From a virus, in the IMG/VR virus record IMGVR_UViG_3300024999_000081, positions 1 through 64,000 of that record: DNA of 64,000 bases; one strand, given 5' to 3'. The notes under the pieces are model-generated. The model was given only the letters and a program-made list of their open reading frames with translations, ran no database searches and had not been told where the DNA came from. Both the position numbers and the translations under genes were made by a program. Within the stretch, counting starts at the first letter, position 1; every line of letters begins with the position of its first letter. This document shows, in pieces, positions 1 to 64,000 of the stretch.

Positions 1-143
1 GAAACGTAGATATTAGTGGGTTTATTGGGCAAGTTTTTGACGCTAGACCATATTACAAAAAGAATATTGAAGTTAATTTTACCAAAGAATTTGGAGGAAA
101 TTATATTGTTTATGAAGGTGAATATGAAATAGTTGAGGAGTAA
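1..143 (+). CDS. C-terminal end of an unidentified protein (partial)
   Basis: The reading frame is open from the window edge to a TAA at 141-143 and encodes about 46 residues ending in an acidic tail (GEYEIVEE). The start lies outside the window. No family is recognised; the fragment is rich in aromatic and charged residues with no zinc or membrane motif. A ribosome binding site for the next gene follows within 40 bases, so it is the upstream member of the same gene string. Confidence 0.55.
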   Translation, partial: NVDISGFIGQVFDARPYYKKNIEVNFTKEFGGNYIVYEGEYEIVEE

Positions 144-189
144 AATTTAACTTAAAATTGGAGTTCTAAGTGGAAGGAGGTTTGTATTA

Positions 190-360
190 ATGACAAATTA
201 TGAGAGAGTTATAAGTATGAATATTATTGAGATGGCTAAATTTCTTGCTAGAGTTGATTTATGTGAAAGGTGTATTCATAAAGAAGATGAAGCTAAATGT
301 TTTTCTGATAATACTGTTTGTTCTGAAGGAATTGTAAAATGGTTAGAACAAAAATTTTAG
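190..360 (+). CDS. small Cys-containing phage-type protein
   Basis: This 56-residue protein starts at ATG 190, 9 bases after a full GGAAGGAGG site. It has an N-terminal helix (MNIIEMAKFLARV) and four cysteines (C-x2-C, then two more), ending in a GIVKWLEQ segment. The layout 'helix, C-x2-C, C, C, GI..WL' recurs in many small uncharacterised proteins of Gram-positive phages, probably a small zinc-binding fold. No function is known. It is too short for most gene callers but is well supported by its ribosome binding site. Confidence 0.8.
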   Translation: MTNYERVISMNIIEMAKFLARVDLCERCIHKEDEAKCFSDNTVCSEGIVKWLEQKF

Positions 361-389
361 ATTTTAAAACATAAAGGAGAGTAAAATAA

Positions 390-620
390 ATGACTATATT
401 GACAAAGACAGTAATTTATTGTGATGAATGTGGATATGAAGAGCCTAATAATTATCACTATGGAATAAGAGATTGGATATTTGCTGTAAATAACTCAAAA
501 GAAGAATTCCATTTTTGCAGTATTGATTGTGCTAAATTTTTTGATGAAGAAAGAGAAGGGCTTACTCTTATCAAAAAGTTAAATAGTAAGGATGATGAAT
601 TTAGAAAATTGTTAAAATAA
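390..620 (+). CDS. small zinc-finger-like protein
   Basis: This 76-residue protein follows an AAAGGAGAG site. It has a C-D-E-C pair near residues 11-14 and a second pair in F-C-S-I-D-C-A-K-F near residue 44, the usual spacing for a treble-clef or zinc-ribbon knuckle followed by a helix. The 'CSIDCAKFF' segment resembles MYM/FCS-type zinc knuckles. The substrate is unknown; a role in nucleic-acid or protein binding is only inference from the fold. Confidence 0.75.
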   Translation: MTILTKTVIYCDECGYEEPNNYHYGIRDWIFAVNNSKEEFHFCSIDCAKFFDEEREGLTLIKKLNSKDDEFRKLLK

Positions 621-651
621 TTTTAAATTAATTAGAAAGAAGGAATAAATT

Positions 652-1095
652 ATACTAATCAACAAAATTAAATCAGATGCTCTTATAGCTCGTAAGGCTC
701 GACAAACTGATACGGCCACATTATTAACAACTCTATATTCTGAAGCCTCTATGATAGGCAAGAATGCAGGAAATAGGGAATCTACAGATGCAGAAGTGTT
801 GCAAGTCATTGAGAAGTTTATTAAGAATGTAAATGAGATTCAAACAATTCTTTTGAAAAATAATAAAGATACAAGCAATGTTATTTCTGAGATTAAAGTT
901 CTGAGTAAGTATTTACCTCAGAAAATGAGCAGAGAGGAGTTAGAAAATGTTGTTAGAGATATCATTGAAGCGTTAAAAGATATTAATTCAGAAGTGCAAA
1001 TAGGTAAAGTTATGTCTGTATTGAAGAACTCCTATAGTGGGACTTATGATGGTAAGTTAGCTAGTGAAATTGTTAGAAAGGAGTTAGTGAATTAA
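652..1095 (+). CDS. GatB/YqeY-like protein, apparent ATA start
   Basis: The protein resembles YqeY (GatB C-terminal-like domain; tRNA-dependent amidotransferase relative of unknown biochemical role). The C-terminal half has the typical LPQKMSREEL, IGKVMSVLK and YDGKLASEIV segments. The first canonical start (ATG 751) would remove the N-terminal helix, but the frame continues upstream with family-like sequence (LINKIKSDALIARKA) to an ATA at 652. That ATA lies 8 bases after an AAAGAAGG site and directly after an in-frame TAA at 646; an ATT at 649 is the only alternative. This gives about 147 residues, the usual YqeY length. The near-cognate start is inferred. Confidence 0.75.
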   Translation: MLINKIKSDALIARKARQTDTATLLTTLYSEASMIGKNAGNRESTDAEVLQVIEKFIKNVNEIQTILLKNNKDTSNVISEIKVLSKYLPQKMSREELENVVRDIIEALKDINSEVQIGKVMSVLKNSYSGTYDGKLASEIVRKELVN

Positions 1096-1097
1096 TT

Positions 1098-1451
1098 ATG
1101 ATATTAAGCAATGAGGAATTAATCAAATTAAAGGTTTTAATATTGGATGATTTGGATGAAGAAGATAATGATAATTGTATTGAATGTACTCCAGAAAATC
1201 CTTGCTGTAATCTAATTAGTGCATGTAATAAATATGGTTCATTTAATTTTATAGATGGAGCAATGGAAATGGTTAGAGATTTGTTTGATACTATTGAGAG
1301 TTTAAAAGATGATTTATTTAATGCGAGAATTATTGATAATTGCATAAACTGTAAAAACAGTGATAGGAAATTAGAAAGATGCCGTTTAGAAGGGGATGAG
1401 GAATTGGAATGTCTTTCAGATAATTATAGTTGGCATATTAGAAGGAAATAA
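1098..1451 (+). CDS. cysteine-rich hypothetical protein
   Basis: This 117-residue protein begins 2 bases after the preceding stop; the AAAGGAG within the end of the upstream gene is its likely ribosome binding site, so translation is probably coupled. It has an acidic N-terminus, then a cysteine cluster (C-I-E-C, C-C, C), a helix, and a second cluster near the C-terminus (C-I-N-C). Two zinc sites are plausible. No family is recognised. Confidence 0.7.
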   Translation: MILSNEELIKLKVLILDDLDEEDNDNCIECTPENPCCNLISACNKYGSFNFIDGAMEMVRDLFDTIESLKDDLFNARIIDNCINCKNSDRKLERCRLEGDEELECLSDNYSWHIRRK

Positions 1452-1527
1452 GTGGATAAAAGTTATTGAAATGACTATATGATTGGATTAAGAAAGAAAT
1501 TTAATAAAAGAAAGCAGGAATAAATAA

Positions 1528-2451
1528 ATGAGAGTAAAATTATTTACACATACAGATTTAGATGGAATAGGGTGTGCCATTATTGCGAAATTAGCATTTC
1601 CAACAGTAGATATTGAATATTGCAACTATGATGATGTAAATGAAAAAATCCTAAACTATGTGACAGCAGATGGATATAAGAATTTCGAATTAACATATAT
1701 CACAGATATTTCAGTAAATGAAGAAGTAGCAGAAATAATTGACGGTATTAATAAGCCAGAAAGTTTTGTGTTATTAGATCATCATAAAACTGCATTATGG
1801 TTGAATAAATACAAATGGACTTGTGTTAGTGAATACATTGATGAAAATACTAAACACAGTGGAACTGAAATGCTTTATCATAATATTATTAATTATTATA
1901 TTAACGAAGTGGAGTTTAGACATGTTGACTTGACAAATGCATTTGGTTTTGTAGAAATAGTTAGACAATATGATACATGGGAATTTAAGACTAAGTATAA
2001 TAATATTCTACCGAAACAAGTAAACGATTTGATGTATTTGCTAGGAAGAGATGAGTTTATTGATAATGCCATATATCAAATAATTATGTTGCATGAGTAT
2101 AAATTAACTGTAGATAATTTTATGTTACTGAAAAAGAATCAAGAGAAAATTGACAAATACATAGAATCAAAAGATAAATCAATTATTGTTACGGATATTC
2201 AAGGATATAAAGCAGGAGTTGTATTTGCTGAAAGATATTCTTCTGAATTAGGGAATAAATTATCTGAATTGCACCCTGAATTAGACTTTATTGCAATTAT
2301 TAACCCATCTCACTCAGTAAGTTATAGGACAGTAAAAGATGTTGATTTGAGTGTTATCGCTGGAGTGTATGGTGGGGGAGGGCATACTCAATCTAGTGGA
2401 AGTCCCATTAGTAAAGAAATGAAGAATAATATACTTGATTTATTGTTTTAA
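1528..2451 (+). CDS. DHH-superfamily phosphoesterase, copy 1 (NrnB-like)
   Basis: A 307-residue DHH/DHHA1 protein, probably a nano-RNA or cyclic-nucleotide phosphodiesterase of the NrnB (YngD) type. Visible signatures are HTDLDG (residues 8-13, metal-binding motif I), the aspartate in YITDIS (about 58-62), the DHH triad (84-86) in LLDHHKTA, and the C-terminal GGGGH (about 282-286) of DHHA1. Such enzymes use two Mn ions to hydrolyse short RNA or pNp-type substrates. Residues 212-286 are encoded by 225 bases identical to copy 2 at 9722-9946, which shows recent exchange between the paralogues. The start follows GCAGG-AATAAATAA. Confidence 0.85.
   Translation: MRVKLFTHTDLDGIGCAIIAKLAFPTVDIEYCNYDDVNEKILNYVTADGYKNFELTYITDISVNEEVAEIIDGINKPESFVLLDHHKTALWLNKYKWTCVSEYIDENTKHSGTEMLYHNIINYYINEVEFRHVDLTNAFGFVEIVRQYDTWEFKTKYNNILPKQVNDLMYLLGRDEFIDNAIYQIIMLHEYKLTVDNFMLLKKNQEKIDKYIESKDKSIIVTDIQGYKAGVVFAERYSSELGNKLSELHPELDFIAIINPSHSVSYRTVKDVDLSVIAGVYGGGGHTQSSGSPISKEMKNNILDLLF
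2161..2385 (+). repeat. 225-bp perfect direct repeat, copy A
   Basis: Every base from 2161 to 2385 matches 9722-9946. The identity starts and stops abruptly inside both DHH genes: the flanking codons differ (TAC/TAT before, ACT/CCT after). It covers the DHHA1 substrate-binding domain up to the GGGGH motif. Confidence 0.95.
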
Positions 2452-2482
2452 ACTAATATAAAATTAGAAAGAAGGAAATAAA

Positions 2483-2746
2483 ATGTTAGAACAAATCATT
2501 AAAGATGAAATCGAAACCATAATTCAAGAAAAAGGATTAACTAAAATTATTAAAGATGTTGTTCGCAGTAAAATGTCTAATGAAAATATTCAGAAAATAA
2601 TTGAGATAGAAATTGATAAGTTATTACCTGAAGCAATTTCAGAGAGTGTAGGTTATCAACTTTTAGATAATGGAGCAGTTCATAATATGGTTTATGTAAA
2701 ATTACAAGATATGGTTAGAGATAAGATTTCTGATTGGAAATTATAG
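2483..2746 (+). CDS. helical hypothetical protein
   Basis: This 87-residue, highly charged and almost entirely helical protein follows a GAAAGAAGG site. It has the same general layout as the protein at 22107-22355 (short helices rich in I, E and K, ending in a basic helix), but I cannot show they are homologous. It overlaps no recognised domain. Confidence 0.7.
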   Translation: MLEQIIKDEIETIIQEKGLTKIIKDVVRSKMSNENIQKIIEIEIDKLLPEAISESVGYQLLDNGAVHNMVYVKLQDMVRDKISDWKL

Positions 2747-2766
2747 AAAAAGGGGTGAAAAAAGCA

Positions 2767-2940
2767 ATGAGAAATCCAGATAGAATTGATGAGATTATTG
2801 AAGCATTGCGTGATTGTTGGAAACAATATCCTGATTTAAGACTAGGACAATTGATTTATAATCTAAATAAATTTGGAAATAGAGATGTGTTTTATCCAGA
2901 AGATGATAAGTGGCTAGAATGGATTAAAGAAGGTAAATAG
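2767..2940 (+). CDS. small hypothetical protein, 'MRNPDRID' type
   Basis: A 57-residue protein. The ATG at 2767 is chosen over the overlapping upstream ATG at 2734 because it follows an AAAAGGGGTG site and begins with MRNPDRI, the usual N-terminus of this small family in Gram-positive phages. It consists of two helices, a DLRLGQLI segment and an acidic YPEDDKWLEWI tail. Function unknown. Confidence 0.75.
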   Translation: MRNPDRIDEIIEALRDCWKQYPDLRLGQLIYNLNKFGNRDVFYPEDDKWLEWIKEGK

Positions 2941-2973
2941 ATGAATAAATAATATCAAATGGAGGGAATTGAT

Positions 2974-3630
2974 ATGAAGAAATATATTATCATATTAACT
3001 ATCGGAGCATTATTCGCTACAAATATTTATCTAAAATATCATAACTTATCAGTGCCAAAACCTATACCAACAGAGCAAACGCAAATAAATTTAGAAAATG
3101 ATTATTATCAAAAAGAAATTGACAGAGAGTTAGAACTTAAAAAGAAGATGCAAAATCCAACTATTATTAGGAATGAAATAAGAAAAGTCGGCAAATTAAC
3201 TAGCCTAGATGGTCAGTACAAATATCAAAGCAAAATAATTGATAAAGGATTTATGGACTTAACATTAAGGGAAATTACATTAGATTTTACTTATAACTTT
3301 GGTTTGGGAATGGATTTGCAATACATAACTGTATACAAAGTGGAAAATAAAACTGTATATATTAAGATACCCAAGAATCGTATTCAATTACATTACATAG
3401 AACTCAATGGGAATAGTCGAATCATAGAAGGTAAAAAGATGATACTGGTCAATCAATTTAGTCCTTCAGATACAGAGATATTAATGGAGCAATCACAGCA
3501 AAATGTTGTCAATATGATTGGTGCTGATAAGGGGTTATTCAATGATGCAATGATTAATATACAGGAACAATTGGAGAAATTGGTTTTGAGTTTGGAGTAC
3601 TATGAAAATGTTGTGTTTCAAGAAGTTTAA
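2974..3630 (+). CDS. membrane-anchored DUF4230-like protein
   Basis: A 218-residue protein with a lysine pair and one N-terminal hydrophobic segment (residues 3-19), then an extracytoplasmic domain. The ATG at 2974 is chosen because it lies 7 bases after GGAGGG; the in-frame ATG at 2959 is inside that site. The domain (initial helix, 'RKVGKLTSLDGQY', alternating strands, C-terminal helices) resembles DUF4230 proteins of unknown function; this assignment is tentative. Probably attached to the outer face of the cytoplasmic membrane. Confidence 0.6.
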   Translation: MKKYIIILTIGALFATNIYLKYHNLSVPKPIPTEQTQINLENDYYQKEIDRELELKKKMQNPTIIRNEIRKVGKLTSLDGQYKYQSKIIDKGFMDLTLREITLDFTYNFGLGMDLQYITVYKVENKTVYIKIPKNRIQLHYIELNGNSRIIEGKKMILVNQFSPSDTEILMEQSQQNVVNMIGADKGLFNDAMINIQEQLEKLVLSLEYYENVVFQEV

Positions 3631-3643
3631 GGAGGAAAATTAA

Positions 3644-3823
3644 ATGAATAATATCAAATTAAAATTGTTTTGGTTGTATGTTCAAACCAAACTATTCAAA
3701 TTGTTATCGATGCTTATTAAACTATTTGGGTGGATAGTAGTTGGATTGATATACACAATAATTTTCGGAGGAATATTAGCTTTGTTTGCTATACCAATTG
3801 TATTATTATTCAAATTAATTTAA
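3644..3823 (+). CDS. small membrane protein
   Basis: A 59-residue protein starting at ATG 3644 behind GGAGGAAAATTAA. An amphipathic, aromatic N-terminus is followed by a long hydrophobic stretch (about residues 24-56) that can form one or two transmembrane segments (GWIVVGLIYTIIF, ILALFAIPIVLLF). No family recognised. It directly follows another membrane-anchored protein, so the two may act together. Confidence 0.65.
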   Translation: MNNIKLKLFWLYVQTKLFKLLSMLIKLFGWIVVGLIYTIIFGGILALFAIPIVLLFKLI

Positions 3824-3841
3824 ATTTAGAAAGAAGGAATT

Positions 3842-4045
3842 ATGATGGAATATACAATGGAAAATAAAGTGAACAATGCTATTTTAGAAGAAAAGATTCA
3901 AAAAGCAAAGAAATTACTTTGGGAAAATGGATATGTTATCATAAAATTAACTAAAGCAATGAAAGATGATTTCGATGAATGTGATAGATTAGAAGGAGAT
4001 AAAGACTGCAGTAGTTGTTCTTGTAGCATATGTATTGTTGAGTAA
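3842..4045 (+). CDS. small protein with C-terminal cysteine cluster
   Basis: A 67-residue protein with two adjacent start codons (3842 and 3857 also possible) behind AGAAAGAAGG. The N-terminal two thirds is helical; the C-terminus has DCSSCSCSICIVE, a cysteine-rich tail common in small proteins of Gram-positive phages. Metal binding is likely, function unknown. Confidence 0.75.
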   Translation: MMEYTMENKVNNAILEEKIQKAKKLLWENGYVIIKLTKAMKDDFDECDRLEGDKDCSSCSCSICIVE

Positions 4046-4072
4046 AACAAATAAAAGGAGAGAAATTAAATA

Positions 4073-4267
4073 ATGAAAGAATTTAAATTAATCCAATACA
4101 AAGAATGTCCTGCATGTGGATTCAATATTAAACTAGAAGTTAAATATGCATATGACAATAATTGGTGCCCTCATTGTGGTTTTGGTTACAAAGAAACAAT
4201 TCAAAGAAAAGAACCAGAATATATTAGTAGTGGATATGATAAAGCCGTTAGGAGTGGATTGTTGTAA
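4073..4267 (+). CDS. zinc-ribbon protein
   Basis: A 64-residue protein with two knuckles, CPACG (about residues 12-16) and CPHCG (about 33-37), separated by one beta hairpin, which is a classical zinc ribbon. A basic tail follows. Such small ribbons usually bind nucleic acids or act as adaptors; no specific partner can be named. It is 2 bases upstream of the next gene. Confidence 0.75.
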   Translation: MKEFKLIQYKECPACGFNIKLEVKYAYDNNWCPHCGFGYKETIQRKEPEYISSGYDKAVRSGLL

Positions 4268-4269
4268 TT

Positions 4270-4662
4270 ATGGATATAAATTATGATGAAATAGATGTCG
4301 AATGTAGACCAATGGTAAAATTATTTAATACTATTGGTCTAACCACAAAATTTAGTTGTCAGGGACATAATAATATTTTGCAGAATAGTTTTCAAATAAT
4401 CTTTGCTGATTTTATAAACGATGACGATATTGTAAATTTCATAAGTAAGTTTACAAATATTTACACACATTCTTCATTCCAAGGAAAATTCTTAAAATGG
4501 ATGCGAAAAATGAATGGTGAAATATCATCTAATTGGACATATGAAATTAGTTATGGAAATTATAAAACTAATATTAAGTTGGCAAAAATTGATTATAGTT
4601 TATTTATAAAATTATTAGAAGAATATGAAACCTTTGTTGAAGTATGGTTACGGGGCATCTAA
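4270..4662 (+). CDS. hypothetical protein with FSCQGH motif
   Basis: A 130-residue protein starting 2 bases after the previous stop, probably translationally coupled. The N-terminus 'NYDEID...V.LFN.IGL.TKFSCQGH' recurs in phage proteins of unknown function; Cys and His in SCQGH could be a metal or catalytic site. The remainder is mixed alpha/beta and hydrophobic. No assigned role. Confidence 0.7.
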   Translation: MDINYDEIDVECRPMVKLFNTIGLTTKFSCQGHNNILQNSFQIIFADFINDDDIVNFISKFTNIYTHSSFQGKFLKWMRKMNGEISSNWTYEISYGNYKTNIKLAKIDYSLFIKLLEEYETFVEVWLRGI

Positions 4663-4707
4663 AATTAAATAAAAGACAAGTTCGAAGGAATAAAAAGGAG
4701 AAATTTT

Positions 4708-4848
4708 ATGTTTAATCCATTAAGATTATTATGTTACTTTAATATTCATAACTTTAAATTATTACAAATGAATGGTAAATACAATACCTTTTATTGCAAA
4801 TGGTGTGATGAAGAATTAGTGCAGAAAGTTAAAAGCAAAGAAGTTTAA
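4708..4848 (+). CDS. 46-residue hypothetical protein
   Basis: ATG 4708 follows AAAAAGGAGAAATTTT. The protein has an aromatic, hydrophobic N-terminal half and a single C-K-W-C knuckle followed by a charged tail. It is shorter than usual for annotation but has a strong ribosome binding site. Confidence 0.6.
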   Translation: MFNPLRLLCYFNIHNFKLLQMNGKYNTFYCKWCDEELVQKVKSKEV

Positions 4849-4853
4849 GACGA

Positions 4854-4946
4854 TTACTTAGTTAAATAATAAATCAATATGCCTACAAATGGAGTCGCAA
4901 TAATTAACAAACCTAAAATTATAATCACAATTCTTCTAATATTCAT
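4854..4946 (-). CDS. 30-residue membrane peptide on the minus strand
   Basis: On the minus strand an ATG (4944-4946) follows AAAGAAGGC at suitable spacing, preceded by the AATTAGAAAGA context seen before plus-strand genes of this window. It encodes a short basic N-terminus (MNIRR) and one transmembrane helix (IVIIILGLLIIATPFVGILI) ending in YYLTK. It is the only minus-strand gene in the first 50 kb, so it may be a small regulatory or host-directed membrane peptide. Support is the binding site and hydrophobicity only. Confidence 0.45.
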   Translation of the reverse strand: MNIRRIVIIILGLLIIATPFVGILIYYLTK

Positions 4947-4981
4947 AGCATTATGCCTTCTTTATCTTTCTAATTAAAAAG

Positions 4982-5001
4982 ACCTTGCAATAAAGCAAGG
5001 T
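4982..5001. repeat. 7-bp hairpin of the CCTTGC type
   Basis: A perfect inverted repeat, ACCTTGC-aataaa-GCAAGGT, with AAAAA on its left side. Read on the minus strand it resembles a weak intrinsic terminator; on the plus strand it lies 17 bases before a small gene. Similar CC(N)TTGC hairpins occur at 11188 and 34030. Confidence 0.55.
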
Positions 5002-5017
5002 TGGATGTAGGACGAGA

Positions 5018-5188
5018 ATGAATTTAGTACGAGATTATCATATCCAAGTTAAGGATAATTATGCAAAGAAGAAAGAAGGAAAATCGTGGGTTTGTTTTGA
5101 TTGTTATTACAAGAAAGAATGTATGTATAAAAGAGATAAAGATTTACAAATAATTTTCAATATGTCTAGTTATCAAATCAATTTGTGA
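5018..5188 (+). CDS. 56-residue Cys-containing protein
   Basis: ATG 5018 with a weak AGGA site. The basic protein carries C-F-D-C-Y-Y-K-K-E-C, a small possible zinc knuckle, and a hydrophobic C-terminus. No family recognised. The coding call rests on frame length and the Cys spacing seen in neighbouring small proteins. Confidence 0.5.
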   Translation: MNLVRDYHIQVKDNYAKKKEGKSWVCFDCYYKKECMYKRDKDLQIIFNMSSYQINL

Positions 5189-5231
5189 TTTTAAGCTATA
5201 ATAAATTTATGTATAAACAAGAAATAATTAA

Positions 5232-5285
5232 TTGACAGAATAGACTTCATTGTGGTATCATAAAGTAAGCACAAATGGAGTCTAT
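5232..5285 (+). promoter_or_regulatory. promoter of the ligase gene with overlapping inverted repeat
   Basis: TTGACA (5232-5237), 18 bases, TATCAT (5256-5261) form a sigma-A-type promoter. An imperfect inverted repeat brackets the -10: ATAGACTTCATTGTG (5240-5254) and CACAAATGGAGTCTAT (5270-5285), about 14 paired positions. The arrangement suggests a repressor operator or a 5' RNA hairpin controlling ligase expression. Confidence 0.6.
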
Positions 5286-5314
5286 ATTTTTATAAGAAAG
5301 AAGGAGATAAAGAA

Positions 5315-7270
5315 ATGGAAAAGATTCAAAGAATCAAAGAACTCGTTAAACAACTCAACGTGGCTTGTGACGCTTATTATGTCAAGGATAACCCAATCAT
5401 GTCAGATAAAATTTACGACTCAATGTATGACGAATTAACGGCCTTACAGAACGAAACAAATTACATATTATCATCATCGCCGACCCAAAAAGTTCAGGGA
5501 AAAGTTTTAGATTCATTAAGAAAAGTACAACACACAGAACCGATGCTATCTGCTGAAAAATCAAAAGATATTAATAATGTTATTAAATTTATGGGTAATC
5601 AGGATTGTGTTTTGTCTTGGAAATTGGATGGGTTGACTTTAGTTTTACATTACAATGAAGGGAAATTACAACAAGCAGTAACCCGTGGTGGAGGTACAGA
5701 AGGCGAAGATGTCACCCATACCGTAAAAACATTTGCTAATGTCCCTCTTACAATTGACTATACTGGATATTTGGAAATTCGGGGAGAAGGTATGGTTGAG
5801 TTTAAAGAGTTTGAAAGAATTAATGAAGAGTTGGTTGCCAAAGGAGAAGAGGAATATTCAAGCCCTAGAAATCTAGCAGCAGGAAGTGTCCGTCAACTTG
5901 ACTCCGCTATTACCAAGAAAAGAAACTTGATCTTTATTGCTTTTGGTATTGTGAAATGTGATGAATGGTTCGCACATAAAATGAATCAATTTATGTTTCT
6001 AAAATCATTAGGGTTCACAGTTGTAGAACATACGTTGATTACTAAAAACGAAATTGTAATAGCAGTCGATTTCTATAAAACAAAAATAGAATCACTTCCA
6101 TTTCTTACGGATGGTTTGATTGTTGAATTTGATGACATCGCATATGGGAAAGCTCAAGGGGTAACTGGTCATCACAGTAAATCTTTATATGCACTCAAGC
6201 ATTCAGACGGTTCTTATGAGACGATTTTTAGAGGAGTAGAATTGAACACAACTCGTACAGGAATTGTTTCAATCACAGGATTATTTGATGAAGTAGATTG
6301 TGATGGGGCAAAAGTATCAAGAGCAAGTCTTCATAATTATGACATCTTTAAAGCGTTAGAATTAGGTGTATCAGACGTTGTAACTGTCTATCGGGCGAAT
6401 AGTGTGATTCCCCAGATCGAAGAGAATCTGACACGTTCTGGGACTTATAAAATTAATATGAAATGTCCTTCATGTGGAGGAAATATTGTAATAAGAGCAC
6501 CTAAAGTATCGAACTTTTTATTCTGTGATAATGATGACTGTCCTTCAAAATTGGTTAATAAATTTGTACATTATTGCTCTAAAAATGCTATGAATATTGA
6601 TGGATTTTCTGAGGCAGGAATTGAGTTATTTATCAATGAGGGATTCTTAAAGACATTTTCTGATATTTATGATCTTGAGCAGTACAAAAGTAGAATTGTT
6701 AAACTTGAAGGATGGGGAATAAAAAGCTACAAAAAGCTTATTGATGCAATTGAGAAATCTAGAATTGTTAAAATGGAAAACTTTCTTTATGCACTTGGAA
6801 TAAATAATGTAGGTCTTGGAGGTTCTAAGAGATTAACACAACATTTTAATAATGATATTATTAGGGTTATGCATGCCAGTGTAACTGAACTATTGCAAGT
6901 TGAAGATTTTGGACTTACTACAGCAAATAGCGTTTACAATTATTTTAGAAATAGAAATAATATTTATGAGATTAATAAGTTGTTAGTATTTACAGAGTTT
7001 AAGGAAGAAAAGAAAACGGAGGTATCTAATATGAATACTGTTTTTGCAGGAAAGAAACTATATTGCACCGGGAGTTTCGAGTCATACAAGAAAGAAGAAT
7101 TAAAAAACATTGTAGAAGGTCTAGGTGGAGAATTTGGATCAGGTTACGCAAAGTCCTTAGACTATTTGGTAGTGGGAAAATTGAAAGGTTCATCTAAAGA
7201 AGCAAAGGCATTGAAGGATGGAGTGCCTGTGCTTACAGAAGATGAGTTTTTAGAAATGATAGGGAGATAG
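5315..7270 (+). CDS. ligA: NAD-dependent DNA ligase
   Basis: A complete 651-residue LigA, close to the usual 670. The N-terminal Ia domain is followed by the adenylation motif KLDG (catalytic Lys103), the OB fold (ending near YRANSVIPQI), a four-Cys zinc finger (CPSCG...CDNDDCP, about 385-415), helix-hairpin-helix repeats and a C-terminal BRCT domain (about 570-651). It seals nicks using NAD+, forming ligase-AMP and releasing NMN. It acts with the replication proteins of the 34-46 kb region. It has its own promoter and inverted-repeat element, suggesting separate control. The start follows AAGAAGGAG. Confidence 0.95.
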   Translation: MEKIQRIKELVKQLNVACDAYYVKDNPIMSDKIYDSMYDELTALQNETNYILSSSPTQKVQGKVLDSLRKVQHTEPMLSAEKSKDINNVIKFMGNQDCVLSWKLDGLTLVLHYNEGKLQQAVTRGGGTEGEDVTHTVKTFANVPLTIDYTGYLEIRGEGMVEFKEFERINEELVAKGEEEYSSPRNLAAGSVRQLDSAITKKRNLIFIAFGIVKCDEWFAHKMNQFMFLKSLGFTVVEHTLITKNEIVIAVDFYKTKIESLPFLTDGLIVEFDDIAYGKAQGVTGHHSKSLYALKHSDGSYETIFRGVELNTTRTGIVSITGLFDEVDCDGAKVSRASLHNYDIFKALELGVSDVVTVYRANSVIPQIEENLTRSGTYKINMKCPSCGGNIVIRAPKVSNFLFCDNDDCPSKLVNKFVHYCSKNAMNIDGFSEAGIELFINEGFLKTFSDIYDLEQYKSRIVKLEGWGIKSYKKLIDAIEKSRIVKMENFLYALGINNVGLGGSKRLTQHFNNDIIRVMHASVTELLQVEDFGLTTANSVYNYFRNRNNIYEINKLLVFTEFKEEKKTEVSNMNTVFAGKKLYCTGSFESYKKEELKNIVEGLGGEFGSGYAKSLDYLVVGKLKGSSKEAKALKDGVPVLTEDEFLEMIGR

Positions 7271-7287
7271 GATAAACCTATTTCCCT
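7261..7287 (+). repeat. hairpin overlapping the ligase stop codon
   Basis: AGGGAGATAGG (7261-7271) pairs with CCTATTTCCCT (7277-7287) with one mismatch and a 5-base loop; the TAG stop lies in the left arm. No U tract follows, so it is more likely an RNA-stabilising or processing hairpin than a terminator. Confidence 0.5.
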
Positions 7288-7329
7288 CCAAATATCGATT
7301 TTATCTAAGCACAGAAAGGAAGAAATAAA

Positions 7330-7488
7330 ATGACAGATGAAAATAAGTTAATTGTAGAAATAGAAATGAGAAAGTATTATGGAGATAGATATTATGATGA
7401 ATATCACTATAATTCATTAACCGGAAGAGAGTTTGAAAAACTTAGAGAATTAATTTTTACTTGTATAGAAAAATGTAAACAAATTTAA
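7330..7488 (+). CDS. 52-residue hypothetical protein
   Basis: ATG 7330 follows AAAGGAAG. It is a charged, Tyr-rich protein (RKYYGDRYYDEYHY near the middle) with a C-terminal helix. No domain recognised. Confidence 0.6.
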   Translation: MTDENKLIVEIEMRKYYGDRYYDEYHYNSLTGREFEKLRELIFTCIEKCKQI

Positions 7489-7511
7489 ACACGAAAGAAG
7501 GTTAAACAAAA

Positions 7512-7928
7512 ATGAATAAAATGGAACAACTCCTAAAAATGCAGCAACATTTCCAAAATCTAATAGATGAATATGGATGGGCTTCTCATTATGTAACATT
7601 AGATCAATATCACAATAATTTTCACACGCATGGATTACAAGAAAATTATGACCATCCTGATTTACAAATTACCTTGCCTCTTGATATGAATTCTTCTCAA
7701 GGTATTGCTATAAGAATTATTTCTGATATTAAAGAAGGAAAGTCTTTTGAAGTAGGACAGAAATATTATGGATATTTAAAAGAAGGTTATCCAATTGAAT
7801 TTAAACATTTTGTAGAATGTAATAGACAAGTTTTAAGAGTTTTATTGTGTGATCAGAATAAGAAAATGCCTAGTGAAAAAGGTTGTGATAAGTATTATAA
7901 GAAGCAGTTGGATATTTTAGATGATTAA
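7512..7928 (+). CDS. DUF4262-like protein
   Basis: A 138-residue protein with the DUF4262 layout: an N-terminal helix, then 'HTHGLQENYDHPDLQITL' (about residues 37-54, matching the family's HT.GL....HPEL..), a long helix (GIAIRIISDIKEGKSFEVG) and a beta-rich C-terminus with F-x-V-x2-C. The family is widespread in phages and bacteria with no proven function. Start behind GAAAGAAGG. Confidence 0.65.
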   Translation: MNKMEQLLKMQQHFQNLIDEYGWASHYVTLDQYHNNFHTHGLQENYDHPDLQITLPLDMNSSQGIAIRIISDIKEGKSFEVGQKYYGYLKEGYPIEFKHFVECNRQVLRVLLCDQNKKMPSEKGCDKYYKKQLDILDD

Positions 7929-7949
7929 GTTTTAAAAGGAGTAGAAAAT

Positions 7950-8186
7950 ATGAATACTAAATGGGTTGATTTTACAATTTTAGACTTAGTATGGGATGAA
8001 GAAACTGTTTTTACTCAAGAATATTTTGAGGAATACGTTAATGATAAATTTATTGCAGTCAAATTGAATGAAGATGGTAAACCTCTATATATTTGGACAG
8101 ATAGCTATTGTTTTATTATTACTACGTTTCGTAAGATAGCAATAGGAAGTCCTGCATTAATTGGAATACCGAGAAATCCAGAATAA
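7950..8186 (+). CDS. hypothetical protein, Trp-rich
   Basis: A 78-residue, beta-rich protein with 'KPLYIWTDSYCFIITTF' in its centre. It has a loosely similar layout to the protein at 10571-10813 (PLYAYWDDAYDIDM...), so the two may be distant paralogues, but this needs an alignment. Function unknown. Confidence 0.65.
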   Translation: MNTKWVDFTILDLVWDEETVFTQEYFEEYVNDKFIAVKLNEDGKPLYIWTDSYCFIITTFRKIAIGSPALIGIPRNPE

Positions 8187-8240
8187 AAGATTTTCAATTC
8201 AATTACCAATTTGCTAGGAATTTAAAAGGAGAATTGAAGA

Positions 8241-9020
8241 ATGAATAAAAAAGATGTAGAATTAAATGAGATTCTTAAAACTATTAAAGAATCTATAGAT
8301 AAAGGATATGAACTTGAAATATCTATAGATTATAATAGTGAATTAAAGGATTTATCAGATAGTAAATTGTATACATCAGAAGAATTAAATAATATGAATT
8401 ACATAAGTTTTATTAGTGAAATATATAATCATTTTAGATCAATAGAAAGAGAACAATTATATGAATTCCAATCTGATTTAGATCATTATTTTGAGGAAGA
8501 TGTTAGTTTCCATTATAGATTATGTGCTATGAGGCCATTCGGAGGTAGTGCAGGGTATAAATACGGAGGTGGTTCTGGCACATTCTCTATGAGAATATTT
8601 TTAACCCAAAGAAAACTATTGCTACAACAACTTTCTAGTCTTTTTATCTTGCCAGATACTTATGAAGAAATAGGAAGAAATTTTATTATAAATGAACATC
8701 CATTTTGTTTAAATAACATTTCTACAGTTATAAAACATATCAAAAATACCATATATAAAAACATTGTTGGTAAGATAATTGATGAAAAATATTATGATAT
8801 TGAACAAAGACGGATAACTCTTGAGGACTTGAAAGAATCTGTTATTATAAATATTAAAACTAACAATTATGAGTTAGATGATTTTGAAATAAGTATTGAT
8901 GATGATTATGGAGATTTTTATTTTGTAATAAATGATAAATATTTAGGTGGCATTGTAAAACTTGTTCAGAGAAAAGAAGTAAAAACGGAGTATTATTTAG
9001 ATATTGAAGACATAGTTTAA
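8241..9020 (+). CDS. hypothetical protein with Gly-rich central loop
   Basis: A 259-residue protein behind AAAAGGAG. An N-terminal helical region (1-80) is followed by a Gly-rich segment (GGSAGYKYGGGSGTF, about 110-125), a helical central part and an acidic C-terminal beta region (EISIDDDYGDFYFVI). No catalytic signature that I recognise. It sits directly upstream of the second DHH gene. Confidence 0.65.
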   Translation: MNKKDVELNEILKTIKESIDKGYELEISIDYNSELKDLSDSKLYTSEELNNMNYISFISEIYNHFRSIEREQLYEFQSDLDHYFEEDVSFHYRLCAMRPFGGSAGYKYGGGSGTFSMRIFLTQRKLLLQQLSSLFILPDTYEEIGRNFIINEHPFCLNNISTVIKHIKNTIYKNIVGKIIDEKYYDIEQRRITLEDLKESVIINIKTNNYELDDFEISIDDDYGDFYFVINDKYLGGIVKLVQRKEVKTEYYLDIEDIV

Positions 9021-9070
9021 ATGAACTAATTTTTGTTAATTTAAAACAAAGAAAGAAGGAGATTATATAA

Positions 9071-10024
9071 ATGAAAGTAAAATTATTCAACCACGTTGAT
9101 TATGATGCCGTTGGATGTGCAGTTTTAGCAAAACAAGCGTTTCCAGAATCACTAGTAGATATCGAATACTGTGATTATGATAATATTAATGAAAAGGTTG
9201 AGAATTTTTATATTGGTTCAGAAAAGAACAATTATGATATGGTGTTTATTACTGATATTTCAGTAAATGAAGAAGTTGCTACAATAATTGAATATTATAA
9301 AGATAAGACATATTATCCAGAAGTTATCTTACTAGACCATCACAAAACTGCTGAATTCCTAAATAAATATGATTGGTGTAAAGTAGTAGAAAATGTAAAT
9401 GGCGAAAAGACATGTGGAACATCTTTATTCTATTATTATTTAATGGAAAAAGGATTTTTACAAAATTCAAGATCGTGGAAATGGGATAGATGTTCTAATC
9501 TATATTCCTTTGTTGAATCAGTTAGAAAATATGATACTTATCTTTGGAAAACTATTTATAATGAAATTGAACCTAAAATGTGGAATGATTTACTTTACAT
9601 AATGGGAAGAGACAATTTCATTGAAAAGATCATGGATATTGTAGAATTTCAGCATGAGTTTGACTTTACTGGATTTGATTTAAAATTGCTTGAATATAAA
9701 CAAAGAGAAATTGATAGTTATATAGAATCAAAAGATAAATCAATTATTGTTACGGATATTCAAGGATATAAAGCAGGAGTTGTATTTGCTGAAAGATATT
9801 CTTCTGAATTAGGGAATAAATTATCTGAATTGCACCCTGAATTAGACTTTATTGCAATTATTAACCCATCTCACTCAGTAAGTTATAGGACAGTAAAAGA
9901 TGTTGATTTGAGTGTTATCGCTGGAGTGTATGGTGGGGGAGGGCATCCTAAAGCTTCTGGAAGTTCTATTGGAGATTACACAAGAAATGAGATTATTAAT
10001 TTAATGTTTGGCAAATCACAATAA
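9071..10024 (+). CDS. DHH-superfamily phosphoesterase, copy 2 (NrnB-like)
   Basis: A 317-residue paralogue of the protein at 1528. Motif I reads HVDYDA (residues 8-13) rather than HTDLDG; the two aspartates are kept. Other motifs: ITDIS (about 60-64), DHH (89-91) and GGGGH (288-292). The N-terminal two thirds has diverged from copy 1, whereas residues 218-292 are encoded by DNA identical to copy 1. Likely activity is Mn-dependent hydrolysis of nano-RNA, pNp or cyclic nucleotides. Two copies may reflect different substrates set by the diverged N-terminal domain. Confidence 0.85.
   Translation: MKVKLFNHVDYDAVGCAVLAKQAFPESLVDIEYCDYDNINEKVENFYIGSEKNNYDMVFITDISVNEEVATIIEYYKDKTYYPEVILLDHHKTAEFLNKYDWCKVVENVNGEKTCGTSLFYYYLMEKGFLQNSRSWKWDRCSNLYSFVESVRKYDTYLWKTIYNEIEPKMWNDLLYIMGRDNFIEKIMDIVEFQHEFDFTGFDLKLLEYKQREIDSYIESKDKSIIVTDIQGYKAGVVFAERYSSELGNKLSELHPELDFIAIINPSHSVSYRTVKDVDLSVIAGVYGGGGHPKASGSSIGDYTRNEIINLMFGKSQ
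9722..9946 (+). repeat. 225-bp perfect direct repeat, copy B
   Basis: Identical to 2161-2385, separated by 7561 bases. Recombination between the copies would delete the ligase gene and about a dozen others. Confidence 0.95.
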
Positions 10025-10042
10025 TTTTAAAGGAGCGTTATC

Positions 10043-10246
10043 ATGAGTTTGAAAATAATTAGAGTATGTGATTTATGTGATGATACGTTAGACGGAGAAT
10101 TAAATGATTCTTATTTAACTGTGAGTAGAGATTTAGAGTCTATACTTGATATCGAAGAAGGAACTGACATTTGTGAGATTTGTTTAAAAAGTATAAGACA
10201 AGTTGTACAAGAAAAAGTGACAGAAATTGCTGAGAGCAACCTTTAA
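10043..10246 (+). CDS. small two-knuckle zinc protein
   Basis: A 67-residue protein with C-D-L-C (about 9-12) and C-E-I-C (about 45-48) separated by an acidic beta region. Likely a zinc ribbon. The start follows AAAGGAGCG. Confidence 0.7.
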   Translation: MSLKIIRVCDLCDDTLDGELNDSYLTVSRDLESILDIEEGTDICEICLKSIRQVVQEKVTEIAESNL

Positions 10247-10271
10247 AATTATGGTTTGAAAGGATGAAATT

Positions 10272-10538
10272 ATGGATTATTCACAAATGATAATAAAAAC
10301 AACTGAAGATTTTTCCTCTTTTAAAAATATAAATATAATTGGTGTTGATGTATTCGGGAATGAAGAGATTAAAGATGTTTTAAGACAATGTACTTATAAT
10401 AAATTTGATGATATGTTAGAATTTGAAATATTAAGTTTGTATGCAAAGCAAAATTATGAATTAAAATATAAAGAATATATGTACGATAGTCAAAATCGTA
10501 TTAAAACTTTTAAATATCACTTATATAAATTACTTTGA
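10272..10538 (+). CDS. hypothetical protein
   Basis: An 88-residue, charged alpha/beta protein with a basic, Tyr-rich C-terminus behind a GAAAGGATG site. No recognisable motif. Confidence 0.6.
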   Translation: MDYSQMIIKTTEDFSSFKNINIIGVDVFGNEEIKDVLRQCTYNKFDDMLEFEILSLYAKQNYELKYKEYMYDSQNRIKTFKYHLYKLL

Positions 10539-10570
10539 AAAGAACATTTGGTTGGAAAGGAGATTAAAAT

Positions 10571-10813
10571 ATGTGGTGTAGATATAGATTTAGAACAAAG
10601 TCAGTTGAAGATTATAGACCTTTAGTATTTAATCCGAAATACCCTTGGTGGTGTTCTGGTTATGGCGATGAATGTGCAATTATTGTTGCTTATCTACCAA
10701 CAACAGAACCTCTTTATGCTTATTGGGATGACGCTTATGATATTGATATGGAAGTGGTTAGTAAAATTGAATTCTCAAGTCGTTTTCAGAAACCAGATTA
10801 TTTTGAGGAATAA
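10571..10813 (+). CDS. phage-type hypothetical protein (PWWCSG motif)
   Basis: An 80-residue protein with 'RFRTKSVEDYRPL', 'YPWWCSGYGDECAIIVAYLP' and 'YWDDAYDIDM'. This sequence style recurs in Gram-positive phage genomes without a known function. Good site GGAAAGGAG. Confidence 0.75.
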   Translation: MWCRYRFRTKSVEDYRPLVFNPKYPWWCSGYGDECAIIVAYLPTTEPLYAYWDDAYDIDMEVVSKIEFSSRFQKPDYFEE

Positions 10814-10832
10814 ATTAGAGGAAGTGTATAAA

Positions 10833-11189
10833 ATGATATTAAAATCAGGTGATTGTTTTCAAGGAGAAGTTGGTAAACCAAGTGGATTAACAGATGTTGA
10901 TGGTAACGAATTGTTTATAGGAGACGTTGTATTAGTTTTAAATCTTGATGATTATGATATATCACATAATCGCATTACATATCAAGGTGGCCTTAACTTT
11001 GTGTGTCAAAATAATAAAGATTGTGGTTATGATGAAGATATGTTTGTTATGGGAATTAAAGATTTATATCAAAATCATGATGGTGAAATCACTCAAGATG
11101 AAGAATGGAAAGTGTTTAAAGTAAAATCTTATAAACAAGTAGTTAATGGTGAGATATGGGGAGTTGTAAGAGCAGTAGACGAAAAGTAA
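10833..11189 (+). CDS. hypothetical protein, YopX-like beta-rich
   Basis: A 118-residue protein. ATG 10833 behind AGAGGAAGTG is preferred to the much earlier ATG 10662, which would overlap most of the previous gene. The 'DVDGNELFIGDVVLVL' segment and the beta-rich layout recall YopX-type phage proteins, but the match is weak. Ends in a charged beta strand. Confidence 0.65.
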   Translation: MILKSGDCFQGEVGKPSGLTDVDGNELFIGDVVLVLNLDDYDISHNRITYQGGLNFVCQNNKDCGYDEDMFVMGIKDLYQNHDGEITQDEEWKVFKVKSYKQVVNGEIWGVVRAVDEK

Positions 11190-11211
11190 AACCCTTGCTA
11201 CAAAGGGGTTT
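11188..11211 (+). repeat. hairpin with TTGCTACA loop
   Basis: AAAACCC-TT, loop gctac, AA-aGGGGTTT immediately after the stop of the preceding gene. The core CCCTTGCTACAAAGGGG resembles CCGTTGCTACATAAGGG at 34032 and CCTTGC at 4983. It could work as a weak terminator or a protein or RNA site. Confidence 0.5.
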
Positions 11212-11270
11212 CAGAGGACGATAATTGACATGAAATTGCATTTTGATGGGTACTGGAGGTGAGATATATA

Positions 11271-11450
11271 ATGAAAGATAAACTCATGATTGAGTTAACT
11301 AAAGAGGAAATGAATGTTGTTAAGAACGGTATGTTATTAATTTTATCCCTCTCAAAAAGAGGGCAACTTGATTTAAAAAACAATGCGAAAGATTTATATG
11401 AAGATGTATATAATAAATTTGATTTACTATATGAAAATAAATGGCGTTAA
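11271..11450 (+). CDS. 59-residue helical protein
   Basis: ATG 11271 lies 8 bases after TGGAGGTG; the in-frame upstream GTG at 11259 is inside the binding site and is rejected. One long amphipathic helix pair with a charged tail. Unknown function. Confidence 0.65.
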   Translation: MKDKLMIELTKEEMNVVKNGMLLILSLSKRGQLDLKNNAKDLYEDVYNKFDLLYENKWR

Positions 11451-11471
11451 GTTAAAGGAGGGAAATAATAA

Positions 11472-12533
11472 TTGAACACCACAATATTTTTACCTAAAAC
11501 TATTAAAGTTGGTTATCAAAAACGTTCTGATACATATACAGGTCAACTAGCTTATGTGATCTACTATGATCAAAAAGGGAAATTAAGAAAGGAGACATCT
11601 TGGAATAGTTGGAGAGATGATAAAATTGAACCACAAGAATATTCCAATGAACCAACTTCAGGGTTTGTATTAAATAAAAAGGTTGGAGACTACGTTTCAG
11701 ATTGGAATCATCGACAAGCATATGTAAGAGTTTATGATCCTCGTAACTTTGAATTTGAAATCACTATAGAAAACTTACTTTACATACTTGAAAATGCTAG
11801 TTCAATCAAAGGAAAGGGATTAGAAGGTGATTTTGTTTATGGTTGGGATGGGAAAGATTTAATTTTAATACCTGTAGAATCACCTGACTATAAAGAATTA
11901 AGTGATCTGAACAATTTAAGACACGAGAGAAAGAAATTTGATGGAAAGAATTTAATTTTAGGTGGTACATATAAATCTAATTCCAATAATGAATTAATTT
12001 ATTTGGGTAGATTTTATGAAAATAATGACGATGGCAAAGAAACAAAAACTTATTTCTTTTATAATAGAAACGTAAGTTGGAATAAAATTGTATCTATAAA
12101 ATCTTTATCAGGGAATATAATTGATATTATAGATGAAATTTGTGTAGAAGATTACGCTGATTTGATGGATGAATTATTAAAAGATAGTAAATATTCTGCT
12201 AGAGAACCTAAATATGATACTTATTTGGATTACACATTGGAAGAATTTAAAGCAAATTTAAAAGAAAATGCTTATTGGAGACATAAATATTTTACTCAAA
12301 TAGACAACAAATATGTAAAATATCAAATCGAAAGATACAGTGACTATAGTTGGCATTATAATTATAATAAAGATCAAAAAAATTATACTTATGATGTTTA
12401 TACTACGAATAAAAGACGTAGAGATGAGAAAATAATGGGGTCTGCTTCTCCAGAGCAAATATTCAATAAACTAAATCCAAAATACCTAGTAACATATAAT
12501 CAAAATAAAGAATTAATTAAGGAGTGGAAATAA
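11472..12533 (+). CDS. conserved phage protein of unknown function, TTG start
   Basis: A 353-residue protein starting with TTG behind AAAGGAGGG. Segments such as 'YTGQLAYVIYYDQKGKLRKE', 'SWNSWRDDKIEP' and 'GKGLEGDFVYGWDGKDL' are typical of a large uncharacterised family found in Bacillus, Listeria and Clostridium phages. No enzymatic motif is visible; the C-terminal third is rich in Tyr, Lys and Asn. Wide conservation suggests a general function in infection or replicon maintenance. Confidence 0.8.
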   Translation: MNTTIFLPKTIKVGYQKRSDTYTGQLAYVIYYDQKGKLRKETSWNSWRDDKIEPQEYSNEPTSGFVLNKKVGDYVSDWNHRQAYVRVYDPRNFEFEITIENLLYILENASSIKGKGLEGDFVYGWDGKDLILIPVESPDYKELSDLNNLRHERKKFDGKNLILGGTYKSNSNNELIYLGRFYENNDDGKETKTYFFYNRNVSWNKIVSIKSLSGNIIDIIDEICVEDYADLMDELLKDSKYSAREPKYDTYLDYTLEEFKANLKENAYWRHKYFTQIDNKYVKYQIERYSDYSWHYNYNKDQKNYTYDVYTTNKRRRDEKIMGSASPEQIFNKLNPKYLVTYNQNKELIKEWK

Positions 12534-12535
12534 AA

Positions 12536-12949
12536 ATGGCAAATGAAACAAACGTTTCAAACGATTCAAAAATTATGGAATTAAAGAAACAAATTGAAGA
12601 AAAGAAAGCAAAGTTAATCAAATCTCAAAAGTTTTCACCTATTACAAATAGTTCAATTGAATTAGATGGGGTAAGAACTAATATCCAAGTTCTTAATAAA
12701 GAACAATTAACTTATCTATTAGTTAAACTTAATTCATATGCAATATCTGCTAAAGAATTAGAAATTGATTTTGTTATCTCTGGTTATCATATTGTAGATT
12801 GGATTGCAGATATTAAATCTAAACTTGATTTTGTGAGTCGCAAAGAAGAAGAAAATAAACTAAAGGTTATGGAATCTAAATTACATCAATTACTTTCTAA
12901 TGAAAAGAAAGTTGAACTTGAAATTGATGAAATTATGAAGAATTTGTAA
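12536..12949 (+). CDS. coiled-coil hypothetical protein
   Basis: A 137-residue protein. ATG 12536 behind AAGGAGTGG is preferred to the GTG at 12524 inside that site. It has an N-terminal Lys/Glu helix, a central hydrophobic helix, and a C-terminal coiled coil (KEEENKLKVMESKLHQLL). Overlaps the end of the previous gene region closely, so co-translated. Confidence 0.7.
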   Translation: MANETNVSNDSKIMELKKQIEEKKAKLIKSQKFSPITNSSIELDGVRTNIQVLNKEQLTYLLVKLNSYAISAKELEIDFVISGYHIVDWIADIKSKLDFVSRKEEENKLKVMESKLHQLLSNEKKVELEIDEIMKNL

Positions 12950-12959
12950 TTAGAATAAA

Positions 12960-12983
12960 GGGAGGGTGTTAAATAATCCTCCC
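12960..12983 (+). repeat. GGGAGG/CCTCCC hairpin
   Basis: A 6-bp perfect stem GGGAGG-(12 bases)-CCTCCC just after a stop codon; the left arm looks like a ribosome binding site masked by the right arm. No U tract. Confidence 0.45.
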
Positions 12984-13023
12984 AGAAAAGATACACTCTG
13001 TCTTATGAAAGGAGAAATATAAA

Positions 13024-13164
13024 ATGAACGATCCAAACGATTTTCAATGTGATATTTGTGGCAATACATTAACTTCAGAATCTTGTTTTTGTGATAAATG
13101 TAAATCATGGTTATGTAATGGTTGTGCATTTGAAGATGAATGTGAAGAAAAACAGGGTAAATAA
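13024..13164 (+). CDS. 46-residue Cys-rich zinc protein
   Basis: ATG 13024 follows GAAAGGAG. It carries C-D-I-C, C-F-C, C-x2-C and C-N-G-C clusters (8 cysteines in 46 residues), enough for two zinc ions, and an acidic end. Overall resembles a B-box or RING-like small fold. Unknown partner. Confidence 0.7.
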   Translation: MNDPNDFQCDICGNTLTSESCFCDKCKSWLCNGCAFEDECEEKQGK

Positions 13165-13217
13165 TATTTGAGAAAGGAAAAATTATGAATTGGTGTAAAA
13201 GTCCAAGGAAATAAATC

Positions 13218-13247
13218 TTGATTTTCTACATAGAAAAGGGGTATAAT
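13218..13247 (+). promoter_or_regulatory. sigma-A promoter
   Basis: TTGATT (13218-13223), 18-base spacer, TATAAT (13242-13247). It drives the single gene 13314-13547. Confidence 0.7.
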
Positions 13248-13264
13248 AAACACTAAATAAAGAA

Positions 13265-13315
13265 ATAATATATCTTATCAACAAACTTCAAGAGAAGGGA
13301 GATAAGATATATTAT
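13265..13315 (+). promoter_or_regulatory. 15-bp hairpin masking a start codon
   Basis: A perfect 15-bp inverted repeat with arms 13265-13279 and 13301-13315. The right arm includes the A and U of the ATG at 13314 and the loop contains the AGAAGGGA binding site. In RNA it would close off initiation; as DNA it could be an operator just downstream of the promoter. Confidence 0.65.
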
Positions 13316-13547
13316 GACAACCATTCCAACGTCAAACGGTTATATTAAGTCATTTTTTGTTCTTGGAAATGAGTCAGGTAAAGCGTTTATCAATCATCAT
13401 AGTAGTAAAGTTTTAATTTCAGATCCAATGAAGTCAAGAATGTTTGATTCTTATAAGGATGCATTGGATTTTAATGTACAATTTAAAAATAATTATTCTG
13501 AAAAATTATTTGTATATCAGATTAGAGTTACAGTAGAATTGGTTTAG
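13314..13547 (+). CDS. singly transcribed small protein
   Basis: A 77-residue basic alpha/beta protein with its own promoter (13218-13247), leader hairpin over the start codon and intrinsic terminator (13565-13612). It is the only gene here packaged as such an isolated unit. No domain is recognised ('NGYIKSFFVLG', 'MFDSYKDALDFN'). The tight control suggests a regulatory, toxic or early-acting protein, which is inference from context only. Confidence 0.7.
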   Translation: MTTIPTSNGYIKSFFVLGNESGKAFINHHSSKVLISDPMKSRMFDSYKDALDFNVQFKNNYSEKLFVYQIRVTVELV

Positions 13548-13564
13548 ATTTTTAATTTTAGTTG

Positions 13565-13612
13565 AGGTGTAATATATAGAGTTAAAAATAAAATGTATTA
13601 CACCTTTATTTT
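13565..13612 (+). terminator. intrinsic terminator
   Basis: AGGTGTAATA (13565-13574) pairs perfectly with TATTACACCT (13596-13605) across a 21-base loop and is followed by a T-rich run (TTATTTTT). Confidence 0.7.
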
Positions 13613-13677
13613 TAGAAATAATTTAAAGACTATATTTGATGCTATATTGAATTGAATAAAATAGACAGGAGGAAATC

Positions 13678-14829
13678 ATGTTAACTTCATGTAAAGAAAA
13701 TCAATATCTTGTATTTTATCTTGATGATGGGAAAAATGTTAAATATAATTTATCAACAGGCGAAACTATTGGAAAACTTGGAAAACCAGTAAAAGATATT
13801 CGCACACAACTTAGAGGAAATGATTTACTACAAGTTATCAATTCATTTCAGGATAAAAATTATAGTAATTTCTTAAATTTTCTGGATAGAAATTTTATCA
13901 ATAAATCACATTCGGAAAAATATCATTACGGCAGCAGGGTAGATCGCATTACAAATATAGGTAGTTTCTTATCTAAAATTGAGAATTATAAATATCTTGA
14001 ACAATATTTTGCATGTGGGTTGAAAAAACTTGATCCTAAAATTAGATACAAATTAACTGAAATTCCAAAAAACCTAATTAAATTATGTAAAACGCATGAT
14101 ATTGAATTAAATAACAATTTAATAGATTCCTATAAATTAAGTCCAGATTTATTTTCTAACTTATTAAATTATGAATTTACAACTATAAACAAAATGAACA
14201 TTCAAGATATATTGTATTCAAATGAATATGGTAAAAACAAATTCGATCAATTAATAAAGACACATAATTACAAACCAACATCGTTATTACAATACATAGA
14301 TAATTTAATGACATTCGAGGCTTTAGATAACTTCCATTCAGTGGTTGGTGAGTTATTGGATTATTGCAACATGATGAGCAAAATAAGTCCAAAATATGAA
14401 AAGTATCCAAAGAATTTTTTAACAACTCATAAGATTGCCACAAGAAATTATACTCGTTTAATACAAAAGTTCGTAGAAGAAGATTTTAAAAAAGTTATTG
14501 ATCTAAAATTAGAGCATACATATGATAAGTTTAAAATTGTTTATCCTAAAACTACACAAGATATTAAAGACGAGGCAGTACAGCAAAATCATTGTGTAGC
14601 AAGTTATATACAAAATGTCATTGATGGTAAAACGCATATTTTATTCTTAAGGGATAAAAAAAATATTGAAAGGAGTTTAATTACATTAGAAATTAAAAAT
14701 TATAAAGTGGTTCAGGCCAGAGGAAAATTTAATAGAGACGTAACCAAAGAGGAACAAGGTGTTATTAATAAGTACAATGAAAAATTAAATAAAATTTATA
14801 ATAAAAGAAAAGAGGAAATAGCATGTTAA
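13678..14829 (+). CDS. PcfJ-like protein
   Basis: A 383-residue protein whose C-terminal part (about 290-375) has the PcfJ-like domain layout: 'EAVQQNHCVASYIQNVIDGKTHILFLRD', then 'SLITLEIKNYKVVQARGKFN' and a final helix. PcfJ-like proteins are encoded on Gram-positive conjugative plasmids and phages; their function is unsettled. The N-terminal 290 residues are helical with no recognised domain. The start follows ACAGGAGG; it begins a new transcription block after the terminator at 13565-13612. Confidence 0.7.
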   Translation: MLTSCKENQYLVFYLDDGKNVKYNLSTGETIGKLGKPVKDIRTQLRGNDLLQVINSFQDKNYSNFLNFLDRNFINKSHSEKYHYGSRVDRITNIGSFLSKIENYKYLEQYFACGLKKLDPKIRYKLTEIPKNLIKLCKTHDIELNNNLIDSYKLSPDLFSNLLNYEFTTINKMNIQDILYSNEYGKNKFDQLIKTHNYKPTSLLQYIDNLMTFEALDNFHSVVGELLDYCNMMSKISPKYEKYPKNFLTTHKIATRNYTRLIQKFVEEDFKKVIDLKLEHTYDKFKIVYPKTTQDIKDEAVQQNHCVASYIQNVIDGKTHILFLRDKKNIERSLITLEIKNYKVVQARGKFNRDVTKEEQGVINKYNEKLNKIYNKRKEEIAC

Positions 14830-15263
14830 AAAATATTAATAAAATTGAAGTAGGTATGAGGGTAAAACAAATTAAGGAGTTACCACGATTTAATTATATC
14901 GGTACAGAATTTGAGGTAACTGAAATTGTAGATTCAGTTGTAATGTGTAAAAATGGAATGATGGGATTTGGTTTATCTGAAAATGATTTCTTTGCATATT
15001 TTGAATCTGTTAAATCTGTCGCCAAACAAGAAATTGAGTTTATGACGATTGAAATTGTCGATGGTATCAAGACTACTAGAAAAGGATTATTAACTCTTGT
15101 AGAGCTTCCTAATGGATCTCAGGGTGCGTCTAAACCATTGCCTCAAGATAAATATGATGCTCAAAGAGGATACGATATTGCATTTCTAAAAGCAGATATT
15201 AGAGCTGATGAAAAAGTAATTAAGATGAAGAAAAGAAAATTAGAAGAGTTAAGAAAGTTTTAA
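14823..15263 (+). CDS. hypothetical protein with N-terminal beta barrel-like region
   Basis: A 146-residue protein whose ATG overlaps the last codons of the PcfJ-like gene by 7 bases, so translation is coupled. The N-terminal half ('VGMRVKQIKELPRFNYIGTE', then strands) looks like a small SH3-type barrel; the C-terminus is a long charged coiled-coil helix. No known function; it may bind the upstream product. Confidence 0.65.
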   Translation: MLKNINKIEVGMRVKQIKELPRFNYIGTEFEVTEIVDSVVMCKNGMMGFGLSENDFFAYFESVKSVAKQEIEFMTIEIVDGIKTTRKGLLTLVELPNGSQGASKPLPQDKYDAQRGYDIAFLKADIRADEKVIKMKKRKLEELRKF

Positions 15264-15274
15264 GTAAAATATAG

Positions 15275-15326
15275 TATTGTGCTTTCTAGAAAACGTTGAT
15301 ATAAGCCACTTTTAGAAAGCACAATA
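15275..15326 (+). promoter_or_regulatory. 14-bp inverted repeat around a promoter-like -10
   Basis: TATTGTGCTTTCTA (15275-15288) pairs perfectly with TAGAAAGCACAATA (15313-15326). TTGTGC in the left arm and TATAAG in the loop are 17 bases apart, a weak promoter layout like that at 17677. Candidate operator for the gene at 15370. Confidence 0.5.
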
Positions 15327-15369
15327 TAAGATAAAACGAATCTTTCAAGGGATAAGAAAGGAGAATATC

Positions 15370-15579
15370 ATGGCAGAATTTAAAATGGTTGATTTTGTTT
15401 GTTCGCTACAAATGCAAGTGAAGATTGAAGACAACGCTACAAATGAAGAAATTATTGATAGAATTGCAGAAACTTTTGAATTGGTTTGTGAATATGGATC
15501 AAGTGATTTTGATGAATCAGAAGAATTTTCAGCATACATAATCATGGATAATATACGGTTAATAGCAAGGGATAATTAA
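15370..15579 (+). CDS. acidic hypothetical protein
   Basis: A 69-residue acidic alpha/beta protein behind AAAGGAG. The segment 'SDFDESEEFSAY' gives a strongly negative surface, possible mimicry or inhibitor, but no specific evidence. First gene after the inverted repeat at 15275. Confidence 0.6.
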   Translation: MAEFKMVDFVCSLQMQVKIEDNATNEEIIDRIAETFELVCEYGSSDFDESEEFSAYIIMDNIRLIARDN

Positions 15580-15634
15580 TCGAATCAAAAACTGATTTCA
15601 AGGGTAAATAATATAAGAAAGAAGGAAAACTAAA

Positions 15635-15928
15635 TTGAAGAAAATGCTTATTACTTTGTCATTAGGTTTGATTTTATCAGGAATCTTAACTGGATGTGGA
15701 TCAGTTTCATATACGCCTCCTCCAGTTCCATCTGTACCACAATTTTCTTTCCCTGCGGAAAGCACATATGGTTCTGTAATTGATGTTGATTATGAGAAAT
15801 CTGCCTTGGATTTTGTTGTGGTTAAATATCGAAAAGACGATGTATTAAATTTAGTCACGTATAAATTAGATTCAGTTCGAGGTTATACTAACTTAGAGTC
15901 AGTTATAACGATTCAAATCGGAAAATAA
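15635..15928 (+). CDS. lipoprotein, TTG start
   Basis: A 97-residue protein starting with TTG behind AGAAAGAAGG. The signal peptide (KK, hydrophobic core) ends in lipobox ILTGC, with the lipidated Cys at residue 21, followed by a Pro-rich linker (TPPPVPSVP) and a small beta domain. Exported and anchored to the outer face of the membrane. It is one of at least three small lipoproteins in this window (also 21767 and 27020). Confidence 0.75.
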   Translation: MKKMLITLSLGLILSGILTGCGSVSYTPPPVPSVPQFSFPAESTYGSVIDVDYEKSALDFVVVKYRKDDVLNLVTYKLDSVRGYTNLESVITIQIGK

Positions 15929-15976
15929 ATATTAACATGAAAAAAGAATTTTAATGGATTTAGAAAGGAAAATAAT

Positions 15977-16198
15977 ATGTTAACTATACCAGAAGGAGCT
16001 ATTGATATAAACTTAACAAATTTACAAATTGAAATTGGACAATATAGAAGGGCTGTAGAAACTTATTATAAAGCTCTTGGATTATATACATTAAAAGATG
16101 ATGCAGAAATTAATTCGTTAATGGAGATGAATCAGAAAATTATAAATTCAAAAAATAATTTAGTAAAAGCATGTCAACAATTTATTGATGAAGCCTAG
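15977..16198 (+). CDS. helical hypothetical protein
   Basis: A 73-residue, mainly helical protein behind AAAGG. The 'YRRAVETYYKALGLYTL' helix recalls a TPR unit, but one repeat is not enough for a call. Confidence 0.6.
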   Translation: MLTIPEGAIDINLTNLQIEIGQYRRAVETYYKALGLYTLKDDAEINSLMEMNQKIINSKNNLVKACQQFIDEA

Positions 16199-16217
16199 CA
16201 AAAAGGAGTTTTAAACA

Positions 16218-16457
16218 ATGCGTAGAGATCCAAAGAAACCATATACAATAAAAGGAATATACCCATTACTCTTTTGGCATAAGTGTGATATCTGTGGAGT
16301 TGAATTTAAAAGAGAATTTGGATGGAAAATTAACTATTCTACTATATCTAGAATTATATGTTATGAATGTGCAAGATTTCATTTTGATGTAGAGAGGTTA
16401 GCTTTGACATGGGGTGAGTCAGGATGTGATAAACCTAGTATAAGAATTGGTAAATAA
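16218..16457 (+). CDS. zinc-binding small protein
   Basis: A 79-residue basic protein with C-D-I-C-G (about 24-28) and I-C-Y-E-C (about 49-53), typical paired knuckles, and a C-terminal GESGCDKP. Start behind AAAAGGAG. Confidence 0.65.
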   Translation: MRRDPKKPYTIKGIYPLLFWHKCDICGVEFKREFGWKINYSTISRIICYECARFHFDVERLALTWGESGCDKPSIRIGK

Positions 16458-16495
16458 ATGTACAGTTTTATTTGATGGAAATGAGTTGATTAATA

Positions 16496-16642
16496 ATGAT
16501 TAGAAAAACTCCATACTTATGTGAAATGTGCAAGAAGCATTTTGACGAACCAAATGTTGTTAAAGAAAAACATTGTGAATATAACGTATGCCCTCATTGT
16601 AATAGCAAGTGGATTACACAACCATGTCATTGCACAAAATAA
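16496..16642 (+). CDS. 48-residue zinc-ribbon-like protein
   Basis: ATG 16496 with only a weak site. Cysteines pair as C-E-M-C (about 9-12), C-P-H-C (about 31-34) and a final C-H-C. The spacing is right for one or two zinc ions. A longer ORF in another frame overlaps it but lacks coding character here. Confidence 0.55.
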   Translation: MIRKTPYLCEMCKKHFDEPNVVKEKHCEYNVCPHCNSKWITQPCHCTK

Positions 16643-16679
16643 TAATAATCATAACAAATGCAGTTTGAAAGGAGAATTT

Positions 16680-16943
16680 ATGCAAGAAGACATTATTTAC
16701 GTTGTCTATTTTGATGGAAAAAGATATGAAAAAGAAGGTTTAAAGATTGCTTACCTAAATAAAAGTTATGCAAAGCAAATTATTACTACTGAAGCTAAAA
16801 ATAAAGCCAAAGATAAGTATGATGAAGAAGTTACAAGTAAGGCGTTTAAATATTGGTATGAATTAACTGAGGAATTGCAAAGAGTGTTAATTAATGAAAT
16901 GAAAGAAAGATTTACAATTGTAGAATATAAACCATGTTTGTAA
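16680..16943 (+). CDS. hypothetical protein
   Basis: An 87-residue protein starting at ATG 16680, 7 bases after AAAGGAG. The frame is open further upstream (ATG 16521) but that extension overlaps the zinc protein and has no binding site. Basic alpha/beta protein; no motif. Confidence 0.6.
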   Translation: MQEDIIYVVYFDGKRYEKEGLKIAYLNKSYAKQIITTEAKNKAKDKYDEEVTSKAFKYWYELTEELQRVLINEMKERFTIVEYKPCL

Positions 16944-16973
16944 ATTTGGATGAATCATAATTAGGAGGATAGT

Positions 16974-17423
16974 ATGAATAAATTTAAAAATTGGTTACGA
17001 ATTAAACTAAGAGATTTTCTTGACATAGGAAACCTTGAATCTAATTTTAAAGATCATGAAACATTTAATAGTATCAGATTTGCAGATATTGAAAGTGATA
17101 TACATGATAAGTCTTCATATCTAAGAAAACTAATAAATAATTCTACAAACGATATTTCACATTGACAAGAATTTATAAATGTCTTACATAATACAATTGA
17201 AAATGTAGTACATATTGGTACGGATGTGGCTGTAAATCCTGATTATGGACGTAGTTGGGCAGTAGTGTGTATTGAGGGTAAATTAAATATAGTAAAGTTT
17301 GTAGATTTAGATAGAAGAGACGGAATGGAAGTTTTGAGATTCCTTAAACAATTTGAAGCAGGGAAACATTGTATAGATGCCCCTCATAAAGAATTTTTCT
17401 TAGAAGGTATTTTTAAATTTTAG
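16974..17423 (+). pseudogene. hypothetical protein interrupted by an in-frame TGA
   Basis: An ORF of 63 residues ends in TGA at 17163-17165, and the same frame then continues for 85 codons. The downstream part contains 'NPDYGRSWAVVCIEGK', 'VKFVDL' and 'EVLRFLKQFEAGKHCIDAP', a conserved module of Gram-positive phage proteins that normally follows the N-terminal helix without a break. A GTG at 17226 might allow internal restart, but it has no binding site. I read this as one gene with a nonsense mutation, unless the stop is read through. Confidence 0.65.
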
Positions 17424-17468
17424 ATAGGTTAAAATCCAAATTTTCTGGGACTTTAGAAAGGAGTAATA

Positions 17469-17657
17469 ATGAATAAAGAATATATGCCACTGTATGTAAT
17501 TTATTATCATAATGAGATATCTGGAAAGTTTGAACCTTATCAAAGCGTATGTGGAATTACAGTTTTTTACATGGATATAAAAGATGCTAAAAAACAACTA
17601 AGAAAAATAACTAATTATCCAGAGAATTATGAAATAGTTGAATATGTAGCAAAATAA
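17469..17657 (+). CDS. 62-residue hypothetical protein
   Basis: ATG 17469 behind GAAAGGAG. Small alpha/beta protein ('MPLYVIYYHNEISGKFEPY', 'DAKKQLRKI'). Last gene before the promoter/operator of the methyltransferase-helicase pair. Confidence 0.6.
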   Translation: MNKEYMPLYVIYYHNEISGKFEPYQSVCGITVFYMDIKDAKKQLRKITNYPENYEIVEYVAK

Positions 17658-17676
17658 AAGTAAAATTGAATAAAAA

Positions 17677-17723
17677 CTTGTAATTCTATAATAACTAAGA
17701 TATAATTATTGTAGAATTACAAG
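17677..17723 (+). promoter_or_regulatory. promoter embedded in a 12-bp inverted repeat
   Basis: CTTGTAATTCTA (17677-17688) and TAGAATTACAAG (17712-17723) are perfect inverted arms. TTGTAA in the left arm (17678-17683) and TATAAT (17701-17706) in the loop are 17 bases apart. A dimeric repressor bound here would block the promoter of the two large genes downstream. Confidence 0.6.
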
Positions 17724-17749
17724 ATAAGAAAAGAGATGATACTTAATAT

Positions 17750-19105
17750 ATGGGTAATAGTTTAATAGCAGAAGGTAAACTCCAGTTTTATCCAACGGAG
17801 TTAAAAGAAACATATCGTATACTTGGACTATTGGGACGAATAAGTATTGACTATGTAAAGAAAGGATATCTCAAGGAATACATATATACAAAAGAACAAT
17901 GGAATGAATTTGCAATAAAATCGTTAGATAGTAATGTATCTATAGACATAATTCTATATGATCATTGGTTATTTTCAAATCAATACGAAATGATTAAAAC
18001 ATATTGTACCTATGAGATTGGATCTAAAAATACTAATAAAGTAGTTGTCACAGATTATTTTGCTGGCGAGGGGTTGTTTCTAGATTGTATAAAGACTTTT
18101 ATTCCATTAAGCTATAATAGCAATGACTTTCTATTAATTGCTAATGAAATCGAAGAACATCGTTACAATGTTATAAAAAATAATAAAAATATTGATGAAT
18201 GCTATAATTCTTCATTTGAGGAACTCCAAATTACAAGAATAAAGAATAGTGTATCACTCATGCTTTACAACCCTCCATATGGACAAACATTAACTACTGA
18301 TAATAGTGGAAAAACAATATCAATCAGAAATGTCAAACACTACCTTCAAATGATCATAAATAGACAGATTTTATACAACCCAACATCATCAAAAGATTAT
18401 AAATCTGGATATATGATTTTTGTCATAAGAAAAGACGATTTTTTGGATAGTTTGGATTTATTATCTCAACACTTTGATATTCTTAAAAACTCAATTTACA
18501 AAACAAATCAAGAAGAATATGCTAAATTCAAGCAATATATTTTCATTGCAAAACTCAAACGTAATCCATATGACTTTTCTAAATCAATTGACGCTCTCGA
18601 TTTTCAAAAACAATATAATGATGTAAAAGAAATAATCCTATCAGAACCAGAATTTAATCTCAGACAATACAACACATATCAATCCATGAATTACCCATAC
18701 ATCGACTATGACACAGCAAAAGAAAACAATAAATATATTGAATCTCCAACTACTCATATCAGTAAAAATGATTCCATATGGAAATGGGTCAAAGGAATTA
18801 CTGAGTTGAAAGATTTAGGTGAAGAAAAATTAGTTGTTCCTAAGCCATTGAAATTAGGTGAAATTAGTAATCTTCTAGCATCTGGAATGATTAATGGAGA
18901 AATATCATTAGAAGATGGTACTGGTAGACATGTAGCAATTGGAGGTACAAAGAGTATTGAGAAGAAAGAAATAAATAAATATAAAGATGAAAATGGAGAA
19001 AGTTATACTGAAACAAAAATTATTAAAATGAGCCTTCCTTATTTAAATGTTTTATGTTCTGACAATGGTCAATTAAAAATAAAAGAATTAGGAGATAATG
19101 AATGA
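17750..19105 (+). CDS. methyltransferase-like protein (DUF6094 type)
   Basis: A 451-residue protein with a class I SAM-binding motif 'DYFAGEG' (about 101-107) and an 'NPPYGQ' tetrad (about 173-178), the N6-adenine type active-site signature. The N-terminal 'FYPTELKETYRILG' is like DUF6094 proteins. The C-terminal third (from about 340) is not part of the catalytic fold and may bind DNA or the helicase. It overlaps the SNF2 helicase gene by 4 bases (ATGA), so the two are made together. It may methylate DNA; activity is inferred from motifs. Confidence 0.7.
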   Translation: MGNSLIAEGKLQFYPTELKETYRILGLLGRISIDYVKKGYLKEYIYTKEQWNEFAIKSLDSNVSIDIILYDHWLFSNQYEMIKTYCTYEIGSKNTNKVVVTDYFAGEGLFLDCIKTFIPLSYNSNDFLLIANEIEEHRYNVIKNNKNIDECYNSSFEELQITRIKNSVSLMLYNPPYGQTLTTDNSGKTISIRNVKHYLQMIINRQILYNPTSSKDYKSGYMIFVIRKDDFLDSLDLLSQHFDILKNSIYKTNQEEYAKFKQYIFIAKLKRNPYDFSKSIDALDFQKQYNDVKEIILSEPEFNLRQYNTYQSMNYPYIDYDTAKENNKYIESPTTHISKNDSIWKWVKGITELKDLGEEKLVVPKPLKLGEISNLLASGMINGEISLEDGTGRHVAIGGTKSIEKKEINKYKDENGESYTETKIIKMSLPYLNVLCSDNGQLKIKELGDNE

Positions 19106-21681
19106 TTCCATATCTACGAGCGACAGATAAAAATACTATCAATTGCAATGCTGATTTAATTATTCTTGATAATGGAGATCCAATATTAATTTCTTTATGT
19201 GATTTGCATATCAAAAACAGAAAAATATGTTCTGATATTATCTCTCATTCATATCATATCTCATTACGTGATAGAGAAGATATATTCTTTGAACAAACAT
19301 TATATGGCAGAGAAAATCATTATAGATATAAATCTGACAGGATGGATAATGATTTAACACATACAATTATTTATAATACAAAAATAAATGATTATTGTAT
19401 TAATTGGAATAATGAAGATAAGAATGAGATTATTACTAAGTATTTAAGGAATATTCATTATTTACCTGTGACTGCTGAGATTGTAAAAATGATTTTAGAT
19501 AAAGATGAAGAAACAAATGCTAAATATAAAAGTAATTATAGTAATTATGGATGTATTAGCGAATGTACTGTTTATACTAACAATCCTTTATATACTGATT
19601 TGAAGGTTTATAAAATCAATGTAACTTATTTTAAACAGAGTTTAAATGCTTTGACATTAGAAGGATATGAGGAAGATTTTGATTGGAATGCGATTGAAGA
19701 CATAGAAGAATACATTTTCGCTTTTCTTAGTCAGATTAAGGAAAGATTGAAGCAGAATGTTAGAGTTTTGTTTGATCCTAAGAATATTAATCAGAAAATT
19801 TTTGAAGGAAAAATGAAACCATTTGAAGGTCAAGTTCCAATTATTCAAGCAGGGTTAGAAGTTTTAAAAAGAAGTAGATTTGTTTATTTGGCTTGTCAAC
19901 AAGGTTTTGGGAAAACACTCACAGCAACAAAGATTAATCACTGTCACCTGTATCAAAAGAAACAAAATTATGTTACTTTAATTATGGTTCCAGCCATCAC
20001 ACTATCTCAGTGGAAAGATGAGATTAAAAACAGCATTGGTGATAAAGTTAATATTTACATAATTAAAAAGACATCTGAATTTATCCAAATTTATAATAAG
20101 ACTCAATTACAATTTGATAAACCTACATATTTTCTTGTAGGCAAAGAAACATTCAAACTTGATGCAAAAAGAGTATCTGGTGTAAATATTAGGACAATGG
20201 AAATCAAGCATAAAAAAGAGGTTCAAAGTGGTGGATATTATAGTTATTCGCAAATCAAAGAAGTCAAAGAGAAAATTACAATCGCATGTTGCCCAGACTG
20301 TGGAAGACCTTTGCAAAATGAATTGAGAAAAAAAGAAGATGTATTCTTTACTGAAAAAGATTTTCAAGGAAATCCTAAGAAATCAAATTATAAATGTTCT
20401 AATTGTGGTGCTGTATTATGGCAATCTACATATGACAAGACAAAGAAAAGTAGTTTAATAAGATTTATTAAAACTAAGAATATTCATTTTGATTCTGTCG
20501 GGATCGACGAAGCACATCAGAACAGAAATGGAGAATCGATTATCGGTAATTCTACTAGGACATTATTTAATTATGCTAAGAAAATATTGTTGCTCAGTGG
20601 TTCCAGTAACTCAGGATATAGTTCAAGTTTCCACAGTTTATTATTGGGATTAATACCAAATAAACTCAAAGCAAATGATGTTATGGAAATGGAAAAATTT
20701 ATTAAGACTTATGGAACATTAATGGCAGTCTCTAAAAAGAAAGATGGAGAATACTATCGTTCAGGTCGTAGTGAAATTAAAGATAGCGAATTCAAGGAGA
20801 TAGAAGGCGTGAATCCAATTTGCTTCGCAAAATACTTAGTTGAGAACTACATATTTGCCACATTAGATGATCTAGGAAAGGATTTGCCGGACTTAAATGA
20901 GTTCTATGTACCAATTAGTCAAACAGATGAAATGGAACGCTTAGAGAGGCATTTATGGGGAGAGATTAAGTCAGCAAACGCTTTCAATGCTAAAATGTAC
21001 GAAGATTCTATTGTAAAACATTATATTAATAATCCTTTTGACTGGAATTCTATTCCTATTAATCGTGGTGAAGAAAGTTATAAAGAAGTTCAACCAAGAT
21101 GTATTAGTGATTGTATTTTACCTAAAGAACAAAAATTATTAGATATTGTATTGCAAGAGGTTTCTGAAGGAAGAAAATGTTGTATATATATTGATTTTAA
21201 TAACGGTGGAGAATATATGCAATCTGATACAATTGCAAAAAGAATCGAGACTTTATTGACAAAAAATAATATTAAATGTTTTACATTGAAAGCATCAACG
21301 GCAACTTATGATAGAAAGGAATTATTAGACAAGAAGAAAGATGATTTTCAGGTATTAATTACGAATGCAAAATTAGTGGAAGTGGGATTAAATCTTATAT
21401 ACTTATCCAGTTTTATAAATTTCATGCCATCTTATCATTATGAAACTGTTGCTCAGAGCAATAGACGAGGATATAGGGCCAATAGCACACTAGAAAATAG
21501 GATTTATCATCTATATTATGAAAATTCATGCGAGAATGGGATTATTAAGAGATATCAACGCAAAATGGCTGAAGCACAAGCAATTGAGGGTAAATTTGAT
21601 GCTTGTTTGGAAGACGATGAGAGTATAAGAACTGCTAGTAAGTTGGGGAAGAAAATAAGTGAAGGAGTTAATATAAAGTAA
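19102..21681 (+). CDS. SNF2-family helicase with zinc-ribbon insertion
   Basis: An 859-residue superfamily 2 ATPase. Walker A is in CQQGFGKTLTAT (about 267), motif Ia follows (VPAITLSQWKDE), the DEAH box is at about 468 (GIDEAHQN) and the C-terminal lobe has LITNAKLVEVGLNL and the arginine motif QSNRRGYR (about 790). Between lobes of the first domain a zinc ribbon is inserted (CCPDCG at about 396, CSNCG at about 432). About 230 N-terminal residues have no known domain. It probably remodels DNA-protein complexes using ATP. Pairing with a methyltransferase-like gene recalls phage and plasmid replication or defence modules. Confidence 0.85.
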   Translation: MIPYLRATDKNTINCNADLIILDNGDPILISLCDLHIKNRKICSDIISHSYHISLRDREDIFFEQTLYGRENHYRYKSDRMDNDLTHTIIYNTKINDYCINWNNEDKNEIITKYLRNIHYLPVTAEIVKMILDKDEETNAKYKSNYSNYGCISECTVYTNNPLYTDLKVYKINVTYFKQSLNALTLEGYEEDFDWNAIEDIEEYIFAFLSQIKERLKQNVRVLFDPKNINQKIFEGKMKPFEGQVPIIQAGLEVLKRSRFVYLACQQGFGKTLTATKINHCHLYQKKQNYVTLIMVPAITLSQWKDEIKNSIGDKVNIYIIKKTSEFIQIYNKTQLQFDKPTYFLVGKETFKLDAKRVSGVNIRTMEIKHKKEVQSGGYYSYSQIKEVKEKITIACCPDCGRPLQNELRKKEDVFFTEKDFQGNPKKSNYKCSNCGAVLWQSTYDKTKKSSLIRFIKTKNIHFDSVGIDEAHQNRNGESIIGNSTRTLFNYAKKILLLSGSSNSGYSSSFHSLLLGLIPNKLKANDVMEMEKFIKTYGTLMAVSKKKDGEYYRSGRSEIKDSEFKEIEGVNPICFAKYLVENYIFATLDDLGKDLPDLNEFYVPISQTDEMERLERHLWGEIKSANAFNAKMYEDSIVKHYINNPFDWNSIPINRGEESYKEVQPRCISDCILPKEQKLLDIVLQEVSEGRKCCIYIDFNNGGEYMQSDTIAKRIETLLTKNNIKCFTLKASTATYDRKELLDKKKDDFQVLITNAKLVEVGLNLIYLSSFINFMPSYHYETVAQSNRRGYRANSTLENRIYHLYYENSCENGIIKRYQRKMAEAQAIEGKFDACLEDDESIRTASKLGKKISEGVNIK

Positions 21682-21723
21682 TAAATAATATTTCTTGACA
21701 TTTATAATGGAATAATGTATTAT
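21676..21723 (+). promoter_or_regulatory. sigma-A promoter with AT-rich upstream element
   Basis: TTGACA (21695-21700), 17 bases, TATTAT (21718-21723). The 26 bases from 21676 (AAGTAATAAATAATATTTCT...) match those at 34136 with one difference, indicating a shared promoter module. Confidence 0.7.
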
Positions 21724-21766
21724 TAGTATATGAATAATAAATAAAAATAAAGGAGGGATCACACAA

Positions 21767-22060
21767 ATGAAAAAACTACTTATCACATCAATTATTCCAA
21801 TTCTAATATTATCGGGCTGTGGTGCAAAATCAAATCAAATCCAAAAACCTCAAACACAACAATCTCAAGATCAAGACGATGATGAAGAAATGGGATGGTT
21901 TGAAGATGAAGTTTTGGATCTTGATGATTGGGGCGAAAGTAAACACAAGAAAGTAAAACCTAAGACAAATACAGGCACTTCTAACGTGACAAAACCATCT
22001 GCTAATACAAAATCACCTACAGTTAAATCTAAGACTGCTACAAGCAAAAAGAAGGGTTGA
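21767..22060 (+). CDS. lipoprotein with acidic and Lys/Thr-rich regions
   Basis: A 97-residue protein; signal peptide with lipobox ILSGC (Cys at residue 18), then a Gln-rich stretch, an acidic patch (DQDDDEEMGWFEDE) and a Lys/Thr/Ser-rich C-terminus. It is anchored outside the membrane. Low complexity suggests an unfolded tail. First gene after the promoter at 21695; site AAAGGAGGG. Confidence 0.75.
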   Translation: MKKLLITSIIPILILSGCGAKSNQIQKPQTQQSQDQDDDEEMGWFEDEVLDLDDWGESKHKKVKPKTNTGTSNVTKPSANTKSPTVKSKTATSKKKG

Positions 22061-22106
22061 GAAGTAAGAAATAAATTATCTCTTTTAAATGAAAGGTGGT
22101 TAAAAA

Positions 22107-22355
22107 GTGGAAACGATTAATTTACAAGATAATCATAGAAAAGTTCTGAATAGCAAAATTACTAAAGCAATCAATTCTATACCAGATGAAACTATTCAAG
22201 AAATATTTTTAGATTATATTGCAAGCGAGATTGATAGTTTGTATTCTGAAAGTAATTTTCAAGACATTGTAGAATCTCAATTAAGAGAAATGATTAGAAA
22301 CATGTTTATTGAAAAAGGATTGCTAAAATCAACAAAAATTGAGGAGAGTATTTAA
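22107..22355 (+). CDS. helical hypothetical protein, GTG start
   Basis: An 82-residue protein from GTG 22107 behind GAAAGGTGG. Helical and acidic with a basic last helix; overall plan like the protein at 2483-2746. No motif. Confidence 0.6.
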   Translation: METINLQDNHRKVLNSKITKAINSIPDETIQEIFLDYIASEIDSLYSESNFQDIVESQLREMIRNMFIEKGLLKSTKIEESI

Positions 22356-22358
22356 TTA

Positions 22359-22655
22359 ATGAAAAAGAAAATAGAATTAACTTATCTAACCCCTTTAGAA
22401 TTTATTGCTACATATACAAGAGAAGAATTTTTTAGAGGAGAGCATGATAGTGAAAGAAAATGGTTAGAAGAGGATGCAGGAATGCCTATATTAAATATTA
22501 TTGCAAAAATTACAACTGGTAATTATGATCAGTTTATTATGAAAACTTTTGATAAATTTGCTCCAAAGGTAGGGTTTTTATATTGTGGAGAACATGATAT
22601 ATTTCATGAATATGAAAAATGCCCATTCTGTCAATTAGGGATACGAGTTGATTAA
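22359..22655 (+). CDS. hypothetical protein with C-terminal Cys knuckles
   Basis: A 98-residue protein 3 bases after the previous stop, preceded by GAGGAGAG inside that gene (coupled). The C-terminus has C-G-E-H and C-P-F-C (about 78-93), possibly a zinc site; the N-terminus is helical and aromatic. Confidence 0.6.
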   Translation: MKKKIELTYLTPLEFIATYTREEFFRGEHDSERKWLEEDAGMPILNIIAKITTGNYDQFIMKTFDKFAPKVGFLYCGEHDIFHEYEKCPFCQLGIRVD

Positions 22656-22685
22656 TAAAAATAAATATTAGGAGGAATGCATAAG

Positions 22686-22952
22686 ATGGAAGAATTAAAG
22701 TTATATAAATTTAATGATGGTGATTATGAGCATTGGATTTTAGCAAACAATCTTGTTCAGGCTATTGATTATTTTGTTCATGATTATTGTGGAGAGGATG
22801 AGTCTCAATTTGAATATGGATTTACTATTAGTTTAGTAGATGATGAAACATTAGATATTGAATTTGAGGATGAAGGGGAAAATACTTCTTGGAGAAAAAT
22901 CATGAATGAGTGTGAAGTTATACCAAATTGCATTGGAACAAATGTAGATTAA
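22686..22952 (+). CDS. hypothetical phage-type protein
   Basis: An 88-residue acidic protein. ATG 22686 lies 10 bases after TAGGAGG; the in-frame ATG 22677 is only one base from that site and is rejected. The 'KLYKFNDGDYEHWILANNL' start and 'YFVHDYCGEDES' recall small phage proteins that begin 'K.YRF.D.E..'. Function unknown. Confidence 0.65.
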   Translation: MEELKLYKFNDGDYEHWILANNLVQAIDYFVHDYCGEDESQFEYGFTISLVDDETLDIEFEDEGENTSWRKIMNECEVIPNCIGTNVD

Positions 22953-22966
22953 TTTTCATATTTTTA

Positions 22967-23022
22967 GGAAGTTGCGATTCTAAGAATCAAGTTATAGGTT
23001 GGTTTCATGGTTCGTAACTTCC
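22967..23022 (+). repeat. branched hairpin element in an intergenic gap
   Basis: GGAAGTTGCGA (22967-22977) pairs with TCGTAACTTCC (23012-23022) with one mismatch; an alternative small stem GATTC-TAA-GAATC (22976-22988) overlaps its left arm. No U tract follows. Possible RNA switch or processing site. Confidence 0.4.
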
Positions 23023-23059
23023 CATAAAAAGTCGATTTTAATGGAGTAGGAGGAGTAAA

Positions 23060-23194
23060 ATGACAACAGTTAGAGATATTCAAAAAGATATTGCAGAATT
23101 ATTAATATTCATTGCTGAATTTTATAATTTTGACGATGACGCAGGATTAACTGATATAGCATCAAGACTATATCAAATCACAGATAAAATGTAA
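23060..23194 (+). CDS. 44-residue helical peptide
   Basis: ATG 23060, 4 to 8 bases after AGGAGGAG. Two short helices with acidic centre (FDDDAG). The strong site and position between genes support translation; no family known. Confidence 0.6.
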   Translation: MTTVRDIQKDIAELLIFIAEFYNFDDDAGLTDIASRLYQITDKM

Positions 23195-23240
23195 GTATAT
23201 TAAAAATTAGTTTGATGGCAAAGAAAGAAGGGAACTAAAA

Positions 23241-23852
23241 ATGGGAATGTTTGATGCCTTTTATGGAGAAGTCCAATGTCCACATTGCAGAGATGTTCAT
23301 AAATTTGAAGAACAAACTAAACAATATGATTGTATATTAGCAGAATTTCTTATTGGCGATTATGTAGAAAAGGGTAATGCTAATTTTACATATAAATTTG
23401 AGTGGTTTTGTGAAAAAGATAGAGATAAAACATTTGATATTGGTATTGCTTTCCACAGAGGACAAATAGTTAAATTTTTAGTGAATGAAGAAATAGAAAC
23501 TGTTAATCCTGAATTATTAGATAATATTAAAGATGGTTTAGGCAGAAGGTTACTTTATGAAAAGAAATGTAGAAAAGCTGATGGTATTCCCAAAGAACAT
23601 CTTGAGTATGAATTAAACCCATTGTCAGAAGGATATAAATTTATTGCTTTTGAAGTTGAATGGGAAGTTATAAAACTTTATAGGCAGAAAGAGCATTGGA
23701 TGTTTAATGGTATGGAATATTATTATGAAATTAAATCCAAGGAGCATGGGACGAGAATCATGCATGCTTCAAAAAGATTTTGGGATAGTGGTATGGAGAT
23801 TATAACTTTCAACCATGCCAATAAATATAAGTCTCTATATTTTGATGAATAA
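23241..23852 (+). CDS. conserved phage protein, 'MGMFD' type
   Basis: A 203-residue protein behind GAAAGAAGGG. It begins MGMFDAFYGEVQCPHC, the hallmark N-terminus of a family of small phage proteins with a zinc knuckle (C-P-H-C, about 13-16; second Cys pair not obvious). The remainder is beta-rich with a helix 'ELLDNIKDGLGRRLL'. Unknown function. Confidence 0.7.
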   Translation: MGMFDAFYGEVQCPHCRDVHKFEEQTKQYDCILAEFLIGDYVEKGNANFTYKFEWFCEKDRDKTFDIGIAFHRGQIVKFLVNEEIETVNPELLDNIKDGLGRRLLYEKKCRKADGIPKEHLEYELNPLSEGYKFIAFEVEWEVIKLYRQKEHWMFNGMEYYYEIKSKEHGTRIMHASKRFWDSGMEIITFNHANKYKSLYFDE

Positions 23853-23898
23853 TCCTAGCAAAATTCCATTTTATCGTACAAATAAGGAGGAAACAATA

Positions 23899-24279
23899 AT
23901 GAAAATTGAAATACAAACTTCTCAAATAAGTGAACAGTATATTAAAGACACATTTAGCCAATATACAGAAGTATATCAAATGCCTAAACTAATTAAAGGA
24001 AGATGCATATTTCATATGTATCCTTATCAAGATACAACAAATGAAGATGGTAGTTTAGTAGGATATAATGATGCAATGTTATTCAACTTACATATTTATG
24101 ATATTGAGAATATGAATGTTTGGAAAACAAGCAATAAAGATTCACTTGATATTGATGTTCCTTGTAAAATTAGGATATTCAAAGATTTGAGTACAATGGT
24201 AGTTATTGATGGTGGAGTTGAACTACATTCATTTCAAGCATTTGAAGTCTGTAAAATAGGAAAATATGATAGAATATAA
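23899..24279 (+). CDS. hypothetical beta-rich protein
   Basis: A 126-residue protein starting at ATG 23899, 7 bases after AAGGAGGAA. The ORF is open earlier (ATG 23815) but that would overlap the previous gene and has no site. Beta-rich with 'MPKLIKGRCIFHMYPYQ' and 'FKDLSTMVVIDGGVEL'. No known domain. Confidence 0.6.
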   Translation: MKIEIQTSQISEQYIKDTFSQYTEVYQMPKLIKGRCIFHMYPYQDTTNEDGSLVGYNDAMLFNLHIYDIENMNVWKTSNKDSLDIDVPCKIRIFKDLSTMVVIDGGVELHSFQAFEVCKIGKYDRI

Positions 24280-24317
24280 AATAGTATATGAAGTGATTAG
24301 AAAGGAAGAAAACAACA

Positions 24318-24561
24318 ATGAAAATGTGGGCTTGTACTTATCAATATGAAGAAGATTATTTTCATGATTTTGCAAAAAATGATATTACATATGGAATTGA
24401 ACCTACTCAATTGCTACCAACAAAAAAAATTAGCAGAACAAATGATTGAAGATTTATTGAGTGATGATTATGTTCCTGTTGAAATTGAAATATATAGCTA
24501 TAAAGAGAAAGGTGTATTGTCTTATAGTATTGGTAGAGTGGATATGTGGGGCAGAAGATAA
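24318..24561 (+). pseudogene. hypothetical protein with a frameshift at an A8 run
   Basis: ATG 24318 behind GAAAGGAAG opens a frame (MKMWACTYQYEEDYF...) that stops early at 24446, while the adjacent frame continues as LAEQMIEDLLSDDYV...GRVDMWGRR to 24561. Both halves look coding and join in a run of eight A (24422-24429) if one A is skipped. Either a single-base insertion or programmed slippage on A-AAA-AAA would explain it. Intact product would be about 80 residues. Confidence 0.6.
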
Positions 24562-24583
24562 TGAATGGGAGGATGATGAATAA

Positions 24584-24901
24584 ATGGATATTCTAAACTT
24601 ACATACAAACGTATATGATTGTTACACCAACAAAGTAAAAGGAAATAAACTTCTTACATATGAAATGGTTCAGAAGAAACTCACCAGAAACTATCACTTA
24701 TCAAAGAAAGTAAAATTAGGTTCACAAGAATTATGCCTATATGGATGCCTTACCTTTCTAGTAAGTGAAAATTGTGTCTTATGGTTAAAGAATTACATAG
24801 GAACAGATACCTCTTGGTTTGTTAAGGATATCAAGAAGTACAACAAACTCAATGAGCAATTAGGAATTGACAATAATGCAAAAGAATTTAAACTTGACTA
24901 A
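24584..24901 (+). CDS. hypothetical protein
   Basis: A 105-residue basic protein behind GGGAGGATG. Mixed alpha/beta ('LCLYGCLTFLVSENCVLWLKNY'). No recognised motif. A promoter (-35 at 24894) overlaps its last codons. Confidence 0.6.
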   Translation: MDILNLHTNVYDCYTNKVKGNKLLTYEMVQKKLTRNYHLSKKVKLGSQELCLYGCLTFLVSENCVLWLKNYIGTDTSWFVKDIKKYNKLNEQLGIDNNAKEFKLD

Positions 24902-24922
24902 ATATGAAAATAATTATATAAT
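24894..24922 (+). promoter_or_regulatory. sigma-A promoter at a gene end
   Basis: TTGACT (24894-24899), 17 bases, TATAAT (24917-24922). Predicted transcription start is about 24929, only a few bases before or within the AGAGGA site of the next gene, so that mRNA would have almost no leader. Confidence 0.55.
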
Positions 24923-24939
24923 GAAAGAGGAATAATGAA

Positions 24940-25089
24940 TTGGCTGAAATGATATTATCATATCTTAAAAAGGAAGCAGATAAAGAAGTTATAAGAAAAG
25001 CTAAAGCAAAAGAGCAAGATATAAGAGGATACATAATTGGAAGTGTTTATAAAACACAAAAGAAGCGAAGAAAGTATATGGGGAAGTAG
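24940..25089 (+). CDS. 49-residue basic peptide, TTG start
   Basis: TTG 24940, 8 bases after AGAGGA. A very basic, helical peptide (KKEADKEVIRKAKAKEQ; ending KKRRKYMGK). Could bind nucleic acid. Lies just after the promoter at 24894. Confidence 0.5.
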   Translation: MAEMILSYLKKEADKEVIRKAKAKEQDIRGYIIGSVYKTQKKRRKYMGK

Positions 25090-25093
25090 GTGT

Positions 25094-25243
25094 ATGAATA
25101 AATTTGAGTATAAATTAACTTTCAAATCTGATTCAGAGAATATTATTGAGATTTTAGATAATATTTCTGAGACAATTAGAATGGAATTATTAGATAAAAT
25201 AATTAATCCTATGCCGTTGATTACTATGTTAGAAGAAGATTAG
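25094..25243 (+). CDS. 49-residue hypothetical protein
   Basis: ATG 25094, 4 bases after the previous stop and behind GTAGGTG; the longer upstream frame overlaps the previous gene and is rejected. One strand-helix unit with acidic end. Confidence 0.55.
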   Translation: MNKFEYKLTFKSDSENIIEILDNISETIRMELLDKIINPMPLITMLEED

Positions 25244-25286
25244 AACGTATAATTTTTTTAAAGTAAAAAATAAAGGAGATAATTTT

Positions 25287-25556
25287 ATGAAAAGAGTTAA
25301 GGAATTAGAAAGAAAGATGAACAGAAAGATTTTTACTGTTCGTGGGTATTTAATAACTACAGATACAAATGATAAATATGTTTTGTGGGCAAAAAATATG
25401 GCGAATGCTTGTGAATTAGTTCCATTGAAGTTATGTAATGGAACAACTAATATTTATGAAATTGAAAATAAATATTGTAAACCTTATGATAAAACTCAAG
25501 GAAAACAATATGAGAAATCATTTTGGTATTATGGAAGAGTATATAAGGTATCATAA
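25287..25556 (+). CDS. hypothetical protein
   Basis: An 89-residue basic protein behind AAAGGAG. N-terminal charged helix, then beta segments and Tyr/Lys-rich C-terminus. No motif recognised. Confidence 0.6.
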   Translation: MKRVKELERKMNRKIFTVRGYLITTDTNDKYVLWAKNMANACELVPLKLCNGTTNIYEIENKYCKPYDKTQGKQYEKSFWYYGRVYKVS

Positions 25557-25601
25557 ATACAAACAAACGACTCATTTATTGGTAAAAGAAAGGATATTAA
25601 A

Positions 25602-25805
25602 ATGAAATTAATTGGAACAGAAAACTTAGAAAGACAATTTACTATTTCAATTTCAGAAAGTGATTTAGGAACATTATTTTTAGCTTTAGGAAAATGTTCA
25701 GATATGGATATTAGAGAACACAGGGATGAATGTTATTCAGGATTAAAATACAATCCAGATGCTCTTGTAGTATACCAAGAAATAAGAAATATATTAGAAT
25801 CATGA
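25602..25805 (+). CDS. hypothetical protein
   Basis: A 67-residue protein behind GAAAGGATA. 'LERQFTISISESDLGTLFLALG' then a helix with His/Cys; no domain recognised. Confidence 0.6.
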   Translation: MKLIGTENLERQFTISISESDLGTLFLALGKCSDMDIREHRDECYSGLKYNPDALVVYQEIRNILES

Positions 25806-25838
25806 AATTAAGATTTGCTGTGGAAAGGAGAATAAGTT

Positions 25839-26045
25839 ACGTGTGATGAATTAGACAAACTAAGAAATAAAATAAGCAAACTAATTGTTGACAGAGATAA
25901 TTTAAAAGATGCCTTAGAATATTTATTAGACATGTATATTCAATTGGTTGATAATGCTTGCCAGTGCAAGAATATGTATTTTGATGATCCTACAGAATTA
26001 TGTCCATATTGTAATGCTAAAGAAGTATTAAAAGAGATTGAATAA
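25839..26045 (+). CDS. coiled-coil/zinc-knuckle protein with apparent ACG start
   Basis: A 68-residue frame (CDELDKLRNKISKLIVDRD..., then C-Q-C and C-P-Y-C) is clearly coding but has no ATG, GTG or TTG until residue 32. The only codon at the right distance (8 bases) from the strong GGAAAGGAG site is ACG at 25839; an in-frame TAA lies at 25833. Small coiled-coil plus zinc proteins of this type are common in phages. Start is inferred. Confidence 0.6.
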   Translation, partial: TCDELDKLRNKISKLIVDRDNLKDALEYLLDMYIQLVDNACQCKNMYFDDPTELCPYCNAKEVLKEIE

Positions 26046-26062
26046 AAAGGAGTGTAAAATTT

Positions 26063-26455
26063 ATGTCAATGTCCATAGGTGTAATTACTGGTTTTGTTGC
26101 TCTAGGTGGTTTAGGAATAGGATATTATATAATTAACTCCAAAAATACTAAAAGTAAAAAATCAGAAAAAGAAATTATCGTTCCATATACCAAACCAGCA
26201 CAAGAAAGAATTAAGTTTGCTAAAGTAAATACAGATATTAAAACTACACCAATTTCCACATCAACTACAAAGCAAACAAAAACACCTTCAAAAACTTCAA
26301 ATACTATTCGTAATCACAATACATATGATGATTTTTATCCTACATGTCATGATTATGGAAGTAGTTCTCATAGCAGTTCGTATGATTCTCATAGTTCTTG
26401 TGACTCTGGTAGTAGTGATTCAGGAGATTGCGACTGTGGTGGAGGATGTGATTAA
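26063..26455 (+). CDS. membrane protein with Ser/His/Cys/Gly-rich tail
   Basis: A 130-residue protein: one N-terminal transmembrane helix (about residues 5-25), a basic and Thr-rich spacer, and a tail rich in Ser, His, Asp and ending DSGDCDCGGGCD. The tail resembles metal-binding or low-complexity surface tails. Orientation unknown. Confidence 0.65.
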   Translation: MSMSIGVITGFVALGGLGIGYYIINSKNTKSKKSEKEIIVPYTKPAQERIKFAKVNTDIKTTPISTSTTKQTKTPSKTSNTIRNHNTYDDFYPTCHDYGSSSHSSSYDSHSSCDSGSSDSGDCDCGGGCD

Positions 26456-26499
26456 TATCCTGCAAAAATTTTATAAAATTAGAAAGGAGAAATAATATC

Positions 26500-26700
26500 A
26501 TGAAAATAAGATTTAACAAATACGCATTAATTACAAAAGAAAGACCTATGAAGTTTATTGATGGAAACTGTAATACCACAGATAGAATAGAAGAGGCAAT
26601 GTTAAATGATTCTGAAATAATTGTGAATGACGTTTTAAAAACATTTGACAATCCAGAAGAGTTTGAAGTATTGCCAGTTAATATTACCTACGAACTGTAG
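26500..26700 (+). CDS. 66-residue hypothetical protein
   Basis: ATG 26500 behind GAAAGGAG. Mixed alpha/beta protein; no motif. Confidence 0.55.
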   Translation: MKIRFNKYALITKERPMKFIDGNCNTTDRIEEAMLNDSEIIVNDVLKTFDNPEEFEVLPVNITYEL

Positions 26701-26729
26701 TTTTTAACGGTATTAGAAAGGAGTTAATT

Positions 26730-27017
26730 ATGGGATACACAACAAAATTTAATATTGGTGACATTGTATGGTTTGTGGAAGAAGAAATGGTATATGAAAA
26801 CAACTGTCCATGTTGTAATGGAAGATTGCCTAATTCTAAGGTAATGAAGTTTCATAAAACTACAGTTAAAGAAATATTTATTGGGAATGGATATAATAAA
26901 CCATACGAACAATATAATTTAACATATCCACGCAGTCTTTCTGCGAGCAAACTCTATGCAACTAAAAATGAGGCAGAAGAATCAATCAAAGCTTTAGATT
27001 ATAAAGGAGAGATATAA
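26730..27017 (+). CDS. hypothetical protein with CPCC knuckle
   Basis: A 95-residue protein with a beta-barrel-like N-terminus ('KFNIGDIVWFVEE'), C-P-C-C (about 27-30) and 'YATKNEAEESIKAL' at the C-terminus, a module seen in phage proteins that begin with 'F.IGD.VW'. Function unknown. Site GAAAGGAG. Confidence 0.65.
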   Translation: MGYTTKFNIGDIVWFVEEEMVYENNCPCCNGRLPNSKVMKFHKTTVKEIFIGNGYNKPYEQYNLTYPRSLSASKLYATKNEAEESIKALDYKGEI

Positions 27018-27019
27018 AA

Positions 27020-27424
27020 TTGAAAAATAAAAAGTTAATTGCAGGTCTTTTGTGTATAGGATTATTATAAATCCCTTTAACTGGCTGTGGTCAAACTGAA
27101 GCAGATAAAGTATCTTACAATTTATCATTAGAGGCAGATAATTTCAATGTTGTGCGTCAACTTACAGTAATTAATTGTATTACAAGTGATGTATTGTTTC
27201 AAATGACAGGAAGAATATCTATTAAAGCTGATAAAGAAGATAACCAACTCGAAGTAACAGTAGAAGACGAAAATGGTAATTATCAAAAACATTTTGTAGG
27301 CTTATCAGATAATGTAACATATGTTGTTGAGCAATTGAGAAGTAAGAATGTTGATAAGTATAAATATACATTGAACTATAATCCTAAAATGTGGATTCCG
27401 ATTGGTGTGGATAAGATTGATTAG
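27020..27424 (+). pseudogene. beta-sandwich lipoprotein with TAA inside its signal peptide
   Basis: TTG 27020 behind AAAGGAGAG opens a frame reading LKNKKLIAGLLCIGLL, then TAA (27068-27070), then IPLTGCGQTEADKVSYN in the same frame to 27424. The two parts make a perfect lipoprotein signal with lipobox LTGC, and the mature part matches small beta-sandwich lipoproteins of Gram-positive phages (NYQKHFVGLSDNVTYVVEQL). The stop replaces a residue that is normally a small or polar one in the hydrophobic core. A product could be made only by readthrough or suppression. Confidence 0.75.
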
Positions 27425-27461
27425 TAAAAGAAAATGTAATTAAGAAAGGAAGAAAATATTA

Positions 27462-27965
27462 ATGACAAGTCAAGAACAAAAAACCATAGATAAATTATAT
27501 CAATTAATGTCTGATATCCAAAAAGAGAATAATGAGTTTAGAAAACAAGTAAATGATCTCACCACTAAAATTAATACAAAATTAGAAACCAAACATCTTC
27601 CTATTACTTTAGAACAAGACATCTTATCTGTAGCACAACAATCAGTACAGAAAGCAATTCAAGAATCTATGACCAAGTACGATAGTCCTTTGATTAAACT
27701 TGTTTCTTCTGTGATAAATGAACATTCAATAGAGTTGAGAAAAATTATTTCAGATAGTTTTAATGAAGTAATCAAGAAAGAAGATTTTAAGCAATCAATT
27801 ATAGCAGGATTTTCACATAAAGTTGCTAGAAGTATTATCAGTAATAATGATGGATTATTTGATAAGGTGAGCAATGAATTAAAACAAGATGCTGTATTTA
27901 AGTCCAAGATGGCTTTAGCTGTAGCAAATGTTGTTAATGAGTGTTTAGAAAGAGGTAGTAAATAA
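27462..27965 (+). CDS. helical/coiled-coil protein
   Basis: A 167-residue almost fully helical protein: an N-terminal coiled coil (KTIDKLYQLMSDIQKENNEFRKQ) and a bundle with 'HKVARSIISNNDGLFDKVSNEL'. No enzyme motif. It is followed 1 base later by another helical protein. Confidence 0.65.
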   Translation: MTSQEQKTIDKLYQLMSDIQKENNEFRKQVNDLTTKINTKLETKHLPITLEQDILSVAQQSVQKAIQESMTKYDSPLIKLVSSVINEHSIELRKIISDSFNEVIKKEDFKQSIIAGFSHKVARSIISNNDGLFDKVSNELKQDAVFKSKMALAVANVVNECLERGSK

Positions 27966-27966
27966 A

Positions 27967-28200
27967 TTGAGTTCATTCAGAAAAGAATTTAATACATATA
28001 CTTTGGAAGAATTAAAAGATAATGATTTTGGTTTTACTCTTAAAGAATCATTCGTCCATGAAGATGAAGTTAAAAGTATGCTTGACTCAATAGAAAATGG
28101 CGTAAATATTATCAAAGAAGGATTGGAGAGTATTAAAGGATTAAGCGAAATTGATGACATTTATACTATAGTAAAATTATTATCTGATAAATTATATTAA
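27967..28200 (+). CDS. small helical protein, TTG start
   Basis: A 77-residue protein from TTG 27967, one base after the previous stop; the GAAAGAGG in the upstream gene end acts as the site. Acidic helices, no motif. Confidence 0.55.
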   Translation: MSSFRKEFNTYTLEELKDNDFGFTLKESFVHEDEVKSMLDSIENGVNIIKEGLESIKGLSEIDDIYTIVKLLSDKLY

Positions 28201-28222
28201 TTCTTGATTGAAGGAGGATTTT

Positions 28223-28369
28223 ATGAATACGAATAAGTTAATCGTTAAACTTTTAATTCGTTGTCTTAAATTATTAATGGATATCAAAAGCGAACAAACT
28301 GGTTCAAATTATTCTTTTGAAAAAGAAAGTGAAACAATTAGAGAAGCTAGAAAATATATAGGTGATTAA
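28223..28369 (+). CDS. 48-residue hypothetical protein
   Basis: ATG 28223 behind GAAGGAGG. Basic hydrophobic N-terminal helix (KLIVKLLIRCLKLL) and charged C-terminal helix; may bind membrane or another helical protein. Confidence 0.6.
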   Translation: MNTNKLIVKLLIRCLKLLMDIKSEQTGSNYSFEKESETIREARKYIGD

Positions 28370-28428
28370 ATTAATTGGAAAGGAGAAAATAATTTGATGT
28401 AATTGAATTGAAGGGAGGTGAATTAATT

Positions 28429-28608
28429 TTGCGTACATTAGAAATATACTTAAAAAGTGGTCATACAATCAATGTAAAATGTAAAGATTGGTCTTTTCAA
28501 ACAGACGATGTTACAGGTGAATTCACTGGTTATAATTTTACAGACTTAGATAGTCCTTCAACATTAGAAATTGTACCTGCTCAAATTGTTGGTTATATTC
28601 AAATATAA
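28429..28608 (+). CDS. 59-residue beta protein, TTG start
   Basis: TTG 28429, 8 bases after GGGAGGTG; the frame's earlier TTG 28408 precedes that site. 'RTLEIYLKSGHTINVKC' is a common beginning of small phage beta proteins. Upstream at 28379 a second site (AAAGGAG) leads only to TTG-ATG-TAA. Confidence 0.6.
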   Translation: MRTLEIYLKSGHTINVKCKDWSFQTDDVTGEFTGYNFTDLDSPSTLEIVPAQIVGYIQI

Positions 28609-28635
28609 ATAAATAAAAATATAAAGGAGTTAAAA

Positions 28636-29217
28636 ATGAAACAAGTCAAAATATTATGGACATTTTTAATAGTATTCATGTTAGCACTTCAACCTATGAT
28701 TACATTAGCAAAAAGTTCTTCAACATCATCTAGCAGTAAACCTTCTACTTCTACTAGTACTTCAAAAAATTCTAATACAGCACCAAAAAGCTCAATTGAT
28801 TTAAGTAAAAAACCAACTTCGTCTGGCACTTCTACTTCATCAACATCGACTAGTGTGAGTAAAAGCGTACCTTCTACAAGTGGTTTAACAAGTACAACGA
28901 GTTCAAAATATATTCCACCAAGCAATACCACTGTAACAAAGAAAACATTTTTAGGTTCTACATATAGCAATGGCAATAGCACATCATTTCATTTTGGAGG
29001 AACACCTTATAATTATGGGTATCATCCTAGATTTACTCCTAGTTGGTATAGTCCTTATTGGTACAATCCATATTACTACATGCATCCTGCACCTGTAATC
29101 GTAACAAGTGGTGACTTTGGATTTAGTTTCTTGATTATGTTAATTATCTTAGGAGCAATTGGTTATGGAGTTTATAGATATATTAAGCGAAAAAATACTC
29201 TTGATGTTAAAAAATAA
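28636..29217 (+). CDS. secreted/membrane protein with Ser/Thr-rich and Tyr-rich regions
   Basis: A 193-residue protein: signal peptide (about 1-25, ending ITLAKS), a long Ser/Thr/Lys region (26-100), an aromatic region (YNYGYHPRFTPSWYSPYWYN), and a transmembrane helix (about 163-183) with a basic cytoplasmic tail. Likely displayed outside and anchored by the C-terminal helix. It lies directly upstream of the TerD/TerC genes and may be part of that envelope-stress group. Confidence 0.65.
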   Translation: MKQVKILWTFLIVFMLALQPMITLAKSSSTSSSSKPSTSTSTSKNSNTAPKSSIDLSKKPTSSGTSTSSTSTSVSKSVPSTSGLTSTTSSKYIPPSNTTVTKKTFLGSTYSNGNSTSFHFGGTPYNYGYHPRFTPSWYSPYWYNPYYYMHPAPVIVTSGDFGFSFLIMLIILGAIGYGVYRYIKRKNTLDVKK

Positions 29218-29239
29218 AAAATGTAAGGGGAGATTAAAA

Positions 29240-29951
29240 TTGATTAATTTAGTTAAAGGCCAAAAAATTGATTTAACCAAAGATAATCCAAATTTGCAAC
29301 AGGTTAATATGTGTTTGGGTTGGGACTCAATTAAAGAAGGTAAAAAGAAAACCAAAATTAAGAAAAAGGGATTCTTCAATACTTTAGGAGAAGTATTTCA
29401 AGGTAAAGCATCGTTAAGACAGGTGGTAGATAGTATAACTTCGTCTGCATCTAATGCAGTAGATGATATTATTGAATCACAACATCAATCTAATATTGAC
29501 ATTGATGCTTCAGCAATAGTTTTGCATAATGATAAATATATTAATGGTTCAAATGATTTAGTTTACTATGGTAATACACGCCATTATAGCGGATCAATAA
29601 ATCATTCGGGAGATAATTTAACTGGTGAAGGAGATGGAGATGACGAAATAATCAATGTTAACTTTAGCCAAAATTCCTTCAAATGTAAACAAAGTAGTAT
29701 TTGTAGTAAATATTTATGGTTGTCAAAGTAGGAAACAGCATTTTGGTATGATTTCAAATGCTTATATTAGAGTAGTTAATCCGTTAATTAATCAAGAACT
29801 TTGTAAGTTTGATTTAACCGACGACTATTCAAAACATACTGCTATTTATGTAGCTGAACTTTATCGACATAATGGCGAGTGGAAATTTACTGCTATTGGG
29901 GTTGGATCAAAAGATACATCAGTAAAGGATATGACACGTAAATATAGATAA
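29240..29951 (+). pseudogene. TerD-family protein with insertion and frameshift
   Basis: Starts with TTG behind AAGGGGAG. The frame encodes TerD-like sequence (VKGQKIDLTK, DIDASAIVLHND, SGDNLTGEGDGDDEIINVN) with an extra basic segment of about 50 residues after LGWDSI. At 29663-29665 one surplus T shifts the frame; the rest of TerD (LAKIPSNVNKVVF..., ISNAYIRVVN, VAELYRHNGEWKF) continues in the next frame to 29951. TerD proteins bind Ca2+ through acidic loops and take part in tellurite and envelope-stress resistance. Unless slippage occurs, the product is truncated. Confidence 0.75.
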
Positions 29952-29991
29952 GTAATATATAAATTTAATAATTAAAGGAGAGATATTTAAT

Positions 29992-30570
29992 ATGATTAAT
30001 TTACAAAAAGGGCAAAAAATTGATTTGACAAAGGGGAACCCAAGTTTAAAAAAGGTTGTTGTAGCTTTAGGTTGGAGTCCTCAAACAAAAGTTGGAGAAC
30101 AATTTGATTTAGATGCTTCTGTATTCATGGGAAATTCTAATGGTAAATGCATGAAAGATGAAGATTTTATTTTCTACAATAATCTTAAACATTCTTCTGA
30201 GGCAGTTATTCATTCTGGGGATGATCATACAGGAGATGGAGAAGGTGATGATGAAGTCATTACTGTTGATTTTTCTAAAATGCCAATCAATATTGAAGAA
30301 TTAGATTTTATTGTAACAATTCATGATGCACATAATCGAAGAAACCAAAATTTTGGTCAAGTAAACGATGCTTATGTTAGGGTTTTAGATCCTGAACAAA
30401 ATAATATTCAATTATTAAAATTTGATTTAGGTGAAGATTTTTCCGTTGAAACAGCAGTATCAGTTTGTAAAATTTATCGTAAAGATGGAGAATGGAAGTT
30501 CTCTGCCGAAGGTGTTGGGTATGCTCATGGGTTAGATGGATTTGTTAGAGATCATGGATTAATGGCATAG
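29992..30570 (+). CDS. terD: TerD-family stress protein
   Basis: A complete 192-residue TerD protein. Signatures: 'LQKGQKIDLTKGNPSL', 'VALGWSPQ', 'FDLDASVFM' (acidic Ca-binding motif), 'HSGDDHTGDGEGDDE' (second acidic loop), and 'YRKDGEWKFSAEGVGYA'. TerD proteins bind Ca2+ and associate with TerC at the membrane, contributing to resistance to tellurite, some phages and colicins. It follows a broken paralogue and precedes terC. Confidence 0.9.
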   Translation: MINLQKGQKIDLTKGNPSLKKVVVALGWSPQTKVGEQFDLDASVFMGNSNGKCMKDEDFIFYNNLKHSSEAVIHSGDDHTGDGEGDDEVITVDFSKMPINIEELDFIVTIHDAHNRRNQNFGQVNDAYVRVLDPEQNNIQLLKFDLGEDFSVETAVSVCKIYRKDGEWKFSAEGVGYAHGLDGFVRDHGLMA

Positions 30571-30592
30571 AGAAAGGAAGTAATAAATAATA

Positions 30593-31339
30593 ATGAATGA
30601 ATTTATAAACAATATTCTTATCAATCTACATCACTTCAATCTTGCGGAACTAAAAATGGTATTTCAAAGTCCTCAAGATATACTCCTGATACTTTCTCTA
30701 GTTGTTATGGAAGTTATCTTATCTGTTGATAATGCTCTTGTGTTGGCGATTATGGTGAAAAATCTTCCAAAGAAGCAACAAAAATTGGCGTTAACGTTGG
30801 GTATTGCTGGTGCTTATACATTTAGATTGATAGCAATTGTTCTTGGGGTATATTTAGTTAAGATTGCTTGGATTAAGTTGGTTGCTTCATTGTATCTTGC
30901 TTACATAGTGTTTAATTTCTTCAAAAATAAAGATGAAAATCACGATGAAGTCAATGATGCTTTGCAAAAAGGGTTGCTTGCAACAATCGTATCAGTAGAA
31001 CTAGCCGATATTGCTTTTAGTATTGATTCAGTAGTTGCAGCATTCGGAGTATCAGATATACCTTGGGTAATTCTAATTGGTGGAATGGTTGGTATTTTAT
31101 GCATGAGGGAAGTTGCTCAAGTATTTGTGAAATTAATCGAGCGTGTTCCAGAGTTAAATTATACTGCTCATATTTTAATTGGGATTGTTTCACTAAAAAT
31201 GTTTGTTGGTGTATTTGGTATCGAAGCCCCTGATTGGTTATTTTTAAGCACGCTATTTACTACTTTTATTGGTACATTCGTAGTTCATAGATTTAGAAAG
31301 TCATCGAATGGGAGTGGGACTAATGAAAAATACGTTTAA
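30593..31339 (+). CDS. terC: TerC-family integral membrane protein
   Basis: A 248-residue protein with about seven hydrophobic segments. Typical TerC motifs are 'VMEVILSVDNALVLAIM' and 'VSVELADIAFSIDSVVA', whose acidic residues lie in the membrane and are proposed to bind metal (Mn or related ions). TerC exports or senses metals and works with TerD. It is in one transcription unit with two TerD genes and a small membrane protein that overlaps its end. Confidence 0.9.
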   Translation: MNEFINNILINLHHFNLAELKMVFQSPQDILLILSLVVMEVILSVDNALVLAIMVKNLPKKQQKLALTLGIAGAYTFRLIAIVLGVYLVKIAWIKLVASLYLAYIVFNFFKNKDENHDEVNDALQKGLLATIVSVELADIAFSIDSVVAAFGVSDIPWVILIGGMVGILCMREVAQVFVKLIERVPELNYTAHILIGIVSLKMFVGVFGIEAPDWLFLSTLFTTFIGTFVVHRFRKSSNGSGTNEKYV

Positions 31340-31538
31340 TGCATTAAAGAAAATATTTCTAATCATGCTAGGTGTGATGTTAACATTTTTAGCAATAAAA
31401 TTAGCATTTTTCTTAGTGCCAATATTTATTAAAGCAACAATTGCGTTAGTAGTTATTCTTTGTATAGGTGGAGTTTTAGGTGTAGGTTATTTGATAAATA
31501 GATTAAGAATGGTTATGTTTAGGCGAGAGAGGGATTAA
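31323..31538 (+). CDS. small membrane protein overlapping terC
   Basis: A 71-residue protein with two hydrophobic segments (about 8-30 and 33-58) and a basic C-terminus (RRERD). ATG 31323 follows GGGAGTGGG and overlaps the end of terC by 17 bases, so it is probably made with TerC and may be a partner. An upstream ATG at 31308 is within the binding site. Confidence 0.65.
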   Translation: MKNTFNALKKIFLIMLGVMLTFLAIKLAFFLVPIFIKATIALVVILCIGGVLGVGYLINRLRMVMFRRERD

Positions 31539-31548
31539 CTTTCCTCTC
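31527..31548 (+). repeat. hairpin at the end of the Ter operon
   Basis: GAGAGGGA-(6 bases)-TTCCTCTC, 8 bp with one G-U pair, around the stop codon of the small membrane gene. No U tract follows. Confidence 0.45.
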
Positions 31549-31601
31549 CAATCCCAACAAAATATCCGTTTGGTAGGAAATAAGAAAGGAAGAAAAATGT
31601 A

Positions 31602-31817
31602 GTGAACGAAAAAGAAATGATTGAGAAAATTAAAGAACTTGTTAATAGAAGATATAATGCTGTTAAATGTGGTTGGACAGAACAAAGATCAGAAGGAAAT
31701 TCTACAGATGTATTTCAAGATGGATATGATTGTGGAGAGTCTTCTGTTTTATATGAAATTGGAATTGTCCTTGACATGAAGTTGAAAGATCCAGAGGAAC
31801 AAGAGTATGATTATTAA
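31602..31817 (+). CDS. conserved small phage protein, GTG start
   Basis: A 71-residue protein from GTG 31602 behind GAAAGGAAG. The C-terminal 'DGYDCGESSVLYEIGIVLDMKLKDPEEQEYD' layout is characteristic of a small family in Gram-positive phages (function unknown). It overlaps the next gene by 11 bases. Confidence 0.7.
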   Translation: MNEKEMIEKIKELVNRRYNAVKCGWTEQRSEGNSTDVFQDGYDCGESSVLYEIGIVLDMKLKDPEEQEYDY

Positions 31818-32100
31818 TAACTCGATTATTGAATTTGCTAATGGAAGTAAAATTACTCCTCTAGAATCAACCACAAATAGTAGAGGATATAGAAAGGGTG
31901 TGTATTTTATGAGAGAGTCAATATCATTAGAGGATGGGAAATATGAGGTTATCTTTGATCAAAACGATAGAGTAAGTGAATTTTACGCTCTAAGATATGG
32001 TGAAGAGTGGAGAAGTCTTACAGGAGATAATATGGTTTTGTGTATGTTTCAGAGAATTAAAGAATTAGAAAATAAATTATTAGTTCATGGGATATCTTAA
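31807..32100 (+). CDS. hypothetical protein
   Basis: A 97-residue protein whose start lies inside the previous gene. It begins 'IIEFANGSKITPLES...RGYRKG', superficially like a segment of phage packaging ATPases, but lacks any ATPase motif. The middle is beta-rich and the end helical. Function unknown. Confidence 0.6.
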   Translation: MIINNSIIEFANGSKITPLESTTNSRGYRKGVYFMRESISLEDGKYEVIFDQNDRVSEFYALRYGEEWRSLTGDNMVLCMFQRIKELENKLLVHGIS

Positions 32101-32158
32101 AATGTTAGTTTGATAGAAGTATTTAAAATTAATTTAAAATAAAAGGGGATAAATACAA

Positions 32159-32422
32159 ATGAATAATATTAATGATACAGTAAAGATATTGCTAAATATC
32201 AACAATAATGATAAAGATGAAATAATTAATTACCATTCAAAATCAATAAAGCAATCAATATTAAATACATGCAATTTATCTGTTTTTCCTAATGAATTAG
32301 AATATATAGTAATTGAAATAGTTAAAGAAAAATTATCCTCTAAAAACCCAAAGAGTACATTTGAATATTTAAAAGAATATAAAAATGAATTAGATAATTT
32401 TAATTATGTTCAAATAATTTAA
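32159..32422 (+). CDS. small helical protein resembling head-tail connectors
   Basis: An 87-residue protein: 'DTVKILLNINNNDKDEIINYHSK', 'ILNTCNLSVFPNELEYIVIEIVKEKL'. The helix-loop-helix plan and the 'CNL...P.ELE..VI.IV' segment recall gp6-type phage head-tail connectors. There is no other structural gene nearby, so this assignment is tentative; it may be a look-alike. Confidence 0.5.
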   Translation: MNNINDTVKILLNINNNDKDEIINYHSKSIKQSILNTCNLSVFPNELEYIVIEIVKEKLSSKNPKSTFEYLKEYKNELDNFNYVQII

Positions 32423-32532
32423 ATTATAATATAAATAGATGGCAAACACAAGAGTAACATTGATGCTCAATGAAGATAGGGTTAGATATTAGGATTTAGA
32501 AAATAATTTAAGAATAGAAAGGAGCAATATTA

Positions 32533-32682
32533 ATGTTAATTCATTGTAGAAACTCGCTTTGCAAATATTATTGGGAAGACTCATGTACTATTATTTTAGA
32601 GAATAAACTTGTAGGACTTGATGAGAACGGTAAATGCGAAGAGCAAAGAGAAGGAATTAGCGATTGGTATAAAGAAGGATAA
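32533..32682 (+). CDS. 49-residue Cys-containing protein
   Basis: ATG 32533 behind GAAAGGAG. 'MLIHCRNSLCKYYWEDSCT' then a strand and 'GKCEEQREG': four cysteines with the spacing of a small family found widely in Firmicute phages and chromosomes. Likely a zinc or disulphide microprotein. Confidence 0.7.
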   Translation: MLIHCRNSLCKYYWEDSCTIILENKLVGLDENGKCEEQREGISDWYKEG

Positions 32683-32709
32683 TTTTATTAAATATAAAAA
32701 TAAAATTAT

Positions 32710-32738
32710 TTGACATTGGTATGATAATGGAGTATAAT
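32710..32738 (+). promoter_or_regulatory. strong sigma-A promoter
   Basis: TTGACA (32710-32715), 17 bases, TATAAT (32733-32738), with an AT-rich upstream stretch. Both hexamers are perfect. It drives the gene at 32777. Confidence 0.8.
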
Positions 32739-32776
32739 TATTATGAGTCCAGAAATTAGAGAAAGGAGAGTAAATT

Positions 32777-33187
32777 ATGAGAATATCAAATTTAACAAAC
32801 ATCTTCAAATCTATGCAAACCAAATTCCCAGTGGAAGAATGCATAGAAAAAGACAAGAAAGAAGAAGCAATGTATAATTCAAAAAATAAATATATCTGCA
32901 TGATTATAGACAAAAGATTTAAAGATAATATAGAATTAAAAATTATGACTCCTTACATATGGGTAGGAAACGAATCAAGATATTCAGGACATGAAGATTT
33001 TAAAGATTTTGTTGGTTATGGATGGATTGATGAAAATGGTCATTATATTGATAACTTTGAAAATCCAATACATGTTGTTGATAATGAAATTGTAATAGGA
33101 TTTGTGCCATATGAAGATAAAAATAGCGACGATCTAAAATTATGGGAAATATATGAGTTATTTTTAGAATATGTTGATTTACTTTAG
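32777..33187 (+). CDS. hypothetical protein behind a consensus promoter
   Basis: A 136-residue protein with a charged N-terminal helix and an aromatic beta-rich core ('TPYIWVGNESRYSGHEDFKDFVGYGWIDENG'). It is directly downstream of a perfect promoter, so it is probably well expressed. No family recognised. Confidence 0.65.
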   Translation: MRISNLTNIFKSMQTKFPVEECIEKDKKEEAMYNSKNKYICMIIDKRFKDNIELKIMTPYIWVGNESRYSGHEDFKDFVGYGWIDENGHYIDNFENPIHVVDNEIVIGFVPYEDKNSDDLKLWEIYELFLEYVDLL

Positions 33188-33222
33188 AACATTTGACTTA
33201 TTAAAGGAGGTGATTATATAAA

Positions 33223-33399
33223 ATGCGAAAAGTAAGATTCCTTAAAGATTATAAATCATTCAAGAAAGACACATATAGAGTTATTATGGAAGAAACTGCG
33301 TTGCATTGTCGTATCCAAGTTAATTTAGATAGTGATGAGTTATATTGGTTACATAAAGCAGATTGTGGTGTTTTGTTTCAAGTGGTAGAGAGGAGTTAA
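33223..33399 (+). CDS. 58-residue hypothetical protein
   Basis: ATG 33223 behind AAAGGAGGTG. Basic N-terminus (RKVRFLKDYKSFKK), then beta strands with two cysteines. Ends 1 base before the next gene. Confidence 0.65.
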   Translation: MRKVRFLKDYKSFKKDTYRVIMEETALHCRIQVNLDSDELYWLHKADCGVLFQVVERS

Positions 33400-33400
33400 A

Positions 33401-33628
33401 ATGCTTAATGTTTTAGAACTCAAACGATTATTATCTGACATCCCAGACAATGCAGTTATTTATATAGAAGCAGATCATGGACAACAATCAGAGCAAGCTG
33501 GAGATATATTAATATCAGATGATGAATTTGAAGATGGTGAAATACCTCATTATGGTGAAGATATTGGTTGGAAAGATATTTCTGAGTGCGATATAAGTTT
33601 AATTACTGCTGTATTGATTAGTTATTAA
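33401..33628 (+). CDS. conserved small phage protein (EADHGQQ motif)
   Basis: A 75-residue protein; site GAGAGGAG in the end of the previous gene. 'LNVLELKRLLSDIPDNAVIYIEADHGQQSEQAGDI' is typical of a small family in Gram-positive phages with unknown function. Acidic, one helix and a beta sheet. Confidence 0.7.
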   Translation: MLNVLELKRLLSDIPDNAVIYIEADHGQQSEQAGDILISDDEFEDGEIPHYGEDIGWKDISECDISLITAVLISY

Positions 33629-33662
33629 AGTCGAAAATAATTAAAAGAAAGTAGGAATAATA

Positions 33663-33935
33663 ATGAAAATGTTTAAAAAGAGTGTAGTAACCCCTTCCAT
33701 GATGATTGACAATGCAGTAGGTATTGTAGATAGTGCAGTAACCGCATTCAAAATTGCGGTTGCTAAAATAGATCAAGCCAATGAGATGTTAACTCAATCT
33801 AAAGAACAAAGCCAAGCAAAGATCGAAGCATTAGAACAAGAATTATTAAATCATAAACAAGTTAAAGAGGATGCTGAAGCAAAAATTAATTCACATTTAG
33901 AGTTAAGGGATAAATTAAGTCAATTTGTGATGTAA
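33663..33935 (+). CDS. coiled-coil protein
   Basis: A 90-residue protein: N-terminal 'MFKKSVVTPSMMIDNAVGIVDSAVTAF' followed by a long coiled coil (about 40-85). Proteins of this plan are common in phages, role unknown. Last gene before the 420-base leader region of the replication block. Confidence 0.65.
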   Translation: MKMFKKSVVTPSMMIDNAVGIVDSAVTAFKIAVAKIDQANEMLTQSKEQSQAKIEALEQELLNHKQVKEDAEAKINSHLELRDKLSQFVM

Positions 33936-34029
33936 AAATAACTACCTCAAGAAATTTTGATTTTATGGGGTTATTCCCAAAATGACAAAATATACAGGTT
34001 TTAAGTAAAAATCACTAAAATAGCCCTGT

Positions 34030-34050
34030 AACCGTTGCTACATAAGGGTT
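34030..34050 (+). repeat. TTGCTACA hairpin, third copy
   Basis: AACC-gttgctacataa-GGGTT, related to the elements at 11188 and 4982. It lies in the 33936-34232 gap, which otherwise holds only the promoter at 34155; I see no gene there. Confidence 0.4.
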
Positions 34051-34135
34051 TATGGTCATTAAATAGGCATAAATAATTATGTTATATATGGCATCCTTTG
34101 AAAGTGGAATTTTATCTGGTTTATGTTTTTGTTAG

Positions 34136-34183
34136 AAGTAATAAATAATATTTGTTGACATGGTTTTGGTTGTATGGTATAAT
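34136..34183 (+). promoter_or_regulatory. consensus promoter of the replication block
   Basis: TTGACA (34155-34160), 17 bases, TATAAT (34178-34183), preceded by an AT-rich element nearly identical to that at 21676. Transcription should start near 34190, giving a leader of about 165 bases before the ssDNA-binding-like gene. Confidence 0.8.
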
Positions 34184-34232
34184 TATTAAGTAGGTTAAAA
34201 ATAAATAATATTTTAGAGAAAGGACTGATTGG

Positions 34233-34304
34233 TTGAAGAATAAAGGTAATTGTTGGAAACCTGTCAAGAGAAGCAAACCGCCTCCTTCTTTCAATATATT
34301 TTAA
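34233..34304 (+). CDS. 23-residue leader peptide with Pro-Pro-Pro
   Basis: TTG 34233 lies 8 bases after GAAAGGA. The peptide is LKNKGNCWKPVKRSKPPPSF followed by NIF and a TAA at 34302. The codons for Pro-Pro-Ser-Phe-Asn-Ile are exactly the left arm of the hairpin 34283-34345, whose right arm holds the ribosome binding site of the next gene. A Pro-Pro-Pro run is a known cause of ribosome stalling (relieved by EF-P). This is the layout of translational attenuation; the peptide itself need not have a function. Confidence 0.65.
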   Translation: MKNKGNCWKPVKRSKPPPSFNIF

Positions 34305-34345
34305 TAGATCATGTGAATAATAAAATAAAAATATTGAAAGAAGGA
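34283..34345 (+). promoter_or_regulatory. 15-bp hairpin masking a ribosome binding site
   Basis: TCCTTCTTTCAATAT (34283-34297) is perfectly complementary to ATATTGAAAGAAGGA (34331-34345), which contains the AAAGAAGG site of the gene at 34355. The loop is 33 bases. A ribosome occupying the leader ORF would cover the left arm and free the site. Confidence 0.75.
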
Positions 34346-34354
34346 ATACATATA

Positions 34355-35602
34355 ATGGCAAAAGTTAAAGATGAACAATTAGGTCTAAAAAAAGGTAAAG
34401 CACAATTCCTACTCATCGGTGAAGCAAAAGTAAATGATTATACTTTCACAATGGATAAAGATACTACAAAATCAGATTGGGTTTGGAATCAAATGAATCT
34501 TGGTGTAGATTGTGGAAATGGAAATGTTATCTATTCAGATATGATGGGTGGTTACGGATCAGAAAGAGATAATGTAGTATATGTTCATGGTATAAAAGAA
34601 GTAGATGGTAAAAAACAAGAAGACTTTGATAATAAATTTACCATTGATTGGGACGATAGATTTGACGAAACAATTCTTGAATCTGTGGCAGACTCTTGTT
34701 TCATCAAAGTTGGTTTAGAAAAAGATACAAAAGATAAGACGTTCAAAAATAAATTTTTATCTGCCTATGATGCAATTCAATACATACAACAACATCTTGA
34801 AAATGGAATGGTAGTAAATGTTAAAGGAAAATTAAAATATCAAGCTTATAATGATAGTGTATCTATTAAGAAAGAAGTAAATTCTGTATTCTTATCAAAA
34901 GCAAAACCAGAAGAATATAAAGCAGTATTTACACAAACATTGCTTTGTGACGCAAATGCAGTTGGTAAATTAGATAGAGAAAAGGCATCATTTCCAATTA
35001 CAGGATATGTAGTTGATTATGTCGGTAAATACGATGGTAAAGAAATTAAGAAAACAGTTGCATTTACAAAGACATTTGAACTAGAAGTTGATAAGGCAAA
35101 ACCAGAAAATACAAAGAAACTTATTGCTAAATGTTTTGCTCCTGCTAAAAAAGGCACTCTTGTTGAAGTAACAGTAGAAGGAGAAATGCTTGAAGGGGCA
35201 AGTGTAGTAAGCATTACACTAGATGATCTTCCAGAGGATATTCGAGAACTTATTGAACTTAATGTTATCACAGAGGAAGAGGCTCTTAGTAAATGTGCAA
35301 TTGGTGGTAATAAAGAAAAAAGAATGCTTATTAAAAGACCTTTAATTACATTTGAAGGTGAAGGAGAAACAAAAGTTCCAATTTTGGCAATCAATAAAGA
35401 TAAATATAAAGAAAGTGATTTAGTTTTCCTTTCTCAATTTATTGAAGTTGAAGAAGAGAAGGAGGAAGAAACAGAAGATTTAGAAGAAAGTGTTACTGAG
35501 TTTGAAAAAGCATTAGATAAGAAAAAAGAAGATGATGATACTGAGGATGACGAAGAAATAGCAGTTGATGATGAAGCATGGATGAAATTGTTAGATGTAT
35601 AA
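34355..35602 (+). CDS. ssDNA-binding-like replication protein
   Basis: A 415-residue protein starting at ATG 34355 behind AAAGAAGG. It heads the replication block and has a conserved phage sequence ('LNLGVDCGNGN'-like region, 'YDAIQYIQQHLENG', 'VVNVKGKLKYQ') consistent with OB-type beta domains. The C-terminal 55 residues are highly acidic and end in DDEAWMKLLDV, like the protein-interaction tail of SSB proteins. It most likely binds single-stranded DNA at the fork, though I infer this from the tail and position, not from a diagnostic motif. Expression is probably controlled by the leader hairpin. Confidence 0.6.
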   Translation: MAKVKDEQLGLKKGKAQFLLIGEAKVNDYTFTMDKDTTKSDWVWNQMNLGVDCGNGNVIYSDMMGGYGSERDNVVYVHGIKEVDGKKQEDFDNKFTIDWDDRFDETILESVADSCFIKVGLEKDTKDKTFKNKFLSAYDAIQYIQQHLENGMVVNVKGKLKYQAYNDSVSIKKEVNSVFLSKAKPEEYKAVFTQTLLCDANAVGKLDREKASFPITGYVVDYVGKYDGKEIKKTVAFTKTFELEVDKAKPENTKKLIAKCFAPAKKGTLVEVTVEGEMLEGASVVSITLDDLPEDIRELIELNVITEEEALSKCAIGGNKEKRMLIKRPLITFEGEGETKVPILAINKDKYKESDLVFLSQFIEVEEEKEEETEDLEESVTEFEKALDKKKEDDDTEDDEEIAVDDEAWMKLLDV

Positions 35603-35636
35603 TTAATAATTGTATATTAATATTTTCACAGGATAA

Positions 35637-35661
35637 ATCAGGAGGTTAAATTCCTCCTGAT
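35637..35661 (+). repeat. 9-bp intergenic hairpin
   Basis: ATCAGGAGG (35637-35645) and CCTCCTGAT (35653-35661) form a perfect stem with a 7-base loop. The left arm looks like a binding site with no start codon. No U tract, so processing or stability is more likely than termination. Confidence 0.5.
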
Positions 35662-35713
35662 AATCACAATAATCATTTAAATAATAAAATAAATAATAAA
35701 GGGGATTAAATAA

Positions 35714-36694
35714 ATGGGATTTCAGAAAAAAGAAGAAGTATTAGCGTATGTAGGTGGTAAAGTATTAGCATTTGGGGCAACTGGGTCAGGAAAATCAACG
35801 TTTGCAGGTACATTTCCTAATATTAATTTAGTAGATAGTGAAGATGGTAATACATATTATCTTGAAAGTAATCCTAATATTATTGGAGTTATGCGTACAA
35901 CATCTGCATCTGAGGTTCAAGAAACATTAGATGAATTAAATGATGAGGAAGCATTAAAAGATTTTGATACTATTGCAATTGATAGTGGAACAAAATTATA
36001 TGAAAATATGCAAGCAGCGGCGTATGAAGTTGTTGAAAAAAGATCAAGAAAACAAATGAGAAAAGGTAAAGAAGTAGATATGGGAGACCTGGGTTTGGCT
36101 ACAAGAGATTGGGGTCATATTAAAAGATGGAATCAAGCTCTAAAAACAGCATATATTATATTTTCATCCCTCGGCAAGTGGGTAGTTGAAATTGCTCATC
36201 AAAAAGATATTTTCGATGATCCATCTTCTCTTAATAAAAAGAAAATTGGAGAAGCACCGGATTTAGCTAAGAAGGCAGAACATGATTTTGATATTGTACT
36301 TCAAATGTTTACTAAAGAAGATAAAGATGGTAATGTAACTTACTTTGGTAAAATTTATAAAGATAGAACTGGAGTAACCAAAAAAGGAGAGATCATTGAA
36401 AATCCTTCTTTTGAAATTTGGAGAGCAAAATGGGAAAGCACAAAGAAATTTGGAGTTAAAAAAGCATTAGACTTATCAGTAGGGGTAAGTAAAGACACTG
36501 AATTTATGGAAGCAGAAGATGAACAAGCAGAAGATGTTGCTAACCAAATTAAAGCATTACTAAAAACTAGTTCTGAAGAAAATCAAAAGAAGATTGGAAA
36601 GAAAATTAGAGACTTAGAAATCAATATCAAAGATTTAGTTAATAATGATATTGAAAAATTGAATCAAGTGTTAGAATTCGCCGAAATGCTGTAA
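35714..36694 (+). CDS. RecA-like AAA ATPase (Sak4-like)
   Basis: A 326-residue ATPase with Walker A 'FGATGSGKST' (about 20-28) and Walker B 'DTIAIDSGTK' (about 80-90). Layout and length match phage RecA-like ATPases of the AAA_24/Sak4 group, which promote single-strand annealing and recombination together with an SSB. It lies next to the ssDNA-binding-like gene, as usual for this family. The C-terminal 80 residues are charged and helical, unlike the core. Confidence 0.8.
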   Translation: MGFQKKEEVLAYVGGKVLAFGATGSGKSTFAGTFPNINLVDSEDGNTYYLESNPNIIGVMRTTSASEVQETLDELNDEEALKDFDTIAIDSGTKLYENMQAAAYEVVEKRSRKQMRKGKEVDMGDLGLATRDWGHIKRWNQALKTAYIIFSSLGKWVVEIAHQKDIFDDPSSLNKKKIGEAPDLAKKAEHDFDIVLQMFTKEDKDGNVTYFGKIYKDRTGVTKKGEIIENPSFEIWRAKWESTKKFGVKKALDLSVGVSKDTEFMEAEDEQAEDVANQIKALLKTSSEENQKKIGKKIRDLEINIKDLVNNDIEKLNQVLEFAEML

Positions 36695-36713
36695 AGATAC
36701 ACATATCTGATGA

Positions 36714-36754
36714 ATTAATAGGGATTATTGAACCAACCAATAATCCCTATTAAT
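36714..36754 (+). repeat. 17-bp perfect hairpin
   Basis: ATTAATAGGGATTATTG (36714-36730) and CAATAATCCCTATTAAT (36738-36754) with a 7-base loop. It is the strongest stem in the replication block; no U tract follows. It could be an RNase III site or partial attenuator between the ATPase and the helicase genes. Confidence 0.6.
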
Positions 36755-36780
36755 ATCAAATTAATATTTGAGGTGATCAA

Positions 36781-37251
36781 ATGGAAGAGAAAATAACTAA
36801 AAAACAAGAGCAAGTCGAATGGTTAGAAATGTGTTCCTATATTTTTAAAGAAGTATTACAGTATGAAGAAGGTAAAAAATTTCCAAAATACTTAGCATTG
36901 AGGTTAAGGGGTTTACATGAAGGAAAGTTTATGGCAAATACAAAACAAAAACCACAAGCAAGTTATGATTATAAACTTATACTACTAACCTTTAAATTTT
37001 GTAAATATAGTATTCTTCAATATTTAGGCCCAAGCAGAGAGAAGATTAAAGATGAACGGCATTTAATAAATACCATAATGAGTTTTGTAGAAAATGAAAT
37101 AAATAATGTTGTATCAAGATTAAAAAATTCTAAGAAGGCAGAAGAAAAAACTATGAACATTGAATTAAATAATCAAGTACATGAAGGAGCTGAATATAAA
37201 CCAAAATCAAAAGATAAAAAGATTGATAAGGAATTGGAGGAATTATGGTAA
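36781..37251 (+). CDS. conserved phage replication-block protein
   Basis: A 156-residue basic helical protein immediately upstream of the DnaB-type helicase. 'LALRLRGLHEGKFMANTKQK' and 'LILLTFKFCKYSIL' are conserved in phages in this same position. By location it could be a helicase loader or accessory factor, but there is no ATPase motif. ATG 36781 is preceded by GAGGTG. Confidence 0.65.
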   Translation: MEEKITKKQEQVEWLEMCSYIFKEVLQYEEGKKFPKYLALRLRGLHEGKFMANTKQKPQASYDYKLILLTFKFCKYSILQYLGPSREKIKDERHLINTIMSFVENEINNVVSRLKNSKKAEEKTMNIELNNQVHEGAEYKPKSKDKKIDKELEELW

Positions 37252-38781
37252 ATGGTTGTTGCTACAAAAACAAAGACAAAAACTACTGTTGCTAAAAAAG
37301 AAATAAGTCCTTATGAACAATTACTTATTGATGCTGTAAAAAAAGTAAAAGAGTTTAAATTATCAGCAGAAGCCAATATAACGTCTATATTTTTTAAGAA
37401 TCCAGAACTAATTTATTCTTATGATAATTTAACATTGCAAGATTTCTCCAATAATGAATGGAAAGTATTATTTACAATTGCTCACGATATTATCAAAAAA
37501 GAAAAGAAACAATCTTTAGATGAAATCACAGTTGGTTTATATCTTGAGAAACATGCTAAATTAAAGGTTAAATATGAGGACTATGGTGGATATGATACTA
37601 TTGAAAAAGCTAAAGAATATATAAAAGAAGAAAATATTAATGGATACGTAGATGAATTACATAAATGGAATGCAGTTTTAGGATTATTAAAAGCTAAATT
37701 TCCTGTATATGATCAACTTAGTAAATTTGCAGATATGAACGTAGAAGAGATATATGCTTATTATGAAACACACCTTAATCATATATTTATTAATGCGGAA
37801 GGAGATGTTACAAGTTACAATATAGCAGATGATATTGATAGTCTAATTGAAGAACTAAATGAAGGATTAGCTGTTGGATTACCTTATTATAATTTACCAA
37901 TGTTAACAAAAGAAACAGGAGGTATGTTATGTGGGAACATTACTCTAATAGGGGGATTATCAAATGTAGGTAAAACAACTTTTGCTAGAAATGCGATTCT
38001 TCAAAGTATCATTGATACTAATGAAAAGATAGTAATTATGTTAAACGAAGATGGTCTAAAGAAGTGGCAGCGCGAAATAATTGTGTATATTGCCAATAAT
38101 ATATTCAAATACGAATTGCAAAAATATATTGTTAGAGATGGCAAATATTCAGAAGAAGTAAAAGAAATATTATATAAAAGTGCTAATTGGTTAAAACAAC
38201 AAAAAGATGCAAAGTTAATTACTATTATACCTTTTAAAAGATGGTCTTCTGCGAATGCAATTAAAATAATGAAAAAATTCTCAAGCTTGAATGTTTATCA
38301 TTACATGATTGATACCTTCAAAAATGATGCAGGTAACGTACAAGATAATGCATGGTTGAGTATGATGCAAAGTATGGTAGATTTATATGATATCGTAAAA
38401 CCAGATGTAAAAAATCTACATCTAACCGCAACTTTTCAATTAGAAAAAGGTAAAACGGCAAGGCAAAGATACTACTCTCAGGATAACGTTGGATTGGCTA
38501 AGAACATTATTGATCCTGTTTCTACATGTCTTATGATTAGGAATTTATTTGAAGATGAATATCCTGATGGAAAGAATGCTTTAAAAGTATATAGATTAGA
38601 AGGTAAAAGGGGGTTAACGAAGATACCTGTAATATTAAATAAAGATAAAAATTATCAACTAATATTCATAGTTAAAAACAGAGAGGGTTCGGCAAATACA
38701 TTTCAGATTGTTATTGAACATAATTTATCGCAAAATACATTAAAAGAAATTGGAATTACCTCCGTACCAGTTGATTTTTGA
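37252..38781 (+). CDS. DnaB-type replicative helicase
   Basis: A 509-residue protein starting directly after the previous TAA. The N-terminal DnaB domain (about 20-165) is followed by the RecA-like core: Walker A 'GGLSNVGKTTF' (about 234-244), Walker B 'YMIDT' (about 360) and 'LTATFQLEKGKTARQRYYSQDNVGLA' in place of the usual arginine-finger region. It unwinds DNA 5' to 3' at the fork and works with the primase encoded next. The C-terminus is shorter and more variable than in DnaB. Confidence 0.85.
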   Translation: MVVATKTKTKTTVAKKEISPYEQLLIDAVKKVKEFKLSAEANITSIFFKNPELIYSYDNLTLQDFSNNEWKVLFTIAHDIIKKEKKQSLDEITVGLYLEKHAKLKVKYEDYGGYDTIEKAKEYIKEENINGYVDELHKWNAVLGLLKAKFPVYDQLSKFADMNVEEIYAYYETHLNHIFINAEGDVTSYNIADDIDSLIEELNEGLAVGLPYYNLPMLTKETGGMLCGNITLIGGLSNVGKTTFARNAILQSIIDTNEKIVIMLNEDGLKKWQREIIVYIANNIFKYELQKYIVRDGKYSEEVKEILYKSANWLKQQKDAKLITIIPFKRWSSANAIKIMKKFSSLNVYHYMIDTFKNDAGNVQDNAWLSMMQSMVDLYDIVKPDVKNLHLTATFQLEKGKTARQRYYSQDNVGLAKNIIDPVSTCLMIRNLFEDEYPDGKNALKVYRLEGKRGLTKIPVILNKDKNYQLIFIVKNREGSANTFQIVIEHNLSQNTLKEIGITSVPVDF

Positions 38782-38807
38782 TAATGGAAGTAGGTGAAAA
38801 TAATTGA

Positions 38808-39848
38808 ATGACCTCTATTGAATTAAAACAATACATATTAGATAATAATAAACTACAAGAAATACTAAAATCCCTAGATTGTCATGGTATTAAGGAATAC
38901 ACCAAAGAATTAAGATGTGGATTGCCCAATCATACATCTAATAATAATATTGCAATAAATAAAGAAACGTTATCTACTAAAATATTTCAATCTGATAGTG
39001 AAATAATAAGAGGTGATCTGCTAACTTTAGTTATGACAATAAAAAATATTTCATTTCCAGAAGCAAATAAATATTTACATAAGTTACTTGGCTTAGAGTA
39101 CAAATTTAAAATAAAAGAAGATAAATCTGATAAAAAAGATCCATTGAACGTATTCAAGAAAGTTAAAAGAAAAAGATGTGTTGTTAATCTAGATGACATT
39201 GAGTTGTATGATGAAGGAATTATTAAAGAGTACATTCCATTACCTCACATTGATTGGATAAGAACAGATGGTATTCTACCATTTACATGTGAATTATTTA
39301 AAGTTGGTTATAGTGCAGATAAGAGAAGAATTACACTTCCTTGGCGTATATGGTATGGGGAAGAAAATGATTTTGCGGGTGTGATAGGGCGTACAACCAT
39401 AAAGGAATATTCCATGTTGGATATCCCTAAATATTTTCCATTGAAGAAGTTTCCTAAATCAATGCATTTATATGGATTACAAGAAAATTACAAAACAATT
39501 CAAGAGGCAGGTTATGTTTTGGTTTACGAATCTGAAAAATCAACATTAAAAAGACACAGTAGAAAAGATGGTACTGGAGTATCTATTGGTTCTCATTGTC
39601 TAAGCGAAGAGCAAGTAAAAATATTGATTGGATTGAACGTATCTGTGATTATAGCTTATGACAAAGATGTATCTTTACAATATATTCGTTCTGAATGTGA
39701 AAAATTTAAATTTATTAGACCAATATATTTTATATATGATAAATATGATTTGCTTGAAGATAAAATGAGTCCGGCAGACGCAAGTAATACTATTTTTAAT
39801 TATTTATTAAAACATAAAATAAAATATGATAAATCTGAACATAAATAA
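38808..39848 (+). CDS. DnaG-type DNA primase
   Basis: A 346-residue protein. The N-terminal part has a CHC2-like zinc site (C at LDCHG, then C-G-L-P-N-H, about residues 24-45). The TOPRIM domain shows the catalytic Glu in 'VLVYESEKST' (about 244-253) and the metal pair in 'IIAYDKDVS' (about 284-292). It makes RNA primers. It is shorter than cellular DnaG and lacks the helicase-binding domain. Its end overlaps the upstream frame of the HNH gene. Confidence 0.8.
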   Translation: MTSIELKQYILDNNKLQEILKSLDCHGIKEYTKELRCGLPNHTSNNNIAINKETLSTKIFQSDSEIIRGDLLTLVMTIKNISFPEANKYLHKLLGLEYKFKIKEDKSDKKDPLNVFKKVKRKRCVVNLDDIELYDEGIIKEYIPLPHIDWIRTDGILPFTCELFKVGYSADKRRITLPWRIWYGEENDFAGVIGRTTIKEYSMLDIPKYFPLKKFPKSMHLYGLQENYKTIQEAGYVLVYESEKSTLKRHSRKDGTGVSIGSHCLSEEQVKILIGLNVSVIIAYDKDVSLQYIRSECEKFKFIRPIYFIYDKYDLLEDKMSPADASNTIFNYLLKHKIKYDKSEHK

Positions 39849-39873
39849 TATACGAAAGAAGATTGATATAACA

Positions 39874-40566
39874 ATGAATAAAAAATTAGATGTTGAGTTA
39901 AAAGTTAATAAAAGTAAAAAATATATAAATGATTCAATATGGGAAACTAATAATTTTGGTAAGATTAAAATAATTGGTAAAATTGATAAATCACATTATC
40001 TAGTAGAATTTATAGATGATGGAACACAGGTAATCACTCAAGGAGGTTCTATTTGTGGTAAGACAGTTAAAAATCCATATTATCCATTAATTTATAATAT
40101 TGCATGTCTAGGAAGGATATCTCAATATCATTTTTTACATAAAAGATGGGAAAGTATGATAATGAGAATTTATGATAAAAATTGCAAAGCATATAAAAAT
40201 TACGGAGGAAGAAATATAGATATTGATTCAGAATTATTATGTTTTGAAAATTATGTTGAATATATTTCATCATTAAATAATTATAATGATTTAGTAAATA
40301 ATAAGAGAAAATATGATATTGATAGAATAAATAATGATGAAGGATATAAAAAAGGAAATATAAGGATAGCTACTCATTCTATAAATCAAAGAAATACTAG
40401 AAGTAATAATATTATTAAAATGAGTAAAGATAATGTAATCATAGATGAAGATATTATTATAAGATTAGTAGAAAAATATCCTCAATATGATTTAAGACAA
40501 GGTGGAATTAGTTTTGTCGTTAATGGAAATCAAAAATCACATAGGGTTTTACTTTTGAAAAAGTAG
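39874..40566 (+). CDS. HNH homing endonuclease, free-standing
   Basis: A 230-residue protein with the phage HNH layout: 'RWESMIMRIYDKNCKAYKNYGGR', 'FENYV', then 'YDIDRINNDEGYKKGNIRIAT' (about 150-172) carrying the catalytic HNH/N region and an N-rich tail. Such enzymes are selfish elements inserted between genes; it sits between primase and nuclease genes. A weak site (CGAAAGAAG) lies 14 bases upstream of ATG 39874. Confidence 0.8.
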   Translation: MNKKLDVELKVNKSKKYINDSIWETNNFGKIKIIGKIDKSHYLVEFIDDGTQVITQGGSICGKTVKNPYYPLIYNIACLGRISQYHFLHKRWESMIMRIYDKNCKAYKNYGGRNIDIDSELLCFENYVEYISSLNNYNDLVNNKRKYDIDRINNDEGYKKGNIRIATHSINQRNTRSNNIIKMSKDNVIIDEDIIIRLVEKYPQYDLRQGGISFVVNGNQKSHRVLLLKK

Positions 40567-40583
40567 AAAAGGAGATAAAATAA

Positions 40584-41738
40584 ATGAGAAAACAATTTGA
40601 AGAAATTAAATTAATAGCAAATAAATTAGATTGTGATGAGATTTACTCATGGTCAAAATATAATCAATATAAAGGAGATCCTTATACTTTTTACCTTAAA
40701 TACATCCTTAAAATCCCAGAGGATAGAAAGGATTCAATATATGGAGTATTAGGAAATGCTTCACATGATATATTAGAGAAATATTATAATAAAGAAATAT
40801 CATACACAGATATGATAGAAATATTTGAAGAAAAATTATTTGAATTTACTATTGGTAATCTAAAATATGATAGAAGTGATGAAGAAAAAAATAAAAAGAT
40901 AGGAAATAAATATGAATCATGTATGAGACACTTCTTTAAAAATCATCAACGAATACCTAATAAATTGAAATTAGAAGTATTTGTTCCCATAAAGATAAAT
41001 AATATATTAATTCAAGCTTATATAGATGCTATACATATGGAAAAAAGAGAAGATAAAGATATTTGCATAATTACAGATTGGAAAACAAGCTCTTTATATA
41101 AAGGGAAAAAGGTATTAAAGGAGCGTGGTCAGTTATTACTTTATAGTTATGGCGTTCACAAAAAACTAAACATACCAATGGATCAAATTATAGCTAGATG
41201 GGCGTTCCTTAAATATGTAGAAGTAGAATGTATGCAAGCAAATGGAAAATTAAAAAGTCGCATTATTGAAAGGAATTCCATAGGAAGTAGTTTATCGTCA
41301 AATGCTAAAATGTGGTTAAAGAAATTAGATAGTAAATTTTCAGAAGAACAAATTGATGATTATCTTAGTCAAATGGTAGTTGATAATTCTATAGATTGTT
41401 TGCCAGATGATGTTAAGAGTAAATTTGTAGTGAAAGATTGCTATGTTGAAATATCTTTAGATGATGAATCTATTCAAGAATTATTAGATGATATCGTGAA
41501 GACTGTTGAAGAGATTAAGCAAAAACAAGAAGAGTATAAATTAACATTGGATAATAAAATATGGTGGCAAGATGTTACTGATACAGAGAGTTATTTCTTG
41601 GCGAATTTAAATGGGTATTCGTCAGCGATTCATAAACCATATAGAGAATACCTTGATGCCTTGGGGATGTTTAAGGATAAAGAAAATAGTAAAGTTGATG
41701 AAAATGATCTTTCTTGGATGGAAGGACTTATGGATTAG
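40584..41738 (+). CDS. PD-(D/E)XK nuclease, Cas4/RecB-like
   Basis: A 384-residue protein. Motifs: N-terminal 'SWSKYNQYKGDPYTFYLKYI', 'LGNASHDILEKYY' (about 53-66), 'IQAYIDAI' and the core 'IITDWKTSSLYKG' (about 165-178, D-x-K), followed by 'RGQLLLYSYG', the typical Q-motif helix. It probably degrades or trims DNA ends, as in phage recombination and in RecB/Cas4 families. A four-Cys Fe-S cluster is not evident. Good site AAAGGAG. Confidence 0.8.
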   Translation: MRKQFEEIKLIANKLDCDEIYSWSKYNQYKGDPYTFYLKYILKIPEDRKDSIYGVLGNASHDILEKYYNKEISYTDMIEIFEEKLFEFTIGNLKYDRSDEEKNKKIGNKYESCMRHFFKNHQRIPNKLKLEVFVPIKINNILIQAYIDAIHMEKREDKDICIITDWKTSSLYKGKKVLKERGQLLLYSYGVHKKLNIPMDQIIARWAFLKYVEVECMQANGKLKSRIIERNSIGSSLSSNAKMWLKKLDSKFSEEQIDDYLSQMVVDNSIDCLPDDVKSKFVVKDCYVEISLDDESIQELLDDIVKTVEEIKQKQEEYKLTLDNKIWWQDVTDTESYFLANLNGYSSAIHKPYREYLDALGMFKDKENSKVDENDLSWMEGLMD

Positions 41739-41749
41739 GAGGAATGAGT

Positions 41750-44170
41750 ATGAATAATATTTTTTATGACTTCGAAGTATTCAAATTAGACTGGATGGTA
41801 GTATGTATCAATCAAACTACAAAAGAAAAAACACAAATTATAAACAATCCTGATGAATTACGTGAATTTTATGAGTTGCACAAAGAAGATATCTGGATAG
41901 GATATAATAGTCGTAATTATGATCAATACATACTTAAAGGAATTTTATTAGGTATGAATCCATACAAAATCAATAATGAAATTATTCTCAATGATAAAAA
42001 AGGTAATCAAGTAGTAAAAAAATCAAATACTTTTCCACTAAATAATTTTGATATTTCTACTGGTTTTCATAGTTTGAAACAATTGGAAGGATTTCTTGGA
42101 TCTAAAATCCAAGAGTCCTCAGTACCATTTACTATAAACAGAAAACTAACACCAGAAGAATTAGATGAAGTATTAGAATATTGTACACATGACGTTGAAC
42201 AAACAATTGAAGTATTCAATCATAGAAAGGAAGAATTCGACAGTCAATTATCTTTAATTCAAGCATTTAATATGCCAATGACTATGTTTACAAAAACAAA
42301 AGCACAACTTTCAGCTATTATTTTAGATTCACAAAAAACCGAAAGAAATGATGAATTTGAATTAACTATACCTGACACACTACTTATATCTGATAAATAT
42401 AAGTATATCGTGGATTGGTATAAAGTTAAAGAGAATATGAATTATAAGAAAAGCTTAATTACAGATGTAGCAGGGGTTCAACATGTATTTGCTTGGGGAG
42501 GAATTCATGGTGCAATACCAAATTATTCATATGAAGGAATTATACTTTGTTGTGATGTTGCATCTCTTTATCCTGCATTAATGATAGAATATGGTTTTGT
42601 AAGTAGAAATGTAAGTGATTCTAGTAAATACAAAGAAATAAGGGATACTCGTTTAAAATTAAAAGCAGCAAAAAACCCCATGCAATTACCTTATAAAATT
42701 GTTCTTAATGCTACCTACGGAGCAATGAAAGATGAATATAATAATTTATATGATCCTTTAATGGCTAATAATGTGTGCATTGCTGGACAATTATTATTAC
42801 TAGACTTAATAGATAAAATTGAGCCATTCTGTGAATTAATACAATCGAATACAGATGGTTTATTCCTTAAAATTAATAACATTGAAGATATTGAAAAGAT
42901 AAAAAACGTAGCAAAAGAATGGGAAATAAGAACAAGATTAGATTTAGAATGGGAAATATTTGATAAGATTTTTCAAAAAGACGTTAATAACTATATTATT
43001 ATTGATGCTAAAGGAAAGTATAAATCCAAAGGGGCATATGTAAAAAAACTAAATGCAATTGATTATGATTTACCAATTATTAACGATGCTTTAATAAATT
43101 ATTTTGTAAATGGTAAACAAATTGAAGATACTATTAATGAATGTAATGATCTTATCAAATATCAGAAGATTGTTAAAGTATCAAGATTATACCAACACGC
43201 TTTGTATGGAGATGTAAAAATAAACGAAAGAGTATTAAGAGTTTTTGCTAGTATGGAGGAATCATCCCCAGGAGTATTCAAAGTAAAAGGAGAAGATAAA
43301 ATTGAGAAAATAGGTAATACTCCAGAACATTGTTTTATTTACAATGAAGAAGTTTTACATGAAAGTATTCCAAAAGAATTGAATAAACAATATTATTTGG
43401 ATATGGCAAATAAAAGATTACATGACTTCTTAGACCCAAAAGTAAAGAAACAAAAATTACCAAGTGATATTAAATTTATAACTAATGCAATTAGAGATTC
43501 TATCTGTAATATTATTGATGAAAATCCGAATATTAATTTTATTGATTTATTAAATATTATCTTTGAAAATGTAAAAGTTAGTGCTAGACAAATAAATATT
43601 CTTATTATATTGAACTATTTTATTAATTATGGAAAAAATAAAAAACTTATGCAAATTCTTGATCTATATAATAAACATGGCAAACGTAAACAATTAAAAA
43701 TAAAGGATCTTGAAAAACTAGAAATAAAGGAGAATATATTAATAAAATATTCTCAAGATAAAACTGAAAACCAATATCGTAAATTAGATATGACTGGATA
43801 TATAAAAGAAGTGAGCGTGGAATTTGAAGATAAGGCATTGTCTATCAAAGAACAAATTAAGAATGAATTGGAATATGCTGATACGATTTTCACCACTTAT
43901 GAACAAGCTGGAGATAACTTCTATATTGTAATTGATTTAAAAAATACTGATAAATTTAAACCGCATGTAATTCTGAGACAAATCAATTCAGGAGAAGAAG
44001 TACGAACAAAAATTAAAGAAGCTACTATTTATATTGAAAATCCTTTTAAATTATTCTCTGTTTTGAAAGTGAGAGAATTTAACCATCAAAAGAAAAGTAT
44101 AATGATTGATGGTAAATGGGGAAAATCAAGTGAAACTGAAAAAATATTATTTGACTATGAGGTGTATTAA
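41750..44170 (+). CDS. family B-type DNA polymerase
   Basis: An 806-residue polymerase. ATG 41750 behind TTAGGAGGA is chosen over an earlier frame start. The N-terminal 3'-5' exonuclease has D-x-E in 'FYDFEVF' and the terminal 'YCTHDVEQ' motif. Polymerase motif A is 'DVASLYP' (about 268), motif B 'KIVLNATYG' (about 315-323) and motif C is 'SNTDG' (about 366), instead of the usual YxDTD. The distance A to C (about 100 residues) is short, and the C-terminal 350 residues are not recognised. It is likely the replicon's replicative polymerase. Confidence 0.85.
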   Translation: MNNIFYDFEVFKLDWMVVCINQTTKEKTQIINNPDELREFYELHKEDIWIGYNSRNYDQYILKGILLGMNPYKINNEIILNDKKGNQVVKKSNTFPLNNFDISTGFHSLKQLEGFLGSKIQESSVPFTINRKLTPEELDEVLEYCTHDVEQTIEVFNHRKEEFDSQLSLIQAFNMPMTMFTKTKAQLSAIILDSQKTERNDEFELTIPDTLLISDKYKYIVDWYKVKENMNYKKSLITDVAGVQHVFAWGGIHGAIPNYSYEGIILCCDVASLYPALMIEYGFVSRNVSDSSKYKEIRDTRLKLKAAKNPMQLPYKIVLNATYGAMKDEYNNLYDPLMANNVCIAGQLLLLDLIDKIEPFCELIQSNTDGLFLKINNIEDIEKIKNVAKEWEIRTRLDLEWEIFDKIFQKDVNNYIIIDAKGKYKSKGAYVKKLNAIDYDLPIINDALINYFVNGKQIEDTINECNDLIKYQKIVKVSRLYQHALYGDVKINERVLRVFASMEESSPGVFKVKGEDKIEKIGNTPEHCFIYNEEVLHESIPKELNKQYYLDMANKRLHDFLDPKVKKQKLPSDIKFITNAIRDSICNIIDENPNINFIDLLNIIFENVKVSARQINILIILNYFINYGKNKKLMQILDLYNKHGKRKQLKIKDLEKLEIKENILIKYSQDKTENQYRKLDMTGYIKEVSVEFEDKALSIKEQIKNELEYADTIFTTYEQAGDNFYIVIDLKNTDKFKPHVILRQINSGEEVRTKIKEATIYIENPFKLFSVLKVREFNHQKKSIMIDGKWGKSSETEKILFDYEVY

Positions 44171-46429
44171 TTGGCAAACAAAAATAAAATAATTTACGAA
44201 TTCAAAGGTGTTGTAGTCGCAAACCCCTATAATACTGACGATTATAAAATATATGCCTTAGAGGTTGATGATATTAAATACCCACATATAGCGAGAAATA
44301 CATATCAAAATGTTAGTATTTTAGGTAATCTGCCTGACTTAGAGATAGGTATAGAATATTCAGTAAAAGGCGAAGAAAAAGAAGGCAAGAATGGTATATC
44401 GTATAAGGTAATTAATATTGGAAGAGATATACCTAAAACAGAAACAGCAACTAGATTATTTTTACAAAGTATATTAGATAGTAATAGTCATGTTGATGAG
44501 GTAATGCGCGAATATCCTGATATTATTGATAGAGTTATCAATAATCGTTTAGATGACATTGACTTAAACAAACTCTATAATATTGGGAAAGTTAGATTCG
44601 AGGTTATTAAAAGAAAAATAATTGAAAACTTTGTATTAAGTGAGTTGGTCACGGAATTTAAGGGATTTATCGAATTCAAAATCTTAAAGGCATTATATGA
44701 TAAATATGGTTCAGTGGATAATATTAAAGAAAAACTTCAAAATGATCCGTACAAGTGCTTATGCGGTCTCTCACATACGGCCTTCAAAACAGCAGACAAA
44801 ATACTCCTTGAATTTAACAAAGACTGCATTGCAACAAAAGCTAAAGGAGAAGTCCCTCCAATTGATTTCACTTTCGATTTACAAACTTCTAGTCAAAGAC
44901 AAAAATCAGCAATCATGTTTTTACTAGAAGAAAATGAGAACGATGGTAATACAAAAATTGATATTAAAGTTTTAAGAAAACAATCCGAATCTTTAGCAAA
45001 AAAATGTATTGAACACTTTGTTAATATTATCAAGAATGATAAAGATATTCATTTTGATAAGGGGTTAAATACTGTTGCTTTAGAAGAAACATATCAAACA
45101 GAATTATACATTGCTAATAGAATTTTAGAAGGCTTGAAGGTGGATAATAAGTGGGATATTGATACTGAAAAATATAGAGATAATGGTGATATTGTTCTAA
45201 CTGATCAACAACATAAAGTTTTACCTATGGTGTGTAATTCTAATGTATGTATTCTCAATGGGTTTTCAGGAAGTGGAAAGTCAGCAACTACTAAATCAGT
45301 AATTGATATGCTCAAAGATAATAATAAGTCATTTTGTTTATTTGCACCTACGGGAAGAGCTGCAAAGGTATTATCAGAATTTACCAAAGAAAATGCATCT
45401 ACTATACATAGAGGGTTGGCTTATATGCCTCCAGATTGGGGGTATAATGAGGAACATAAATTACCTTATGATGTAGTGGCGGTAGACGAATTCGGGATGT
45501 GCGATGTATTTTTAATGAAACATCTTTTAGAAGCAATTGATTTTAGAAAAACTAAATTATTAATGATTGGAGATTCAAGTCAAATTCCATCTGTTGGAGC
45601 AGGAAATGCTTTCTATGACTTAATTAATTCAAACCTAATACCCATAATTTCTTTAACACAAATATTTAGATATGGAGAAGGAGGAGTCTTGACTGTAGCA
45701 ACTAAAACTAGAAATTGTGAAAAGTTTCTGGAATATTCTTCGAAACCGCAAGTATTTGGAAATGATAAAGGATATATGTTTGTTCCAATGCAACAAGAAA
45801 AAATAATTAAAAATGTTGTAGCTTTATATCAAAAATTATTGTCATCTGGAAATTTAAGAGAAGATATAATGATTTTATCTTCATATAATGTTGGAGATTA
45901 TGGAACAATTGCTATAAATAAATATCTACAACCTATCGCCAATCCTAATGTCACACAAAAAGGAATTAATGTTCAAATTGGTGAAACAAAGTTTTATGAA
46001 AATGATCTAATTATTCAAACAGTAAATAATTATAAAGCAATAAGATATAAAGATGGTTGGATAGACGAAGATGATAAAACATTTGTTGCAAATGGTGAGA
46101 TTGGTAAAGTAATTAAAATTGAATACGGCAAAGTAATTATAATGTTTGATGAATTGGTTGTTTATACTAAGAATGATTTATTAAATGTTAAGCTTGGATA
46201 TTCAATATCTACATTTAAAGCACAAGGCGGTCAGGCTAAAATAGTTATTATGATTACCCCTAAAGCTCATACCTTTATGCTTAATAGTAATCTTATCTAT
46301 GTTGCACAAACAAGGGCTAAACAAAAAGTATTTCATTTTGGAGAAAATGAGACAGTAAATAGAGCTATTAAAAAGAAAGCAGATTTTAATAGAAAAACCC
46401 ATCTTAAAGAATTATTGTTAAACTCTTAA
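44171..46429 (+). CDS. RecD2-type 5'-3' helicase, TTG start
   Basis: A 752-residue superfamily 1B helicase; TTG start one base after the polymerase stop, with ATGAGGTG as site. Walker A is 'GFSGSGKSATT' (about 365), followed by 'FAPTGRAAKVLSE', Walker B 'VAVDEFGMCD', 'MIGDSSQIPSVGAGN', and motif V/VI 'SISTFKAQGGQAK' and 'YVAQTRAKQ'. The N-terminal OB and helix-hairpin-helix parts of RecD2 are also visible. It unwinds DNA 5' to 3' and is probably used in replication or recombination. Confidence 0.85.
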   Translation: MANKNKIIYEFKGVVVANPYNTDDYKIYALEVDDIKYPHIARNTYQNVSILGNLPDLEIGIEYSVKGEEKEGKNGISYKVINIGRDIPKTETATRLFLQSILDSNSHVDEVMREYPDIIDRVINNRLDDIDLNKLYNIGKVRFEVIKRKIIENFVLSELVTEFKGFIEFKILKALYDKYGSVDNIKEKLQNDPYKCLCGLSHTAFKTADKILLEFNKDCIATKAKGEVPPIDFTFDLQTSSQRQKSAIMFLLEENENDGNTKIDIKVLRKQSESLAKKCIEHFVNIIKNDKDIHFDKGLNTVALEETYQTELYIANRILEGLKVDNKWDIDTEKYRDNGDIVLTDQQHKVLPMVCNSNVCILNGFSGSGKSATTKSVIDMLKDNNKSFCLFAPTGRAAKVLSEFTKENASTIHRGLAYMPPDWGYNEEHKLPYDVVAVDEFGMCDVFLMKHLLEAIDFRKTKLLMIGDSSQIPSVGAGNAFYDLINSNLIPIISLTQIFRYGEGGVLTVATKTRNCEKFLEYSSKPQVFGNDKGYMFVPMQQEKIIKNVVALYQKLLSSGNLREDIMILSSYNVGDYGTIAINKYLQPIANPNVTQKGINVQIGETKFYENDLIIQTVNNYKAIRYKDGWIDEDDKTFVANGEIGKVIKIEYGKVIIMFDELVVYTKNDLLNVKLGYSISTFKAQGGQAKIVIMITPKAHTFMLNSNLIYVAQTRAKQKVFHFGENETVNRAIKKKADFNRKTHLKELLLNS

Positions 46430-46445
46430 ATTAATAAATAAATAT

Positions 46446-46475
46446 TTGACAATACGATACTCAACATGCTATAAT
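46446..46475 (+). promoter_or_regulatory. sigma-A promoter
   Basis: TTGACA (46446-46451), 18 bases, TATAAT (46470-46475). It starts a transcript with a leader of about 250 bases. Confidence 0.75.
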
Positions 46476-46729
46476 ATTCACAGATAGTAAATTAACTCTG
46501 AAACACAAATCCAACTCAAAAGAAGGCAAAAATTATGTAAATTTACATATTTAATCATTTTTACAATAATACCCAACCATACAACTCTACTACCACAACG
46601 ATTACAAAATTATAAAATCTCAAATTATCCCTTAAAATGTTCAACTTAAAGGATTATTAATTTAGGAGGTGATATAATGGAAGATTAAAACAATATAATT
46701 TACATTAATTTAAGGAGGTGAAAACAAAA
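46476..46729 (+). other. long non-coding leader with palindrome and start-stop ORFs
   Basis: I see no real gene in this gap. It contains a perfect 16-bp palindrome TATGTAAATTTACATA (46534-46549) in which an AGAAGG site is followed by ATG-TAA, and an AGGAGGTG site at 46665-46673 followed by ATG-GAA-GAT-TAA. These minimal ORFs may regulate downstream translation or be remnants. Confidence 0.45.
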
Positions 46730-46876
46730 ATGAACACTCAAAAAGTTATCAATCGCATCGACGGTCAATGGATTACCTGCTCTTCACAAGAATACAATTC
46801 CCAAGACAAAGTAAACTTCATGTTCAGCAAAAGTGATCTAACCAATACAACTACATATTACAAAAAGATTGGTTAA
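46730..46876 (+). CDS. 48-residue protein, paralogue of the gene at 46998
   Basis: ATG 46730 behind TAAGGAGGTG. 'KVINRIDGQWITCSSQEYNSQDKVNF' aligns in plan with 'KILHGRDGDWIQCDFEEYKNNY' of the next gene, ending in YYKK. Beta-rich microprotein of unknown function. Confidence 0.65.
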   Translation: MNTQKVINRIDGQWITCSSQEYNSQDKVNFMFSKSDLTNTTTYYKKIG

Positions 46877-46923
46877 ATAATCATAATTTCAAAACACAAA
46901 TCATAAAATAATTATCATAATAT

Positions 46924-46974
46924 CAGCAAGGATTTGATCACATAGATTATAAATACCACCAATCAAATTCTTGC
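46924..46974 (+). repeat. 14-bp inverted repeat upstream of an ATT-start gene
   Basis: AGCAAGGATTTGAT (46924-46937) and ATCAAATTCTTGCT (46961-46974) pair with a single G-U. It lies about 15 bases before the next ribosome binding site and may regulate it. Confidence 0.5.
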
Positions 46975-46997
46975 TAAATTAAAAGAGGTGAATACAT

Positions 46998-47193
46998 ATT
47001 AAAATTCTACATGGCAGAGATGGCGATTGGATTCAATGTGACTTTGAAGAATATAAAAATAATTATACTGATAAAGTTAACTATGCATTTATTGTCGATC
47101 AAGATACCAATAGAGGTAATTATTTTAAAAAAAGTAATCATTGAAGTATTTGATAAGGAATCAGAAATTAAAAATGAGAGGATGGAAGATTAA
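46998..47193 (+). pseudogene. small protein with apparent ATT start and poly-A frameshift
   Basis: The frame is coding from just after a TGA at 46989, but the only suitable start, 7 bases after AGAGGTG, is ATT at 46998. The protein is a paralogue of that at 46730. It stops after 48 residues (47142-47144), yet the next frame continues in good coding style (VIIEVFDKESEIKNERMED, stop 47191). The two join across a run of seven A (47127-47133) if one A is removed. Confidence 0.55.
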
Positions 47194-47196
47194 TCT

Positions 47197-47400
47197 GTGT
47201 TCGATTTCTGCTTATGTGAATACTCCGATTGCATACAATCAATGGTATGTAGTAGATTCTTATATAAAAATTCTTCTAATCCTGTTTATATTAAATTTAA
47301 AAACATCTGTTCAAAAGATGACAATTGGCAATGGTTTTATGGAGATAGAAGTAAGATGATGGTTCAAGTAGAATTGATTGAAGATAAAGAAGGTGAATAA
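47197..47400 (+). CDS. small Cys-rich phage-type protein, GTG start
   Basis: A 67-residue protein from GTG 47197 with a weak TGGAAG site. 'MFDFCLCEYSDC', 'VYIKFKNICSKDDNWQWFYGDR' and 'MMVQVEL' match the layout of a small family in Gram-positive phages. The cysteines may bind zinc. Confidence 0.65.
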   Translation: MFDFCLCEYSDCIQSMVCSRFLYKNSSNPVYIKFKNICSKDDNWQWFYGDRSKMMVQVELIEDKEGE

Positions 47401-47406
47401 AAACAT

Positions 47407-47646
47407 TTGAGTGTTAATTTAAGTGGTGCAGACTTCAATAAATATTTTATCATCAAACAAGAAGATATGATTAAACATGCTTCAGAACAAGATAGGATAG
47501 ATTTAGCAAGAATACTTAAAAATATTAGAATCAGTAGATATAAATTCAATAAGAATACAGGAAATAAATATCTCGTTATTAATGTTGATGAGAGTTATGC
47601 AGAAGATGTTGTGGAGATTTTGAAGAAGAAAAATCATTGGAAGTAA
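47407..47646 (+). CDS. conserved small phage protein, TTG start
   Basis: A 79-residue protein starting at TTG 47407 behind GAAGGTG. 'SVNLSGADFNKYFIIKQEDM', 'DRIDLARILKNI' and 'KYLVINVDESYAEDVVEILK' are typical of a frequent small phage protein of unknown function. Confidence 0.7.
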   Translation: MSVNLSGADFNKYFIIKQEDMIKHASEQDRIDLARILKNIRISRYKFNKNTGNKYLVINVDESYAEDVVEILKKKNHWK

Positions 47647-47665
47647 TTGAAGGGAGGTGATACAT

Positions 47666-47827
47666 ATGGATTATGATTGTATGGACATTTTTGATGAAGT
47701 TAGAGAGTTGAAGGTATTGTTAGATAAATTCCCTAATTTAAACAAAGAAGAATGGGAGCAATTGAGAGTTTTAGCAAATAATATTAGTGTTGATGCAAAG
47801 AGTGTATTGTATGATTGGGGAAAGTAG
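47666..47827 (+). CDS. 53-residue helical protein
   Basis: ATG 47666 behind AGGGAGGTG. Acidic helical protein (FDEVRELKVLLDKFPNL). No motif; lies immediately upstream of the reductase. Confidence 0.6.
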   Translation: MDYDCMDIFDEVRELKVLLDKFPNLNKEEWEQLRVLANNISVDAKSVLYDWGK

Positions 47828-47900
47828 ACTCAATTAAAACAATCTTTTTAACCTATAATGACCTGTAAATACTAAAATAAAAATATTGGGGGATACATAA

Positions 47901-50900
47901 TTGACAAAAATGAATGATAATGTAGAAAAACTTTTAGAAAAAAGATATTACTTGAGAGATAATAATGATAATTTTACGGAACATTCATGGTCAGACATAT
48001 CTCAAAGAATCGCAAATAGTATTGCTCAAGCTGAAAATGAAAAGGATATTCCTTATTACATAAAACAATTTTATAATAAGATCAATGATATGGAGTTCAT
48101 TCCTTCTTCTCCGTGTATCTTTAACGCAGGAACACCTTCCCAATCATTGAGTTCATGTTTTGTAGTAGATATTGAAGATAATATTGAAGGTATCTTTTCC
48201 ACTGTTGCAGAATGTGCAAAGATTTTTCAAATGAGTGGCGGAGCAGGATTCTCAATGAGAAAGATTCGCCCCAAAGGTTCATTGTGCAAATCATCTGGTT
48301 CTAATGCTTCAGGAGTATGTTCTTTTATGCATGTTTTTAATGAAGTTGTAAATAGGGTTAAACAAGGAAATAAAAGAAATGGTGCATTAAAAATCGACCT
48401 ACCTTGTACTCATCCAGAGATTTTTGATTTTATTCACTCTAAAGACATTACTGAAGATTTAAAAAACATGAATATATCCGTTAGTATCACAGATGAATTT
48501 GTTAAAGCAGTAGAAAATAGCGAAGACTGGGATTTAAAATTCAATGGATTAGTTTATCAAACAATCAAAGCAATTGATTTGTGGAATGAAATTATGCTAT
48601 GCGCTTGGAAGACAGGGGAGCCAGGATTGAGTTATCAGTCCAATATGGATAAAGGAAATATGAATCCTCAATTAAATGAATCTGTATATGGTAATCCTTG
48701 TTTTTCTGGGGATATGAGATTACTAACTGTAGATGGGTATAAAACATTTGAAGAATTATCTGAAACAACAGTTAAGATTATTAATTCAAATGGAGATATA
48801 TCTGATAGTAATGTTTGGTGTAGTGGAGAGAAAGATACTATTGAATTAACAACCAGTAATAAGAAGAAAATTAGATGTACTCCAGATCATATTGTTATGC
48901 TGAACGATAATGAAGAATGTGAGATTCAATATGCTTTAAAGAAAAGAGTTATGCCATATCACGGAAAAACAAATGTTTCTAAAGATTTGTTTGTTCAATT
49001 AGGTTTCTTACAAGGAGATGGTGGCATTGGAAGAATTAATTCTGAAGCGCATCTTGGTTTAGAAATAAATATTGGAGAAAAAGATAAAGAAATATTTGAA
49101 TTATTTAATATTGTGCCTATTGATGGAAAAAAGGCATATTATACTAATGGATATAATAATACTTTAGTTAAGTATGGGTTTGACGGAAGTCCTTTGCCAG
49201 AAAGAGTATTTCCTATTACATATACTAATTGGACAAAAGAACAAAAATTAAATTTCTTAAAAGGTTGTTATTCTGCAAATGGTTGTGTGATAAAGACGCA
49301 TAGGATTTCTTATAAAACAACTTCTAAAGTATTCTCTTTGCAATTAAAAAAGGCATTAGAAGAGTTTGATATTGTTTCATATATTACTACCAATAAACCT
49401 ACAATGGTAAAGTTTACAAATGGTGATTATCTGTGTAAAGAAAGTTATGATATAAATATTGGTAGATTAGATGATGTAATTTTCTTCTATCAAAATATTG
49501 GGTTTATGCAACAATATAAAATAAATGATCTTGTAGATTTAATTAAACTAAAAAGCCCAAAAATAATGACCATGAAGCAGTTGGGAAAACAAAAGGTTTA
49601 TGACTTTTCAGAACCATTGACACATTGGGGAGTAGTAGAAGGATTAGTAGTACATAATTGTCATGAATATGTCAATATTCCATATTCTTCATGCAACTTA
49701 GCTTCGGTAAATCTTAAAAAAGTAATTGAACACAGCAAAGTAAATTGGTTTAAATTAAAAGAAAATATTGAATTAACTTTCAGATTCCTAGATGACATGA
49801 TTACCATGAATAGACTTCCTCTTGAAAAGATTAAAACTATTACACATCTAATTAGACCAATAGGGCTTGGGACAATGGGTTTTGCTCAATTACTATATGA
49901 ATTAAAAATACCTTATAATTCTCAAGAATGCTTAGACTTTATTGATGTGCTATATGGTTTTATTGAGAAAACGTGTCTTGAATACAATGTAAAACTTGGA
50001 AAAGAAAGAGGAATCTATCCTGCATGGAAGGGAAGTAAATGGGAAGAAGAAAACCTTGAAGTTAGATGCTCTAGTATGACTAGTATTGCTCCAAATGGAA
50101 GTATTGCATTTATTGCGGATACAACAGGGGGAATCGAGCCTCAATTTGCCCTTGTCTACAAGCGCAGAGACAAAGAAAATGATGAATATATGGTTGCAGA
50201 TAGTGTTTTCGAAAATTATCTCAAAGAGAATGGTCTTTACACAAAAGAGATATTAGATAAAATTAATGAAAATAAAGGTTCTATTAAAGGATTGGATAGC
50301 ATATTCACTCAAGAAATACAAAACATATTTGTAACTGCAAATGATATTTCACCAGAATGGCATGTGAAAGTATTAGCACAAATACAGAAATACATATGTT
50401 TAAGTATCTCCAAGACAGTCAATTTGCCAAATAATGCAACTATAGAAGATGTAGGAAATGTATATTTAATGGCAGCTAAATTAGGAATCAAAGGTGTTAC
50501 TGTATATCGCGATGGTTGCAGATCCAATCAAATATTAAGTGTTGGAGAAGCAACTGAAGAAATTCCTAAACAAGAATTTGTTTTTCCTGCTGAGACATTA
50601 AAATATGCACATGCTGAAAGATTCAAGGTTGATTCTGGATGTGGGAGTTTTTGGTTATTCTTATGTTTTGATGATAATGAAAATCTTAGAGAAATATTTT
50701 CTCAATCAGCAACTCAAGGAGGATGCCAAGGTTTAACCGAAGCATTATCAAGAATGACTTCGTTGGCACTGAAATCTAATATCCATCCTGAAGTAATTAT
50801 TGACCAACTTAAATCAGTTAGATGTCCTGTTAGTATGATGATGAGAAAGGAAAAAGGATTGGATTCTAGGTCGTGTGCAGATGCAATTGGTAATGCTATT

Positions 50901-51068
50901 AGAGATTTTATCAAAGGTAAAGATTTAAAAGTAGCAATAGTAAAAGAAACAAAAACCATTCAAATTGAAAATTCAGATTCAACTAAATGTCCTGAATGTG
51001 GTGCAGAATTAGGTATGACTGAGGGTTGCAGAACGTGTCCTAATTGCTTTTATAGTAAATGCTCATAA
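47901..51068 (+). CDS. nrdJ: B12-dependent ribonucleotide reductase (class II) with intein
   Basis: A 1055-residue precursor from TTG 47901 behind GGGGGA. Removing the intein (residues 267-586) leaves a 735-residue class II reductase: the first active-site Cys in 'SSCF', 'GGAGFSMRKIRP' binding region, restored NPC-HEYVNIPYSSCN, 'APNGSIAFIADTTGGIEPQF' and the C-terminal TSCPD-type domain ending in the C-x2-C redox pair (CPECG...CPNC). It converts ribonucleoside di- or triphosphates to deoxy forms using adenosylcobalamin, oxygen-independently. It supplies dNTPs for the replicon. Confidence 0.9.
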   Translation: MTKMNDNVEKLLEKRYYLRDNNDNFTEHSWSDISQRIANSIAQAENEKDIPYYIKQFYNKINDMEFIPSSPCIFNAGTPSQSLSSCFVVDIEDNIEGIFSTVAECAKIFQMSGGAGFSMRKIRPKGSLCKSSGSNASGVCSFMHVFNEVVNRVKQGNKRNGALKIDLPCTHPEIFDFIHSKDITEDLKNMNISVSITDEFVKAVENSEDWDLKFNGLVYQTIKAIDLWNEIMLCAWKTGEPGLSYQSNMDKGNMNPQLNESVYGNPCFSGDMRLLTVDGYKTFEELSETTVKIINSNGDISDSNVWCSGEKDTIELTTSNKKKIRCTPDHIVMLNDNEECEIQYALKKRVMPYHGKTNVSKDLFVQLGFLQGDGGIGRINSEAHLGLEINIGEKDKEIFELFNIVPIDGKKAYYTNGYNNTLVKYGFDGSPLPERVFPITYTNWTKEQKLNFLKGCYSANGCVIKTHRISYKTTSKVFSLQLKKALEEFDIVSYITTNKPTMVKFTNGDYLCKESYDINIGRLDDVIFFYQNIGFMQQYKINDLVDLIKLKSPKIMTMKQLGKQKVYDFSEPLTHWGVVEGLVVHNCHEYVNIPYSSCNLASVNLKKVIEHSKVNWFKLKENIELTFRFLDDMITMNRLPLEKIKTITHLIRPIGLGTMGFAQLLYELKIPYNSQECLDFIDVLYGFIEKTCLEYNVKLGKERGIYPAWKGSKWEEENLEVRCSSMTSIAPNGSIAFIADTTGGIEPQFALVYKRRDKENDEYMVADSVFENYLKENGLYTKEILDKINENKGSIKGLDSIFTQEIQNIFVTANDISPEWHVKVLAQIQKYICLSISKTVNLPNNATIEDVGNVYLMAAKLGIKGVTVYRDGCRSNQILSVGEATEEIPKQEFVFPAETLKYAHAERFKVDSGCGSFWLFLCFDDNENLREIFSQSATQGGCQGLTEALSRMTSLALKSNIHPEVIIDQLKSVRCPVSMMMRKEKGLDSRSCADAIGNAIRDFIKGKDLKVAIVKETKTIQIENSDSTKCPECGAELGMTEGCRTCPNCFYSKCS
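48699..49658 (+). mobile_element. intein with LAGLIDADG endonuclease inside nrdJ
   Basis: 320 residues inserted between NP and C of the active-site NPC motif. N-terminal block A starts with Cys (CFSGDMRLLTVDGYK); block B is 'RCTPDHIVML'; LAGLIDADG motifs are 'QLGFLQGDGGIG' and the degenerate 'FLKGCYSANGCVI'; the C-terminal blocks are 'KVYDFSEPLTHWGVVEGLVVHN' (split here as KVYDFSEP and EGLVVHN) followed by Cys+1. All splicing residues (Cys1, His in block B, terminal His-Asn, Cys+1) are present. The endonuclease second motif has Asn in place of Asp, so cutting may be lost. Confidence 0.9.
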
Positions 51069-51095
51069 TAATAAAATGAAAAGAGGAAAATTAAA

Positions 51096-51698
51096 ATGAA
51101 TAAAGAACAATTAAAAGCTAAATATGGTGACGTAGAAGTATTTGTAGTAAGTAATGAATTAACAAAGGATTTTGATACATTTGTTGAATTAGATAAAGAT
51201 AATAAATATAGTGATATCTTTAATTCAGTAGGTAAATTTATTCCTCGATATGATGCAGAATTAAATCTTGAAAATCGTCAAATCATTCCTTATTGTTTAG
51301 TAAAATGTGGCGATAATTATTTTATTACTCGCAGACTTGAAGGTGATGCAAGACTCACAGGTAAATATTCTCTTGGTGTAGGAGGTCATTTAGAGCGCGT
51401 AGATGGAACAGATAATGATTATATTAAGTCTGGCATGATGAGAGAATTAGACGAAGAAATTGACATTAAGTCTAGTATTAAATCTATTGATCTAATTGGT
51501 ATGATTTGCTCAAATAATACAGAAGTTGACTCAGTGCATTTGGGTCTAGTGTATGTAGTGGAAGTTGCCGGATTAGATGTTAGTGTTAAAGAAACCGACA
51601 CTTTAGTTGGTGATTGGATTTCTAAAAATGATTTACTTAATTTTGAAGGAGAACTAGAATCTTGGAGTAAAATTGCTGTAGAACATTTTATTAAGTAA
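51096..51698 (+). CDS. Nudix-like hydrolase
   Basis: A 200-residue protein behind AAGAGGAA. The Nudix box reads GGHLERVDG...MRELDEEIDI (about 90-122), with slightly longer internal spacing than GX5EX7REUXEEXGU. It probably removes damaged nucleotides or hydrolyses nucleoside-diphosphate derivatives. It follows the reductase, consistent with nucleotide-pool cleaning. Confidence 0.75.
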   Translation: MNKEQLKAKYGDVEVFVVSNELTKDFDTFVELDKDNKYSDIFNSVGKFIPRYDAELNLENRQIIPYCLVKCGDNYFITRRLEGDARLTGKYSLGVGGHLERVDGTDNDYIKSGMMRELDEEIDIKSSIKSIDLIGMICSNNTEVDSVHLGLVYVVEVAGLDVSVKETDTLVGDWISKNDLLNFEGELESWSKIAVEHFIK

Positions 51699-51708
51699 AT
51701 AAAAACAT

Positions 51709-51742
51709 GGTAGTAGTAAGGTTTAATTTCCTTACTGCTACC
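51709..51742 (+). repeat. 13-bp hairpin after the Nudix gene
   Basis: GGTAGTAGTAAGG (51709-51721) pairs with CCTTACTGCTACC (51730-51742) with one G-U. It is followed by TCATAAAAAG, not U-rich; function as a terminator is doubtful. Confidence 0.5.
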
Positions 51743-51764
51743 TCATAAAAAGAAAGGATAAAAA

Positions 51765-52532
51765 ATGATAGGATTACAAGAATTAATTATAGAACGAAAA
51801 ATAATAATTACTCATTTAGCAAGGGAATTAGGGATTAGACCAGAACGTATTTGGGACTGGATTAAGAAGAATAAAGTTCCTAAAGATTGTTTAAGCATGT
51901 TAACAGATAAATTTAATGTAGGAGAAGAATATTTAAATAAAGTGGTAAATAATATCAATACATATCAACCAAAAAAATTTGGATTTTGCAATGAATACAT
52001 AATCGAAGGAAATATTACAAAATTAATTCTCAATAGGAAGAAAGGTGATAATTTAATTGCTTTAATAGACACTGAAGATTTGCAAAGATTGAAGGAGTAT
52101 GGTCGTACTTGGACCGCTAGTTATAGGGAAAATATAGATAATTATTATGTATCAACAAATATACGAGATAATAATCCAAATACAAAATCAAAGTATAAGT
52201 CAGTATTACTTCATCAATTTATTGCAGGAATGCCAGATAATTGTGTGGTTGATCATAGAAATTCACAATATACATTAGATAACAGAAAAGAAAATTTGCG
52301 TTCAACAGCATATAATAATAATTCTTCCAATAGAAAAGGAGCAAATAAAAATAGTAAAACAAGTGTACGAAATGTTTGTTATAATGGAGAAAAAACAGAG
52401 TATTGGGAACAATTTATGAGGAAAGGAGAAAGATTTAAATGGATATTCCCACTTGATCAATTTGAAGAAGCATGTAAATTTGCCGAAATAAAAAGAAAAG
52501 AAATATTTGGAGAATTTGCTGGTGAAGGATAA
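51765..52532 (+). CDS. HNH endonuclease with N-terminal HTH
   Basis: A 255-residue protein. Residues 1-65 form a helix-turn-helix ('ITHLARELGIRPERIWDWIKKNKVP'), and the C-terminal part has the intron/phage HNH type 'CVVDHRNSQYTLDNRKENLR' with an N-rich follow-up and a Lys-rich tail. Likely a mobile free-standing endonuclease that binds and cuts DNA. Site GAAAGGATA. Confidence 0.8.
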   Translation: MIGLQELIIERKIIITHLARELGIRPERIWDWIKKNKVPKDCLSMLTDKFNVGEEYLNKVVNNINTYQPKKFGFCNEYIIEGNITKLILNRKKGDNLIALIDTEDLQRLKEYGRTWTASYRENIDNYYVSTNIRDNNPNTKSKYKSVLLHQFIAGMPDNCVVDHRNSQYTLDNRKENLRSTAYNNNSSNRKGANKNSKTSVRNVCYNGEKTEYWEQFMRKGERFKWIFPLDQFEEACKFAEIKRKEIFGEFAGEG

Positions 52533-52587
52533 ATAAAAATCCCATAAGCTAAACATTTCAAACCATTCTAACAGGAGGTAAAACAAA

Positions 52588-52998
52588 GTGAATAAACATA
52601 ACTCAGAACTATTAACCAAAGAAGAAATAGATAGTCTTCTACAAGTTCTTTCTGAAGGGTATCCCAAAGAAGAATCAAGTTCTATTAAAATCAATTATAA
52701 TCCAGTTAATAAGATGAAATTGATCACGGATATTATTGATAAGAATAGATATAGTGAAAAATATTTCTCATGGTGTATTGCTGATGAAATTAATCATATT
52801 TACAAAAATGCAGGAAAAGAATTTTCATCAATAAGTTTGGAATTTCTTAATAAGAATACACTAAATTTCTCTATTTCAGATGAAAAGGTAAAGTTATTTA
52901 CAAATATTTTTGATGATAATCCTGATCTTATACTTAATAAATCAGATTTAATAAGACTTAATATTATAATTCAAAAAATTATTGCACAAATGAAATAA
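52588..52998 (+). CDS. helical protein with FliM-like N-terminus, GTG start
   Basis: A 136-residue protein from GTG 52588 behind ACAGGAGG. The N-terminal 'LLTKEEIDSLLQVLSEG' closely resembles the CheY-P-binding peptide of the flagellar switch protein FliM (LSQxEIDALLxALSxG). The rest is a helical domain unlike FliM. It could imitate a host switch protein, or the match may be accidental. Confidence 0.55.
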   Translation: MNKHNSELLTKEEIDSLLQVLSEGYPKEESSSIKINYNPVNKMKLITDIIDKNRYSEKYFSWCIADEINHIYKNAGKEFSSISLEFLNKNTLNFSISDEKVKLFTNIFDDNPDLILNKSDLIRLNIIIQKIIAQMK

Positions 52999-53020
52999 AA
53001 TTAAAAGGAGAGAATGATCA

Positions 53021-53254
53021 ATAAAAACATTAAATCCACAAAAGTCTGAAGAATTATGGAAAGAAATAAAAAACATTGAATATCTTGTTTCTAAATTAGG
53101 CGGTTGTGTTCAAAATCCAGACTTTGTAAACGAAGAAAATGCAGTAGAAAATTATAGATTTTTCTTAAATGATTATACAAAACTAATTGATAGATTGAGA
53201 ATTTTAAGAGAAAATATCGCAATATTACATGAAGATATTATTATAAATAATTAA
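53021..53254 (+). CDS. hypothetical protein with apparent ATA start
   Basis: A 77-residue frame (KTLNPQKSEELWKEIKNIEYL...) follows an AAAAGGAG site but has no ATG, GTG or TTG near its beginning. ATA 53021, 10 bases after GGAG and 3 bases after an in-frame TGA, is the only near-cognate. An ATG at 53014 is in another frame, so a one-base indel at the start is the alternative. Helical, with a single Cys. Unknown function. Confidence 0.5.
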   Translation: MKTLNPQKSEELWKEIKNIEYLVSKLGGCVQNPDFVNEENAVENYRFFLNDYTKLIDRLRILRENIAILHEDIIINN

Positions 53255-53298
53255 TATAAAGAGTATACTTTAATATATTAAAAGGAGTTACATCAAAA

Positions 53299-53409
53299 AT
53301 GAAACAATGTGTACATTTCGACAGTGGAGTTTGCTATTCACCTGATTGGGAAGAACCATATTCATTACTAAATATTTCATTAATTTATTTTTTCCTGTCA
53401 TTTAACTAA
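53299..53409 (+). CDS. 36-residue truncated protein
   Basis: ATG 53299 behind AAAGGAG encodes MKQCVHFDSGVCYSPDW..., a start typical for small Cys proteins, but ends after 36 residues with a hydrophobic tail. Beyond the adjacent minus-strand gene, a plus-strand fragment without start (about 53668-53760; ...CKDNSRCAECWKLELEEEF) looks like a matching C-terminus. The original gene may have been split by the inverted segment. Confidence 0.4.
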   Translation: MKQCVHFDSGVCYSPDWEEPYSLLNISLIYFFLSFN

Positions 53410-53642
53410 TCCTCCTTAATAAATTCAATAATATCCATTAAGGCATAAGTTCTTAGAGCATCTTTATCTACATCAAATACATCCATTAACCATTGCTCTG
53501 TTTTGTGGTAATCGGTATTGCCATAATAAATAGTTTGAGGAATAATTGTTCTAATTCCAATATTACCTTGCCAATTTTTATATTTTACTTTGATTGAAGT
53601 AGTTGGAATATAATGAGGACATGAATTTTTATGATTTAACAA
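53406..53642 (-). CDS. phage-type WYL-like small protein on the minus strand
   Basis: A minus-strand frame of 78 residues from TTG 53642 (8 bases after GGAG) to 53406. Its sequence (SIKVKYKNWQGNIGIRTIIP, 'IYYGNTDYHKTEQWLMDVFDVDKDALRTYALMDI') is clearly that of a common phage and bacterial module ('YRNWKGE..IRTIIP..I.FG.TEWHPE.QWLL.A.D..K...R.FA..DI'). It is the only inward-facing gene in this part, suggesting an inserted or inverted segment. Confidence 0.7.
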   Translation of the reverse strand: MLNHKNSCPHYIPTTSIKVKYKNWQGNIGIRTIIPQTIYYGNTDYHKTEQWLMDVFDVDKDALRTYALMDIIEFIKED

Positions 53643-53752
53643 GCATCCTTCTCCAAATCCAGATAGGTTTAAATTAAATAGACTTATTACAACTTGTAAG
53701 GACAATTCTAGGTGCGCTGAATGTTGGAAATTAGAACTGGAGGAAGAATTTA

Positions 53753-53977
53753 ATGAATAAACTACCAGAACCAAAATGGGATAAACCTCCTGTAAACAAT
53801 AATAAAATAAATATGGAAGATAAATTATTAGAATTAAAAGAACAATTCTGCAAATGGTATTGTTTAAATAAATCAACAGGAATTAAAGATTATGATGAAG
53901 AGATTTTAGATAAGCAATTCGTTTGTAAAATTTGTCAAATCACAGAGTATATAACTTTCATAAGAGATGAGTTATAA
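53753..53977 (+). CDS. hypothetical protein with Cys pair
   Basis: A 74-residue protein behind TGGAGGAAG. N-terminal Pro/Asn-rich segment, helix, C-x3-W-x-C and C-K-I-C near the end (zinc site plausible). Unknown function. Confidence 0.6.
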   Translation: MNKLPEPKWDKPPVNNNKINMEDKLLELKEQFCKWYCLNKSTGIKDYDEEILDKQFVCKICQITEYITFIRDEL

Positions 53978-54054
53978 TGTTCACCATTTCGCTTAAATAA
54001 ACATAAAATAAAACAGACAGAAGGGAGGTGAATAAATAAGAAAGGAGAATAATT

Positions 54055-54222
54055 ATGATGAAAGAATTAAAAGGATGGTTAATTAACGAAATAAATTCTA
54101 TCAATATAGATTATCATAATGAAAGTACCTATGCTTGGTCAAAAGGATATAAGAAATCTTTATTAGAAACTTTGGATACTATTAAAAGAATTGAAAAGAA
54201 TAAATCAAATACCAAGAAATGA
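54055..54222 (+). CDS. 55-residue helical protein
   Basis: Two starts (54055 and 54058) behind GAAAGGAG; the earlier AAGGGAGGTG at 54022 has no start of its own. Basic helical protein ('WSKGYKKSLLETLDTIKRIEK'). Confidence 0.6.
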   Translation: MMKELKGWLINEINSINIDYHNESTYAWSKGYKKSLLETLDTIKRIEKNKSNTKK

Positions 54223-54245
54223 TAGTTTAAAAGGATGTGAAATTA

Positions 54246-54587
54246 TTGGCAAAAAACATAGTCGTTTATGGTTAAACTGTAGAAAAATCATTCAATAAAT
54301 TACAGGAATTACTTGACAATATGAATCCAAAAGATATTAGAAAAGTTATAAAAACGTCTCTTAATACTAGTATATTTACTATTGAATTAAATAATGGAGA
54401 TTACTACAAAGCAATAAGAGCAAGTGATAGTGCTAGAGGATATAAATGGCAGTATGCGTATATAGATAAGGATATTAATCGAGAATCACTTGATCATGTT
54501 GTTTTTTGTAAATTTATACCTGAGTATGGTACTGAAGATTATTATAATTATGATAAAAATTTTAAAGATTACTATGAGTGGTATTAA
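54246..54587 (+). pseudogene. conserved phage protein with an in-frame TAA
   Basis: TTG 54246 opens LAKNIVVYG, then TAA (54273-54275), then TVEKSFNKLQELLDNM... in the same frame to 54587. The join 'VVYG-x-TVEKSF' matches the usual N-terminus of this family (VYGETVE), where the stop stands for Glu (GAA to TAA). The conserved core 'YYKAIRASDSARGYKWQYAYID' is intact. The ATG at 54321 has no binding site, so the gene is probably off unless read through. Confidence 0.7.
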
Positions 54588-54607
54588 ATAATAAAGGAGA
54601 ATAAATA

Positions 54608-55305
54608 ATGTCAATAAGAACTGAACAAATTGATGTGTCATTTAACCTAAAACTTAAAAAAGACCTACAAGAACATGAAGTTATTTGTTCTCACTGTAGA
54701 GGTACAGGACTTCAAGTAGATGATAATCCTTTTGGTATTAAAGAAGAAAATAGTAAAATTCATTTTCCATATAAACAACAAACCATTGTTGGTTGTCGAC
54801 ATTGTTATAATGGAGTTCAAAGTAAATGTTTATATTGTGATAAAATTCTTGATAGAGGAACTTCTAGATGTGATTGTAAACAGTCAAATTTAGAACGCAT
54901 TCAAGAACAATATGAAAAAGATGTAGATACATGGAATAAAGCAAAGAAAATATCTTATGAACAAGCAATAAAAGATAATATTATGATTTATATTGACAAT
55001 TATGATAAATATCTCATGGCTGAAAAATTAGAGGAATGGATAGAAGATAAAGAAAGTGAAGCAGACCAATCAATATGTCGTGAAGAATTAAGAGTTTATG
55101 GTACACAATCAATTGAATTATCTATGGACGCATATAAATTATTGAAGATGCTTGTAGTGATTTACATGAAGATGCAATGGATAATATCTCAGATGAAGAT
55201 CAAAAAGAACTTCAAGTATTATTAGATAAGTGGTGTGAAGAGAATAAACAAGGAACTACTACTTATTATGCTGATTTTAGTGTTGGGATATTATTAAGGA
55301 TGTGA
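54608..55305 (+). pseudogene. zinc-knuckle protein frameshifted near its end
   Basis: ATG 54608 behind AAAGGAG encodes a protein with zinc knuckles (CSHCRGTG, CRHCYNG, CLYCDK, CDCK; DnaJ-type arrangement) and a helical middle. After ...MDAYKL at about 55140 the frame becomes unlike protein, while the adjacent frame continues as IEDACSDLHEDAMDNISDED...TTTYYADF to 55305. Loss of one A around 55138-55141 explains it. The current product would be 205 residues with a wrong tail of about 25. Confidence 0.65.
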
Positions 55306-55312
55306 TTAAACT

Positions 55313-55523
55313 TTGGAATCTTGGAAACATTGTGCTAAAACTTGGTATTGTATTGATATTTCATTAGCAATAAAAAATATTAAATATTAAATCTGGCTCT
55401 ATTGTAAAATGTAAAATAAATGATGAAGGTTATTTGTTTAATATTCCTGATAAAGTAAATCCAAATATAACTCCAGAAATGATTAAGAATGGAAAATGGT
55501 ATGTTTATACTTGGTCTGATTAG
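55313..55523 (+). pseudogene. remnant of a small protein
   Basis: TTG 55313 gives LESWKHCAKTWYCIDISLAI and stops at 55388; another frame continues as IKSGSIVKCKINDEGYLFNI...WYVYTWSD to 55523. Both look like parts of one gene split by an indel in the AAAAAATATTAAATATTAAA tract. Confidence 0.5.
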
Positions 55524-55564
55524 GTTAATTAAAATAATGATTTTATTTGAAAGGAGTTAAACTT

Positions 55565-55609
55565 ATGACAGCAGAAATTTATTATCATAATGAATTTGAA
55601 ATCATTTAA
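55565..55609 (+). pseudogene. 14-codon gene remnant
   Basis: A strong AAAGGAG site and ATG are followed by MTAEIYYHNEFEII and a stop. Such a site in front of a 14-codon ORF suggests a truncated gene, though a micropeptide is possible. Confidence 0.35.
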
Positions 55610-55642
55610 TCTTTAATTATTATCAATAAAGGAGGAAACACC

Positions 55643-55838
55643 ATAGATATTCTACTCTACAACTCCAAAGACGAAGTAGTAACCGCATACACCTCTAACA
55701 ATCATAATTATCAAAAACAATGACCAAATCGCAATTAAAGAAAGCAATAAAAACTACAAAGTTGTTGATATCAATAAGTATCGTGTTATGGGCAGAGAGC
55801 AGTATGTAGCATTGGAATTAAAAGTTATTAAATCATAA
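55643..55838 (+). pseudogene. small protein with ATA start and frameshift
   Basis: An AAAGGAGG site is followed 7 bases later by ATA 55643 (no canonical start in frame) and the sequence DILLYNSKDEVVTAYTSN; it stops at 55721. The neighbouring frame continues as IKNNDQIAIKESNKNYKVV...YVALELKVIKS to 55838. So both the start and the frame are altered. Confidence 0.5.
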
Positions 55839-55870
55839 ATCATAAAATAATTATTAAGGAGTGAAATAAA

Positions 55871-56257
55871 ATGCTTGATATAAATATTCTAATTACTCAA
55901 TTACAAGAGCAATTAGAATCATCTAATCAAGAGTTAGATAATATTAGAACAGAAATTCTTGAATTAGGAATTAAAAGAGACATACGTAAATCACACATCA
56001 AAGAAATTCAAAATCAAATTACGCAAATTCAAGCCGATCAATATGAAAAAGAAGCACAGAAGAGACTAATCAGAAAAGGATACACTTTTATTGGCAAGAC
56101 AGATAAAATGAATCCACAAGGAATTTATGCAGAATGTGACAAATGTCATCAGTATCTTTTATTGTTTGAATATGGAACTGGGATTGGTTCTACATATAAA
56201 GGCGTATGTCCTGAGTGTGATATTGTAATTGATTTCACTGATTATAAGAGTTGGTAG
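55871..56257 (+). CDS. coiled-coil plus zinc-ribbon protein
   Basis: A 128-residue protein: a long N-terminal coiled coil (residues 1-70) followed by a zinc ribbon with C-D-K-C and C-P-E-C. Probably dimeric; may bind nucleic acid. Site AAGGAGTG. Confidence 0.65.
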   Translation: MLDINILITQLQEQLESSNQELDNIRTEILELGIKRDIRKSHIKEIQNQITQIQADQYEKEAQKRLIRKGYTFIGKTDKMNPQGIYAECDKCHQYLLLFEYGTGIGSTYKGVCPECDIVIDFTDYKSW

Positions 56258-56271
56258 GAGGTTATTTTATT

Positions 56272-56451
56272 ATGTATAAACAATGTAATATTATTGAATG
56301 TATACATAATCAAGCAAATTCAATTGCTTTATGTTTAGGATTAGGATTAGAAAAGTTGGATTGTGATTATATGAATGTTTGTTGGTTAAATCAAGATGTA
56401 CAATGCAATAGTCTTAATTGTTTAAAATATAAAGTATCTAAAGTGAAATAA
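56272..56451 (+). CDS. 59-residue Cys-rich protein
   Basis: ATG 56272 is chosen because it follows TAGGAGG; earlier frame start 56251 precedes that site. Seven Cys and a final basic tail (YKVSKVK). A metal or disulphide microprotein of unknown role. Confidence 0.6.
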   Translation: MYKQCNIIECIHNQANSIALCLGLGLEKLDCDYMNVCWLNQDVQCNSLNCLKYKVSKVK

Positions 56452-56524
56452 GTAATATAAAATATTTTATTATTTCACTTTGCCGCATATTAATGAAATA
56501 AAATTTAAAAGGAGAATGATTAAT

Positions 56525-56719
56525 ATGAGAAATAATGTAAATATATTAAACAAAGAGATTTTAACCAAAGAGGAATTAGAAGCAAAACATTATGACAGAA
56601 TGATGGAATTCTTAATTGCTGATTTTGAGGGTAAAGATTTTAACGAGTGTGATATTATTCTTAGACAAATTATTAAGGTCGCATACGATTTGTTGAATGA
56701 ACCTGATGTTATGAAGTAG
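56525..56719 (+). CDS. 64-residue helical protein
   Basis: ATG 56525 behind AAAAGGAG. 'LTKEELEAKHYDRMMEFLIADFEGKDFNECDII' helical and acidic. No motif. Following 56720-56824 I find no supported gene. Confidence 0.55.
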   Translation: MRNNVNILNKEILTKEELEAKHYDRMMEFLIADFEGKDFNECDIILRQIIKVAYDLLNEPDVMK

Positions 56720-56824
56720 AATTGATTTGAGAGCGACAGAAAGGCGTGTAGGTTGGATTAGAATTTTGTTCGGGTGGGAATTATTTGTGAATGGTTAGAT
56801 AGGCAAATTAGAGGAGGAATACAT

Positions 56825-57037
56825 ATGTTAGTAAAAATTGGAGACAAAATTTATGACTCTACTCAAGTCCCTATTTTATTAATATTTGATGCAAAAGAAA
56901 TTAAGGATATGCAAAATTTAGCAGACAACAATCATAAATATTGTTCATGTCCAGATGATACAGAGGAGAAAGATATTGTAGAATTTATGAGAACTGATGA
57001 TGTAGAAATTGAGATTACTGGTTATGTAAGGTATTAA
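56825..57037 (+). CDS. small phage-type protein (MLVKIGDKIYDS)
   Basis: A 70-residue protein; ATG 56825 behind AGAGGAGG. 'MLVKIGDKIYDSTQVPILLIF' and 'KYCSCPDDTEE' match a small family present in many Gram-positive phages. Acidic, beta/alpha. Unknown role. Confidence 0.7.
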   Translation: MLVKIGDKIYDSTQVPILLIFDAKEIKDMQNLADNNHKYCSCPDDTEEKDIVEFMRTDDVEIEITGYVRY

Positions 57038-57038
57038 A

Positions 57039-57067
57039 TTGACTTTGTGTATAAAGTAATATATAAT
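57039..57067 (+). promoter_or_regulatory. sigma-A promoter
   Basis: TTGACT (57039-57044), 17 bases, TATAAT (57062-57067). Overlaps nothing else and drives the gene at 57117. Confidence 0.65.
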
Positions 57068-57116
57068 ATCATTAGTTGGAATACATATAAAATAAATTGT
57101 AGAGGTGGTGAAAATT

Positions 57117-57611
57117 ATAGCAAAGGGAAAAAGTTTATTGAGTCAAACTAGTAAACCAAAAAAACAAGATAAATATGACGAAACATCATCTATAGTAAAA
57201 GAATATGAATTTAATATAGATGATAGAGTTGTATTTTTAGGATTGGTTAGTGACTATAGAGGACTAGAATGTATAATTGTAAAAAGAACTATGAAAAAGA
57301 AGACAACGGATTATTATGCTGTAAAGTTCGATGATGGAAATGTAATTGAATCTGTTGTTTATGGGTTTTTAAGAACTCCTGAACAATATGAATTAGAGTT
57401 AGAAGAGCAAAAAAATAAAAACGAAGATGATCATAGTGATTTACCTGAAATTGAGTTAGAAATGATTAAACATGGGATAGAAAGTCATAAGAACTATCAT
57501 TCTTGTCTTTCACCATTAAATTTCCACTATATGGATTGTATTTCTTGTACTTATAAATCAAAATGTGTATACGAAAACAAATTTGATTATAAAAAAGCTA
57601 AATTTAATTAG
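57117..57611 (+). CDS. hypothetical protein with apparent ATA start
   Basis: The frame is open from GTG codons at 57105 and 57108, but these lie inside the AGAGGTGG site. The codon at proper distance (8 bases) is ATA 57117, giving (M)AKGKSLLSQTSK, a natural N-terminus. The 164-residue product has a basic N-terminus, a beta-barrel-like part ('DDRVVFLGLVSDYRGLECIIV') and C-terminal C-x19-C-x2-C-x5-C cluster (SCLSP, CISC, CVY). Unknown function. Confidence 0.6.
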   Translation: MAKGKSLLSQTSKPKKQDKYDETSSIVKEYEFNIDDRVVFLGLVSDYRGLECIIVKRTMKKKTTDYYAVKFDDGNVIESVVYGFLRTPEQYELELEEQKNKNEDDHSDLPEIELEMIKHGIESHKNYHSCLSPLNFHYMDCISCTYKSKCVYENKFDYKKAKFN

Positions 57612-57625
57612 GAGAGGAAGATTAT

Positions 57626-57703
57626 ATGATTAAAGTAACATTATTAAATCCAGTGCAAATTAAAAATATATTTAAGGAATGGGGAGGAGATAAAAATAAT
57701 TAA
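57626..57703 (+). CDS. 25-residue leader or truncated peptide
   Basis: ATG 57626 behind GGAGAGGAAG encodes MIKVTLLNPVQIKNIFKEWG plus five residues, ending at TAA 57701-57703, just over the start of the next gene. Its codons include the GGGGAGG site of that gene. It may couple translation or be a truncated gene. Confidence 0.4.
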   Translation: MIKVTLLNPVQIKNIFKEWGGDKNN

Positions 57704-58442
57704 AGATAAAACAGGCGAAACTTCAGTAAATAAATTTGGATCATTATTAACAATTGTAAAATATAATAATGCAAGAAATATTATGGTTCAATTCGAGAAT
57801 GGATATGTTGTACCAAAAACAAGATATGAATTTTTCGTAAAAGGGAATATTACTAGTCCATATGATAAAACTGTCCATAATGTAGGATATTTTGGTGAAG
57901 GAGAATATAAATCAAGTTTTAATGGTAAACAAACAAAACAATATGCATATTGGCATCAGATGATGAATAGGTGTTATGCCTCATTTTATAATATAGAGGC
58001 ATATAAATATTGTACTGTTTGTGAAGAGTGGCATAATTATCAAGTGTTTGCTAAATGGTATGATGAGAATTATTATGAAGTACAAAACGAAGTCATGTGT
58101 TTAGATAAAGATATCTTAATCAAAGGGAATAAGATTTATAGTCCGGAGACTTGCGTTTTTGTACCTCAATATATAAATACTTTATTTATTAAAACATTAG
58201 AAAGAAAAAATGAATTACCAATAGGGGTTGTTTTAGATAAAAATAAAAATCGAAAGAAAAGGTATAGAGCTTCTGCTGATAAAATATTTATAGGAATGTT
58301 TGAAACTCCTGAAGAAGCTTTTAATGGTTATAAGAATGTCAAAGAATTACATATTAAGCAAGTTACAGATAAATATAAAAAATATATACCTAAAATATTG
58401 TATGATGCAATGTATAATTATAAGGTAGAAATAACTGACTAA
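57696..58442 (+). CDS. AP2/HNH-type phage protein with apparent ATA start
   Basis: The frame extends upstream of ATG 57783 through family-like sequence (IKDKTGETSVNKFGSLLTIVKY) to ATA 57696, 8 bases after GGGGAGG. The 248-residue product has 'KQYAYWHQMMNRCYASFYNIEAYKYCTVCEEWHNYQVFAKWYD' (split by me as CYASFYN and CEEWHNYQVFA), 'CLDKDILIKGNKIYSPETCVFVP' features and a basic C-terminus, typical of phage homing-endonuclease-like proteins with HNH-like core and AP2-like DNA-binding domain. It may be mobile. Confidence 0.7.
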   Translation: MIKDKTGETSVNKFGSLLTIVKYNNARNIMVQFENGYVVPKTRYEFFVKGNITSPYDKTVHNVGYFGEGEYKSSFNGKQTKQYAYWHQMMNRCYASFYNIEAYKYCTVCEEWHNYQVFAKWYDENYYEVQNEVMCLDKDILIKGNKIYSPETCVFVPQYINTLFIKTLERKNELPIGVVLDKNKNRKKRYRASADKIFIGMFETPEEAFNGYKNVKELHIKQVTDKYKKYIPKILYDAMYNYKVEITD

Positions 58443-58482
58443 ATACATATGTAATATTTAATTAGAGAGGAAGATACTATAA

Positions 58483-59148
58483 ATGATTAAAGTAGAAAAT
58501 ATATCAGTTATGAATTTTGAAAATGCGATTAGAGGAATGAGAAATCCTCTAGAAAGTTGGGATCAATCAGATAGTTATTGGAAATATAACTCTGAGTTAA
58601 GAAGTGGAATGGAGTATATTATTGGCCCAAAAGATATGGAAGTTGCACTTAAACTTATTAAAGCTGGTTCAGATCACTCCAAATTCATTCGTCAAGTGTT
58701 TGTGTCAATGGATATAACCGCTCCTATGTCATGGTGGTGGGACTTCGATACATATAAGGTTTCTACAGTAAGAAATAGCACAAGTAGAATGCATAAATTA
58801 GGAACCAGATTATTAACAATTGATGATTTCAGTTATGATAATGAAGATGGAGAAATAAATATTACTCCATTGAGAAAATATGTAATGGATGATTTAAACA
58901 AACGAATAGTAGAATATCAACAACTCAAAGAAACAGATATTAAATCAGCAATGAAACTATGGAGAGAAATTGTATTTGATTCTCCTCAAAATTATAATTT
59001 TTTATCCACTTGGACTGGAAATTATGAAAATCTTAGAAATGTATATCATGGTAGAAAAAATCACAAGCAAAGAGAATTTCCTGATTTTTGTGAAGTAATT
59101 GAAGGATTGCCATATAGTCAATTAATTACTATTGAGAGGAAGAAATAA
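58483..59148 (+). CDS. conserved phage protein, possible ThyX relative
   Basis: A 221-residue protein behind GAGAGGAAG. 'AIRGMRNPLESWDQSDS', 'KLIKAGSDHSKFIRQVFVSM', 'DITAPMSWWWDFDTYKVSTV' and 'NSTSRMHKL' are conserved in phages. The order of helices and the 'TYKV.TV.NS.S.MH' segment recall flavin-dependent thymidylate synthase ThyX, but the RHRxxS signature is absent. Its location next to dNMP kinase fits nucleotide metabolism. This is inference. Confidence 0.55.
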   Translation: MIKVENISVMNFENAIRGMRNPLESWDQSDSYWKYNSELRSGMEYIIGPKDMEVALKLIKAGSDHSKFIRQVFVSMDITAPMSWWWDFDTYKVSTVRNSTSRMHKLGTRLLTIDDFSYDNEDGEINITPLRKYVMDDLNKRIVEYQQLKETDIKSAMKLWREIVFDSPQNYNFLSTWTGNYENLRNVYHGRKNHKQREFPDFCEVIEGLPYSQLITIERKK

Positions 59149-59149
59149 T

Positions 59150-59671
59150 ATGGATATAATAATATTTGGTCAAATGGGGGCAGGAAAAAGCACTGTAGCA
59201 AATTATTTAAGAGATAAATATGGTTATTCTAAATTTTCTCTTGGTTCTAAGATACATAGTGAATGTAAAACACATGGAAATGAAACTCGAACAGAAATGC
59301 AAAGTTATGGTCAGGCAATGCGTAATATATTTGGAATTGATGTATGGTGTAATTATGTTAATAATAAGACATTTGATACAGACAGAGTAGTTATTGACGA
59401 TGCTAGACAACTCAATGAATACGATTACTTTAAGAATTTAGAATATCTAACGGTAGCAATTGTAGCAGATGATGATAAAAGAATCGAAAGACTTAAAAAT
59501 AGAGTTGGCTATGTTGTTGATCCTAATACTTTTAATCACGAAACTGAGGTTCAGGCTAGAGCATGTATTAATAAATGTGAAATAAAAATCTATAATAATT
59601 CAGACGATATTAAAGAATTAATTGAAGCAATTGAATATAAATTAGGTGAATATTTAGGAGGCAAGATTTAA
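59150..59671 (+). CDS. deoxynucleoside monophosphate kinase-like
   Basis: A 173-residue P-loop protein. ATG 59150 behind GAGAGGAAG; Walker A 'GQMGAGKST' (about 7-15), acceptor-binding region 'FSLGSKIHSEC', LID-type 'RIERLKNR'. It fits the phage dNMP kinase/AAA family converting dNMPs to dNDPs with ATP. It overlaps the next gene by 1 base (TAATG), a translation-coupled pair. Confidence 0.8.
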   Translation: MDIIIFGQMGAGKSTVANYLRDKYGYSKFSLGSKIHSECKTHGNETRTEMQSYGQAMRNIFGIDVWCNYVNNKTFDTDRVVIDDARQLNEYDYFKNLEYLTVAIVADDDKRIERLKNRVGYVVDPNTFNHETEVQARACINKCEIKIYNNSDDIKELIEAIEYKLGEYLGGKI

Positions 59672-60096
59672 TGTATATTTATCTCGCTGGAGCATTAACT
59701 GTACATCATCGCAACAAAGAAATGCATAAAGCAACCAATTGGAGAAATATATTAGATACATGGGCAAACAACAATGATGTAGATACCTATAATCCTGCTA
59801 AAACATTTCTTAAAGAAATTAATCATACATATGATAGTCGAATGTGTGTTGACCAAAACGAATATTATTTGCATAAATGCGACATTATGATTGTTAATTT
59901 AGATGATATAGAATTTAGCCCAGGTACAATTTATGAATTAGTTAGATTTAAAGATATGAGAAAACCTGTTATTGCTTTTGGAAATAAACATTGGAGTCCA
60001 CATATTAATTCATGTATTTCAAATCATTGTGAAAATTTAGATGATGTAATAAAACTTATTTATAACATGTTTGATCAGGGAAACTTGGATATTTAA
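59671..60096 (+). CDS. nucleoside 2-deoxyribosyltransferase-like protein
   Basis: A 141-residue protein with 'YIYLAGALTV', 'NPAK', 'DIMIVNLDDIEFSPGTIYELVRF' and 'KPVIAFG', the Nuc_deoxyrib_tr/DUF4406 pattern (nucleotide-binding Rossmann-like fold). Such enzymes exchange or hydrolyse bases of deoxynucleosides or dNMP; here probably nucleotide salvage. The start overlaps the kinase stop. Confidence 0.75.
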   Translation: MYIYLAGALTVHHRNKEMHKATNWRNILDTWANNNDVDTYNPAKTFLKEINHTYDSRMCVDQNEYYLHKCDIMIVNLDDIEFSPGTIYELVRFKDMRKPVIAFGNKHWSPHINSCISNHCENLDDVIKLIYNMFDQGNLDI

Positions 60097-60118
60097 TATT
60101 TATTAAAAGGAGAAATAA

Positions 60119-60553
60119 ATGAAAGAAAACTATAAAGAAATACATAAAATGTGTAATATGTGTGATAGAGCGAAGAATAGTTCTTGTAACTTCCCATGTA
60201 ATGATTATGCAGATTATATGTATAATCAATCGCTGAAAAACAATATCAATGATGATGTATCAGATGATTTATTGAAAAATAATAATTGTGTCAATGATAT
60301 ATCAGATTTTATTGAATATGATGTTTCTGATAATGAATGGATTAGGTTAATTAATAAAGAAATTCCCATTATAGATATACTAGATGAAAATGCTTTCTAT
60401 GAGTATCTTGAAACAGAAAATACAAGATATTGTAAACAAGAGGTATTGTGTCCTGAATGTAGAGGAAAACTTGTAGAGAAGATTGAATATGAAGAAATTT
60501 GGGGTAGTCGCAGGGAATCTGAGAGATACTTAATTTGTGAGAACGGATGTTAA
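60119..60553 (+). CDS. protein with N- and C-terminal Cys clusters
   Basis: A 144-residue protein: N-terminal C-N-M-C, C-N-F-P-C, an acidic middle (NDDVSDDLL) and a C-terminal C-P-E-C...C-x3-C zinc ribbon. Acidic overall. Function unknown. Site AAAAGGAG. Confidence 0.6.
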   Translation: MKENYKEIHKMCNMCDRAKNSSCNFPCNDYADYMYNQSLKNNINDDVSDDLLKNNNCVNDISDFIEYDVSDNEWIRLINKEIPIIDILDENAFYEYLETENTRYCKQEVLCPECRGKLVEKIEYEEIWGSRRESERYLICENGC

Positions 60554-60578
60554 AATAAAATTTTAGGAGGAATTCAAT

Positions 60579-61037
60579 ATGACAATGACAAAATATGAAA
60601 CAATGTGTGATACATATAAACATAAACAATTGGTAAATAAATATATGAATCAAGTAATAAAATCTTTATCAGAAAGAGCAATTAATCATGACAATTCAAA
60701 ATTAGAGGACGTAGAAGTTGATATTTTTACGGAATATACTCCTAAATTATCTAAATCAACATATGGGAGTGAGGAGTATTATCAATTTCTTAAAGAAATG
60801 AAACCTGCATTGGATCATCATTATGCTAAAAATTTACATCATCCCGAACACTACCCTAATGGAGTTAAGGATATGACATTGATTGATTTAATTGAAATGA
60901 TATGTGATTGGAAGGCATCTACTATGAGACACAATGATGGAAACATTTTGACTAGTATTGATAAAAATCAAGATAGGTTTGGTTATTCAAGTGATATGGC
61001 AGGGTGCTTTAAGAATACTGTTAAGTTGTTTGAATAG
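60579..61037 (+). CDS. DUF5662 family protein
   Basis: A 152-residue protein behind TTAGGAGG. Conserved His/Asp: 'NHDNSKLEDVE', 'YGSEEYYQFLKEM', 'LDHHYAKNLHHPEHYPNG', 'LIDLIEMICDWKAS', 'DRFGYSS': the DUF5662 pattern (HD-like helical fold with probable metal site). Phosphohydrolase activity is suspected for the family but unproven. Last plus-strand gene before convergent minus-strand genes; a run of eight G (61037-61044) begins at its stop. Confidence 0.8.
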   Translation: MTMTKYETMCDTYKHKQLVNKYMNQVIKSLSERAINHDNSKLEDVEVDIFTEYTPKLSKSTYGSEEYYQFLKEMKPALDHHYAKNLHHPEHYPNGVKDMTLIDLIEMICDWKASTMRHNDGNILTSIDKNQDRFGYSSDMAGCFKNTVKLFE

Positions 61038-61064
61038 GGGGGGGATGTTAACAATCAGAATGAT

Positions 61065-61265
61065 TCATAATCTCTCCCTAATAACCCTATTTTTAAAATT
61101 TTCTAAATTAGGTTCTAAATTATTAAGAAAACTAGTTATTGCTATCTCTTTAGCAATAACTTTCATTCTTTCACTTACTGGGATTTCCATTTCTTCAACT
61201 GAATTAATTAATTCTAAATATGAATCTTTACATTCTTTTAGTTCCCATGTTTTTTGTCTTTGCAT
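61065..61265 (-). CDS. small coiled-coil protein
   Basis: A 66-residue minus-strand protein; ATG at 61265 follows GGGAGGATTTAA. Helical, acidic and basic mix ('WELKECKDSYLELINSVEEM'). Adjacent to the origin and transcribed in the same direction as the initiator, so possibly a replication or copy-number accessory protein. Confidence 0.6.
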   Translation of the reverse strand: MQRQKTWELKECKDSYLELINSVEEMEIPVSERMKVIAKEIAITSFLNNLEPNLENFKNRVIRERL

Positions 61266-61277
61266 TTAAATCCTCCC

Positions 61278-61454
61278 TGTGGATAACTCTCCTTCTAAAT
61301 GGTAATAATAGTAAGATATATACACCTTGTATTAGTTTCTTTTGTGAGTCTAAAATTTAGACTGGTCGGGTATAAAACTTAGACGGGTCAAGATTTTAGA
61401 CAGGTGTTTTCTGTGGATAAATAGCTATAAACCAGTATAAAAATTAGACAGGTT
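61278..61454. other. putative replication origin: iterons and DnaA boxes
   Basis: Four direct copies of TTAGAC-N-GGT start at 61357, 61379, 61396 and 61444, and an inverted copy (AGTCTAA) is at 61347; the first pair forms GTCTAAAATTTAGAC. Two perfect DnaA boxes (TGTGGATAA, the complement of TTATCCACA) lie at 61278-61286 and 61412-61420. The block sits between two minus-strand genes, next to the RepO-like gene. Confidence 0.7.
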
Positions 61455-61464
61455 GACATTTCAA

Positions 61465-61854
61465 TTACTCCCTTTCTTCCATCATTTTTTCATATAATTT
61501 ATCTGCACTAATTACCCCTTCTTTAAAAGATTGTTCAACAATTTCTGTCTCTTCTGAACATAGAAAAATCATCTTTTTGATATTGCCATTTACACCTGCA
61601 CTAGCTGTCCACACATAACCATTCTCTTCTAGCCAATTTAAACCATTGATACAAGATTGGCGAGATAGTCCTGTAAGTTTAATCAATTGAGATATACTGA
61701 TCCAATCTCCTGTCTTGGCAAAACCCCATGTTTTTCTAATCATCAATAAATAAACCTTTAAAGCAGAGAAATTACTTATTCTAGGTATTAACTCGTCAAA
61801 TACAATATTAGGGACTTCCATGTAATTCTTCTGTGGTTTTGGCAATCTAAACAT
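61465..61854 (-). CDS. RepO-like replication initiator (winged helix)
   Basis: A 129-residue minus-strand protein. ATG 61854 is chosen because it lies 9 bases after AAAGAGG; the earlier ATG 61863 abuts that site. 'NYMEVPNIVFDELIPRISNFSALKVYLLMIRKTWGF...DWISISQLIKLTGLSRQSC' matches the N-terminal winged helix of phage replication protein O and plasmid initiators. It likely binds the adjacent iterons. The C-terminal part is short, so loading of the helicase may need another protein. Confidence 0.75.
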   Translation of the reverse strand: MFRLPKPQKNYMEVPNIVFDELIPRISNFSALKVYLLMIRKTWGFAKTGDWISISQLIKLTGLSRQSCINGLNWLEENGYVWTASAGVNGNIKKMIFLCSEETEIVEQSFKEGVISADKLYEKMMEERE

Positions 61855-61923
61855 GTTTATCATCCTCTTTCAAGCAATAAAAATAGCAATGCTAGAGGAC
61901 TATACAAAAATTTCTTTTTTTGA

Positions 61924-62009
61924 TATAATGAATATATAGAAATTTCATCTAGTCTTCTGGGTCTCCTAAAGCGATGTGTCGGCAAAACTCTACGCTTTAG
62001 GAGATTTTT
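61924..62009 (+). ncRNA. candidate small RNA opposite the initiator leader
   Basis: On the plus strand an extended -10 (TGA-TATAAT, TATAAT 61924-61929) with TATACA 17 bases upstream is followed about 30 bases later by a perfect 12-bp stem TCTCCTAAAGCG (61962-61973) / CGCTTTAGGAGA (61993-62004) and TTTTT, an intrinsic terminator. It would make an RNA of about 75 bases. It is antisense to the upstream leader of the initiator gene if that transcript starts right of 62009. Confidence 0.55.
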
Positions 62010-62045
62010 CATTTGCTTTATTAAGTTAATAAATCTAACTCAATA

Positions 62046-62085
62046 AAAAGTTGGCAGTATGTTCTTTTACACACTACCAACTTTT
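62046..62085. terminator. bidirectional terminator-like hairpin
   Basis: AAAAGTTGGCAGTATGT (62046-62062) pairs with ACACACTACCAACTTTT (62069-62085) with two mismatches; A-tract on one side and T-tract on the other. Confidence 0.5.
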
Positions 62086-62152
62086 GACATTCTTTGTTTA
62101 ATTAATACCAAAATATAGACTTGATTTTTTTCTATATCTGACTATAATTAAT

Positions 62153-62211
62153 ATCAAGAGCGTCAAGTAAATGTTGTGTTGGAACATTACTTGATCAAGA
62201 GCCTGTCAAGT
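62153..62211. repeat. direct and inverted repeats near the origin
   Basis: ATCAAGAGC followed by TCAAGT occurs at 62153-62168 and 62194-62211. Between them TCAAGTAAATGTT (62163-62175) pairs with AACATTACTTGA (62183-62194) with one bulge. Role unknown; could be part of copy control or transfer origin. Confidence 0.5.
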
Positions 62212-62313
62212 CCTTGCAAGACATGATGGGCTTTGCTTATTTTATTGAGTTAATTTGTTAGAGTTATATATTCGACACGCTATGTCAAATCTCCTTTTAA
62301 GTATACATGAAAT

Positions 62314-62352
62314 TTGTCCACAGGTATATATGTCTAGAAAATTTTATCCACA
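62314..62352. other. DnaA box pair
   Basis: TTGTCCACA (62314-62322, one mismatch) and TTATCCACA (62344-62352, perfect). They lie upstream of the initiator gene and with the boxes at 61278 and 61412 bracket it, typical of an origin region. The whole 61864-62447 stretch has no protein gene. Confidence 0.65.
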
Positions 62353-62392
62353 TGTGTATAACTCATAAGGCCCAAATAAAAAACGAAAAAAT

Positions 62393-62424
62393 AAGCACTA
62401 TCTAAAATTAAATAGATAGTGCTT
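62393..62424 (-). terminator. intrinsic terminator of the coiled-coil gene
   Basis: AAGCACTATCTA (62393-62404) and TAGATAGTGCTT (62413-62424) form a perfect 12-bp stem. Read on the minus strand it is followed by a T-rich tract (TATTTTTTCGTTTTTT). Confidence 0.75.
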
Positions 62425-62447
62425 TTATAAATTCAACCAAATTCATA

Positions 62448-63269
62448 TCACCTGACATTCAGTGGCAACCATATTTTCTCCTTAATTTCTAATCTTTCAT
62501 TTTCTCTTTTCATCTCATTAATCCTATTATCACATTCATCTTTCATTTCTTGTCTCATTGCCCTTAATTCCAATATATAACTTTCTCTCAATTCATTAAT
62601 CTCCTTCAATCTATCCTGCTTTGATTCAACCAATTGCCCTTCTAAAAACACTGATTTATTCTCAGATTCCTTTAATTGAAGTTGCAAATACTTGTTAGAA
62701 TCTTCTAATTCACCAATTGAAAATTCTAATTCATCTACAGCCCCGATTCTTTTTCTCATTTCATCATTTTCTAACCTTAATGTTTCAATCAAATAATTTG
62801 AGTTATTATGTCCGGCCTCTAACTCAATATTTCTTTTGGATAAAGTCTCCGACTTATCTTCTGCTTCTTTTCTTGCTTTATCAGAATCCTTTTTGTTGTT
62901 TTCAGCAATATCAATTCTTTCTCTTAGAGAATCTAAAGTTGTTTTAAAATCATTTGTTAAAGTTTGAACTGTTTCCATATGGAATTTCTTTTGGTCTGCT
63001 TCACTACGAGTAATCTCTGTAAACATTTGAATTATACGTTCAGTGTGTTCTTTCATTTTCAACATGTTTGGAGTTATAAGTTCAGATATTCCACCTGATT
63101 CTGCTTCTAGTTGATCTTTCTTTAATCTTATTATATCTAAAAACAAATCTTTTGATTTCAAACCTGTACGAGCCTGAAGTGAATCCCATTCAGTTTTACC
63201 TTCTTCATTGTCTAACCGGATTGATAGGGTAGAAGAGGATGGTTTTCTTTGCTCTTCGGAATCGCTCAT
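62448..63269 (-). CDS. RHH plus coiled-coil DNA-binding protein, probable partition adaptor
   Basis: A 273-residue minus-strand protein; ATG 63269 follows TTAGGAGG. Residues about 13-55 look like a ribbon-helix-helix fold (strand STLSIRLD, then two helices around TEWDSLQART and SKDLFLDIIRLKKD). A long coiled coil runs from about 75 to 265. It is divergent from the parM-like gene and shares its repeat-rich promoter region, so it may play the ParR or KfrA-type role linking centromere to filament. The large coiled coil is unlike classical ParR (about 100-130 residues). Confidence 0.6.
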   Translation of the reverse strand: MSDSEEQRKPSSSTLSIRLDNEEGKTEWDSLQARTGLKSKDLFLDIIRLKKDQLEAESGGISELITPNMLKMKEHTERIIQMFTEITRSEADQKKFHMETVQTLTNDFKTTLDSLRERIDIAENNKKDSDKARKEAEDKSETLSKRNIELEAGHNNSNYLIETLRLENDEMRKRIGAVDELEFSIGELEDSNKYLQLQLKESENKSVFLEGQLVESKQDRLKEINELRESYILELRAMRQEMKDECDNRINEMKRENERLEIKEKIWLPLNVR

Positions 63270-63318
63270 TGATTAATTCCTCCTAAATTTGTTTTTGGAT
63301 TTTAGGTTATATGAAATA

Positions 63319-63382
63319 TGTTTACATTTTAGGTGGATATAACGGTAGGTTTACGTTGTTTACAAGTAAACATTTGTTTACA
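63319..63382. repeat. TGTTTACA repeats, candidate centromere/operator
   Basis: TGTTTACA occurs at 63319-63326, 63357-63364 and 63375-63382; GGTTTACG at 63348-63355 and the inverted form AGTAAACA at 63365-63372. They lie in the 275-base gap between the divergent RHH/coiled-coil and ParM-like genes. Confidence 0.6.
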
Positions 63383-63469
63383 TTATGATTTGTATTGATT
63401 ATATCAAGGATTATTGGATTAGGCAAGTAGGAGGATTTTATTCTTATGTCACATAAAAATGTGTTGCAA

Positions 63470-63521
63470 AGTGTGATATTAACCTATATACTAAGCTTAA
63501 CAGCATATCAATCATCACACT
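63470..63521 (+). promoter_or_regulatory. 8-bp inverted repeat in the parM leader
   Basis: AGTGTGAT (63470-63477) and ATCACACT (63514-63521) are inverted, 15 bases upstream of the parM-like ribosome binding site. Confidence 0.4.
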
Positions 63522-63544
63522 AAAATATTAAGGAGGAATTATAA

Positions 63545-64000
63545 ATGGTTCAAGTAATACCTATTGATACGGGCCGAAGTTCTACTAAACTTATAAATGG
63601 AGTGTCTTTTAGATCAGTGGTTGGTGAATGGCATCATAGAGAAATTTCTGATAATGAGGAATACGAAGTAATTATTGATGGTGAAAAGTATTTTGTTGGT
63701 CAGCTTGCCATAGATGAATCAATTGCCCCAGTGGAATTTAATACATCTTCGAAGATAACCAATGAGAACAAAGTCCTTTTTCTAACTGGTGTTGCTCTAT
63801 CGGCAGTTGAAAATGATGAAGATACTAGTCTTTTTGTTGTAACTGGTGTACCTGTTGATATGTTTAATGTGGCAACAAAGACTGCATTAGAAAACTTATT
63901 ATATGGAGAGTATAATATTAGAGTTAATGATAAACATATCAAGAAGTTATGTATTGATAGTGTTACAATTGTCCCTGAAGGGGTCGCAGCTTATCAATAT
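63545..64000 (+). CDS. ParM-like actin ATPase (N-terminal part)
   Basis: The frame starts at ATG 63545 behind AAGGAGG and is open to the window edge (152 codons). 'VIPIDTGRSSTKLING' is the phosphate-1 loop of the actin/ParM superfamily (D-x-G-x4-K), followed by beta strands, 'YFVGQLAIDE', 'LFVVTGVP' and 'VTIVPEGVAA' (the connecting segment before phosphate-2). It forms filaments that push replicon copies apart. The adaptor is probably the divergent coiled-coil gene. Confidence 0.8.
   Translation, partial: MVQVIPIDTGRSSTKLINGVSFRSVVGEWHHREISDNEEYEVIIDGEKYFVGQLAIDESIAPVEFNTSSKITNENKVLFLTGVALSAVENDEDTSLFVVTGVPVDMFNVATKTALENLLYGEYNIRVNDKHIKKLCIDSVTIVPEGVAAYQY

Follow-up and report, generated by a model that had tools for sequence, protein, structure and literature searches.

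The window, which is the whole 64,000-nucleotide stretch of DNA analyzed here, is part of a 76-kb viral fragment with 28% G+C. On its plus strand, a gene encoding a 415-aa SSB-like protein with a two-OB fold and an acidic tail (34355–35602; phrog_2367, E 5e-41) is followed in the operon by a gene for a Sak4-like / AAA_24 ATPase (35714–36694; PF13479, E 2e-13; phrog_124, E 5e-20). The region preceding the SSB-like gene opens with what is, by sequence, a perfect promoter of the sigma-A type (TTGACA-17-TATAAT, 34155–34183), which agrees with the consensus at 12 of 12 positions and has an extended -10 element with TG before the -10; the transcript would begin at about 34190. A Shine-Dalgarno sequence (SD) kept in relatives, GAAAGGA (34218–34224), then serves a leader ORF of 23 codons that starts at the TTG at 34233, ends with the TAA at 34302–34304 and encodes the peptide MKNKGNCWKPVKRSKPPPSFNIF. 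Within this peptide, the core P-V-K-R-S-K-P-P-P (34260–34286) includes at codon 17 (34281–34283) an invariant proline that is the proposed pause point. The last leader codons contain the left arm (34283–34301) of a hairpin whose right arm (34327–34345) holds the SD of the SSB-like gene, GAAAGAAGG, and whose loop contains an A-rich tract of UAAA repeats (34316–34330), a repeat that is enriched here relative to other genes of the window. All of these features lie on the same strand.

An Rfam scan of the window yielded no match. Transcription attenuation with a leader peptide was rejected because no Rho-independent terminator-like site was found in 33900–34700, and a minimal ORF within the loop, which reads ATG TGA in the window, was also discarded, as it is not conserved among relatives. 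Elsewhere, the phage fragment carries TerD (PF02342) and TerC (PF03741) genes at 29992–31339 of the window, near which a second TerD-like reading frame (around 29159–29951) looks broken, and an ORF amid the replication genes (39826–40566) contains the sequence 'YDIDRINNDEGYKKGNIRIATHSINQRNTRSNN', which is like the C-termini of HNH homing endonucleases and had no Pfam match.

The nature of the downstream gene was assessed through structural models. The AlphaFold model of the window protein matches the two-OB SSBs of D. radiodurans and Thermus (best E 1.5e-5), and models of both main clusters of downstream proteins match two-OB SSBs of Thermus / Deinococcus, pointing to an OB fold of the SSB type. 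Each main cluster has representatives that match PHROG 2367. A profile comparison of the two SSB groups nevertheless found no detectable similarity between them, despite their common PHROG 2367 and PDB fold matches. Since the models of two PHROG 2367 members match two-OB SSBs, an SSB annotation is probably justified for this family, which is listed as of unknown function. Among the proteins encoded downstream of the leaders, no fewer than seven divergent SSB-like groups can be told apart; those represented by L013/L031 and by L032 are joined only by BLAST within the first cluster.

The two hairpin arms are exact reverse complements over 15 nt (34283–34297 and 34331–34345) and 95% complementary over the full 19 nt. 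When the transcript was subjected to 1,000 dinucleotide shuffles, its longest perfect inverted repeat had a mean length of 7.1 bp and was never above 12, so that none of the shuffles reached 15 bp. The complementarity to the SD of the SSB-like gene (-20.5 kcal/mol) is the strongest among 100 start sites in the window, the next value being -13.2. When folded, the RNA spanning 34190–34400 forms this very hairpin, leaving the SD with a mean unpaired probability of 0.014 in the free RNA and an opening cost of about 12 kcal/mol, whereas computational masking by a ribosome with P-site codons 15–23 raises that probability to 0.80–0.92. A pause at codons 16–17 would be expected, on the same computation, to cover most or all of the left arm. 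A preliminary description made from the sequence alone had reported the promoter, the 23-codon TTG leader with its GAAAGGA site and a perfect 15-bp pairing that includes the SSB SD, and had suggested folding the RNA with and without a masking ribosome; these elements are confirmed by the consensus match, by the relatives described below, by the shuffles and by the folding.

To gather relatives of the leader, viral contigs were scanned for related proteins, for leader patterns and for hairpin patterns, which yielded about 50 distinct leaders. The comparisons reported here are based on a table of 39 distinct complete leaders, from which a single row (L055) was lost because its contig ends inside the leader; further leaders were identified in L068–L070, L078, L098, L116, L118, L119, L123, L127, L180, L182, L187 and L188, and L066 and L067 were dismissed as chance or unrelated matches. 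The sequences come mostly from a few environmental projects, and the permutation and rank tests ignore kinship. In four family leaders, L048 (at about 1560), L053, L058 and L057 (at about 1350), the sole well-placed start behind a strong SD is ATA. Phage and plasmid records searched with the DNA of the leader gave only short low-complexity matches, and a scan of 85k bacterial and archaeal genomes for the hairpin returned three matches, all lacking a leader; hence, no copy in a sequenced host or prophage was found.

The relatives present three N-terminal types (KNKGNCW.., KTKAWGQV.. and KMTSFGM..), and most of the TTG 'KN' type leaders are preceded by the same TTGACA-17-TATAAT promoter. Leader length ranges from about 20 to 40 codons, with variation in the portion past the core, and the core itself, P-[IV]-K/C-(R)-x-x-[S/P/G]-P, is common to all types. 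Its second proline, corresponding to codon 17 in the window, is present in 39 of 39 leaders, encoded by any of CCT, CCA, CCC and CCG, and the scans behind the table did not demand it. Nor does its distance to the arm vary, even in L078 with its new hairpin sequence. A scan with a peptide-only pattern matched 19 contigs, all of which read as leaders and have an SSB-like gene next wherever the contig is long enough; these were not counted towards the invariance of the proline, since that pattern required it.

Two layers of selection can be distinguished in the leader. In the 15 codons that precede the arm, in-frame pN/pS is 0.37, 0.33 and 0.00 for the three N-terminal types, and shifted-frame controls give 1.0–3.1 or are undefined for want of synonymous changes, so that values below 1 are confined to the leader frame. 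Together with the SD and the start codon, these ratios indicate a translated short leader with its own ribosome site, and the coding sequence of that leader pairs with the SD of the next gene. The codons of the arm, on the other hand, are nearly fixed: the third Pro codon is CCT in 35 of 35 cases, Phe is TTC in 29 of 31, against a genome bias in which TTT makes up 76% of Phe codons in window genes, and AAT is found in 31 of 31. The arm RNA is also retained while being read in other frames (SFNIF, SIYF, SIIF; PPLSIYF, PPLSIIF). In-frame selection upstream and near-invariant arm codons together indicate that the first two thirds of the leader are kept as peptide and the last third as RNA. The third proline codon is always CCT because it pairs with the AGG of the SD, and it belongs to the RNA layer.

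These patterns bear on the simplest alternative, plain translational coupling, according to which the hairpin is opened by any ribosome that crosses the final third of the leader, no peptide-specific arrest is involved, and the peptide is kept for another reason or as a by-product. Such coupling agrees with the computed result that ribosomes at codons 15–23 all open the SD without needing to stall, with the location of the stop codon and last codons within or adjoining the arm, and with the variable leader length beyond the core. Coupling, however, needs only an open frame, and yet peptide selection spans the 15 codons upstream of the arm and a single proline is invariant, through four different codons, at a constant spacing from it that survives even in L078. 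We therefore regard coupling without arrest as unlikely, though it is the strongest of the alternatives.

Polyproline stretches are well established as sites of ribosome stalling, and the preliminary description had proposed that the PPP run of the window leader senses EF-P, stalling ribosomes when EF-P activity is low. The run is indeed placed so that a pause there would, by computation, free the SD. As a general mechanism, however, this proposal finds no support among the relatives: just 12 of 39 leaders have PPP, the remainder having SPP (most of them), GPP or, in the four leaders with KGPSS, a single proline, and the third Pro codon is dictated by pairing. Published arrest by RAPP-type peptides is refractory to EF-P (PMC12992588), which also counts against such a sensor, and we consider it very improbable. 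What is invariant is one proline together with P-[IV]-K-(R) upstream of it, a combination that resembles nascent-chain arrest. The residue preceding [SPG]P in the 39 leaders is K in 26, L in six, N in four, C in two and R in one, and L078 has RSPP; membership in the RAPP/RGPP class was rejected, as the Arg of R-A/G-P-P is found in one of 39 leaders. The candidate arrest motif P[IV]K(R)xx[S/P/G]P is likely to be new.

Selection on the pairing was evaluated across the same set. The two arms of the same sequence pair better than arms exchanged between the 39 sequences: only 10 of 20,000 permutations were equally good, for sequences that are related and not fully independent. RNAalifold on a MAFFT alignment of the leaders gave no consensus structure, because the arms shift register in L008, L015 and L019, and the arm-swap test and per-sequence duplexes were used in its place. 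As most core pairs are invariant, classical covariation is thin; compensated changes are nonetheless seen in L008 and L019, where the SD is GGAGG and the left arm has been altered to match, and in L015 the whole pairing is displaced. In L078 (data set 3300028800), the peptide is recognizable (NSGSGWHVVKRYRSPPN, ending at the stop, and MTNSGSGWHVVKRYRSPPN) and the hairpin sequence is entirely different, with the CUCC of the proline codons pairing with the GGAG of the SD, which suggests that the last third of this leader was re-derived with new sequence. A natural loss of the left arm is found in L065 (IMGVR_UViG_3300025011_001398), where a TnpB-encoding IS605-type element (2400–3770) is inserted in the hairpin and replaces the left arm, and where the leader start and the SSB gene remain. 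The preliminary description had suggested looking among relatives for compensatory changes, which are present (L008, L019, L078), and for conservation of PPP, which is not general.

Relatives of the SSB gene that lack a leader provide a natural comparison. Their mean SD opening cost is 0.89 kcal/mol (n = 27) versus 6.70 kcal/mol in leader-bearing relatives (n = 39; p = 9e-12, kinship ignored). With the SD open in leaderless genes and sequestered in leader-bearing ones, leader and sequestration are present or absent together. Among the leaderless cases are L107, at 69% SSB identity, L109–L117 except L116, L137 and the Thomasclavelia phage TR-TP2; in L137, the end of the upstream gene resembles that found before AWGQV-type leaders, and the SSB gene follows directly. 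Given the many SSB relatives without the module, it is not essential for SSB expression in general. The preliminary description had held that relatives devoid of both leader and complementarity would speak against a switch. Such relatives do exist, but the two are absent together, as expected of an optional module, and conservation, co-occurrence, compensatory change and folding all lend strong support to its broader claim of an erm-type leader/hairpin attenuator before an SSB-like gene.

Leaderless relatives also inform a further alternative, autogenous control resembling that of T4 gp32, in which the SSB-like protein would bind the UAAA-rich loop and hairpin region of its own mRNA and halt its synthesis, the leader merely resetting the RNA. 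The T4 gene 32 operator likewise serves the translational control of a phage SSB, works through a pseudoknot and autogenous repression, has no leader ORF, and carries UUAAA/UAAA repeats adjoining the ribosome site (PMC535899); the UAAA-rich tract of the present locus resembles the unstructured part of that operator. In keeping with this alternative, UAAA repeats per 35 nt upstream of the SD number 2.77 in leader-bearing and 2.07 in leaderless relatives, as against 1.17 for other window genes. The presence of the tract without a leader, however, means that it cannot explain leader and hairpin, and one cassette serves SSB-like proteins that are just 17–31% identical. Autogenous control is hence improbable as the explanation of the module, more so than coupling, but could constitute a second, older layer of control.

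The disparity between cassettes and the proteins they precede is pronounced. Leaders that are 92–100% identical at the DNA level precede SSB-like proteins within that range of low identity; the leaders of L030 and L032 are 100% identical and their proteins 20%, and for L005 and L041 the figures are 98% and 19%. Moreover, each of the three N-terminal types is found with several SSB groups. The occurrence of near-identical cassettes before divergent SSBs implies that promoter, leader and hairpin are exchanged as a unit by recombination, the regulatory element travelling separately from the gene under its control.

Taken as a whole, we favor, with a probability of roughly two in three, a translation attenuator of the erm/secM/toiL type with an arrest-like peptide controlling a phage SSB-like gene. 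When the leader is untranslated, 34283–34301 would pair with 34327–34345 and bury the ribosome site of the SSB gene, a step for which sequence, folding and covariation-type evidence all speak. According to the masking computations, a ribosome in leader codons 15–23 would cover the left arm and free that site, and masking at the conserved proline reduces the computed SD opening cost in 39 of 39 leaders. The arrest-like core P-[IV]-K/C-R-x-x-[S/P/G]-P may then slow or stall the ribosome once the invariant proline has reached the peptidyl-transferase center, and the pause would keep the SSB site open long enough for initiation. We infer this arrest from selection on the peptide and from the constant placement of the proline beside the arm; its strength and the signal sensed are likewise put forward from sequence. 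SSB synthesis would thereby depend on translation being under way, or on some condition of the infected cell that modulates the pause, through a cassette of promoter, leader and hairpin passed among phages with very different SSB-like genes.

Known leader-peptide attenuators control antibiotic-resistance, amino-acid and secretion genes. No described case of a leader attenuator for a phage SSB was found in the open-licence literature, an absence that is provisional. The arrangement is shared with ermCL-ermC, in which stalled translation of a short leader ORF frees a sequestered downstream ribosome site, but that system governs a resistance gene through a multi-arm switch, whereas here a single two-arm hairpin precedes a phage replicative SSB-like gene, the peptide motif is unrelated and no drug is known as inducer. 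The closest mechanistic analogue found in that literature is the toiL-topAI uORF of E. coli, where one hairpin joins the uORF to the SD of the next gene and a stall anywhere in the uORF opens it (PMC12121999). It senses several antibiotics and controls a toxin-antitoxin operon (PMC12121999), while the phage leader is under strong peptide selection, has a proposed proline pause site and is exchanged among phages. SecM and the RAPP-type peptides (ApcA, ApdA, ApdP) also combine an upstream ORF with a C-terminal proline-based core, and SecM-secA has an SD-sequestering stem (PMC7897499, PMC12992588); published stallers include RxPP motifs (PMC7897499) and EF-P-refractory RAPP/RGPP peptides (PMC12992588). 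The phage leader differs in its length of about 20–40 codons, in showing no evident secretion signal and in its SSB target.

A more specific proposal, which we advance tentatively and at somewhat less than even odds, is that of an exchangeable phage arrest-peptide attenuator dedicated to replicative SSB genes, swapped with or independently of the SSB gene, in which the new motif would couple SSB supply to the translation state of the host, for instance by responding to starvation, to the shut-off of host translation or to a defence reaction. The attenuator appears to govern, in many phages and across at least seven SSB-like groups, a protein that determines how fast phage DNA is replicated and recombined. 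The roughly 50 natural leaders and their paired leaderless controls make up a series for testing the co-evolution of nascent peptide and hairpin, and the system may show how phages gauge the state of translation in the host cell.
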